Position numbers and translations under genes: made by a program. The notes beneath the pieces are model-generated. The model saw only the letters and a list, made by a program, of their open reading frames with translations, was not told where the DNA came from and made no database searches. Shown here piece after piece: positions 1 through 44,138 of a stretch of 44,138 nt of DNA (the first letter of the stretch is position 1; the number at the start of each line of letters is the position of its first letter). Source of the DNA: an uncultured archaeon (GTDB lineage: Archaea > Thermoproteota > Bathyarchaeia > Bathyarchaeales > DTEX01); the NCBI GenBank assembly GCA_938091805.1, contig CALKGV010000037.1:1-44138 (forward strand). The letters run 5' to 3'.

Positions 1-207
1 AACATACCCGTGAACCCAAGGAATGGTAGGAAGCCCATACAATATAGCATCGAAACCTATAGGAGAATGAGGTCTGCAGTTGAGAGGTTCTATGGATGGC
101 TCAAAAGCTTCAGAAGAATAATCGTAAGGTATGAGAGGCTGACGGCAACATACAAAACCCTAATAACCATAGCATGCATAACAATACACTTAAGATATGG
201 AATTTAG
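1..207 (+). pseudogene. C-terminal fragment of a DDE transposase (IS5/ISH-like), truncated by the window edge
   Basis: Translation contains RSAVERFYGWLKSFRRIIVRYERL...IACITIHLRYG, typical of the C-terminus of archaeal DDE transposases. The upstream part lies outside the window, so intact versus fragment is unknown. Confidence 0.6.
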
Positions 208-282
208 AGATGAGTTCTTATAAATAAATGGAGTTAAATTTAAATGTAGTTTAGTTTTACATACTTTCTAGGGTGTGAATAT

Positions 283-3276
283 TTGATTAAAAAAGATGTT
301 TTCAAGAACCCTCCCTCAGAGTTTAAAGGTATACCATTCTGGTCGATAAATGATAGGCTTGATCCGGAAGAAATTGTGCGTCAAATTGCCTTACTGAATA
401 GGGGTGGATATGGCGGAGCGTTCTTTCATGCTAGAGAAGGCTTAGCTACATCATTTCTCGGCGAGGAATGGTTTAAGTCGTTTGAGGCCGCTGTGAATGA
501 GGCGGAAAAACTCGACATGTATATATGGATATACGATGAACTTTGCTGGCCCTCAGGTTTCGCTGGGGGGATAGTTCCGGCTCTTAGTGCAAAGTATAGA
601 GCTAAGGCTTTAATTATGATACCCGGTGAAAGGGCTTATGGCGGTGAAGAAGTCCTAGCTAACTTTAAGTGCAAGTTAAATAGTAAGGGGCTTCCGGCAA
701 ACTATGAACCTGCTGAACCTGAAGAGAAGGTAGAAGGTTACTTATATCTATCCTTCATCGTTTTTACGGCTCCTCCTGGAGAGACCTGGTTTAACGGCTT
801 AAGCTATGTTGATCTGCTCGATCAAAATGTGGTTAAAAAATTCTTAGAAGTGGCTTACGCACCATATTTAGACCGCTTTAGTAATAATGTTGGCAAAACG
901 ATACCTGGGGTATTTACCGATGAACCTAACATTTCAAGTAGTAGACCTAAAGCTCCATTAATTATTCCACCTAGGGGCCCAAGAATGGCGCCCTTCGCAG
1001 TGCCCTGGACCGACAGATTAATGGAGCGTTTCAAAGAATTGAACGGTTACAGCATCATAGAGAAGCTTCCTGAAATTTTCTTTGAGGTCGGGAATTATAT
1101 GAAGACGCGCTACGACTTCTGGAGAACTATAACTATGCTATTTTTAGAGGCATTTTCTAAGCAGATATATGAATGGTGCGATAAGCATGGATTGAAATTC
1201 ACTGGACACTACTTAGCTGAAGACGATCTTCTAGGCCAATTAGTATGTGCTGGAGCAGTTATGCCCCACTATGAGTATCAACATATTCCAGGAATAGATC
1301 ACCTAGGTATGCATGTTTGGGGCAGCCTGCTTACGGCTAAGCAAGCATCAAGCGTTGCTAATCAGCTTGGAAAAGAAAGAGTTCTATGTGAAACCTATGG
1401 GTGCACTGGCAACTATCCATCGTTTGCTGACAGAAAATGGATTGGCGATTGGCTTTACGTGATGGGCGTTAACCTGCTAAATCATCATCTGGTTCCGTAC
1501 TCTTTGCGCGGCAGAAGAAAGAGAGATTACGGGCTAAATTTCCATTGGAGCCAACCTTGGTGGAAATATAACATAATCCTAGAAGAGTACTTTGCAAGGC
1601 TAAGCTACATGCTATCTAGAGGTAAACGTGTAGTTAACGTGCTTGTCATTCATCCTATAGGTACCGCGTGGGCTCTATACTCGCCATTAAACATATCTAA
1701 GGTTGCAGAAATAAATGACTATTTTTCGAGTTCATTACGATCGCTGCTTTCCGCCCACATAGATTTCGACCTAGGGGATGAGATGTTGATGGAGAAATAT
1801 GGCGAAGTTGATGGTGAAAAATTACGCATAGGTAATATCCTATACGATGCTATTATAATACCTCCAAGTATAACTTTATCGAGCAAAACTGTAAAAATTT
1901 TGAGGAATTTTGCATCTTTAGGCGGTAAGCTAATAGCTATAGCCCCTACGCCACACTTAGTGGATGGTGAACCCAATGAAGAGATCAAGGATCTGTTGAG
2001 CGAATCTGAAATCCTCGAAACGATCGGAAAGGATGTATTAGCAGCCGCACTTGAAGATATTCCTAAATCAATAACAATAGAAGGCGATGAAGATGGCGAC
2101 GTGCTCTACCATTTAAGGGAGGACGAAGATGGGCGCATCCTATTTATAGTCAACACTAACAGAGAAAAACATCATAATTTAAGATTATCCGCAAATGGAG
2201 AATTTGATGTTGAGATATGGGATCCGATAAGCGGAGAACAGAATTTTGAAAAATTCGAAATCAGAGATGGAAAAACCTTCTGGAGCGTAAGGTTGGAGCC
2301 TATAGGATCAAAAATGTTCGTTTTAAGACGGAATTCACCTGAAGCTTTCAAAATTAAGCATTCACAAGTATCTGATGAAAAAAGAAGTAAGATCTGCGAA
2401 GTAACCCTAAATGGTCCATGGAGAATTAAGAGACTTAACCTAAACATTCTTGTCCTAGATTATTGTAGGTACAGGAGTAATGGAGCATGGAGCGATCTTG
2501 TACCGGTATGGAAAGCCCATGAGGCTATAGTTCGAAGGGGACTGGGCACCGAGTTCCAGCTTAGATTTGAATTTGAATCTGACATAGAATTCAAGAATAG
2601 AAGAGCATATCTAGTGATAGAGAAACCGGAGCATTTCAAGATACGTGTCAATGGCGTTGATATCGAGCCTAAGATAGAAGATTTTTGGTTAGACTGGAAT
2701 TTCCCAAGGATAGATGTTTCTAATCTTCTGGGTAAAGGATTAAATACCATAGAGATCAAAGGCATTGTGGATTTAGAGCCAGAGTTGGAAAATATATACC
2801 TGCTGGGCGACTTCGCGGTTAAGGTTGGAGCCAAAGGAGGTTCAAGGCTGATAGAGGAAGTAAAAGAGGCGGAAATTAGAGACCTATGCGAAGCGGGATA
2901 CCCATTTTACGCAGGCGAATTTGAGCTCGAGAAAGACGTAGATTTTAAAATTCCAGAAAACGCTAGAGTTTTCTTGCATTTTGAGGAATTTAACGCTGCA
3001 TCAGCCACAATTTATGTGAATGAAAAAGAGTCCGGGAAAGTTATACTGCCGCCTTACGAGGTCGAGATAACAGATGCTTTAAAGCAGGGAGAGAACAAAA
3101 TAAAAGTAGTGTTAGCTGGAACTTTAAGGAATACTCTAGGGCCGTTACATTATAAAGGCGGTGATCCGTCTTTTATAGGTCCAGAAACCTTCAGAGATGC
3201 ATCAAATTGGACTGACGATTATGTGCTTAGACAATTTGGTGCAAAAAATGTTAAAATGCTTGTATTCGCACGATAA
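283..3276 (+). CDS. Large glycoside hydrolase, GH106-like (alpha-L-rhamnosidase-related)
   Basis: 997 aa ORF. The N-terminus PFWSINDRLDPEEIVRQIALLNRGGYGGAFFHAREGL...IYDELCWPSGFAGG matches the GH106-related N-terminal pattern. Confidence 0.7.
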   Translation: MIKKDVFKNPPSEFKGIPFWSINDRLDPEEIVRQIALLNRGGYGGAFFHAREGLATSFLGEEWFKSFEAAVNEAEKLDMYIWIYDELCWPSGFAGGIVPALSAKYRAKALIMIPGERAYGGEEVLANFKCKLNSKGLPANYEPAEPEEKVEGYLYLSFIVFTAPPGETWFNGLSYVDLLDQNVVKKFLEVAYAPYLDRFSNNVGKTIPGVFTDEPNISSSRPKAPLIIPPRGPRMAPFAVPWTDRLMERFKELNGYSIIEKLPEIFFEVGNYMKTRYDFWRTITMLFLEAFSKQIYEWCDKHGLKFTGHYLAEDDLLGQLVCAGAVMPHYEYQHIPGIDHLGMHVWGSLLTAKQASSVANQLGKERVLCETYGCTGNYPSFADRKWIGDWLYVMGVNLLNHHLVPYSLRGRRKRDYGLNFHWSQPWWKYNIILEEYFARLSYMLSRGKRVVNVLVIHPIGTAWALYSPLNISKVAEINDYFSSSLRSLLSAHIDFDLGDEMLMEKYGEVDGEKLRIGNILYDAIIIPPSITLSSKTVKILRNFASLGGKLIAIAPTPHLVDGEPNEEIKDLLSESEILETIGKDVLAAALEDIPKSITIEGDEDGDVLYHLREDEDGRILFIVNTNREKHHNLRLSANGEFDVEIWDPISGEQNFEKFEIRDGKTFWSVRLEPIGSKMFVLRRNSPEAFKIKHSQVSDEKRSKICEVTLNGPWRIKRLNLNILVLDYCRYRSNGAWSDLVPVWKAHEAIVRRGLGTEFQLRFEFESDIEFKNRRAYLVIEKPEHFKIRVNGVDIEPKIEDFWLDWNFPRIDVSNLLGKGLNTIEIKGIVDLEPELENIYLLGDFAVKVGAKGGSRLIEEVKEAEIRDLCEAGYPFYAGEFELEKDVDFKIPENARVFLHFEEFNAASATIYVNEKESGKVILPPYEVEITDALKQGENKIKVVLAGTLRNTLGPLHYKGGDPSFIGPETFRDASNWTDDYVLRQFGAKNVKMLVFAR

Positions 3277-3373
3277 GGGTTGAGAGAAACTAACGTAGTA
3301 ATCAATAAAGGCAAAAGGGAAAGATGAAGATGTTGTAAATATTAGTCAATGTGAATTCTTACTCTAAAAGAAT

Positions 3374-4624
3374 TTAGCATTCGCCTTCATATTCACTTAA
3401 ATCTTCAAACAAATCCTCAGCTAAGCTAGGTAAGTCTGGGGATGCTAACTTAATCAAGTCCTCCCTTCCCTCAGAATAGCCTGACGCTATCAGTATATCG
3501 CCAATTTCAATCCTCGTATCGAGTTTAGGCCTAATACATCGATCTTTTCTTCGGATAGCAAGTATTCTCATTCCTGTTTCTTCCGGCAGATGGATTTCCC
3601 TCAAAGTCTTATTCACGAGTGGAGATTTATCACTTACCCTAGCATACGCTATGGTCTCCTCCGCATCCATTATTGTCATCTTTAAAACTGGGTGAGGCTC
3701 AATCCCCCTAAGGATCACCTCCGCTATTTCGGCAGCTGCATCTGCAATTTTTTCAGCCGCAACCCCTAATCTTATTAATCCAAGAAGACCTTTAGCCTCT
3801 TCTTTACTAAATTCGCTTAGTAAAACAAGCAGCTCAAAATTTGTATGCAACTTATCAACATACTCTTCGAGGCTGTTTACTTCCTCAGCTAGATCTTTAC
3901 TATTTAACAGAAGCGCAGAGTAGGCCAAACTTATCATTAGCTCAGATGTGTCCTTAAGCTCAATAAACTGCTTTGCCATATCTCTGAAACGCTCCGTTTC
4001 ATTTTTTAGGGTTTTTAGACGTTCTTCTACTCTGAAAGGCCCTGCTTCAGCTTTCTCTCTAAACTCTTTTATACCTTCTTGAGCACCACGCACAATGAAA
4101 ATATCATTACTCTTAACCTGCTCTTCATTTCCCGGATTTATTATCCAGTCCCTATTCCTACGAATGGCTATAACGTCTATTCCCATGCTAGTTAAATCTA
4201 AATCGTTTATTTGTTTGCCGACTATAGGCGAGTTTTCGGAGACTTTAATTCTTGCTAAATGCTCCTCAACTCTCTCAAATATTTCTGCTACGATTGGGTG
4301 CACGCCAATGTCTTGGAGAACTATGGCGGCTATGTCACCAGCTGCATCTGAAATTTTATCAGCTGCTGAGGCAACCTTGGCAACGCCCGATAGGGCTTTA
4401 GCTTCATCAGCATCTCTTGCAGCCATCATTATTTCCATGTCTAAGAGATAGGTGAGCGTGTCCACGCGATCCTCAAGATCTATAACGTCCTCCGCGAGAT
4501 CCCTATCGTTAAATAATGCGGCTGAATAGGCTAAATCGATCATTAACTCAGAAAGATTCTTCATTTCTAAAAGCAATTCTCTGACAGATATGGGCTTATA
4601 CTTTACCTTTTCTTTTTTACGCAT
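3374..4624 (-). CDS. Duplicated PhoU-like/TrkA-C (RCK_C) domain protein
   Basis: Two tandem homologous halves, each a helical segment (SELMI.LAYSA.L...DLAE.V..LE..VD) followed by a TrkA-C-like segment (IAIRR...GDI.I..G). Confidence 0.75.
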   Translation of the reverse strand: MRKKEKVKYKPISVRELLLEMKNLSELMIDLAYSAALFNDRDLAEDVIDLEDRVDTLTYLLDMEIMMAARDADEAKALSGVAKVASAADKISDAAGDIAAIVLQDIGVHPIVAEIFERVEEHLARIKVSENSPIVGKQINDLDLTSMGIDVIAIRRNRDWIINPGNEEQVKSNDIFIVRGAQEGIKEFREKAEAGPFRVEERLKTLKNETERFRDMAKQFIELKDTSELMISLAYSALLLNSKDLAEEVNSLEEYVDKLHTNFELLVLLSEFSKEEAKGLLGLIRLGVAAEKIADAAAEIAEVILRGIEPHPVLKMTIMDAEETIAYARVSDKSPLVNKTLREIHLPEETGMRILAIRRKDRCIRPKLDTRIEIGDILIASGYSEGREDLIKLASPDLPSLAEDLFEDLSEYEGEC

Positions 4625-4713
4625 TTTATCCGGTTCGCTCCCTCCAAGAATATTTTCGCCTAAGTTATTTTAAAACTTAACTCTTTTCTATAATAATTAT
4701 GCTGAAGCGCGGG

Positions 4714-4992
4714 GATGTGGCAACTTAAGGTTAGGGCTTTGACTAGTCAAATGGGTTTTAAGGTCCTTAGCCTAGTAATACCTGAGAAATTCGTTTTCCA
4801 GCAGCCCTAAAATCCTCTATCATCGCAGACATGGCAACTTAAGGTTTCTATAGTGGGGGATGGATGGTTTTCAGTCTATTGAGAGAACGGGTGTTTTCAG
4901 ATGTTTTAGGCATCGTTCAGTCCTTTATCGGTGAAATGAGAAGCTTAAAACCCGTTGACTAGTCAAAAGACAGACCTTAAGTTGCCACGTCT
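4714..4992. mobile_element. MITE-like non-autonomous element with ~49-bp terminal inverted repeats
   Basis: Left 4714-4762 and right 4944-4992 are imperfect inverted repeats containing GTGGCAACTTAAGG and TTGACTAGTCAA. Flanking direct repeat AAGCGC(G/A)GG at 4705-4713 and 4993-5001. No ORF inside. Confidence 0.75.
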
Positions 4993-5039
4993 AAGCGCAG
5001 GATAAATATCTTGGAAATTCTGAAGAAGAGGCGAACAAT

Positions 5040-6263
5040 CTAATATAATAGGATGAACAGAATTGCTATACATGTGGTTAGCATTGCATCTGTCACGGAA
5101 GTTTCTATCGGTATTACAAAATTATCTGGATCTAAACCGTTCTTGAAGGTTAGAATCGCTACTGAATAGGCTAATAAAAATATTATTGGAGAAAGTAAGA
5201 TAAAGGATATTACCGCTATAAAAAAGGATTTTAGGTTTCTATCAATTAGATACGCTATTGACCCGTAAATCGCATAATAAATAAGCCCCGAACACCATAT
5301 TTGAGCTAAGTCGTGAAACTGCATCCTAACATCACTTATTTTGGCTTTAACTAAACCTAAGTGAAGCCTTGTTGTAGTAATTGAACCGAAGGAAGCTGCC
5401 ACATCGCCAAGCGAATCTATGAGAGCTGGATAAATTACGAGAATCTCTTGCGCCTCCTCAAGTTGTTTTTCGATTTGAAGTAAGAAAAACCCAGATATCA
5501 TCGCTATTAACGTGGCTAACACGGTGGCCAAGAAAGATTCCCTTAAAGTTTTCCAATACTCGCTTTCATTTCTAAATCTGTAAGTGACGATGCAGAATAA
5601 AAAAATTGCCATTAAACCTATCATGTGAATTATAATCGCGCCTGCAGCGTTAAGCCAAAAAGCGATCATTAACGAAATCACATAAGATATTGTTGACAGT
5701 ATATCTGCTATTGATGAGCTGAATGGATATAGGATTATGTCCGGGTCTAAACCTCTCTTATAAGCAATGAACGCTACAATCGCTGTTGCAGGGTTAATTA
5801 ACCCTAGAGAAATTGCTTGAACCGCCAAACTTGTAAAAAGTATTAAATTAAGTTCCTCTAACGGGGCATTAGTGATCAGAAGAGCTATGAAACTTGTAAG
5901 CAGACCTATAAGCAAAGATAGGGCTAATTGCGAGCTTAAAATAACATGATAATACCTTGTATTTTTTGTTAGACTTGGTTTTATCAGCCCTACATGAAGT
6001 CCAGTGCTGAGCCTCCCGGCTAGAATTCCATTTATAGCCCCCTTGCTTGTTAGAACGGTGGGATATATCGCTATGGACCAGCTTCTGAACCTTATGAGGT
6101 TAGTGTAGAACATGGCGAATATTATTCCAGCAACAAGACCGAGAGGCGTATTAGAGAGTGAAAACATTGATTCCCAAAAAATTTTAAACCTTCTTCTAGC
6201 TTTTCCCCTCACGTTCGATGTTTCTTTGCTTATTGCTCCGCCATCAGCCTCCATTGCCCTCAC
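5040..6263 (-). CDS. MgtE/SLC41-like divalent cation transporter with two membrane repeats
   Basis: 407 aa polytopic protein. Two related segments, IYPTVLTSKGAINGILAGRLSTGLHVGL and IYPALIDSLGDVAASFGSITTTRLHLGL, typical of MgtE/SLC41 domains. Confidence 0.8.
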   Translation of the reverse strand: MRAMEADGGAISKETSNVRGKARRRFKIFWESMFSLSNTPLGLVAGIIFAMFYTNLIRFRSWSIAIYPTVLTSKGAINGILAGRLSTGLHVGLIKPSLTKNTRYYHVILSSQLALSLLIGLLTSFIALLITNAPLEELNLILFTSLAVQAISLGLINPATAIVAFIAYKRGLDPDIILYPFSSSIADILSTISYVISLMIAFWLNAAGAIIIHMIGLMAIFLFCIVTYRFRNESEYWKTLRESFLATVLATLIAMISGFFLLQIEKQLEEAQEILVIYPALIDSLGDVAASFGSITTTRLHLGLVKAKISDVRMQFHDLAQIWCSGLIYYAIYGSIAYLIDRNLKSFFIAVISFILLSPIIFLLAYSVAILTFKNGLDPDNFVIPIETSVTDAMLTTCIAILFILLY

Positions 6264-6534
6264 TCATCACTTAATTTTCTGGGAAAACTCTGCTTATGGA
6301 TCTGAGCTCTCTCAAAAACGATGATTGATTAGGCAATAAATCTTCTTGATGATTTACGCTTGCCAGAAACAGACTGCTGGTCAGATTCATCTTCTTCACC
6401 ATCTGATATATCCCCGTTATCCATATGCCTCCCTTGTCAGCGTATCCTCAGTAAAGGACTTTAATGACTTAAAAATTAGAATCTACTTTATAAATAAATT
6501 TTTGTATTTATTATGCGATGAGGAGGAAGAATAT

Positions 6535-7137
6535 TTGTCGATTGTAAAGGATAGAGTCGTCCATCTGCTTGGACTTATAGGTTCCTTAATCGCTTATATA
6601 GCCATAGGTTTATCAATTTATCTGTCACCCTGGTTTAAGTGGGAAAGTAATGCGCTGAGCGATCTTGGCCATGCGCAAAGAAGCGAGGTTGCGCCCATAT
6701 TTAATTTCGGCTTATTAGTCTCCGGCTTCATAATAGCTATTTATTCAGTTAAATCTCTAAGTAAATACGCCAAATACACAAGTATATCACTAACGTTCTC
6801 AGCTCTAATGCTACAGACGGTAGCAACATTCGATGAAATATATAGCAATCTCCATTTTCTAGTATCCGTATTATTTTTTGTTTCCATAGGTTTCTCCTGC
6901 ATTATATACTCTATAGAGAAGAAATCTATTTTGGCGGCTCTAGCCTTTACAGTAGGGTTATTATCCTGGATGCTATATTGGGCTGGTTTATATAAGGCTG
7001 GTGTTGCTGTACCTGAAGTAATATCGGCGGTGGCGGCCACTTTATGTATTATTCAATCAACGTTAAAAATTCTAAACATTTATGGAAACAAATCTGCTAA
7101 CATGCGCGATCATACAGGGTCTGCTTCGCATCAGTAA
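6535..7137 (+). CDS. DUF998-family membrane protein
   Basis: Multiple TM helices and an ALSDLGH motif. Probable start is TTG at 6535 preceded by a GAGGAGGAAG SD-like sequence, shorter than the listed ORF from 6346. Confidence 0.7.
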   Translation: MSIVKDRVVHLLGLIGSLIAYIAIGLSIYLSPWFKWESNALSDLGHAQRSEVAPIFNFGLLVSGFIIAIYSVKSLSKYAKYTSISLTFSALMLQTVATFDEIYSNLHFLVSVLFFVSIGFSCIIYSIEKKSILAALAFTVGLLSWMLYWAGLYKAGVAVPEVISAVAATLCIIQSTLKILNIYGNKSANMRDHTGSASHQ

Positions 7138-7213
7138 CATAAGCGGCCCTTGTATATATGTCAAAAATTTTTAAGTTCTCCACACGTCTAATTATATTGG
7201 GCAGGGTTTAAAA

Positions 7214-8155
7214 ATGATTGATGTAGCTAGCTTCGGCGAGCCGATGGTTGAATTCTGCGCTACGGATGTTGGCAGGATTAAGGATGTTTACATATTCAGA
7301 AGGGGCTGGGGCGGCGACACCTCAAACTTCATAATTGCAGTTGCTAGGCTAGGTGCGAAAGCTGGCTATATTTGTCGAGTTGGAAACGATGAGTTCGGAA
7401 AATCATTTTTAGAACTATGGCATAGCGAGGGCATAGACACATCCCAAGTAATTGTTGAGGAGGGAGGGTTCACAGCTGTATACTTCATATCCCTCTTACC
7501 AGGCGGCGGGCATGACTTCACTTATTACCGGAAAGATTCTGCTGCAAGCCATTTCTCCCCATCAGAGTTGAACCCAGATTATTTAAGCAGAGTAAAGGTT
7601 TTTCACTCAAGCGGCATATCAATGGCCATAAGCGAGAGCTGTAAAGAAACTGTTTTTAAAGCCGTTGAGATAGTTAAGGCTAATGGTGGAATATTTAGTT
7701 TTGATGTTAATTTCAGACCGAAACTTTGGTCCCCTCAAACAGCTAAGCCTTATATTGAAAAGATCATGGTTAAAGCCGATCTGATCTTCATAAGTAGAGA
7801 GGATGCAATCTTACTTTACGGTGAAACGGAAACAGAGAAGATTATTAAGAGGGTATATTCATTCGCTAAACCTAAGGCTATTGTCATAAAGATGGGTGGA
7901 GATGGCTGCTTAATATCAGATGGCAAGGAAAAAATTAATGTTCCAGGCTTTAAAGTCAATGTTGTTGACACGACGGGAGCAGGCGATGCTTTCGATGGAG
8001 CTTTTATCGTGGGGATGCTTGAAGGCAAGACTTTAGAGGAAATTGGAATATTTGCAAATGCTGTCGGCGCCTTGACTACGACAGGTTTCGGGGCTGTTGC
8101 ACCTATACCTAGAAGAAGAGACGTTGAAGATTTTCTACGCGAGTCTAAACCCTAA
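7214..8155 (+). CDS. PfkB-family carbohydrate kinase (KDG kinase/fructokinase-like)
   Basis: N-terminal GEPMVEF, central GGDTSNFIIAVARLGAKAGYICRVGNDEFG, and DTTGAGDAFDGAF signature. Confidence 0.9.
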   Translation: MIDVASFGEPMVEFCATDVGRIKDVYIFRRGWGGDTSNFIIAVARLGAKAGYICRVGNDEFGKSFLELWHSEGIDTSQVIVEEGGFTAVYFISLLPGGGHDFTYYRKDSAASHFSPSELNPDYLSRVKVFHSSGISMAISESCKETVFKAVEIVKANGGIFSFDVNFRPKLWSPQTAKPYIEKIMVKADLIFISREDAILLYGETETEKIIKRVYSFAKPKAIVIKMGGDGCLISDGKEKINVPGFKVNVVDTTGAGDAFDGAFIVGMLEGKTLEEIGIFANAVGALTTTGFGAVAPIPRRRDVEDFLRESKP

Positions 8156-8807
8156 GATATTCTTTTACAACTTGTAAGAATGGCTTGCCTTTCCTTATTT
8201 CTTCAGATTCTCTTTTTTCTAGATCATCGATCCTCTTAGCCCTCTCCAGGACCTCTGAAACTTTATCCCTTGGTATCACAACTATTCCATCCTCATCTCC
8301 GACAATTATGTCGCCGGGATTTATAATTACACCACCATACTTTATTGGGACATTAGTGGCTTTAACTTCTGTTCTTCCAACTGATGTATTAGGTGACAGA
8401 AACCGGTAAAAGACCTGAAAACCCATCTCTTTAATCTCCCTAAAATCTCTAATCGCACCACATATAACGGCGCCCTCTAACCCTCTAACCTTAGATGCAA
8501 GGGCCATCAGCCCGCCGAAAAGAGCTATATCGCATGCTTCACTACCATCTAGAGCCCTAACTAAAACGGAGCCTTTTTCAGCATTATCTATCGTCTCCAT
8601 AGCCTCAAATGGAACAACTCTTCTACTGGAATAACAATCCTGAATTGTAACTGCCGGACCGGCGATTCTGATGCCCTCTAAAACGTGGTTAAAGTGCATG
8701 TTTAACGTGCCGTCTAAACCAATCTGGTTTAAAGCGTCGGATAATGATGCGGTGGGAATTTTTTTAAGTTCACTAATATATTCTTCAACGAGCATATATG
8801 TCACCAA
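8145..8807 (-). CDS. RraA-like / HMG aldolase family protein
   Basis: Contains GAVICGAIRDFREIKEMGFQVFYRFLSPNTSVGR...GVIINPGDIIVGDEDGIVVIPR, typical of the RraA/dimethylmenaquinone methyltransferase-like family. Confidence 0.88.
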   Translation of the reverse strand: MVTYMLVEEYISELKKIPTASLSDALNQIGLDGTLNMHFNHVLEGIRIAGPAVTIQDCYSSRRVVPFEAMETIDNAEKGSVLVRALDGSEACDIALFGGLMALASKVRGLEGAVICGAIRDFREIKEMGFQVFYRFLSPNTSVGRTEVKATNVPIKYGGVIINPGDIIVGDEDGIVVIPRDKVSEVLERAKRIDDLEKRESEEIRKGKPFLQVVKEYLRV

Positions 8808-9029
8808 TGGTCTTTTATGTATGTTAAAGATGATTCTTAAGAATTTTGGTTATTCCAGAATCCTAAAAAATATTGCGTCTCATGTTTCATAAGAAACTTT
8901 AAGATCGGTGGATGATGAAGTAAACCTGGATTTTATAAATTATCGCAGCGAGAAATGAGAAAAATACCTTAAGTGGGTTTATCCGCCTCACCGTAACTCA
9001 CCGTAATATTAGGACGGTTAGAAGCATGT

Positions 9030-10373
9030 CTATTTGCCTGACAATTTAACCTGCCTGATTTTTACTGATGGGAAGAAGAATCCCTTCCCAAACCTTCGCC
9101 CCTCCTTTGAGATTGATTCAATATTTCCGTAAAGATCTATTATGTGCCCTCCAGCCATTAGATTTTTAACAGAATGCTTTTTCTCGCCATCCTCTATCAG
9201 GAAGCCTTCATCGATCGTTGTTGAAAACTCTCCTGAAACCATATTAGGCAGGAATGATGCGTTTATAACCAGGATACCCCTCTTAGTTTCAGCAATCATT
9301 TCTTCTAAGGAACTATCCCCTGGCTTAACTTTAATATTGCTTGGACCAGCACCAACTTGTCCTCTATAACCGCTTCTAATGGCGTGTCCGGTTGATTCGA
9401 TATTCATTATGCCTGCGGAATAGGAATTGTGGAGGAAAGTTATAACTCTGCCCCGACTTATAACATTTAATGGCCTTCTAGGTACACCCTCACCGTCATA
9501 TGTACTGCTTGCAATTGCTCCCGGAATAGTTCCATCATCTTCTATTTCAAGAGTTTCTGGAGCTATTTGCTTACCTAAGAGTCCAGACGCGAATGTTCTT
9601 CCTTTAACCGCTGACTCGCCAGATAATGCGGACAATAAAGCTGAGAATAATGAGCTGGACGATTCAGGCGATAGGATCAAAGGTAGAGAGCCGCTCTCCA
9701 CCCTTCTTGAACCAAACTGCTCTACGGCTTTTTCAGCCGCTTTTTTACCGATCTTATAGAAATCTATCTCCGATAATGATATAGCGAAGTCAAATTCATA
9801 GGAACTTCCAACATCATCGCCTTCCCTATATACAGGCTGTAGATGGGCTGAGGCAGATGTTTTCTCATATTCAATAAAAACCCCAGTAGAGGTCATTAAG
9901 CACCACCTAGAGCAGTTTGCTCCAAACCCTCCCCAATACATTGCACCGCTGCGAACGCTTTCAGCAGCATCGATCATGCTTTTAGGTATTCTGCCAGCAT
10001 CCTCCAACGTGAGGTTAACTATTTCATCATCACATAAGTCAGGAACTTCGGGAGATTTTGAAGGACCGGGTATGCTCTTAAAGTATGGATCGGGCTGCGA
10101 GACTTTTGCGAAGCTCACTGCTCGATTAACTATCGCCTCCACATCTGCATCTTCCAAACTTTGAGAGTAAGCTACGCCCATACCTTTATTTTTGAAAACC
10201 CTAACGCCTATTCCAACATCTATCTGCGCTGAGGCTTCTTTTACACCTTTGCCCATAATGTTCACACTTAAAGATCTAGAGTACGAAGCAACTACATCAT
10301 AAAAGTCAACATCTAGCCTAGAAAGGATTCGCATCGCCTTCTCAACCGACGTAACTAAGTCTATTCTCTCCAT
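9030..10373 (-). CDS. TldD/PmbA family protein (TldE-like)
   Basis: Paired with a TldD-like ORF; contains FLPNMVSGEFSTTIDEGFLIEDGE...AGGHIIDLYGNIESIS. Confidence 0.88.
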   Translation of the reverse strand: MERIDLVTSVEKAMRILSRLDVDFYDVVASYSRSLSVNIMGKGVKEASAQIDVGIGVRVFKNKGMGVAYSQSLEDADVEAIVNRAVSFAKVSQPDPYFKSIPGPSKSPEVPDLCDDEIVNLTLEDAGRIPKSMIDAAESVRSGAMYWGGFGANCSRWCLMTSTGVFIEYEKTSASAHLQPVYREGDDVGSSYEFDFAISLSEIDFYKIGKKAAEKAVEQFGSRRVESGSLPLILSPESSSSLFSALLSALSGESAVKGRTFASGLLGKQIAPETLEIEDDGTIPGAIASSTYDGEGVPRRPLNVISRGRVITFLHNSYSAGIMNIESTGHAIRSGYRGQVGAGPSNIKVKPGDSSLEEMIAETKRGILVINASFLPNMVSGEFSTTIDEGFLIEDGEKKHSVKNLMAGGHIIDLYGNIESISKEGRRFGKGFFFPSVKIRQVKLSGK

Positions 10374-10381
10374 TTCTCAGA

Positions 10382-11782
10382 TCACCTCCTCCCCCCAACA
10401 ACTATTCCGTCAATTCTAAAATGCGGCGCCCCAGCATCCACATACATGCTTTGACCGGACTTACCGCACATCCCAGGCATATCCATCCTGAAATCCTTGC
10501 CAACTGCCTTCACATTTTTAAGGGCCTCAAGCGTTAAGCCACTTATGGCCACATCTCTTAAATGCTCAGTTAACTCGCCCTTTTCTATTAACCATGCCTC
10601 CTCAACCTTACATGTAAACTGTCCCTTTTGAGATTCAACGTAACCATATTGGGAACCACTCAAATACACGCCGTAATCTATATCTTCAAGTATCTCTTCA
10701 AGGGTTAAATCTCCGGGCGCGAGATAGGTGTTAGACATACGTACTATGGGCGGATGATGATGCGACTGAGCTCTGGCGCTCCCCTCCGGTTTGCCCCCGA
10801 TCTTTGCGACTGATTCTAGCGAATGCAAAAATCCTACAAGAACGCCGTTCTTTACAAGTACATGAGGGCTCGCCTTTGTCCCTTCATGGTCATATACGAA
10901 GTGTCCAAAGCACTGTCTTGTAGGATCATCAATTATTGTAACAAGATCGCTTGCTATCTTTTGCCATAGCTTATTAGCTATTATTGATTGCCCGCTGAAG
11001 ACTACGTCGCCTTCACTGTTATGCCCAAAGGCTTCATGAATAAATAGGCCGCCGACCTTGGGATCAACAACTATAGGGAACGTGCCTCTAGGCGGCGGAT
11101 GAGCGCTGAGGAGGCTGACAGCCCTCTTTGCGGCCTTTAAAGAGAATTTTTCCACCTCAATATTTTCAATAATCTCATAGCCAGCAACGCTTCCAATGCC
11201 CTCAAAACCATCCTGCATGTTATCGCCTTCTTTAGCTATGACTCTGCAGAATACACGTGTTCTTGGCGTAATCTCCTCAATCAACGTTCCAAATGAGTTG
11301 CAGACGATGACTCTTGTTACGACATCTCCGTAATAAACAAAAGTATCCTTAATTTTATCGCCGAGGTTTCTGGCGGCTCCCTCTATCTCAAGCATTCTCT
11401 TAACCTTCTCCTCTGGGCTCACATCCTCAAGCTTAATCTTTACATCATGTATAATCGTATCAACTGAGGGTTTAATCTCAACTATCTTCGCGTCCTCACC
11501 CATCTGAGCAGTTATCGACTTTGCGCCGCCGATGGCGTCCCGCAAGGTTTTTTCAACATTCTGTCTCGTAGGTATATTTGTTGATGCAAAACCCCATCGG
11601 CCATTAACTATGACCCTTATTCCAATACCCCTTAAAATTCCCGAGGAGAGAGCTCTCGCAATACCATTTTCAATGCTTATACTGTTGCTCCTTTCTTCAA
11701 AGAATCTTGCCTCGCAGAAACTTGCACCCTCATTAAGCGCCTTTTGGACGATTGATTCTAAAAGATCTTTCAAAATTAGCAC
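10382..11782 (-). CDS. tldD: TldD family metalloprotease
   Basis: HEAFGHNSEGD Zn-binding motif and C-terminal GMCGKSGQSMYVDAGAPHFRIDGIVVGG. Confidence 0.93.
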   Translation of the reverse strand: MLILKDLLESIVQKALNEGASFCEARFFEERSNSISIENGIARALSSGILRGIGIRVIVNGRWGFASTNIPTRQNVEKTLRDAIGGAKSITAQMGEDAKIVEIKPSVDTIIHDVKIKLEDVSPEEKVKRMLEIEGAARNLGDKIKDTFVYYGDVVTRVIVCNSFGTLIEEITPRTRVFCRVIAKEGDNMQDGFEGIGSVAGYEIIENIEVEKFSLKAAKRAVSLLSAHPPPRGTFPIVVDPKVGGLFIHEAFGHNSEGDVVFSGQSIIANKLWQKIASDLVTIIDDPTRQCFGHFVYDHEGTKASPHVLVKNGVLVGFLHSLESVAKIGGKPEGSARAQSHHHPPIVRMSNTYLAPGDLTLEEILEDIDYGVYLSGSQYGYVESQKGQFTCKVEEAWLIEKGELTEHLRDVAISGLTLEALKNVKAVGKDFRMDMPGMCGKSGQSMYVDAGAPHFRIDGIVVGGRR

Positions 11783-11867
11783 CTGCCAAGATACTAAAGG
11801 AATAAGGGATAACGTGAATATATAAATATTTATGGCAAAGTATTATTGAAATGTAAACCTATGCTTT

Positions 11868-12854
11868 TTAAATTGGCGGAGGGATAAGTTTCCTTTGGCT
11901 TACAGGAATTTTCGACCACTTGATAAATTCCATACTTGGGGGCTTATTAACATAGAGGCTTCTTCTCATAGCCTCTAAAAGGCTGTCTTCATCTCCTAAG
12001 AACTCCGCTGCTGTAAAAATTTCATGGTTTACGCTTAGCGCTGTAGCGATTATCGGCTTAACGAATGATTCCCATTTTTCATCCCGAAGCACATGATGAT
12101 CTAAAATGATGGTTGGAACCCGCTTGGCAAGAGCCGTTAGATTATCCATCGCCAAATCTATGCTTTTCCGATCCATTCTGAAGTCAGCAAGGTATATTGG
12201 TGGACCGCCTATAATGAGCATTTGAGGTTTTTCATTAAGAATTATATTTAGAGTTTCCTGCGATATTGGCCCCTGAACATCCGGTGCGAAGAGAAAACAC
12301 TCATCTCCGTGCCTAATTGTCGCCATTAAAACCCATCCTAGATCTGAACCTTCTGGACCATGAAAGACCGGTTTGGAAAAGGATATTAACGTGTCTCCGA
12401 ATACGAAAGTTTTTCCATCGGCCACCTCAAGTCTCTCAGCGTGTTTTCCACCAGTCTTAGCGAATAGCCATCCGCGACGTCTCTGACTAAAGTTGGTGTA
12501 AGATTTGTAATTTTTTGCCAAAACTATTTTTCCGCCATAAATTTTCTCAGATATTTCAGCCGAGCACCAATTATATGCCCAGTCGGTATATGAAGGCGTA
12601 TGATGATCAAAATGGTAGTGACTGACGGTTACAACGTCAGCTTTTTCAGCAAATTTAAGAATCATCTCCCTCCTATTCTTAAGCGCCATATATTCTCGGG
12701 GATGAGGGGTGAAACCATATCGGTTTGGTCCAAGTGAGACTCCCGCGTCTAGGAGGACTCTTATGTTTGGCGTTTCAACATAGGTGCACATAGATCTGAC
12801 GCCTAAGCTTTCAAAGGCTATTGGCAGAACCATTATTTTATTAAGCGTATTCAT
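11868..12854 (-). CDS. MBL-fold metallo-hydrolase (UPF0282-like)
   Basis: SHYHFDHHTPSY motif, FAPDVQGP, and LDHHVLRD. Confidence 0.85.
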   Translation of the reverse strand: MNTLNKIMVLPIAFESLGVRSMCTYVETPNIRVLLDAGVSLGPNRYGFTPHPREYMALKNRREMILKFAEKADVVTVSHYHFDHHTPSYTDWAYNWCSAEISEKIYGGKIVLAKNYKSYTNFSQRRRGWLFAKTGGKHAERLEVADGKTFVFGDTLISFSKPVFHGPEGSDLGWVLMATIRHGDECFLFAPDVQGPISQETLNIILNEKPQMLIIGGPPIYLADFRMDRKSIDLAMDNLTALAKRVPTIILDHHVLRDEKWESFVKPIIATALSVNHEIFTAAEFLGDEDSLLEAMRRSLYVNKPPSMEFIKWSKIPVSQRKLIPPPI

Positions 12855-12932
12855 CTAAACACCATGTTGCATTCAGTCAGCAATTCCTCAACAAGTATTC
12901 TTTATTGAAATAATTGAATATAGGTCTAATGG

Positions 12933-13015
12933 ATTTTAGTGGGCTCCAAACTCAAGATCTACATCACGGATAGGATGGTTTCAGAAGGGTCAGATCTGTC
13001 ATCGCCCACTAAAAT
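12933..13015. repeat. 83-bp segment bounded by a perfect 12-bp inverted repeat
   Basis: ATTTTAGTGGGC at 12933-12944 and its exact reverse complement GCCCACTAAAAT at 13004-13015, in an intergenic region. Confidence 0.7.
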
Positions 13016-13145
13016 ATTTCTGAGAAGAAAGAATATTTAAGCGAATCTGTCCTCAAAAGGCGTTTAAGTAAATTTATAATTTTTAATGAGAAAGATTTTT
13101 AAGGGTTGCATTAATAATTAGGCATGTATTTAAATTGGTGAGTAA

Positions 13146-13781
13146 ATGTCTCATTGTCCAAAATGCGGCATTAGGTTGCCTGAGGATGAGGATGCCAGGT
13201 TCTGCCCAAGCTGCGGCGCACCTATATCTCGCATTATAAAATCTAGAGCGGCAAAGATTCATTGGACCGGTAGTTTAAAAAGCAGAGTGCTGGTCTTTCT
13301 GATCATACTTGTTCTTTGCATTAGTATAACGCTTATTAGCGCATTAACAGGAATTGAACGCTCTGAGGCAAATGAAATAATGCAGGAGATGAGTAAAATG
13401 GAAGATGTTATAAAGTCGGCTGGTGTCCAGATAATTTTTGGCAATAATCTCATTCACACATTAATAATGTTTATTCCCTTAGCTGGGCCCTGCTGGGGCA
13501 CCTACGTTCTTTATAATACTGGAAGGGTCTTTGCCGCATATAGCATCCTTTATGATGTGGATCCGGCAACTCTCTTTTCAATGATCCTCATTCATCCGTT
13601 TGCATGGATGGAATATTTATCCTATGCCTTAGCAATATCTGAAAGTTTATGGATGATATATGCTGTAATAAAACGTAATTTTAGAAACGAAATAATCGTG
13701 GCATCCGTTACCATTGTCGTATGCAACGTAATTCTCCTTCTAGCCGCCTTGGTGGAAGTCGCTATGACGATTTCTCTCTAG
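13146..13781 (+). CDS. Zinc-ribbon + SpoIIM (stage II sporulation protein M-like) membrane protein
   Basis: N-terminal CPKCGIRLPEDEDARFCPSCGAPI zinc ribbon, then a SpoIIM-like membrane region (FGNNLIHTLIMFIPLAGPCWGTYVLYNTGRVFAA). Confidence 0.8.
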   Translation: MSHCPKCGIRLPEDEDARFCPSCGAPISRIIKSRAAKIHWTGSLKSRVLVFLIILVLCISITLISALTGIERSEANEIMQEMSKMEDVIKSAGVQIIFGNNLIHTLIMFIPLAGPCWGTYVLYNTGRVFAAYSILYDVDPATLFSMILIHPFAWMEYLSYALAISESLWMIYAVIKRNFRNEIIVASVTIVVCNVILLLAALVEVAMTISL

Positions 13782-13907
13782 GCAATAGAATTTTGCTGAA
13801 ACACAATGAAAATTAAAAGCATATTCGTTTCAGTTTAGCATGTTAAGGGATACACTGCTTTTTATATTTCTTAAACATAATTATTTTAGCGGAACAAGCA
13901 GTTTAAG

Positions 13908-14888
13908 GTGTCCGGTTTGAGCTATGAAATGTGGACTGAGAAATACCGACCACGTACATTAGACGAAATAGTTAATCAGGAAGAGATAGTCAGCAGGCTA
14001 AAAAGTTTCGTTAAGACTAAAAATGTTCCACACTGCATATTCGCCGGGCCGCCAGGAACCGGAAAAACTACAGCGGCCCTCTGCTTGGCGCATGATCTTT
14101 ATGGTGAAAACTACCGCGAATACATAATGGAGCTTAATGCTAGTGATGAGAGGGGCATAAATGTTGTTAGGGAAACCGTTAAAACCTTTGCTAGAACAAA
14201 GCCTATGGGTGAAGTGACATTTAAGATACTTATTTTAGATGAGGCGGATAACATGACGGAGGATGCCCAGCAAGCTTTAAGGCGCACTATGGAGCGCTAC
14301 AGTGAAACTGCGCGTTTCATACTGATAGCCAATTACAGTGGTAAAATAATTGAGCCTATACAATCGCGCTGCGCTCCCTTCAGATTCACTTACTTACCTC
14401 GTGAAGAGGTTATAGAAAGAATTAGGTATATCTGTGAGAGGGAAAACGTTAAGATCCTAGATGATGGTATAGAAGCCATTTTGGAGATCAGCGAAGGCGA
14501 CCTCAGGAAGACCGTGAATATTCTTCAGACCGCTGCCTCGCTTGGTAAGCCTATAGATGATGATGTAGTTTACTCGGTTGTTGGCAGAGCTAACCCATAT
14601 GATGTTAGAGAAATGATGTTGATGGCTCTGAATGGTGACTTTATAGCGGCGAGAAGTAAGCTAAAGGAGCTGACCCAAAAGTATGGTTTATCGGGAATAG
14701 ACATAATAAGGCAGATTCATAATGAGGTTTTCAAACTTAATGTGCCTGATAAATGGAAGGTTAAATTGGCTGACATAGCTGGCGAAGTAGACTATAGGCT
14801 GATTCAGGGGGCTACTGATGAGGTTCAGCTTAGCGCCATGTTAGCCAAGCTTGTTGAGGCCGGTTATGAAATAAAGAGAGGTCTGTAA
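13908..14888 (+). CDS. rfcS: Replication factor C small subunit
   Basis: WTEKYRPRTLDEIVNQEEIV, GPPGTGKTTAALCLAHDLYG, ELNASDERGI, LDEADNMTEDAQQALRRTME; GTG start. Confidence 0.97.
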   Translation: MSGLSYEMWTEKYRPRTLDEIVNQEEIVSRLKSFVKTKNVPHCIFAGPPGTGKTTAALCLAHDLYGENYREYIMELNASDERGINVVRETVKTFARTKPMGEVTFKILILDEADNMTEDAQQALRRTMERYSETARFILIANYSGKIIEPIQSRCAPFRFTYLPREEVIERIRYICERENVKILDDGIEAILEISEGDLRKTVNILQTAASLGKPIDDDVVYSVVGRANPYDVREMMLMALNGDFIAARSKLKELTQKYGLSGIDIIRQIHNEVFKLNVPDKWKVKLADIAGEVDYRLIQGATDEVQLSAMLAKLVEAGYEIKRGL

Positions 14889-14913
14889 GTGATAAGATAA
14901 CCTAGGTGATTTC

Positions 14914-16152
14914 ATGCCATCACGAACCGCTTTTATCCCATGGATCCGGAAGTATAAGCCTAAATCGCTGTCTGAAGTCGTAGGCAATGAGGAAGCTAAA
15001 AGAAAAATACTTGAGTGGATACGCTCTTGGGAAAAGGGCGCTCCCGAGAAAAGAGCTATCTTTATTTATGGTCCACCGGGCGTGGGTAAAACCGCCGCTG
15101 TTGAAGCTTTAGCAAATGATTTAAACATGGAGGTAATTGAAAGTGATGCTAGCACGTATAGGACTGAGGAAGCCGTTAAGCGCTTCGCTGGCAGAGCCTC
15201 GCAGTACGGCTCGCTCTTTGGGATGAAAAAGCTCATAGTTTTCGATGAGCTGGACGGTATAACCGGATCGGCGGATCATGGCGGTCTTAGGGAAATAACT
15301 GAGATCGTGAAGAACAGTAGGGTTCCAGTGATACTTATAGCTAATGATGCATATGACCCTAGATTCACAGTTTTGAGGAACCATTGTCTATTAATTGAAT
15401 TTAAGAAGGTGTCTAAAAGTGAGGTTATGAGGCACTTGGCAAAAATATGCGCTAAAGAAGGAATAAATGCAGATGAGGCTGCATTAAAATTTATAGCGGA
15501 GAGAAGTGGTGGAGATGTTAGATCAGCCGTAATGGATCTTCAAGCTTTAGCCCAGGACAAGGCTAGATTGACATATGAAGATGTCGCCTGGCTTGCCCCA
15601 AGGGATCGGAAGGAGGAAATATTCAACGTTTTAAGAATGATCTTTTATGCGAAAGATGCCTCAAACGCAAAAACAGCCATCAACATGGCTGATGTTGATT
15701 TAGATATGCTTTTCGAATGGATATATGAAAATATACCCTATCACATAAGGAACCCTCATGAGCTGGCAAACGCAATGGACATGCTAGCTAAAGCTGATAT
15801 CTATCGTAGAAGGGTTAAGGAGACTCAGGATTGGACTTTTCTTAGGTATGTCATAGATTTAATGACGGCTGGTGTTGCTTTATCATGGAGTAGAAAAAGC
15901 GCTGGGTGGACACCGTTTAGGTTTCCTGAACGCATAAAAAAAGCGTCAATCTCAAAAGAAGAGAGAGCGCTCCTCTCTGAAATAAGCAGAAGAATTGGTA
16001 GGAAATGTCATTTATCATCTTCACGCGCAGTAAGGGAGGTTCTGCCATATCTACGTGTAATATTTCAGAGCAACCAAAAGATGACTAGAGGAATAGCGCG
16101 ATGGTTAGACCTAACTGACGAAATGGTTGCATATATCTCTGAGGAGCAGTAA
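14914..16152 (+). CDS. rfcL: Replication factor C large subunit
   Basis: WIRKYKPKSLSEVVGNEEAK, YGPPGVGKTAAVEALANDL, ESDASTYRT, FDELDGI; directly downstream of rfcS. Confidence 0.95.
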   Translation: MPSRTAFIPWIRKYKPKSLSEVVGNEEAKRKILEWIRSWEKGAPEKRAIFIYGPPGVGKTAAVEALANDLNMEVIESDASTYRTEEAVKRFAGRASQYGSLFGMKKLIVFDELDGITGSADHGGLREITEIVKNSRVPVILIANDAYDPRFTVLRNHCLLIEFKKVSKSEVMRHLAKICAKEGINADEAALKFIAERSGGDVRSAVMDLQALAQDKARLTYEDVAWLAPRDRKEEIFNVLRMIFYAKDASNAKTAINMADVDLDMLFEWIYENIPYHIRNPHELANAMDMLAKADIYRRRVKETQDWTFLRYVIDLMTAGVALSWSRKSAGWTPFRFPERIKKASISKEERALLSEISRRIGRKCHLSSSRAVREVLPYLRVIFQSNQKMTRGIARWLDLTDEMVAYISEEQ

Positions 16153-16153
16153 C

Positions 16154-16684
16154 CTATTCACGTGCATGTCTTACTATATGTCCAGCCTCTGGGAAAATTA
16201 TTTCTTTAAGTGCTATAGATATGCTGTGCGGTGAGCCGGGTAGGCAGAATATTGCTTTTCCCCCAATTACGCCAGCTATCGAACGCGTCAGAACTGCCGC
16301 TGAACCTATTTCCCGGTAGCTTAACGCTCTGAATATTTCACCGAAGCCCGGCAGTTCCTTCTCAAGCAGTGGTTTAACAGCCTCTACTGTTACATCCCTC
16401 GGGCTTATACCTGTTCCACCCGACGTTATTATGACATCTACTTTGCGGGACTTTATTGCTTTTATCACCGCCTTCTGGATTTCCGCCTTATCATCGGTGA
16501 CTATTTTTCGCATGGTCACCCTATGCCCATTCTCTCTAAGCATCTTAACTATTAAATCGCCTGATGGATCATTCAATTTTCCTTTTTCAACGTACTCTTT
16601 ATATCGGGATGTACTGCATGTTATAATCGCGAAGTTCAGGCTTTTTGGTGCATCAGCCTTATGTTTAACCGCCGTCTCGCTCAA
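16154..16684 (-). CDS. moaB: Molybdenum cofactor biosynthesis protein MoaB
   Basis: DVIITSGGTGISPRDVTVEAVKPLLEKELPGFGEIFR motif. Confidence 0.93.
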   Translation of the reverse strand: MSETAVKHKADAPKSLNFAIITCSTSRYKEYVEKGKLNDPSGDLIVKMLRENGHRVTMRKIVTDDKAEIQKAVIKAIKSRKVDVIITSGGTGISPRDVTVEAVKPLLEKELPGFGEIFRALSYREIGSAAVLTRSIAGVIGGKAIFCLPGSPHSISIALKEIIFPEAGHIVRHARE

Positions 16685-17120
16685 ACTCGTTCTTCACCTT
16701 TTTGATTACTCTTATATTTTGAATTAACGTGTAGGGATATTGTCCTTCAGCATTCTTCTCATATTGCTTAACCATGTCCCAAATCGTGAGCAGCGCTGTT
16801 GCTGTAGCCACCAGTGCCTCCATTTCAACGCCAGTTTTAGCTTTAGTCTTTATTGTTGATTCAACTTCAACGATGCTCTCATCCACAATCTTGGCTTCAA
16901 TATTTATGTAAGTTATAGGTATTGGATGACATAATGGTATAAGCATCGATGTGTTTTTTGCGGCTAGGATCCCAGCTATCTTAGCTGTATAGAATGGATC
17001 CCCCTTTTCCACCCTTCTTTCTTTAATTAACCTAACTGTTTCGGGTCTAAGCCTTATCTGCCCCTTTGCTCTTGCCTCGCGGTGAATTTCGGGCTTAGGT
17101 GTTACGTCAACCATGGACAT
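16665..17120 (-). CDS. moaC: Cyclic pyranopterin monophosphate synthase MoaC
   Basis: MVDVTPKPEIHREARAKG...KNTSMLIPLCHPIPIT...KTGVEMEALVATATALLTIWDMVK. Confidence 0.95.
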   Translation of the reverse strand: MSMVDVTPKPEIHREARAKGQIRLRPETVRLIKERRVEKGDPFYTAKIAGILAAKNTSMLIPLCHPIPITYINIEAKIVDESIVEVESTIKTKAKTGVEMEALVATATALLTIWDMVKQYEKNAEGQYPYTLIQNIRVIKKVKNEFERDGG

Positions 17121-17154
17121 TTTACTGCACGCTCATCGTTGCAAATTAGTCGTC

Positions 17155-17805
17155 TTACTGGGCTAGGTCAGTTTCTTGCTTCTCTTGCTGGAAAACTGAG
17201 GCCTCCTCCTGAAATCTATCCATCTGTTTCAGCAAATCCTTAATTGCTTGATCGAGAATCGATATGCGGAATCTTAATGTTTCCATGCTCCTTTTTAGAT
17301 GTTCAAGTTTTACATAGACCGTCTCAGGAACTGAAACCCTAGATATGTACTCTTTTGCTTCATATACTTCTCTAAGTTTTAAAAGTTCAAGAACTCCATC
17401 AGAGGGTTTTTCCAAGATATCTTTCGCCATCTCGATGAACTCCTGACTTTCGGTGACGGCCATTCTAAGATGCTCTAACGCTTCTTTAGAAGCTCTATAT
17501 GGGTCGGATGGCTTCTGCAGGGTTCCCTTGAAATTATTTAACGGTTGAAGGAAAGACCTAAATTTTCGTCTTATTGATGGAGCCCTTTCCGGCCTAAGGA
17601 GCAACATCCTATCTCTAATTTCCTCAGCCAAATTTCCTACTGCGCTTACAAGCCCCTCAGACTTTGTCCACAATTCTGCAGGTGGAAGTTTCTCGTAGGT
17701 AACATTTGCCAAAATCTCGCTTGAAATCTTCTGAATTAGATCCTCAAGATGAACAATTTTTGATTCTAAATCTTTGATCATTAACATACTACCACTACAA
17801 AACAA
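17155..17805 (-). CDS. Hypothetical coiled-coil protein
   Basis: 216 aa ORF rich in heptad-like Leu/Glu/Lys; divergent from the thermosome gene; no family recognised. Confidence 0.6.
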   Translation of the reverse strand: MFCSGSMLMIKDLESKIVHLEDLIQKISSEILANVTYEKLPPAELWTKSEGLVSAVGNLAEEIRDRMLLLRPERAPSIRRKFRSFLQPLNNFKGTLQKPSDPYRASKEALEHLRMAVTESQEFIEMAKDILEKPSDGVLELLKLREVYEAKEYISRVSVPETVYVKLEHLKRSMETLRFRISILDQAIKDLLKQMDRFQEEASVFQQEKQETDLAQ

Positions 17806-17870
17806 TGATTAGTTTATTTAAATAAAAATTTTTTTGGAATTCTAAAAAGCCCATATATTGGGCAATAATT

Positions 17871-17890
17871 AAACGAAAAGTATATAAAAG
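17871..17890 (+). promoter_or_regulatory. Probable BRE/TATA promoter of the thermosome gene
   Basis: AACGAAAAGTATATAAAAGG resembles a strong archaeal BRE+TATA, about 60 nt upstream of the start codon. Confidence 0.65.
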
Positions 17891-17936
17891 GTGTCTGTCT
17901 GAGTATTATGGTGCATTTAATACTAACTGTGGAAAG

Positions 17937-19589
17937 GTGATATTGATGGCTGCTAGTGCATCTGCAGGTGGGATTCCTGTATTAATATTGAAAGAAGGCT
18001 CAACAAGATCCAGAGGCAGGGATGCTCAGCACAATAATATCATGGCTGCTAGAATTATCGCTGAGGCGGTCAGATCCTCGCTTGGTCCCAAAGGTATGGA
18101 CAAGATGCTTGTTGACAGCCTTGGTGATGTGACGATTACGAATGATGGGAAGACAATCTTAGATGAGATGGAGGTTGAGCATCCTGCTGCTAAGATGATG
18201 GTTGAGGTTGCTAAGGCGCAAGATAAGGAGGTTGGTGATGGAACCACAAGCGTCGTTGTTGTTGCTGGTGAACTGCTGAATAAGGCTGAGGAGCTACTTA
18301 ACAAGAACGTTCATCCAACGGTCATAATTGAGGGGTACAGAAGAGCGGCTGAAAAAGCTCTTGAAACCTTAGAAAATATTGCAATAAAAGTTGATCCGGC
18401 CGATAAGGAGTTTCTTGAGAAGGTTGCTATGACATCCATGGCAAGTAAAATCGTCTCAGAAAACCGTGAGCATCTTGCTGAAATATCCGTTAACGCAATA
18501 CTTCAAGTTGCCCAGAAAGTAGGCGACCAATATAAGGCTGATTTGGACGATATTCTAGTACAGAAGAAACACGGCGAATCTGTAAGCGACACAAGGCTAA
18601 TTAACGGCTTAGTCATAGACAAGGAAGTTGTTCATCCCGGAATGCCCAAACGTGTTGAAAAGGCTAAAATTGCGCTTTTAGACTGCCCGCTGGAAATCGA
18701 AAAAACAGAGTTTGACGCTAAGATAAATATTGAAAGTCCAGAGCAGATGGAGGCTTTTCTACGCGAAGAAGAAAGCATGCTTCGTAGCATGGTTGATAAA
18801 ATTGCCGCAACAGGCGCAAACGTTGTTATCTGTCAGAAAGGTATTGATGACATGGCGCAGCATTTCTTGGCCAGAAGGGGAATTCTGGCTGTCAGGCGCG
18901 CTAAGAAGTCCGATATGGAGAAGCTTGCTAAAGCCACTGGCGGAAGAGTTGTGACGAATCTCGAAGACCTATCTGAGAAGGATCTTGGCTATGCTGATCT
19001 TGTTGAGGAGCGAAAGATAGGCGACGATAAAATGGTTTTCATTGAGGGCTGCAGGAATCCGCACGCAGTAGCTATATTGATCCGTGGAGGAGCTGAGCGT
19101 ATTGTTGATGAAGCTGAAAGATCTATTCACGATGCGCTTTGCGTTGTCAGAGATGTTGTCCAGGAGCCTAAGATTCTGGCTGGCGGAGGGGCGCCAGAAG
19201 TAGAAGTTGCCAATGTTCTTAGGGAATATGCCCAATCATTACCGGGTAAGGAGCAACTGGCTGTTCAAAGCTTCGCAGAGGCTATAGAAGCCATTCCAAC
19301 GGCTTTAGCTGAGAACGCTGGTCTGGATCCGATTGATATACTGTCTGAGCTTAGGGCAAAGCATGAAAAGGGTGAGATCTGGGCTGGTGTTGATGTTTTC
19401 TCTGGTAAAGTTAAGGATATGCGTGAACTGGATGTCTATGAACCGTTGGCTGTTAAGAAGCAAATAATTAAGTCAGCTACAGAGGCCGCAACCATGATAC
19501 TAAAAATAGACGATGTTATTGCGGCAGGCAAGATGAAGGCTCCTAAGACGCCTAAGGGTCCAGAGGGCTACGGTGGGGAGTTCGAGTAA
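17937..19589 (+). CDS. thsA: Thermosome subunit (group II chaperonin)
   Basis: [55 protein letters not shown]; the start may be ATG at 17946. Confidence 0.97.
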
Positions 19590-19657
19590 AAACCCATTCA
19601 ACAGCCCATTTTATTTATCAAATTTTCCGCCCACATTATATTTTTATTTGATGATTT

Positions 19658-20668
19658 ATGGTTAGGGAGATCTTTGAGGTTTCTGAATCTATTCCGCTTT
19701 TGGGCTGTATTGCCTTTGGTTTAATCGATAGAGGTACAAATATTATTCAAATTCGTCCAATCACAACTTGCCCACTTTCATGTATATTCTGCTCGACCGA
19801 TGCTGGGCCAAAGTCTAGATGCAGACGAACTGAATATATTGTTCCCTTAGATTATCTAATCGACTGGTTTAAGAGCGCTGTCGCCTTCAAGGGTGAACGT
19901 GGCATAGAAGCCCATGTTGATACCGTTGGTGATCCAATAACATATCCAAAAATAATCGATATGGTTTCTTCCCTAAGTCAAGTTAAAGGTGTTGAAATTG
20001 TTTCAATGCAGACTCATGGTCCAACATTGACTGAAAGGCTTCTCGATGAGTTGTCTGAGGCTGGACTAACGAGGATTAATCTCTCGATTGACGCCCTAGA
20101 TCAAGACTTAGCTAGGAGACTTTCCGGAACAGAATGGTACGACCCCTCTAGGATTGTTGATTTAATGCATTATATAGTTTTCAACACGAAGATTGATTTG
20201 TTAATTGCGCCAGTCTGGATTCGGAGCTTAAACGATCCTGAAATACCGAAGATAATTAAACTCGCTAAAGATTTAGGCGCTGGAAAAAAGTTTCCACCAA
20301 TAGGTATTCAAAAGTATATAGTTCATAAGCATGGAAGAAAAGTAAAGAATGCTAAGCCGATTCCATGGAGGAAGTTCTACGATCAGCTTCGGCTTTGGGA
20401 AAGCAATTTCAACGTCAAACTTGTTCTAAGCCCAAGCGACTTCGGCATACATAAGCGCCCAGCCATCCCGATTCCATATAGACGTTCCGAAATTATACGG
20501 GTTGAAGTGGTAGGTCCAGGGTGGCTTAGGGGTGAATCGCTAGCTATAACTGAGAGGCGTGATAGAAGCGTAACGCTTGTGAACGCTGAGAAAATTCCGA
20601 TCGGAACTAGACTTAAAGCGCAAATAATATCTAACAAAGACAATATTTTTGTTGCCAAGCCTATCTAA
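19658..20668 (+). CDS. Radical SAM protein with C-terminal TRAM-like domain
   Basis: CPLSCIFCSTDAGPKSRC Fe-S motif; VDTVGDPITYP; C-terminal beta-rich segment resembling TRAM. Confidence 0.85.
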   Translation: MVREIFEVSESIPLLGCIAFGLIDRGTNIIQIRPITTCPLSCIFCSTDAGPKSRCRRTEYIVPLDYLIDWFKSAVAFKGERGIEAHVDTVGDPITYPKIIDMVSSLSQVKGVEIVSMQTHGPTLTERLLDELSEAGLTRINLSIDALDQDLARRLSGTEWYDPSRIVDLMHYIVFNTKIDLLIAPVWIRSLNDPEIPKIIKLAKDLGAGKKFPPIGIQKYIVHKHGRKVKNAKPIPWRKFYDQLRLWESNFNVKLVLSPSDFGIHKRPAIPIPYRRSEIIRVEVVGPGWLRGESLAITERRDRSVTLVNAEKIPIGTRLKAQIISNKDNIFVAKPI

Positions 20669-20863
20669 ACGTTTGGGATATTTAAAGACTGTAATATTAA
20701 ATCTAGCATGGATATAATAGTGGCTTCCTCCTGATTCTGTGAGATTTGTAAGATTTTTAATGATGGCTTCTTTAATATGTTGGTTTATGAGAAGATTCAT
20801 TCAACCCCATTCTTCTAAATCCTTCTAAATCTTGCCAATTTTTATAATCTTGGCGATAGGGAA

Positions 20864-20934
20864 GACACTGTCAAGTTAAGATGCTGTATTTATAAAGAAG
20901 CACTTAAATAGATGGGCTTAACTTGACAGTATCA
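20864..20934. mobile_element. 71-bp mini-element (TIR-only, MITE-like)
   Basis: Perfect 14-bp inverted repeats ACTGTCAAGTTAAG (20867-20880) / CTTAACTTGACAGT (20917-20930), flanked by 8-bp direct repeats ATAGGGAA (20856-20863 and 20935-20942). Confidence 0.7.
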
Positions 20935-20983
20935 ATAGGGAAACTCGAAACAGATAAATGGCCCTTGGGACATCTTATAGTTT

Positions 20984-21118
20984 GGGATGATGCGAGGCGA
21001 CGGCGCGGAGCCCACTTTATGGGCTGTGACCGCTTATTAAACGACTAACCTCCGCTGACCAGAAATTGAAAAACGGGTTCTCATCATCCTGTGGATGCTA
21101 AATCTTTTTAGGCTGAGT
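20984..21118 (+). ncRNA. Candidate structured RNA / leader element
   Basis: Closing helix GGGATGATG/CATCATCCT, hairpin GCGG-AGCCCA-CTTTA-TGGGCT-GTGA-CCGC, inner helix GAGG/CCTC. Intergenic, with an upstream TATA-like sequence. Confidence 0.5.
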
Positions 21119-21178
21119 ACATCTCTTAATTTTATCTATTGATTGATTAAATGATATAAATGCGCCGGAGGTTTAGAG

Positions 21179-22171
21179 TTGAAGCCTAAAGTTATTGTTT
21201 CATCCGGCATAAGAACTGATAATCCAGGGCTCTTTGAAGAGGAACTGAGCAGTGTAGCAAATGTTTTCTTCAGCACATTTGGGAGGGATGAGGCTCCCCC
21301 TGAAGAGATTAGGGATGCTGACGCAATGATACTGTCCTTAGAGCTAGTTGATGAGCGTACGCTCAAGTATTTTCCGAAATTGAGGATTATTGCGAGATAT
21401 GGGGTTGGCTATGATACAGTTGATGTTGAGGCTTGTACGAGAAGAGGAATATATGTGACCTATACGCCTGGAATTCTATCCCATGCAGTGGCTGAGCTAA
21501 CTATGGGATTGATGCTTTGTCTTTCCAGAAGGCTAATTCAAGCGGATAATTACGTGAGGACGGAGTGGGCTAAGCCTAAAAAGTCGATTTTTCCCATCGG
21601 CATAGACCTATGTGGTAAAACATTAGGGATAGTTGGGCTTGGACGCATAGGGTACGAAGTTGCCGTCAGAGCTAAGGCTTTCAACATGAAAATAATATAT
21701 AACGATGTAGAACGAAAATATGAAGCAGAGAAGGTTCTAGAAGCCCAATATGCGGATTTGGAAACCCTTCTAAGGGGTTCAGACTTCGTATCAATACATG
21801 TTCCGTTAACTCCTCAGACAAGGGGGCTCATAGGCGAAAGGGAACTTAGGCTAATGAAGCGAACAGCCTACATAATAAACACTTCAAGGGGGCCAGTTAT
21901 AGATGAGGACGCCTTATGCAGAGCCTTAAGGGAGGGTTGGATAGCGGGGGCCGGTTTAGATGTATTTAGCAGAGAGCCTCTTCCATCGAACAGTCCGCTT
22001 ATTGGCATGGAGAACATTGTGCTAGCACCTCATATAGGGACGTATACTGGGGAAACGCGGAGGGCTATGGCGTTAATGTGCATAGAGAATGTTCGATCGG
22101 CGCTGAGCGGAGAGATTCCGCCGAACTTGGTGCCGGAGCAGAAAGGGAAAATATTTGAAAGGAGACTTTAA
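21179..22171 (+). CDS. D-isomer-specific 2-hydroxyacid dehydrogenase (phosphoglycerate dehydrogenase-like)
   Basis: LGIVGLGRIGYEVAVRAKAF, INTSRGPVIDEDAL, GLDVFSREPLP, PHIGTYTGE; TTG start preceded by GGAGGT. Confidence 0.92.
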   Translation: MKPKVIVSSGIRTDNPGLFEEELSSVANVFFSTFGRDEAPPEEIRDADAMILSLELVDERTLKYFPKLRIIARYGVGYDTVDVEACTRRGIYVTYTPGILSHAVAELTMGLMLCLSRRLIQADNYVRTEWAKPKKSIFPIGIDLCGKTLGIVGLGRIGYEVAVRAKAFNMKIIYNDVERKYEAEKVLEAQYADLETLLRGSDFVSIHVPLTPQTRGLIGERELRLMKRTAYIINTSRGPVIDEDALCRALREGWIAGAGLDVFSREPLPSNSPLIGMENIVLAPHIGTYTGETRRAMALMCIENVRSALSGEIPPNLVPEQKGKIFERRL

Positions 22172-22244
22172 TTAAGTTAACTCTCATTTTAGGAACAAAA
22201 TGTTGAAAAGTTCGATTTAGTTAAATTTTCTTGAGGTAACCATA

Positions 22245-22772
22245 ATGGTTATGGAAGACTTCAATTTGCTCATCTCAACCTCTAGGGGAAACGAGAACAA
22301 CGCTTGTTCAGAAATATGGTTCCTTCTAGGAGAACTCGGCGATAGAGAAGCAATCGTTGATAGAACAGAAATTTCGGGGTTGGTGGTTGCAAAAACAAAC
22401 CTGGACCCATTTAAGGCGATAGAGGGTTTAAGGGGCATACTTAAGGAGAGGCCTTGGGAGTTTCGGTATGTCCTCAAGGTTGTGCCAATAGAGTCCGTCG
22501 TTAGAACGAGAATAGAGGAGATAAAGGTGGCTGCTGCGAGATTGCATTATAAAGTACTTGAGAACGAAACATTCAGAGTGACTGTTGAAAAGAGGCATAC
22601 AGAACTTTCAACAAGAGATATTATTGAAGCGGCGGTTGAAAACCTGAACCGTAAGGTGGATCTCACTAACCCGAACAAAATCATATTGATTGAGGTCCTC
22701 GGTAGGTTGACTGGCATATCGGTGGTTAAACCGCAAGATATATTATCAGTTACAAAAGAGAGGGAATCTTGA
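22245..22772 (+). CDS. THUMP-domain protein (Tan1-like, COG1818-like)
   Basis: STSRGNENNACSEIWFLLGELGDREA...FRVTVEKRHTELSTRDIIEAAVENLNRKVDLTNPNKIILIEVLG. Confidence 0.82.
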   Translation: MVMEDFNLLISTSRGNENNACSEIWFLLGELGDREAIVDRTEISGLVVAKTNLDPFKAIEGLRGILKERPWEFRYVLKVVPIESVVRTRIEEIKVAAARLHYKVLENETFRVTVEKRHTELSTRDIIEAAVENLNRKVDLTNPNKIILIEVLGRLTGISVVKPQDILSVTKERES

Positions 22773-22811
22773 CGACAATCTTCTAAAATGAGAAGAAAGA
22801 TAGAAATGGAC

Positions 22812-23369
22812 TTAGCGCTCTGTGACTAGGAGGGCCGCCCGCTCAATAAGGATATTCTTCACTGCATCTTTCAACGAAGCCCTTACTGAAGCCTCTATCT
22901 CTAGTTTTGATATTTTAAATGTTTCTATTACGCCGGAAACTTTTTCATCAGTCAATTCAATAACGCATTGATCTCTTTCACCGCCCAAAATATTTGAAAT
23001 GTGATTAAGCGTGGCAATAGCCTCAGCGCGATCATCAGCGATAATGATTAGGGCTGCGCTAGAGGAGTAGGGTTTAATGCCTAAAATCTCAATGGCCTTT
23101 TTAATTTGGTTCTGGCCGGAGGCGAACAAGAGAACCTCAAACTCTAGGCTCCTAGATATGTTTATGCCGGTTTTGAAGGATTTTAGCGCGTTTAGAACAG
23201 CAAAGTATATGTGTTCGAAGCCAGCTACTAAGGCAGCGTCTAAAATTTGAACATGACAGTTTCTGGAAATGCCTTTAATAAAGCTAAATAACGAGTCTAT
23301 GTTGTCAATTTTTATGTTTTTGAATCCCTCGACTATCAGATGTTTATCTAAAACTCTAGCTTCTATCAT
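22812..23369 (-). CDS. cgi121: KEOPS complex subunit Cgi121-like
   Basis: VQILDAALVAGFEHIYFAVLNALKSFKTGINISRSLEFEVLLFASGQNQIKKAIEILGIKP pattern. Confidence 0.82.
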   Translation of the reverse strand: MIEARVLDKHLIVEGFKNIKIDNIDSLFSFIKGISRNCHVQILDAALVAGFEHIYFAVLNALKSFKTGINISRSLEFEVLLFASGQNQIKKAIEILGIKPYSSSAALIIIADDRAEAIATLNHISNILGGERDQCVIELTDEKVSGVIETFKISKLEIEASVRASLKDAVKNILIERAALLVTER

Positions 23370-23983
23370 TCGATTTCACCTAAAACTTCGCTTATGAATC
23401 GGTTCACTAAATGTTCATCCATTCCGCCCTCGATAAGCTTCTTCTTCGCTATCTCTATTGGCGTATCGCTCCGAATACATCTTTCAATGAGATTCCTAAC
23501 GGTCTCTTTCCTCTCCCATGGGAAGATGATCCAGCGCCTAGTAACCCTGATGTAGTAGTCCGGCTTAATTATGCTCCATGGCTTATAATAGATAGTTGCA
23601 ATCTTAACTTCGCCTGCCTTATGTTCTAAAACATGACTTCTAACCAGCTCAAGGCTTCTACCAGTATCGGCAACATCGTCCATTATTAAGACCCTCTTAC
23701 CCTCAACAGGCATGGAGAGAGGCTGAGTTATAATCGGTTTATTTTCAGTTTCAGCGATTCCACGATAGAATTCAACTCTGACATTAGCCAGCTCAACGTT
23801 ACCGAGAAGATCGGACATAACTCTAGCCGGAGGCCAGCCGCCCCGCGAAACGCCAACTATCACGTTTGGCGAGAAATCGTTACGCCTAATCATGTCGGCT
23901 AGGGCGAGAAGCATATCGTAGATTTCGTCCCATGAGGGAGCCTCAAACTCCACGTTTAAACCCAATATGCTGTCACAAAGCAA
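23366..23983 (-). CDS. Purine-type phosphoribosyltransferase
   Basis: VIVGVSRGGWPPARVMSDLL and VLIMDDVADTGRSLELVRSHV (PRPP-binding motif). Confidence 0.9.
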   Translation of the reverse strand: MLCDSILGLNVEFEAPSWDEIYDMLLALADMIRRNDFSPNVIVGVSRGGWPPARVMSDLLGNVELANVRVEFYRGIAETENKPIITQPLSMPVEGKRVLIMDDVADTGRSLELVRSHVLEHKAGEVKIATIYYKPWSIIKPDYYIRVTRRWIIFPWERKETVRNLIERCIRSDTPIEIAKKKLIEGGMDEHLVNRFISEVLGEIE

Positions 23984-24182
23984 AAATAGGTAAGATGTAA
24001 ATATAAAAATTTAAGTTGAATCTAGGCGAAATATGCATCTGCCTATTGAGTTTACGCCGTATTAACTATGAAATCTCCACCTGAAGAAGCCTCTTGCCCC
24101 CGACGGGAAAAAGTGCCGGTTTCCTCTCAATTATTAATTAAGTAAAAGTAAAAATAAGTAAAATTATTAGGAGATTTCGATT

Positions 24183-25151
24183 TTATGCAATTTCTTGAAG
24201 AGCTCTCAGCCTTTTAACAATGTTTGGATGTGTTGAGAAGAGTTCAGTTATCTGCTCTATCAAAGTGACTTTGCGCCTTAAATATTCAGCAACAAGCTCG
24301 CTGTCGCCTCTTACCATGCCGCTTCTGGAGAGCACAAGGGAGTCTTTCTCAGCACTGTCAGGATCCGATATAAAGAGCGCTTTGAAGGAGCTTAGTCCAC
24401 CCATGTTGCCGTATCTTCTACTTATCCTGGTAGTTGAGCGGACAATTTTAACTAATCCTTCTGAAAGTTTCCTTGCGCCATCGTTTACAACCGTTGCGCT
24501 ATGCCTATCAGCGTAATATTCCCTCAGCCTACTTAAATAGAGTGTGAATAGCGTTAATACCCAATAGAAGGCAATGCTGGCAACGCCTATAAGCGCCATC
24601 AAACTGCCGTTTCTACGCTCATCCCTTCTGGTATACATCGATGACCACATTAATGAGTAACCAACATAATAGAATATTGCTGGCAATAAGGAGACAAACA
24701 TCATTATTTGAACATCGCGATGCTTTAAGTGCCCAATCTCATGTCCAATCACAGCTTCAACTTCCTCCATGTCAAGCGTGTTAAGTAAGCCTGTTGTGAC
24801 AGCGACTCTGTTGCCAGTTAGGGGTGAACCGTATGCGAAGGCATTAGGTATTGGAATATTGGCTATCTTTATTTGAGGGGTCTTTACGCCGCTTGCTGCG
24901 CTTATCCTCTCCACGATATCATATAATTCTGGTTCTTCAGCCCTTGAAACATTTCTAACACGGTATATCGCCTCAATAATATATGGCGCAATAAGCCACT
25001 GTATAAAATTAAATGAGAAAACGAGGATGCCTAGGGCTGTTATGCTAAATGCGTCGATCAACGCCAGTATTACCGTGAAGAAGAGTGTGGATAATCCTAT
25101 TATGGCAGCTAGTGTTGCAAGCATTGTAAACCTCAGCTTTAAAGCGCTCAT
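24183..25151 (-). CDS. htpX: HtpX-like M48 zinc metalloprotease
   Basis: VIGHEIGHLKHRD (HExxH), PNAFAYGSPLTGNRVAVTTGLL, REYYADRHSA, STHPNIVKRLRAL. Confidence 0.95.
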   Translation of the reverse strand: MSALKLRFTMLATLAAIIGLSTLFFTVILALIDAFSITALGILVFSFNFIQWLIAPYIIEAIYRVRNVSRAEEPELYDIVERISAASGVKTPQIKIANIPIPNAFAYGSPLTGNRVAVTTGLLNTLDMEEVEAVIGHEIGHLKHRDVQIMMFVSLLPAIFYYVGYSLMWSSMYTRRDERRNGSLMALIGVASIAFYWVLTLFTLYLSRLREYYADRHSATVVNDGARKLSEGLVKIVRSTTRISRRYGNMGGLSSFKALFISDPDSAEKDSLVLSRSGMVRGDSELVAEYLRRKVTLIEQITELFSTHPNIVKRLRALQEIA

Positions 25152-25389
25152 CCGTTATCACCTATAAAATAAGAGAAGGATCAGCCTAGATATATACTTT
25201 ATTCCGAATCTTTTTCAAAATTAATGCTTTGTGGATTAATTCCTGAAATTGGCTGAATTCGCCTTCTTTTTCTGTTTTCAGAATTATTTAAAGAAGAAGA
25301 GTGAAGTTTAGAGCCTCTTTCAACAATTCAAGGCCAAAAAAAGGGAGAATCCGGCATCCCGCTAGCATAATTAGTCCACAAAGCAAAAA

Positions 25390-26481
25390 TTAATCGTTTG
25401 TGTAAAAGGATTCTTTCTCTAAACCCAGGCTTAAGGAATTAAGCATCTCTTCAATTTTTTTGGAAACCATCTCTCTAAGCCTTTCTGAAACGCAGCCTTC
25501 CTGCACTTTTGCATTAAGCCTTTCTAGATCTATTTGCTGAATTTTCCCATCAGGCCACATGCAAATGTCAGCCTCTAGGTCAACGTAACGTATCCTGTTT
25601 GGGTAGACCTCTAAGGGCGTATTTATGTTAATGTAGGTACCCTTATACACCCCGTCGCTTGAGAAGTAGGATGTTTTAAAGCTCCATTCACCGATCCTCA
25701 TGCTTGTAACGGCGTAGTCTCCAGGTTCCTTCCGAACCTTGAGTCCATCATACATTCCGGGCGTGGAAAAAACTCTTAGGAGCTTTATTCGCTGTTCTTG
25801 CTCATTAAATGCTATTATACGAGCCTCTCCGAGATTGAAAACTCTTCCATCAATCTTCACATGTTCTATGCCTATTCTAGAACCCTCATGCGGATACTCG
25901 CGTCGAATTGTCTCTTTAAAAAGGGCTTCAACGTCCCTTAATGAACCGCCCCTTTCCAGGAGCTTCTCAGCCATTTCAAGCATGTAAGCTATTTTGCCGC
26001 CGCAAGCCTTGTAATAATGGTGTCCACTTATAGTTGGCACAACAACGCTTCTAATCTCGTCAAGCTTCCTTTTTGAGCAAGATGGAAATTCAACATCAGT
26101 ACGTATCCTCTTTTGAGAATCTGAAGCCCCGGCTTCCCCTAAGGCTTCATTTATGGTGGCCACCAGATTCGCATCTAGTTGCCCTTCTATAATTAGGGAT
26201 GCTGAAGCTGAAATTCTATGCCTAACAATAACGTCATCAAATATGTTAAACAATATTGATGTGAATTTCTTCACTGAAATGGAGTTGCCAATTACATTTA
26301 CACCTTGCTTATCGAAGCGGTCATTTATGTCCAGATCCGGCTGGCAATTATTCTCATGCGTAATTGGCAAATTGAATCTTTCTTTTATTGCAGCTGAAGG
26401 TTGAACTATTCTGAAGCCGTTGTCTAATAGTAGGCGTGTCAGCGCCGTTGAATATATGCCTCTTACTCTGGCTTTAAGCAT
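25390..26481 (-). CDS. Probable ribonuclease FAU-1 (RNA-binding protein AU-1, DUF402)
   Basis: MLKARVRGIYSTALTRLLLDNGFRIVQPSAAIKERFNLPI and a DUF402-like C-terminal half. Confidence 0.88.
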   Translation of the reverse strand: MLKARVRGIYSTALTRLLLDNGFRIVQPSAAIKERFNLPITHENNCQPDLDINDRFDKQGVNVIGNSISVKKFTSILFNIFDDVIVRHRISASASLIIEGQLDANLVATINEALGEAGASDSQKRIRTDVEFPSCSKRKLDEIRSVVVPTISGHHYYKACGGKIAYMLEMAEKLLERGGSLRDVEALFKETIRREYPHEGSRIGIEHVKIDGRVFNLGEARIIAFNEQEQRIKLLRVFSTPGMYDGLKVRKEPGDYAVTSMRIGEWSFKTSYFSSDGVYKGTYININTPLEVYPNRIRYVDLEADICMWPDGKIQQIDLERLNAKVQEGCVSERLREMVSKKIEEMLNSLSLGLEKESFYTND

Positions 26482-26494
26482 ATCTACACCGGCC

Positions 26495-27556
26495 CTATCT
26501 CTTTATGACCTTATAGAGACCATCAATTTTTTCGACGTGAAATTCCACACCAAGAATTTCGTTTGCAAGCCATATATTTGATTCTAGATGATCTGAGATT
26601 GCACGCGTCAAATATACAGATTCGCCTTTCGCCAGAGCCAAGTATGGAATGAGCATATCTGCCATATGCACATCGACCGTTGCTTCAGCATCTATCTCCT
26701 CGATAAGCTGCTTAACGGCTTCTTGAGCTACAGTCTCGCTGGTTTTACCCAGTTCACCTATAGAGTCGCTTCCTAGAAGGGCGCCTGTATCAGTCTCAGC
26801 CCATAAAACCAGAGAACTGCCCTTCTGCAGCGGATTTGAGAAATCATTTATAATGCGGATTTCAGGATTGAAGCCTCTTGCTTGAAGGAGCCTTTCAGCC
26901 TCCCTAGCCTGCCTCTCAGCAACCCTTCTATCGGCTAGGAATGTGCAGACTGAAACTCCTCTAATAGTTTTCAACCTACCGAACTCCTCAAGTTTTATCG
27001 GTAGAAAAACCCTGCAAGGTTTAACTTTTAATACTACTTCTCCCATGCCCTTCGGGTAATAACCGTATTTTATAACTTCAATTTGAACCGTTAACCCCAT
27101 GCGCTCAAGAAACTTGAGAAAAACATTTATGAGATAGTTTATTGTTGGCGAGTGTCTAACATCGGTTCCACCCCTAGAAATTCTAAGCGTAACGGGCTTT
27201 TCGGCGAAAGCGCATATTGGTAGGACTGTCATTATCAGCATCGGTATGCTGCCAGCCGTTCCTATCTCGGCAGATATTTCTCCGCCTTCTATTCCCCCAG
27301 GCTCAAACCATATTTCCTGCGACCCTACGTAGGCTCCCTTTACATTGGCGTTGCAAATCTTAGCTGCTGTCAAAACTGATTCTAAATGTTGCGGTCTTAA
27401 GCCTGGCTCACTACGCTTCTTGCGTATATTATAGATGTGAAGAGACTCGCCGATTATGCTGGCTAAGGCAATTGATAGTCTAAGTATGGTTCCGCTTCCG
27501 CTTTTTTGACCTCCATCTATCTCAAGCATCGCAGCTTCCTCTTCAAGCAATAGCAC
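26495..27556 (-). CDS. rtcA: RNA 3'-terminal phosphate cyclase
   Basis: EIDGGQKSGSGTILRLSIALA, IRKKRSEPGLRPQHL, RGGTDVRHSPTINYL, and a C-terminal VDVHMADMLIPYLALA. Confidence 0.93.
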   Translation of the reverse strand: MLLLEEEAAMLEIDGGQKSGSGTILRLSIALASIIGESLHIYNIRKKRSEPGLRPQHLESVLTAAKICNANVKGAYVGSQEIWFEPGGIEGGEISAEIGTAGSIPMLIMTVLPICAFAEKPVTLRISRGGTDVRHSPTINYLINVFLKFLERMGLTVQIEVIKYGYYPKGMGEVVLKVKPCRVFLPIKLEEFGRLKTIRGVSVCTFLADRRVAERQAREAERLLQARGFNPEIRIINDFSNPLQKGSSLVLWAETDTGALLGSDSIGELGKTSETVAQEAVKQLIEEIDAEATVDVHMADMLIPYLALAKGESVYLTRAISDHLESNIWLANEILGVEFHVEKIDGLYKVIKR

Positions 27557-27759
27557 TAAATAAAAAAATGTGGAGGGAGAAAAATAAGTTTACTTCGCGG
27601 AATTAATTGTTTCGCCTGCTTACGCATCAATGAAGCTGAAACATCTTTAATACTCTCGGCGTTACATAAGAAAGGTTGGCTTCTCTCTTAATTTACGTTA
27701 GTCTCCTTAAGCGGCAATTTAGGTTTAGGTTGAAAGGGATTGTGAAGAAGCCGAACAGA

Positions 27760-30288
27760 TCAATTGTTAAATAGCAATTCAATCTTTAAATTTGTTTGCT
27801 CAGCGTTTAAAGCTGAAGCCACTAAGGTTAACTCTTTCGCCTCGACGTTTTTCACCTTGATTTTCACATTTTTCATCTCGCCTGGCAGCAGGTCGAAGTA
27901 GTTGTCGTTTGCAATGGCAATATAGTTTTCCTTCACATCGACATTTACAAGCCTTGCATATCTGTCGGATCTAACCTTAACATTTAATGCTAATCCATCT
28001 CCCTCCTTTTTAATCTCAGAAACTTCTAAGCTGAGAAGAGCCTTTGGAAATTGGAGTTTCCTATGCTTGGTTAACAGCAGAACATTTCTATGCGTTTTAC
28101 CATCAGATTCAATGTCAAATACCGTTAGGAACTTAGAGATGTCGGTTATATTAAGGTCGGCCAGGGCATGTTTGATTACTAAGGATGATGAGTTAGCAGG
28201 GATTACATGATCACTCACTAGAGTTTTTGATGATTCCATATCTGCCAAATTGATGATGGTGATCTTAAGTCTACATTTAACATCGCTAAGCGTATCATTC
28301 ACTACCCATACTTCAATCATTCCATTCTTATAGAGCGGGGATACAATAACTGGCTCAAATGCCCTTTTAGCGAAGTAAAAGCCCATTTTAGGCAGCCCAT
28401 AATAGTCAACGGTTTCCCAGCACATATTAGGCCAAGGCGCATTGAAACTCCAGTATAATACACCGCCGCACCTGAATTTTCTCCGTCTGCAATGTTCTAT
28501 GGCTGTTTTAAGGGCCTCGGATTGAATAAGCATTGAAAGGGAAACATATTCATGGAGGTACCTAGGCTCGCCGTAATCCTCCATGTAAGATATAACCTTT
28601 TCAGGCACATGGTAGTGATACAGCCAATGTTCGTTTATTGGCCATAGGTTGTTAGGCGGAAGGAATTTTAACATGGCTTTAATATGTGGCGCTGCTTGCA
28701 TTCCAAACTCGCTTAGAAATCTGGCTTCATCCTTCAAGTAATCACTTATTGGAGCCATCCCATGGTAGACTTCCCAATTATGGCGGTCTCCCTCCATCAT
28801 ATCGTTAGGGTTATCTCCACCCCATGGGCTTGAAGGCCAGTATGGTCTTGAAGGATCAGTCTTTGACACAACGCTTGGCAGAACTTCAAAATCTATTTTT
28901 GGCCTTGTAAGTCCGTAGCCGCTAGCGAAGTCGAACATTTCATTTTCATTATTGCCGCACCAAAGAACTATTGAGGGATGATTCCTTAACCTACGTATTG
29001 TCGCTTCAGCCTCTTTTCTGACGAGATTTAGAAACTTTTCATCTTCTGGGTAATGTCCGCATGCGAAGTTAAAATCGTGCCATAGCATTATGCCGAGTTC
29101 ATCGCATATATCGTAGAATTCATCATATTCCACAAGTCCCCCTCCCCAAACCCTAAGCATATTATGGTTTCCCTCAGATGCTAAACGCAGTATGCTTTCG
29201 TATCGGTTCCTGTTTAGCCTAGATATCAATAAATCAGCTGGTATCCAATTTGCTCCCTTACAGAAGATTTTAACACCATTAATTTTAAAGTAGAAGACTT
29301 TACCATTTTCGGTCTCGCTGGATTCGGTGACGAGTTCAACCGTTCTTATTCCGAAACGCGTATTATATTCATCTTCAATCTTGCCTCCGATAATGAGCTC
29401 TATGTGAAGATTATAGAGGCTGGGTTTTCCACATCCTAAGGGCCACCAGAGCCTTGGCTTCTCAACTTTTACAGCAAAATTGTGAATTACACATTCTTTT
29501 CTGAGGGTCAATGGAGCCTCAGCATGGAACTTTAAGTCCTCACATTCACCGATTATTTTAATTGTAGCATCAGCGTCAACCCTTGAGTCGATTTCCACTG
29601 TAATCTCTACTTCGGTTCTCTCTTCATTTATGCTTAAGGTTTTCACGTATACATCGCTGATCGCAGCCGCATCGTAGGCGACTAGTTTAACGCTTCTCCA
29701 TATGCCGGCTGTTAAGAGTTTAATAGCCCAATCCCACCCATATTGATACTGTGCTTTCCTAGCGTATAGGCGGGCGTAGCTTCCGTTCCATAGCAAGTTT
29801 CTTTCGCTGAAATCTCCAGCGCGCCTAAGCGTTTCATACCATGGTGCGCCCAGCCTCACGGCTAAAACATTATGGTTTCCATACCTGAGTTTTTCTGAAA
29901 CATCTGTTGAGACAGGGGTAAACATGTCTTCATTGTCAGCTACACGTTTTCCATTAAGCCACACTGTTGCGAAGGTGTCCAGCCCCTCAAAGACTAATAT
30001 CACCTTTTTGCCCCTAAGATCTTCTGGAACATGAAATCCATATCGATACCACCAGTCAACCTTTTCAACCCACTCCCTCTTATCGCAGTTTTTTCCATAA
30101 AAAGGTTCTTCTATTAGGCCGTAGTTAAGCAACGTTTCATGAACTTCGCCGGGAACCTTTGCGTCAAGCCACCATGAGTCATCGTAGTCCTCCCTAAATT
30201 GCCCCATGCTGACGCCGAAATCAAAATGTTGCATCTTCCAAACACCGTCTAGGCTAATAACTCTCTTCAAGGCGTATCCCACAGTCAA
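27760..30288 (-). CDS. GH2 beta-mannosidase-like glycoside hydrolase
   Basis: WWYRYGFHVPEDLRGKKVILVFEGLDTFATVWLNGKRV; NMLRVWGGGLVEYDEFYDICDELGIMLWHDFNFACGHYP; SIVLWCGNNENE; FLSEFGMQAAP. Confidence 0.93.
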   Translation of the reverse strand: MTVGYALKRVISLDGVWKMQHFDFGVSMGQFREDYDDSWWLDAKVPGEVHETLLNYGLIEEPFYGKNCDKREWVEKVDWWYRYGFHVPEDLRGKKVILVFEGLDTFATVWLNGKRVADNEDMFTPVSTDVSEKLRYGNHNVLAVRLGAPWYETLRRAGDFSERNLLWNGSYARLYARKAQYQYGWDWAIKLLTAGIWRSVKLVAYDAAAISDVYVKTLSINEERTEVEITVEIDSRVDADATIKIIGECEDLKFHAEAPLTLRKECVIHNFAVKVEKPRLWWPLGCGKPSLYNLHIELIIGGKIEDEYNTRFGIRTVELVTESSETENGKVFYFKINGVKIFCKGANWIPADLLISRLNRNRYESILRLASEGNHNMLRVWGGGLVEYDEFYDICDELGIMLWHDFNFACGHYPEDEKFLNLVRKEAEATIRRLRNHPSIVLWCGNNENEMFDFASGYGLTRPKIDFEVLPSVVSKTDPSRPYWPSSPWGGDNPNDMMEGDRHNWEVYHGMAPISDYLKDEARFLSEFGMQAAPHIKAMLKFLPPNNLWPINEHWLYHYHVPEKVISYMEDYGEPRYLHEYVSLSMLIQSEALKTAIEHCRRRKFRCGGVLYWSFNAPWPNMCWETVDYYGLPKMGFYFAKRAFEPVIVSPLYKNGMIEVWVVNDTLSDVKCRLKITIINLADMESSKTLVSDHVIPANSSSLVIKHALADLNITDISKFLTVFDIESDGKTHRNVLLLTKHRKLQFPKALLSLEVSEIKKEGDGLALNVKVRSDRYARLVNVDVKENYIAIANDNYFDLLPGEMKNVKIKVKNVEAKELTLVASALNAEQTNLKIELLFNN

Positions 30289-30331
30289 TAATTGTCCATT
30301 TGAATATTTAATTGAGTAGCGTAAATATAAA

Positions 30332-30352
30332 CAATATTTGGCGTAAATATTG
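30332..30352. promoter_or_regulatory. Palindromic operator candidate upstream of the GH2 gene
   Basis: CAATATTT-GGCGT-AAATATTG, perfect 8-bp arms, 44-64 bp upstream of the minus-strand start codon. Confidence 0.4.
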
Positions 30353-30442
30353 TGATTTCAGCTAAAATTAGTAAGTTTGTAAATGCGCTGCTGGTCGGCA
30401 TGAGTGGTGGCAAGTTTAGGAAAAATCCCAAAAAGGTCTAAC

Positions 30443-31309
30443 CTAAATAGCGTTATTCATCTCAGGAGCTTTCGGATAAGAGCCTAATATTTTAACAAAA
30501 AGGGCACTAGCTCTTAGCCCCTCCAGCGCCTCAGCGCATCTGTCCTCAGATCTATGCCCCTCAAAATCCAAGTAAAAATTGTATTCCCATGGTCTCTGCT
30601 TAGTTGGCCTCGATTCGATCTTTGTAAGATTTATACCCCTAGATGCGAATTCTCCCAAGGCTTTGTAAAGCGCTCCGGGAACGTGTTTCGTTGAGAAAAT
30701 TATAGATGTCTTATCGTTCCCAGTTGGTGGAGAATCGGATTTAGATAGGACAAAGAAGCGTGTATAGTTGTTTGGGTTATCAGCTACGTCCTTGATGAGA
30801 ATTTCCATGTCATAGATTCTCGCAGCCCTTTCACTTGCAATCGCAGCTGCATCAGCCATGTTTCTCTCCTTAATCATTTTGACGCTTCCAGCAGTATCAT
30901 ATGTGGATATTAACTCGCATTTTAGGCGCTCCAGAAAATTCCTGCATTGCCCTAAAGCCTGGGGATGCGAGAAGATAACTTTTATTGAGTCGAGCTTGAC
31001 GCCCGGGTTAGCTATTAAACAATGAACTATTTTCAGAACGATCTCGCCGCAGACTTTTAAATCGTATTCTAGAAATAGATCGTAAACCTGCGTTACGCTC
31101 CCCTCAATAGAGTTCTCTATTGGGACAACGCCGAAATCAGTTTCGCCATTTTCGACGCTTCTAAATACGTCTGAGAAACGCTTACATGGAACTGGTTGAG
31201 CTATTTGGCCAAAAAACTCATAGATGGCGCTCTCGCTATATGCGCCCATCTCCCCTTGAAAGGCGACCTTAATGGATTTTTTAGGCGTGCTCATTCCCTC
31301 GATGCTCAT
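30443..31309 (-). CDS. pheA: Prephenate dehydratase
   Basis: VAFQGEMGAYSESAIYEFFG, VVPIENSIEGSVTQVYDLF, YTRFFVLS, ESRPTKQRPWEYNFYLDFEGH. Confidence 0.95.
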   Translation of the reverse strand: MSIEGMSTPKKSIKVAFQGEMGAYSESAIYEFFGQIAQPVPCKRFSDVFRSVENGETDFGVVPIENSIEGSVTQVYDLFLEYDLKVCGEIVLKIVHCLIANPGVKLDSIKVIFSHPQALGQCRNFLERLKCELISTYDTAGSVKMIKERNMADAAAIASERAARIYDMEILIKDVADNPNNYTRFFVLSKSDSPPTGNDKTSIIFSTKHVPGALYKALGEFASRGINLTKIESRPTKQRPWEYNFYLDFEGHRSEDRCAEALEGLRASALFVKILGSYPKAPEMNNAI

Positions 31310-31463
31310 GTTAATTTCTCTCTTATGAGTTGAGCTCTATTTAAAAGATTCATCCAGCAAATAAGTTTAACTCCCTCATATTAATGGTTTGCTCTTATAT
31401 CTTACTTTCTAGATGCAAAAAGGTTAAATCTAGCCCAGTTATTAGCATAGCCATAAAATAGAG

Positions 31464-31979
31464 GTGTCTCTTCAGTTGGCATACAAATATATGTCGAAAG
31501 CATGGAGAAATCCGGGTGAAAGCTACGTTGAGGATCTGATGCGTGAAAGGGCTGTGCTTTGGCGTAGAGAGCCGACCGTGGTTAGAATTGATAAACCAAC
31601 GCGCATCGACAGGGCTAGGAGATTAGGGTATAAGGATAAATCTGGCTATGTGGTTGTGCGCGTCAAGGTGAGGAGAGGCGGATTAAGGAAACCTAGGCCT
31701 AGGTCTGGGAGGAGGCAGAAGCGCATGGGCGTCGCGAAATTTAAACCGGCGAAGAGCTTAAAACTGATAGCTGAGGAGAGGGCTGCAAGAAAATTCCCAA
31801 ACCTGGAGGTTCTCAACTCCTATTGGGTTTGGGAGGATGGGCGCTATAAGTGGTTTGAAGTTATAATGGTTGATAGAGTTCTTTTGCCAGATTTAAATCT
31901 TGGAAAGGGGAGAGGGAGAGTATTTAGAGGGTTAACAAGCGCTGGGAGAAAGGTTCGGGGATTAATGGCGAAAAGTTAG
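31464..31979 (+). CDS. rpl15e: 50S ribosomal protein L15e
   Basis: [46 protein letters not shown]-terminal [17 protein letters not shown]. Confidence 0.97.
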
Positions 31980-32001
31980 TAAACGTTGATCGAAAAGAAG
32001 T

Positions 32002-32550
32002 TTATAATAGGAAGACCGCCGCGGCTATAACTGTTGTCCATAGACCGTTTTTATCTCCCCTAGCTGATTGACATACATTAGTTGTTTTAAAAATTTTTCC
32101 ACTGGCCTTATACACTTTTTTCCTTTCATCCCAAGCGGTTTCTGGGTTAAACTCTATTCCCAGCGTCATAGCCAGCATGGTTGCAGCGAGATCTTCAGCG
32201 TAATCGCCAGCCCTCTTCGCGGTCTCCCCGAAAGAGTGATGCTCAGAGAGATAACCGTATCCATCATTATTTTTCGGGAGGGCTAAGCCGACGGCTGCTG
32301 ATATTAAGCGATTAGGCTCATTAGTTTCATTTCGAGCCATAACGACGTAAGTTATTTGCCCTGGTTTTAGAAGTTTAAGTCCCTCCTCCCTCGAGATTAT
32401 TTTGCAGCCTGGTGGAAAAATGCTTGACATGCATACCAGATTGCATTTTTCAATGCCGGCTTTTCTTAAGGCGAGTTCGAAAGAGGCAAGCTTGTCCTTA
32501 TGTGCTCCCACGCCTTTGGTGAAGAACATCTTTTTTGGAATCATGTCCAT
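32002..32550 (-). CDS. pdaD: Pyruvoyl-dependent arginine decarboxylase
   Basis: [48 protein letters not shown]; the Ser-Ser fits the self-processing site. Confidence 0.92.
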
Positions 32551-32723
32551 AAAATTATGGAGTATAGCGGTTTTTTAAAAATCTTTCTATTAAAAACCTT
32601 TTATAAATGAGCTATGTAAATTAAAAAACTAATAAAAATAATTTTTGGATTAAAGAGGTGAAAATTGAAGTCCATTTTAAGAAATAATTTAAATATTTGA
32701 GCTTGCCGTATTTTTAAGGAAGG

Positions 32724-32939
32724 TTGGTAGTGATGATTAGGGCAATTGTGTATGGAAAGAGGGGAAGGCGTTACGGCAAAGGCTTCAGCGGGGAAGAGTT
32801 TAAGGCCGTTGGCTTAAGCGTTAAGGAGGCATTATCCCTAAAAATTCCAGTTGACATTAGGAGAAAAACTAGGCATGATGAAAATATCGAGACTTTGAGG
32901 CGTCACCTTAATTTAGCATCAGAGAATCTTAAAGCTTAA
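32724..32939 (+). CDS. Ribosomal protein L13e-like
   Basis: YGKGFSGEEFKAVGLSVKEALSLKIPVDIRRKTRHDENIETLRRHL matches the eL13 pattern (GFS..ELK.AGLS...A..LGIPVD.RR.T.HEENV..L). Confidence 0.75.
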   Translation: MVVMIRAIVYGKRGRRYGKGFSGEEFKAVGLSVKEALSLKIPVDIRRKTRHDENIETLRRHLNLASENLKA

Positions 32940-32974
32940 GAGAAACGGTCGAGTTAATGATTGTCAATAAGTGA

Positions 32975-33421
32975 TTGCTGATGAAGAAGAAAATATCCTA
33001 TGTGGATCTAAGCTTCTTTGCGCATGCAACTGAGGATTCGGATAAGGTTCTCACCGCAGCTAAAAATATACTTCCATCAAATTACGTTGAGAAAGTATCT
33101 TTCAGCAAGAGTATTTTAAAAGGCGAGTATGGAAACCCAATAATATTATTTAGGTCGCAGATAAGAGAGCCGGAAGTTGCAGAGTCGCTGCTACTCAATA
33201 TTTCATTAAATCTGCCGTTAATCGATAAGGAGGAGTTAAACCAGTGCCTAAACCTTCACGTGGATGGAGGAAGCCTATACATTAGGCTAAATAAGCAAGA
33301 GGCTTTCAGAGGCAGATTCAAATTCTCCCAAGCTGATCCTATACGTATTCGCATAAAGTTTAAGGCATCAAAAATTGAGGAAATTAGGGAAATATGCCGA
33401 ACAATCGGGTTATTACCATGA
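32975..33421 (+). CDS. COG1325-like RNA-binding (exosome-associated) protein
   Basis: ISYVDLSFFAHATEDSDKVLTAA.NILP... and position directly upstream of the RNase P subunit genes. Confidence 0.78.
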   Translation: MLMKKKISYVDLSFFAHATEDSDKVLTAAKNILPSNYVEKVSFSKSILKGEYGNPIILFRSQIREPEVAESLLLNISLNLPLIDKEELNQCLNLHVDGGSLYIRLNKQEAFRGRFKFSQADPIRIRIKFKASKIEEIREICRTIGLLP

Positions 33422-34161
33422 AGAGTAGATTTGTAGATCTGCATCTCCGTCCGCCTATAGATCAAACTGATAGTGTTCGAATGCTAATTGAAAGGTCTGC
33501 TGAGCTAGGATATGGAATGGTGGGCGTAGCATTCCCCGCCGATGTGAAAAGGGAGCATATTGAGCATGTTCGGAAGACTTGTATAGATGTAGGCTTAGAC
33601 TTTACCACTAGGGTGAATTTAACGCCTAAAAATGGCGGGGAGCTCCTAAACGCTCTAAAAAAGGTTCGGGGAAAATTCGAGGTTGTGGCGGTAAGTTGCC
33701 GAACTAAAGAGGTCTACATACAGGCTGCTAAAGATAGAAGAGTTGATTTAATTTCCTCAGTTTTAGGAGAGTATGGAAGGGTCTTCTTCAGCGTTTCAGA
33801 GGCTAGGTTAGCTTCTGAGAAAAGTGCCGCCTTGGAGATTAGTTTGACGCCGCTACTTTCTCTTGAGGGGTTTCGCAGAATTCAATTCATGAGCGTTCTC
33901 AGAAGGGAAATTTTAGTCGCTGGTAAATTCAATGTGCCTATAGTTTTATCGAGTGGAGCTGATAATCCACGCTTACTTAGGAAACCTGATGACTATGCTT
34001 TTCTCGCATATCTCATAGGTCTTGATCCACGTACTGCTAAGTTAGCTCTCTCCACTAATCCAAGGAGCATAGTTGAGCGGAACAGAAGTAAAATGGATCC
34101 TAAATACGTATGTCCCGGTGCCTATTTACTCAAGAGGGGTGAGGATTGCTGGAAAAGATGA
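33394..34161 (+). CDS. rnp3: RNase P protein component 3 (Rpp30)
   Basis: FVDLHLRPP start; SLTPLLSLEGFRR; IVLSSGADNPRLLRKPDDYAFLAYLIGLDPRTAKLALSTNPRSIVERNR. Confidence 0.9.
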   Translation: MPNNRVITMKSRFVDLHLRPPIDQTDSVRMLIERSAELGYGMVGVAFPADVKREHIEHVRKTCIDVGLDFTTRVNLTPKNGGELLNALKKVRGKFEVVAVSCRTKEVYIQAAKDRRVDLISSVLGEYGRVFFSVSEARLASEKSAALEISLTPLLSLEGFRRIQFMSVLRREILVAGKFNVPIVLSSGADNPRLLRKPDDYAFLAYLIGLDPRTAKLALSTNPRSIVERNRSKMDPKYVCPGAYLLKRGEDCWKR

Positions 34162-34487
34162 GGCGGCGCTACATGCTGGTTAAAATTGACAGTGAAAAGG
34201 GGATTGACAAAAGAGATTTTCAAAGTGCTCTATGGTCCAGTATTATTCGCCTCTTCGGTGAGTATGGGGCCAGCCAGGTGGAGGCAACCTTAATTGAATA
34301 TGATGAAGAGAAAGGAATAGCAATATTACGTTGTTCACATAGGGCGTTAAACATCGTTAGGGCGGCGATGGCGGCTGTAACGAGGATTAATAATGTTGAG
34401 GCTTCCATACATGTGCTTCTAGCATCGGGAACATTAAGGGCCCTTAGGAAAAAATCTGGGGAAATGTTTATGCGTAAAAAGGGCTAA
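34146..34487 (+). CDS. rnp2: RNase P protein component 2 (Pop5/Rpp14)
   Basis: RRRYMLVKIDSEKGIDKRDFQSALWSSIIRLFGEYGASQVEATLIEYDEEKGIAILRCSH; overlaps rnp3. Confidence 0.93.
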   Translation: MLEKMRRRYMLVKIDSEKGIDKRDFQSALWSSIIRLFGEYGASQVEATLIEYDEEKGIAILRCSHRALNIVRAAMAAVTRINNVEASIHVLLASGTLRALRKKSGEMFMRKKG

Positions 34488-34544
34488 AAGCAATATGCTG
34501 AAAACAATCATGGAACATTATGATTAAAGCGTGGGTGGGAAACG

Positions 34545-35237
34545 TTGAATCCCGCGGTTACGGAGAGCGGAATTGCGAAGGATTTCTTTATTCTATATAG
34601 GCTTGCTGAGATGGGAGCCTGCAATAAAACAGTAAAGATTTCAACAAGCGCATTGGCAAAAATATTGGGATTATCTCAGCAAAGCGTATCTAGGCGCTTA
34701 ATTGAGATGGAGCAAAGGGGTTTAATACAGCGAACAGCGACCAGTGGAGGAAGCCTAATTAGAATCTCCGAGGTTGGGGAGGGTTATCTTAGGGGGATTT
34801 ATCTTGGCTTAAGCGCGATCTTCGAGGGAAAGCCTCAATCCGTAACCGTTGAGGGCAAGGTTTTCAGCGGGCTTGGAGAAGGTGCCTATTATGTTTCTAA
34901 AGAAATGTATAGGAAGCAGTTTATTGAGAAGCTGGGTTTTGAACCCTATCCAGGAACTTTAAACCTTAAAATATCAAGCGAACAGAATGCGAAGTTAAGG
35001 GCTAAGCTTGATGTCTTTCCGGGTATAGAAATCGAAGGCTTTAAGAATAAGGATAGAACTTATGGGTCGGTTAAGTGTTTCCGGGCTGTAATAGAGGGTA
35101 AAGAGCAAGGCGCAGTGGTTTTAGCCCTCAGAAGCCACTATGGCAAAGATGTTATAGAGATTATAGCGCCGGAATATTTGCGTGGTCGCCTAGGTCTCAG
35201 GGATGGGGATAAAGTTAGGGTGGAGATATTTATTTAA
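34545..35237 (+). CDS. ribK: CTP-dependent riboflavin kinase with N-terminal wHTH
   Basis: N-terminal HTH (LAKILGLSQQSVSRRLIEMEQRGLI); C-terminal GKVFSGLGEGAYYV...LGFEPYPGTLNLKI. Confidence 0.93.
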   Translation: MNPAVTESGIAKDFFILYRLAEMGACNKTVKISTSALAKILGLSQQSVSRRLIEMEQRGLIQRTATSGGSLIRISEVGEGYLRGIYLGLSAIFEGKPQSVTVEGKVFSGLGEGAYYVSKEMYRKQFIEKLGFEPYPGTLNLKISSEQNAKLRAKLDVFPGIEIEGFKNKDRTYGSVKCFRAVIEGKEQGAVVLALRSHYGKDVIEIIAPEYLRGRLGLRDGDKVRVEIFI

Positions 35238-35241
35238 AGGG

Positions 35242-35511
35242 TTATTTAATATCACTCCTTTTGATTAATTGAATAAGTCTTCTGCCCTTCGTGAGAGATG
35301 AAACTGATATCAGTCCAGTTATCTCCATCCTCATCAAGGTTTTATTCAGATCATTAACGCTTAAGTCTTTATAGACGGATTTCAGCGCCTCAAGTAGCTC
35401 AGCATCTGTAAGAGAGCCTTTTTTCTCCAAAATTTCGATGATAACCGTGTGAAGCGGCTGAATTCTCCAAGTTTTAATTGAAGATTGCACTTTAACTCCC
35501 CCTTTATTCAT
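35242..35511 (-). CDS. Small winged-helix protein
   Basis: 89 aa; VIIEILEKKGSLTDAELLEALKSVYKDLSVNDLNKTLMRMEITGLISV looks like a wHTH; 9 nt downstream of the cdc48 stop codon. Confidence 0.7.
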   Translation of the reverse strand: MNKGGVKVQSSIKTWRIQPLHTVIIEILEKKGSLTDAELLEALKSVYKDLSVNDLNKTLMRMEITGLISVSSLTKGRRLIQLIKRSDIK

Positions 35512-35520
35512 GATTTATGT

Positions 35521-37698
35521 TTAAGTGATCAGCGGCGGGGTAACCCTCTGTATCTTCCTGTACTGTTGCCCAAAACCCTTATACCAATTCTCCATGTCCG
35601 GCGTTATGCTGGGGCCTATTTTCCTCATGGCTTCCTGGAAGTCCGCCATAGATACTTCCTTTGCGTTCATGTCGCGGCGTAGGGCTATTAAGGCTGCTTC
35701 TCTGCATAGGGCTTCTATATCCGCGCCGGAATAACCCTTAGTCATGCTTGCTAACATCTTCAGATCTACATTATTAGCTAGTGGCATATCCCTCGCATGT
35801 ATCTTGAATATTGCTAATCTACCATCCTCATTTGGCTCCGGAACATATATTAAACGGTCAAATCTGCCAGGCCTTAGGATCGCTGGGTCAAGCAGATCCG
35901 GTCTATTCGTAGCTGCTAGAACGACAACATCCTCAAGGGTTGTTATCCCATCGATTTCAGTCAGCAACTGGCTGATGACGCGTTCGGTTACTCCGCTATC
36001 GCCGTATCCTATTCCTCTTCTAGGGACAAGCGCGTCAATCTCATCGAAGAATATTACTGCTGGAGCCGCCATCCTAGCTTTTCTAAAAACTTCTCTAACA
36101 GCTTTCTCGGATTCGCCAACCCACTTAGATAGAACTTCCGGACCCTTTATTGATATGAAGTTTGCCTCGCTCTCTGTGGCGACGGCCTTAGCCAGCAATG
36201 TTTTGCCGCAGCCAGGAGGACCGTAAAGAAGTATGCCTTTAGGCGGTTTAATGCCCATCTTCCTAAAGATCTCGGGGTTCTTTATCGGCCATTCAACAGC
36301 CTCTCTGAGCTCCTGCTTAACCTCCTCAAGATCCCCTACATCATCCCAATGGACTGTTGGTACCTCTATGGCTACTTCCCTCATTGCTGTTGGTGTAATC
36401 TCTCTGAAGGCATTTAAGAAATCTTCCATTCGAATCTCCATCTTCTCGAGAACTTCTGGCGGGATCCTTTCTTGCTCCAGATCTATTTCGGGCAGATATC
36501 TGCGAAGAGCCTTCATGGCCGTTTCGCGGCATAAAGCTGCTAGATCAGCTCCGGTGAAGCCGTGGGTCATTTCAGCCAGTTTCTTCAGATCTACATCGTT
36601 TGCCAATGGCATTCCACGCGTGTGGATCAGAAGTATCTCGTATCGCCCCTGCTTGTCCGGTATGCCTATCTCTATTTCCCGGTCGAATCTGCCGGGTCTT
36701 CTAAGCGCCGGATCCAGCGCGTTAGGCCTGTTCGTTGCGCCTATAACTATAACGTTTCCCCTCTCTCTTAGTCCGTCCATTAACGCAAGAAGCTGAGCGA
36801 CAACCCTACGCTCAACCTCACCGGTGACTTCCTCCCTCTTCGGCGCTATGGCGTCTAATTCATCTATGAATATTATGCTAGGGGCATTCTGCTGAGCCTG
36901 TTGGAATATTTCACGGAGCCTAGCCTCAGATTCTCCGTAGAATTTGTTCATTATCTCCGGGCCATTTATTGAGAAGAAGCTTGCATCAGATTCGTTGGCG
37001 ACGGCCTTAGCCAGCAATGTTTTGCCGCAGCCAGGAGGACCGTGGAGAAGTACGCCTCTGGGCGGATCTATTCCGAGCCTCTGGAATATTTCAGGATGCC
37101 TTAAGGGCAGTTCAACCATCTCCCTTAGCCTCTGGATCTCCTCTTTTAATCCGCCTATATCCTCATAGGTTATCCGCGGTAAGCCCTTGCCTTCAGGAGC
37201 TGGCTCTGGGAGTATTTGGAGGTTTGTGTCGTATGTTAACCTAACAATGCCGTGGGGTCTGGTCTTCATAACAATGAATTGGACTGGATGCCCGAGCATC
37301 ATAACGAGTGTTGTGTCACCTTCAACAAAGGTTCTTTCAAGAAGCCTATTTTTCACGAAGTTTGTGAAGTCTTCATCAATGTTAAGCCGCATGTCAACCG
37401 GTGCCAGAACAATGCTAGATGCATCTATAACCTCAGCTCTACGGATAAGAACGTACTCATTTATTGAAACTCCAGCATTCTTTCGTGTTATCCCATCTAT
37501 TCTAATGATGCTTTTACCTTGATCTTCAGCATAAGCTGGCCAAGCTATTGCCGCCGTTCTTCTTTTGCCCACAATCTCTATGACGTCCCCCGCTGAAACC
37601 CCTATTTTCTCCATTGTTTTCTGATCAATTCTAGCAATGCCTCTATAAACATCCCGCTGTTTAGCGTCGCCCACTCTTAGTTGAACCTCATTAGCCAT
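35521..37698 (-). CDS. Cdc48/VCP-like AAA+ ATPase
   Basis: Two AAA domains, [18 protein letters not shown] and [19 protein letters not shown]-terminal double-psi barrel region. Confidence 0.97.
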
Positions 37699-37783
37699 TC
37701 AGTATCTTCCCCCGCATTAAATCAGATTTCATCTATTTCATTAATGCTAAGTCCCAAATATAAATTTGGTGTAAAATAAATGT

Positions 37784-38083
37784 TTAGGCTCTCCTAATCA
37801 TTATTGTTTGTATGTCGCTTACTTCGCTTACGTTTTTAATTCTTGTTTCAACCTCATCTAATCCGCCAGCCTGATTTTCAGGGAATATGATGTGGGCTAT
37901 GAGCGCCACTAAGCCGAAAGCTATCGGTTCCTCCTCAAACTTGTAAACTGAAGCGTAGCTGGGTAAGGAGTTCTTAATCTTTTCTTTGAGGGTTTCAAGG
38001 TTAATGTCTATGTCCGCTGGGAATATCTTCAGGGAGAGCACGATTCTAGCCAAGCATAACCCTCCAATTAAGCGAATGCTCAA
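37784..38083 (-). CDS. ef1b: Elongation factor 1-beta (aEF-1beta)
   Basis: ARIVLSLKIFPADIDINLETLKEKIKNSLP...EEPIAFGLVALIAHIIFPENQAGGLDEVE; start probably at an internal Met or alternative codon. Confidence 0.9.
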   Translation of the reverse strand: MSIRLIGGLCLARIVLSLKIFPADIDINLETLKEKIKNSLPSYASVYKFEEEPIAFGLVALIAHIIFPENQAGGLDEVETRIKNVSEVSDIQTIMIRRA

Positions 38084-38230
38084 TAGAATGGAAATACGTA
38101 TATTTTAAAGTTATGTTTTAGGGCCTAACTTATCTATAAGATCGCCCTGCAATTTGGCTTCAGAGAATCTTTCGCACATAAATTTTATATTTAGCGCGCA
38201 CGTTACTCCTCTTATATATTTGGAAAAAGA

Positions 38231-39436
38231 ATGGTCATGTGTATTGAAGAATCTGAGATAGCGGTTATTGGAGCTGGATCGGCGGGATTAATTGCGGCTA
38301 GGGAAGCATCTCTAAGAGGGGCTGAAGTCTTTATTTTTGAGGAGCATAATGAGATCGGTTTGCCTTGTCACTGCGCCGGGCTTCTTAGCGTAAAGGGATT
38401 ACATGATATTGGCGTACCGCCCCACGGAGCCTACGTGCAGAATAAAATCAGAGGCGCATGCTTCTATTCGCCCTCAAATCTCTCATTTACCATTGAGGGA
38501 AGAGATTATATTGCCTATGTTATTAACCGCCACATGCTGGATCGTTTTCTTGCGGAGCAAGCTTTGAAGAGCGGTTCACGTATAAAATTAAATTCACGGG
38601 TTCAATCCGTAAAGCGCGATGGGGATTGGGTTTTAAATATTAATGGGCGTGATTATTTTAAGGCTAAACTTTTGATAGATGCTGAGGGGGCATTGCCTAG
38701 AGTTTTAAAAACATCTGGCCTAAACCTAAGGATCTTGGACAAAAATGATTTTCTTAATGGTTTGCAGGTTGACATATCTGGGGTTAAAGTTGACCCTGAA
38801 CATGTTGAAGTTCACCTGGGCAGTGGGGTTGCGCCGGGTTTCTTCGCGTGGGTTATGCCGTTAAATGATGGGGAAGCCAGGGTTGGCTTAGCGTGTAAGA
38901 ACTCGAATCTGAAAGATCTTCTGTTCAGTTTCATAAGGAAAAGGTTCGGGGGCTTTGAGGGAATAAATATGCGCTCATTCTACTCCGGGTTCATTATTAC
39001 ATGCGGTCCCGTTGAAAAAACCTACTCTGATGGGCTTATGGTTGTTGGGGATGCAGCCGGTCAAGTCAAGCCTATCTCCGGCGGCGGGGTTGTTTTTGGC
39101 GGCATATGCGCCTCAATAGCTGGAAGGGTGGCCTCGGAAGCCATAAAACGTAACAGTTTAGAGGAGAAATTTTTGAAAACCTATCAGGATGAATGGAAGG
39201 CAAGACTTGGGAGAGAATTTAAGATCGCCCTTCTTGCGAGAAAGATTTTAAATCGTCTTTCAGATCGGGAAATTGACAGGATTTTTTCAATAGTCATCGA
39301 GGAGGGGATTCATAATGAGATTTCAGCGGGGGGAGATATGGATTTTCAGGGCACATCGATCCTGAAAATTATGGGAAAAAGAAGGATTCTGAAATTTTTG
39401 CCAACGCTTCTTAAGGCTGCATTAATCTTTAGGTGA
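38231..39436 (+). CDS. Geranylgeranyl reductase family FAD-dependent protein
   Basis: EIAVIGAGSAGLIAAREASLRGAEVFIFEEHNEIGLPCHCAGLLS; VVGDAAGQVKPISGGGVVFGGICA. Confidence 0.93.
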   Translation: MVMCIEESEIAVIGAGSAGLIAAREASLRGAEVFIFEEHNEIGLPCHCAGLLSVKGLHDIGVPPHGAYVQNKIRGACFYSPSNLSFTIEGRDYIAYVINRHMLDRFLAEQALKSGSRIKLNSRVQSVKRDGDWVLNINGRDYFKAKLLIDAEGALPRVLKTSGLNLRILDKNDFLNGLQVDISGVKVDPEHVEVHLGSGVAPGFFAWVMPLNDGEARVGLACKNSNLKDLLFSFIRKRFGGFEGINMRSFYSGFIITCGPVEKTYSDGLMVVGDAAGQVKPISGGGVVFGGICASIAGRVASEAIKRNSLEEKFLKTYQDEWKARLGREFKIALLARKILNRLSDREIDRIFSIVIEEGIHNEISAGGDMDFQGTSILKIMGKRRILKFLPTLLKAALIFR

Positions 39437-39622
39437 TGCGTTCAGAGAGAAGCGGACTTACACGTTTTGGGCGCAACCACTGGTCCAAGCGGCTCGCTGC
39501 TTCTGCCAAATTCTTGCTCATTCATCCTCCCTAACCGAAGTATGGTTTTCTGGGCATCAATACGTAAACAATTATAAGGAAGAGTGAAATTTATTATAAA
39601 ATCCAAATTTAAAAGGGTGTAT

Positions 39623-39808
39623 ATGGCTGTGAGCAAAAGCATATCAATGCCAATCTGCACATCATGCAATAGAATAATATCTCCTGGAGCAAACGCTACA
39701 TCTTTTCTATGCCCAAACTGCGGTGAAATTATTATTTGGCGTTGCTCTAAATGCCGGAAATTCAGGCGGCAATATAAGTGTCCAAAATGCGGCTTTCAGG
39801 GACCTTAG
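39623..39808 (+). CDS. HVO_2753-like/COG2888 zinc-ribbon protein
   Basis: [48 protein letters not shown]; likely start ATG at 39623. Confidence 0.85.
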
Positions 39809-39826
39809 GCGCATTTAGGGGACCTC

Positions 39827-40423
39827 TCACTTCCTCTTCCTATAAATCTTGACACCGTCGCGTTCTGTGACGTATTCAAACACAGCCTTTAACAATTCCT
39901 CATCCTCCTCCAGCATTCTTGAAGTCTTCACATAGTAGTTGTCACCCTCAAAGCTTACCAGCTGCGTGTAGATGAGAGTGGTCTTGATGTCCCGGTGTCC
40001 AAGCAATTCCATAACGTGTAGGATATCCTTAGTCCGGTAATACTCCATAGCGGCTTTCCAGTGCCTGAAAGTGTGGAAGGTGATCTGGTTAAGCCTTGGG
40101 TTCCCGTGTTTCTGGGCCATCCGATTCCGGTATCTTCTGAAGACATGAAGGTCTCCTGGGAAAACGCGATCAGATTCTCTTGGTAGGCTGCTGAGCATAG
40201 CCATGTGGGTTGAACTGATCTTTAGCATCCTCGGTTTTCCATGTTTCTCACGTCTGTTCAATAAGAGGGTTCCAGCCTCAAAATCTATGTCCGTCCATTT
40301 CAGACGCCACGCTTCTCCGCTCCTCAGCCCGGTCTCCTTGAGCAGTTGAAGGAAAGCAGCGAGTTTCCTACAGGCGCCTCTCTGAGAATCTGTATCCGCA
40401 TCAACGGCACAACCAACGCTGAA
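39827..40423 (-). pseudogene. Tyrosine recombinase/integrase, 5'-truncated
   Basis: Open minus-strand frame reads KLAAFLQLLKETGLRSGEAWRLKWTDIDFEAGTLLLNRREKHGKPR...FHTFRHWKAAMEYY...LLGHRDIKTTLIYTQL. It keeps the R, HxxR, H and Y residues but has no recognisable start codon before an in-frame TAG (40424-40426). Confidence 0.75.
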
Positions 40424-40680
40424 CTATGGGTCCATTTGCTAGCTGGCGCATTCCATCCTTATAGAGTTTCATTGAGCCGCATTGTGATTCTCCCAGCAGC
40501 TAAACGAAATGAAACTCCTATAACCATGATAGCTTATTCCTAGATGCTGGCACAGGAGAAGCCGCCATGAGAAACCAAAATCATAGTTTTTACATAACTC
40601 TTGAATTTAAATTCTTTTGTTGTTTCAGCCATAGGATTTGTGGAAAGATTTTTATGAATTGGTATGTTTGTAAGAAGGAA

Positions 40681-40781
40681 GAGCCCAGCCTCGGAGTTGC
40701 CCGGCTAGAAATGGATGGTGGGGATGGTGGTAATTCAGAATTTAGAATGGTCAAGTGGTGGCGAAGTTTTAGGCTGGGCTC
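40681..40781. repeat. Long-range inverted repeat spanning the mgtA-like start
   Basis: GAGCCCAGCCT (40681-40691) and its exact reverse complement AGGCTGGGCTC (40771-40781). Confidence 0.55.
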
Positions 40782-43723
40782 TGCCGAGCGCTGAAGAAGT
40801 TTTAACTTTGCCAGTTGAGGATCTTCTTCCGCGTTTAAAGTCTTCAATAAATGGGCTTTCCTCTGAGGAGGTGGAAAGGCGTCTTGAAGTTTTCGGCTAT
40901 AACGAGATTGCTAAAAGAAAGAAACGGGCAGCCGTCATTAATTTTCTCTCTCATTTCAAAAGTCCTTTGATAATAATTCTTCTTATCGCCGGGCTGATTT
41001 CAGGCTTCTTTGGAGAAGTTGCGAACACAGCCATCATATTTGTTATAGTGACGCTCAGCGTAGTTTTAGACTTTTATCAAGAATCTAAGGCTGAAAGGGC
41101 GGCTGAAATGTTGAAGCAGAGGGTGGCGACAACAGCCACCGTTTTGAGGGATGGCACAAGAAGAGAGGTTAGGCTTGTAGAGGTTGTCCCCGGAGACATC
41201 ATATTCCTTTCAGCAGGCGACATTGTGCCTGCGGACGCCCGAGTTATAAGTGCAAAAGACTTGTTCGTGAACCAGTCTGCGTTGACTGGTGAATCTTTTC
41301 CCGTTGAGAAGACTGGCTTGCCGCTGAACTCTTATGACCCGTCGATAACGGAGTGGAGCAATTATCTTTTTATGGGCACTTCTGTTGTGAGCGGGACAGC
41401 AACCGCTGTTGTCGTGAAAACTGGTAGCCTAACAGAGTATGGGAAAATTGCGGGGAGGCTTGTGGAAGGAGAGGTTGAAACCGAGTTCCAGAGGGGTATT
41501 AGAAGTTTTGGTTACATGATAATGCAGGTAACTTTTCTGCTTGTCATATTTGTGTTCTTCATTAATGCCCTTTATATGCGAAGCGTGCTCGATTCGCTTC
41601 TCTTCGCTGTGGCTTTGGCTGTAGGCTTAACGCCGGAGCTTCTACCAATGATAATTTCAGTAAACCTCTCTAAGGGGGCGGTGGCGATGGCTAAGAAGGG
41701 CGTCATCATGAAACGCTTGGCAGCAATACAGAATTTCGGAAGTATGGATGTTCTATGCACGGACAAAACTGGAACTTTGACGGAAAACCGGATAAAGCTT
41801 GTTCTACACGTGGACCTTAACGGCGATGAAAACGATAAGGTTCTGCTTTACTCCTACCTCAACAGTCACTACCAAACTGGAATTAAAAGCCCCTTGGACG
41901 AGGCTATACTGAGATTTAGAGAGGTGGATGTTAAAGATTATGAGAAGATTGATGAGGTGCCCTTTGATTTTGTTCGTAGAAGGCTTTCCATAGTTGTTGA
42001 GTATCAGAATCAACGGTTCATGATCACGAAGGGGGCTCCAGAAGAGATTGCCAAGATTTGCTCCTTCTATGAGGTTGGAGAGGTTATAGCTGACATAACG
42101 GATGAGGTGCGCAGAAAAATTGAGCAGAAATATGTTGAGCTTAGTGCTGAAGGTTATAGGGTTTTAGCCGTAGCCTACAAGCGTTTAAGAGAGGACAAGC
42201 CGACATACACGGCGAATGATGAGAAAGAAATGGTGTTTTTGGGATTCGTAGCTTTTCTTGACCCTCCTAAAGAAACGGCGAGGGAAGCCTTGCAGCTTCT
42301 GAAAAATGCTGGCGTAGAGCTGAAAATTCTTACAGGCGACAACGAGCTGGTAACAAGGAAGGTTTGCGAAAACCTCGGCTTCGATATTAAAGGAATAGTC
42401 GCTGGAAGCGAGATTGCCCAAATGCATGATGACGCCCTTGCAAGGGTTGTCGAAGAGGCAAATGCGTTCTGCAGGGTTACACCAGCCCAGAAGGACAGAA
42501 TAATAAACGCCTTAAAAGGTAATGGACACGTTGTTGGGTTTCTAGGGGATGGGATTAATGATGCGCCATCCCTAAAAAGCGCGGACGTTGGCATATCTGT
42601 GGAAAACGCCGTTGACGTTGCAAAGGAATCCGCTGACATAATTCTTCTGCAGAATGATTTAACAGTGCTTCATGACGGTGTTTTGGAGGGTAGGAAAACA
42701 TTCGGCAACACTATGAAGTATATCATGATGGGTGTGAGCTCAAACTTTGGGAACATGTTCAGCGTTGCTGGCGCATCATTGTTTCTGCCCTTCCTGCCCA
42801 TGCTACCCATACAGATACTGCTCAACAATCTGCTCTATGACTTCTCACAGTCGACAATACCCACAGACGAGGTTGACCAAGAATACATTGAAAAGCCTAA
42901 AAGGTGGGACATACACTTCATTAGGCGGTTCATGCTATGCCTCGGGCCAGTCAGCTCCATCTTCGACTTTCTAACATTCTTTATAATGCTTTTCATCTTT
43001 AACGCTTCTGAGCCTTTGTTCCAAACCGCTTGGTTCATCGAATCACTAACTTCACAGACCCTTGTAATCTTTGCCATTAGAACAAAAAGGTCGCCCTTCT
43101 GGAAAAGCAAGCCAAGCCGACTTTTGCTCCTCAGCAGCCTAGCAATAATAACATTCGCGCTGATACTCCCTTACACGCCATTAGGAGAAATTTTCAGATT
43201 TGTAAAGCCTCCATCAACCTTCTACATAGCATTAGCTGCAATTCTCGGCGCCTATGTGGCATTAGCTGAAATTATTAAAAGTTGGTTTTACAGGAGATAT
43301 GGCTACCGCCTAGAACAAACCCTCATCCCGCCCAAAAAGATTGGGATATACCTCACCAAGACTGCGAAGCTCATTCAAAATATCATAGCCACCATATGTC
43401 TACACCCAGAAGACGAAATAACGGTTGACTCCCTCCTAAAAGACCTAGAAAAAATTATGGAATACCCACTTGATTACGATCAAATAGGCCACACAATTGT
43501 ATACCTGAAACGCGCAAGACTCATAAGCTTCGAGTGGCACCAAAGAACAATAAAACGAGAAAAATCACTAAAAGAATACGTGACAAAACAGCTAATGACC
43601 AGCGAGCTATGGCCAAAAATAGCCCAAGACTGGCATAAAATCAGCAGAACCATCAAAGAAAAATACGGAAAAGTAAACCCGGAATACCAAGAACTCCTAC
43701 TTCGAAAAAGCCCCCAGGAATAG
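40715..43723 (+). CDS. Magnesium-translocating P-type ATPase (MgtA/MgtB-like) with C-terminal extension
   Basis: GLSSEEVERRLEVFGYNEI, NQSALTGESFPVEK, DVLCTDKTGTLTENRI, VVGFLGDGINDAPSLKSADVGISV, ESADIILLQNDL, plus ~140 aa after the last TM helices. Confidence 0.93.
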   Translation: MVGMVVIQNLEWSSGGEVLGWALPSAEEVLTLPVEDLLPRLKSSINGLSSEEVERRLEVFGYNEIAKRKKRAAVINFLSHFKSPLIIILLIAGLISGFFGEVANTAIIFVIVTLSVVLDFYQESKAERAAEMLKQRVATTATVLRDGTRREVRLVEVVPGDIIFLSAGDIVPADARVISAKDLFVNQSALTGESFPVEKTGLPLNSYDPSITEWSNYLFMGTSVVSGTATAVVVKTGSLTEYGKIAGRLVEGEVETEFQRGIRSFGYMIMQVTFLLVIFVFFINALYMRSVLDSLLFAVALAVGLTPELLPMIISVNLSKGAVAMAKKGVIMKRLAAIQNFGSMDVLCTDKTGTLTENRIKLVLHVDLNGDENDKVLLYSYLNSHYQTGIKSPLDEAILRFREVDVKDYEKIDEVPFDFVRRRLSIVVEYQNQRFMITKGAPEEIAKICSFYEVGEVIADITDEVRRKIEQKYVELSAEGYRVLAVAYKRLREDKPTYTANDEKEMVFLGFVAFLDPPKETAREALQLLKNAGVELKILTGDNELVTRKVCENLGFDIKGIVAGSEIAQMHDDALARVVEEANAFCRVTPAQKDRIINALKGNGHVVGFLGDGINDAPSLKSADVGISVENAVDVAKESADIILLQNDLTVLHDGVLEGRKTFGNTMKYIMMGVSSNFGNMFSVAGASLFLPFLPMLPIQILLNNLLYDFSQSTIPTDEVDQEYIEKPKRWDIHFIRRFMLCLGPVSSIFDFLTFFIMLFIFNASEPLFQTAWFIESLTSQTLVIFAIRTKRSPFWKSKPSRLLLLSSLAIITFALILPYTPLGEIFRFVKPPSTFYIALAAILGAYVALAEIIKSWFYRRYGYRLEQTLIPPKKIGIYLTKTAKLIQNIIATICLHPEDEITVDSLLKDLEKIMEYPLDYDQIGHTIVYLKRARLISFEWHQRTIKREKSLKEYVTKQLMTSELWPKIAQDWHKISRTIKEKYGKVNPEYQELLLRKSPQE

Positions 43724-44138
43724 CCTCCTAAAACGTGCAAACTTCATTCTTTTAGTCATCGTTAACGGAATAAAGCAAAAATAACCTATACAGACTCAAG
43801 AAAATTATATAAAGCGTTAGAACAGCATAAAGTATTCTAGAGATAAAAAGTTTCATTATCTATATTTATGTGATGACACTTTTTATGCGGCACTTGCACG
43901 CCCAACATCGCAGGCACAAGTTCTCTTGCTGGGATCTCATATCATTTGCCATCCTTGCCTCATGCTCCTGCCAGAAAACAACCATTGCAATAAGAAGCAC
44001 GAAAATAATTTCAAAATCAAACCTAGATGTAAACCTAACAGGTTAAGCAGTTCATGTTCTTGGGTTAAATGTGAGATGTTATGCTATATTTTCGAAGTTT
44101 GCGTCACCTTTTAGGAAAATTAACACTTATATCATATC

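Follow-up and report, generated by a model that had tools for sequence, protein, structure and literature searches.

A putative composite IS6-type MITE inserted next to transporter-related genes in a Bathyarchaeota-like archaeon

The insertion and its site

The window analysed in this study is a 44,138-nt stretch of DNA from an uncultured Bathyarchaeota-like archaeon, and it carries a 280-bp non-coding insertion (positions 4713–4992) between two transporter-related genes. The question raised by this locus is what kind of sequence the insertion is, and whether it belongs to the gene pair or arrived there by transposition. Comparisons were made with the window's own genome (G000), a Bathyarchaeota MAG of the same genus (G009) and a further same-genus genome (G008). 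The features of the site are as follows.

3374–4624, minus strand: TrkA_C/PhoU-domain gene, downstream of the insertion (PF02080, 2e-31; PF01895, 2e-19)
4705–4712, unstranded: left target-site duplication AAGCGCGG, the 8 bp adjoining the TIR on its left, matching the right copy at 7 of 8 bases
4713–4992, unstranded: probable composite IS6-type MITE of 280 bp, bounded by TIRs, with an 8-bp duplication at its flanks, missing from G008
4713–4730, plus strand: left TIR GGATGTGGCAACTTAAGG, placed by the TIR consensus GGACGTGGCAACTTAAGG, which was derived from ends in two genomes
4975–4992, minus strand: right TIR AGACGTGGCAACTTAAGG, placed by comparison with other copies
4993–5000, unstranded: right target-site duplication AAGCGCAG, directly right of the TIR
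5040–6263, minus strand: gene for an MgtE-type divalent cation transporter, upstream of the insertion and on the same strand as the TrkA_C gene (PF01769, 3e-27)

The borders of the insertion, as well as the TIR, were set by comparison with other copies of the family. An initial annotation, made from the sequence of the window alone, had described a 279-bp non-coding element at 4714–4992 with a 9-bp direct repeat at its flanks; the element itself was confirmed, with its left border moved to 4713 and its length to 280 bp, and the duplication was also confirmed but is 8 bp long rather than 9 bp, since the initial G of the TIR had been counted as a ninth base on the left. The imperfect inverted ends of ~49 bp that had been described are present, being 84% alike over 49 bp (BLAST, E 4e-7), and a 52-nt inverted pair (4707–4758 and 4947–4998) shows 77% complementarity. 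No transposase gene was found within 4713–4992, where no ORF reaches 80 aa.

The MgtE gene adjoins the TrkA_C gene in six other genomes of the genus. In G008, the two genes (89% and 94% identical for MgtE and TrkA_C, respectively) lie next to each other with the element absent, and the target octamer occurs there once (AAACGCGG, in the plus-strand sense). The uninterrupted site of G008 reads CCGCGTTT, compared with CTGCGCTT/CCGCGCTT in the window when its flanks are joined computationally, and the intergenic bases near the target are otherwise moderately diverged, with one indel. In the remaining five same-genus genomes, a short gap separates the two genes, likewise without the element. The search for empty sites, which had been proposed as a check, was therefore successful, and the reading as a MITE-like insertion with a target duplication is borne out by the empty site together with further copies in the genome and their 8-bp duplications.

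The minus strand of the element folds much better than shuffled sequences (z of -6.5 for 280 nt and -5.4 for 166 nt), and this strong folding, as well as the position between co-directional genes, would be in keeping with a structured RNA, an attenuator or an untranslated region that is conserved as part of the MgtE-TrkA_C pair. Such a role is highly improbable, as the fold is explained by the inverted ends, the same sequence is found at unrelated loci in two genomes, and it is missing from G008 and five other same-genus genomes that have the gene pair. The element sequence also matched no Rfam family at gathering thresholds. The absence from orthologous sites and the lack of an Rfam match speak against the structured RNA, and the two circumstances named at the outset as speaking against a mobile element, a sequence unique in the genome or an RNA or untranslated region conserved without empty sites, do not apply here. 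The element would place a strong hairpin in a transcript running between the co-directional MgtE and TrkA_C genes, with a possible effect on expression. Promoter-like consensus matches in the element were set aside, as the scan that gave them uses a bacterial sigma-70 pattern.

Copies of the family in two genomes

BLASTN of the element against its own genome and relatives, as had been recommended, showed that the sequence is not unique, with copies on contig C92 of the same genome and on contigs C41 and C23 of G009. The plasmid and phage collections gave no matches at blastn sensitivity. With up to one mismatch allowed, the TIR core GTGGCAACTTAAGG was found 53 times in the window's own genome and 46 times in G009, with 0 occurrences of the reversed control in both, and each of the other 19 family genomes searched has 0–3. 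Around 20 complete elements with inverted TIRs, ranging from 133 to 718 bp, are present in the window's own genome. Exact 8-bp duplications flank six of these (C11 twice, C52, C86, C92 and C110) and four elements in G009, and duplications matching at 7 of 8 bases flank three further elements (C37, C59 and C68). The duplication around the 280-bp element, at 7/8, is not exact. When the flanks of 68 TIR-like ends in the window's own genome were compared, 10 pairs had exactly equal 8-bp flanks, while no exact pair was obtained from the same ends with flanks shifted by 1–4 bases or reversed. About half of the complete elements are without matching flanks.

Matching flanks were also seen across different elements of the same genome (C3:6577/C65:4360, C46:23084/C80:20232, C71:27010/C80:19664, C64:1610/C65:3992 and C87:15974/C99:408), four of these 8-bp pairs being exact and C64/C65 having one mismatch. 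Such a pattern might come from recombination between copies, with their flanks swapped, or from wrong joins made at repeats during assembly. On contig C56 (locus L068), a left-type end at 8183 and a right-type end at 19239 lie 11 kb apart in the same direction with an equal 8-bp flank, CCGCAGAG, the pattern to be expected if one of the two breakpoints of an inversion had fallen within an element.

A subgroup of non-coding elements of 160–166 bp shares the TIRs of the family and differs in its interior (ATTTTTGAGCTTAAAAT on the left, CCGTATTATGAATTTAAA on the right). It was found at C11:19676, C59:26338 and C68:1361 in the window's own genome and at C98:28664 and C42:14696 in G009, with 8-bp flanks that are mostly equal.

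Relationship to IS6-type insertion sequences

The longest copy in the window's own genome (C91:10835–11552, 718 bp) is bounded by the 18-bp TIR of the family and encodes a transposase of 218 residues, interrupted by a single in-frame TAG. The product matches PF13610 (DDE_Tnp_IS240) above the cut-off (E 8e-12), and matches NF033587 (IS6) with an E of 5e-26 and, for this decayed copy, a score of 91.6 bits, which is below the curated cut-off of 125. Transposases of the IS6 type in Candidatus Methanoperedenaceae GB37 and in Archaeoglobi MAGs share ~57% protein identity with it over 126 residues. Since the longest copy encodes a decayed DDE transposase of the IS6/IS240 type, the family is best described as an IS6-type MITE family, and the element in the window is very probably (roughly 93%) a non-autonomous MITE of an archaeal IS6-type insertion sequence. 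The term IS6-type is preferred here to formal membership of IS6, both because of the NF033587 score and because it has been questioned whether the archaeal members belong to IS6/IS26, from which they possibly form a separate family (PMC6807381).

All transposase copies seen in the window's own genome are broken. In G009, stop-free fragments at contig ends jointly span residues 1–215, and in these two genomes no assembled copy combines an intact transposase with a TIR at either end. A stop-free homologue of 214 codons matching PF13610 adjoins the same right TIR in another uncultured archaeon (locus L173), and contains ESAFSSLKQR, which fits the motif E--F---K-R of archaeal IS6-type transposases (PMC6807381). 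The transposase of intact copies of the insertion sequence would act in trans on any pair of TIRs that face inward, and in this manner could mobilize elements such as that in the window.

The initial annotation had tentatively linked the element, by way of its TIRs and duplication, to the IS1 or IS1595 families. Both families make duplications of 8–9 bp, and the TIR resembles the end of IS1, with CAACTTA common to both. Within these TIRs, however, the one transposase observed is PF13610 of the IS6/IS240 type, and the IS1 transposase domain PF03400 is absent from the window's own genome at E <= 0.01, whereas the control genomes of E. coli and M. acetivorans do match. These two observations contradict the IS1 assignment, and IS1595 is disfavored by the IS6-type transposase within the TIRs, leaving a MITE of either family a very slim prospect.

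IS6-family elements are known to generate 8-bp repeats, and two MITEs of this family have been recorded, of 227 and 336 bp (PMC7986276). The IS6-family MITEs in ISfinder, MITEBth2 and MITEHarch3 (named in PMC6807381), are likewise non-coding, with IS6-type TIRs and a need for transposase in trans. Compared by description, the family here differs from these two in its lineage, its size of 133–280 bp, its TIR, its third internal TIR and its subterminal palindrome. The archaeal IS6-type insertion sequences are also similar, as among the members listed in Table 5 of PMC6807381, such as ISC735, ISH14 and ISH17, transposases are ~211–231 aa long, and in the recorded cases covered there the duplication is mostly 8 bp, the TIRs often start with GG and the same transposase motif is present. 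The parent here differs in being ~720 bp with its own TIR, and in falling below the curated cut-off of NF033587. The loci inspected in GB37 (L180) and Archaeoglobi (L179) have no copy of the TIR core within 2 mismatches, unlike the family described here. The element is of a known kind, an IS6-type MITE, and what is unusual is the 12-base palindrome that it carries. With few IS6 MITEs catalogued, an IS6-type MITE family is documented here in Bathyarchaeota-like genomes through an empty site and target duplications.

A 166-bp unit within the 280-bp element

The interior of the element is divided by a third copy of the TIR.

4713–4826, unstranded: left fragment, a 49-bp end like the right end inverted, followed by an interior of ~64 bp
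4827–4844, plus strand: third (internal) TIR AGACATGGCAACTTAAGG, the element boundary in C92 and both G009 copies and the left end of the 166-bp unit
4827–4992, minus strand: 166-bp MITE unit, to which the complete G009 copies are 97% (C41) and 96% (C23) identical

The third TIR copy had been reported at 4827–4845 as closer to the right end than to the left, and it does match the right end at 18 of 19 bases and the left at only 16 of 19. Nesting, or an alternative unit of 166 bp, had also been suggested, which agrees with two complete copies of 166/167 bp in G009 that begin at the third TIR. One of these has an exact target-site duplication of 8 bp, TGTCAAAG, and the flanks of the other match at 6 of 8 bases. 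The copy on C92 in the window's own genome is a 133-bp version of this unit, shortened by two deletions in its interior, and has the exact duplication CACTTTTC. Together, the G009 copies and that on C92 indicate that the basic unit has its genuine left end at the third TIR, and that the element in the window is apparently a 166-bp unit joined to a divergent end of 114 bp.

The 280-bp form occurs once. The interior of the left fragment (~4763–4826) had no other match by BLAST in the window's own genome, 20 family genomes and the fetched loci, and this unique stretch of 64 bp is what might be expected if the 280-bp form were a pair of separate insertions side by side, or a chimera of the assembly, instead of one composite; the exchanged flanks at other elements of the assembly could mean misassembly at repeats. 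Two insertions would each require their own duplication, and the outer borders duplicate one 8-bp target, present once in G008. Neighbouring insertions or a chimera are thus unlikely, and a single composite is preferred. The inner 166-bp unit has no duplication of its own at this site (ATCATCGC / AAGCGCAG). Such a composite could have arisen when one MITE inserted into another and the sequence between the two similar right ends was then deleted, or through a comparable fusion. Of the possible histories, we infer that nested insertion with deletion is the simplest. As both ends bear a nearly identical TIR, the composite may have moved as one unit, and the 280-bp form may itself be mobile. How MITEs diversify is illustrated by such a composite, which keeps a further end in its interior.

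A palindrome shared with other elements

Both ends of the element contain the 12-base palindrome TTGACTAGTCAA.

4739–4750, unstranded: subterminal palindrome, at positions 27–38 from the left tip
4955–4966, unstranded: subterminal palindrome, at positions 27–38 from the right tip; TTGAATAGTCAA in G009

Exact copies number 8 in the window's own genome and 7 in G009 (15 in total), where ~0.1 would be expected per genome, and the remaining 19 genomes have one site. Four of the eight sites in the window's own genome lie in three IS6-type elements (the two ends in the window, C92 and C11), three in elements ending GAACTC...TTTA (C18, C67 and one end at C87), and one in an element on C106 with inverted ends CGCTC...CTTTT; in G009, all seven sites are in GAACTC-type ends. 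Consequently, 11 of the 15 sites are in two other transposon-like families, flanking a small gene for a putative ribbon-helix-helix/zinc-finger protein. The distance of the palindrome from the tip is 27 or 28 bp in the IS6-type elements, 27 bp in the GAACTC type and ~38 bp in C106.

The small gene, which is enclosed by the GAACTC and C106 elements and, of the full copies seen, is preserved intact at C106 alone, was found solely in the window's own genome and G009 among 165 genomes of the order. It occurs in six places, each adjoining the palindrome or a one-base variant. This co-occurrence of palindrome and gene makes a shared protein-binding site possible, in which the palindrome, acquired ~27 bp inside the tips of unrelated MITEs, would be bound by a small mobile DNA-binding protein borne by the other elements, one protein controlling or assisting the transposition, or nearby transcription, of several families. 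We regard this as a rather doubtful proposal, and exchange of sequence between element ends would be a simpler alternative. If the palindrome is truly bound by protein, it would mean that one small element-borne regulator acts on several unrelated transposon families.

The C106 element (~1558–1919 within locus L266, C106:1000–4200) is ~362 bp long, and its flanks both read ATAAAATA, as an 8-bp repeat. An intact ORF of 78 aa lies between its two palindromes. The encoded protein has no significant match in Pfam, NCBIfam or PDB, and from its sequence is putatively a ribbon-helix-helix domain with a C2H2 finger. Members of the GAACTC family are ~320–334 bp long and have GAACTCRTCTCYAAACTMTTTA as their ends; the palindrome sits 27 bp in from the tip, and the small gene that they enclose is decayed. 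They were found in the window's own genome at C18:5844–6176 (L263), C67:11687–12007 (L264) and C108 near 10470–10716 (L279), and in G009 at C90:5893–6226 (L271), with further copies at contig ends (L267–L270, L272 and L273). Ends like those of the GAACTC family were also seen beside the start of an IS5-like transposase in C71 and C5.
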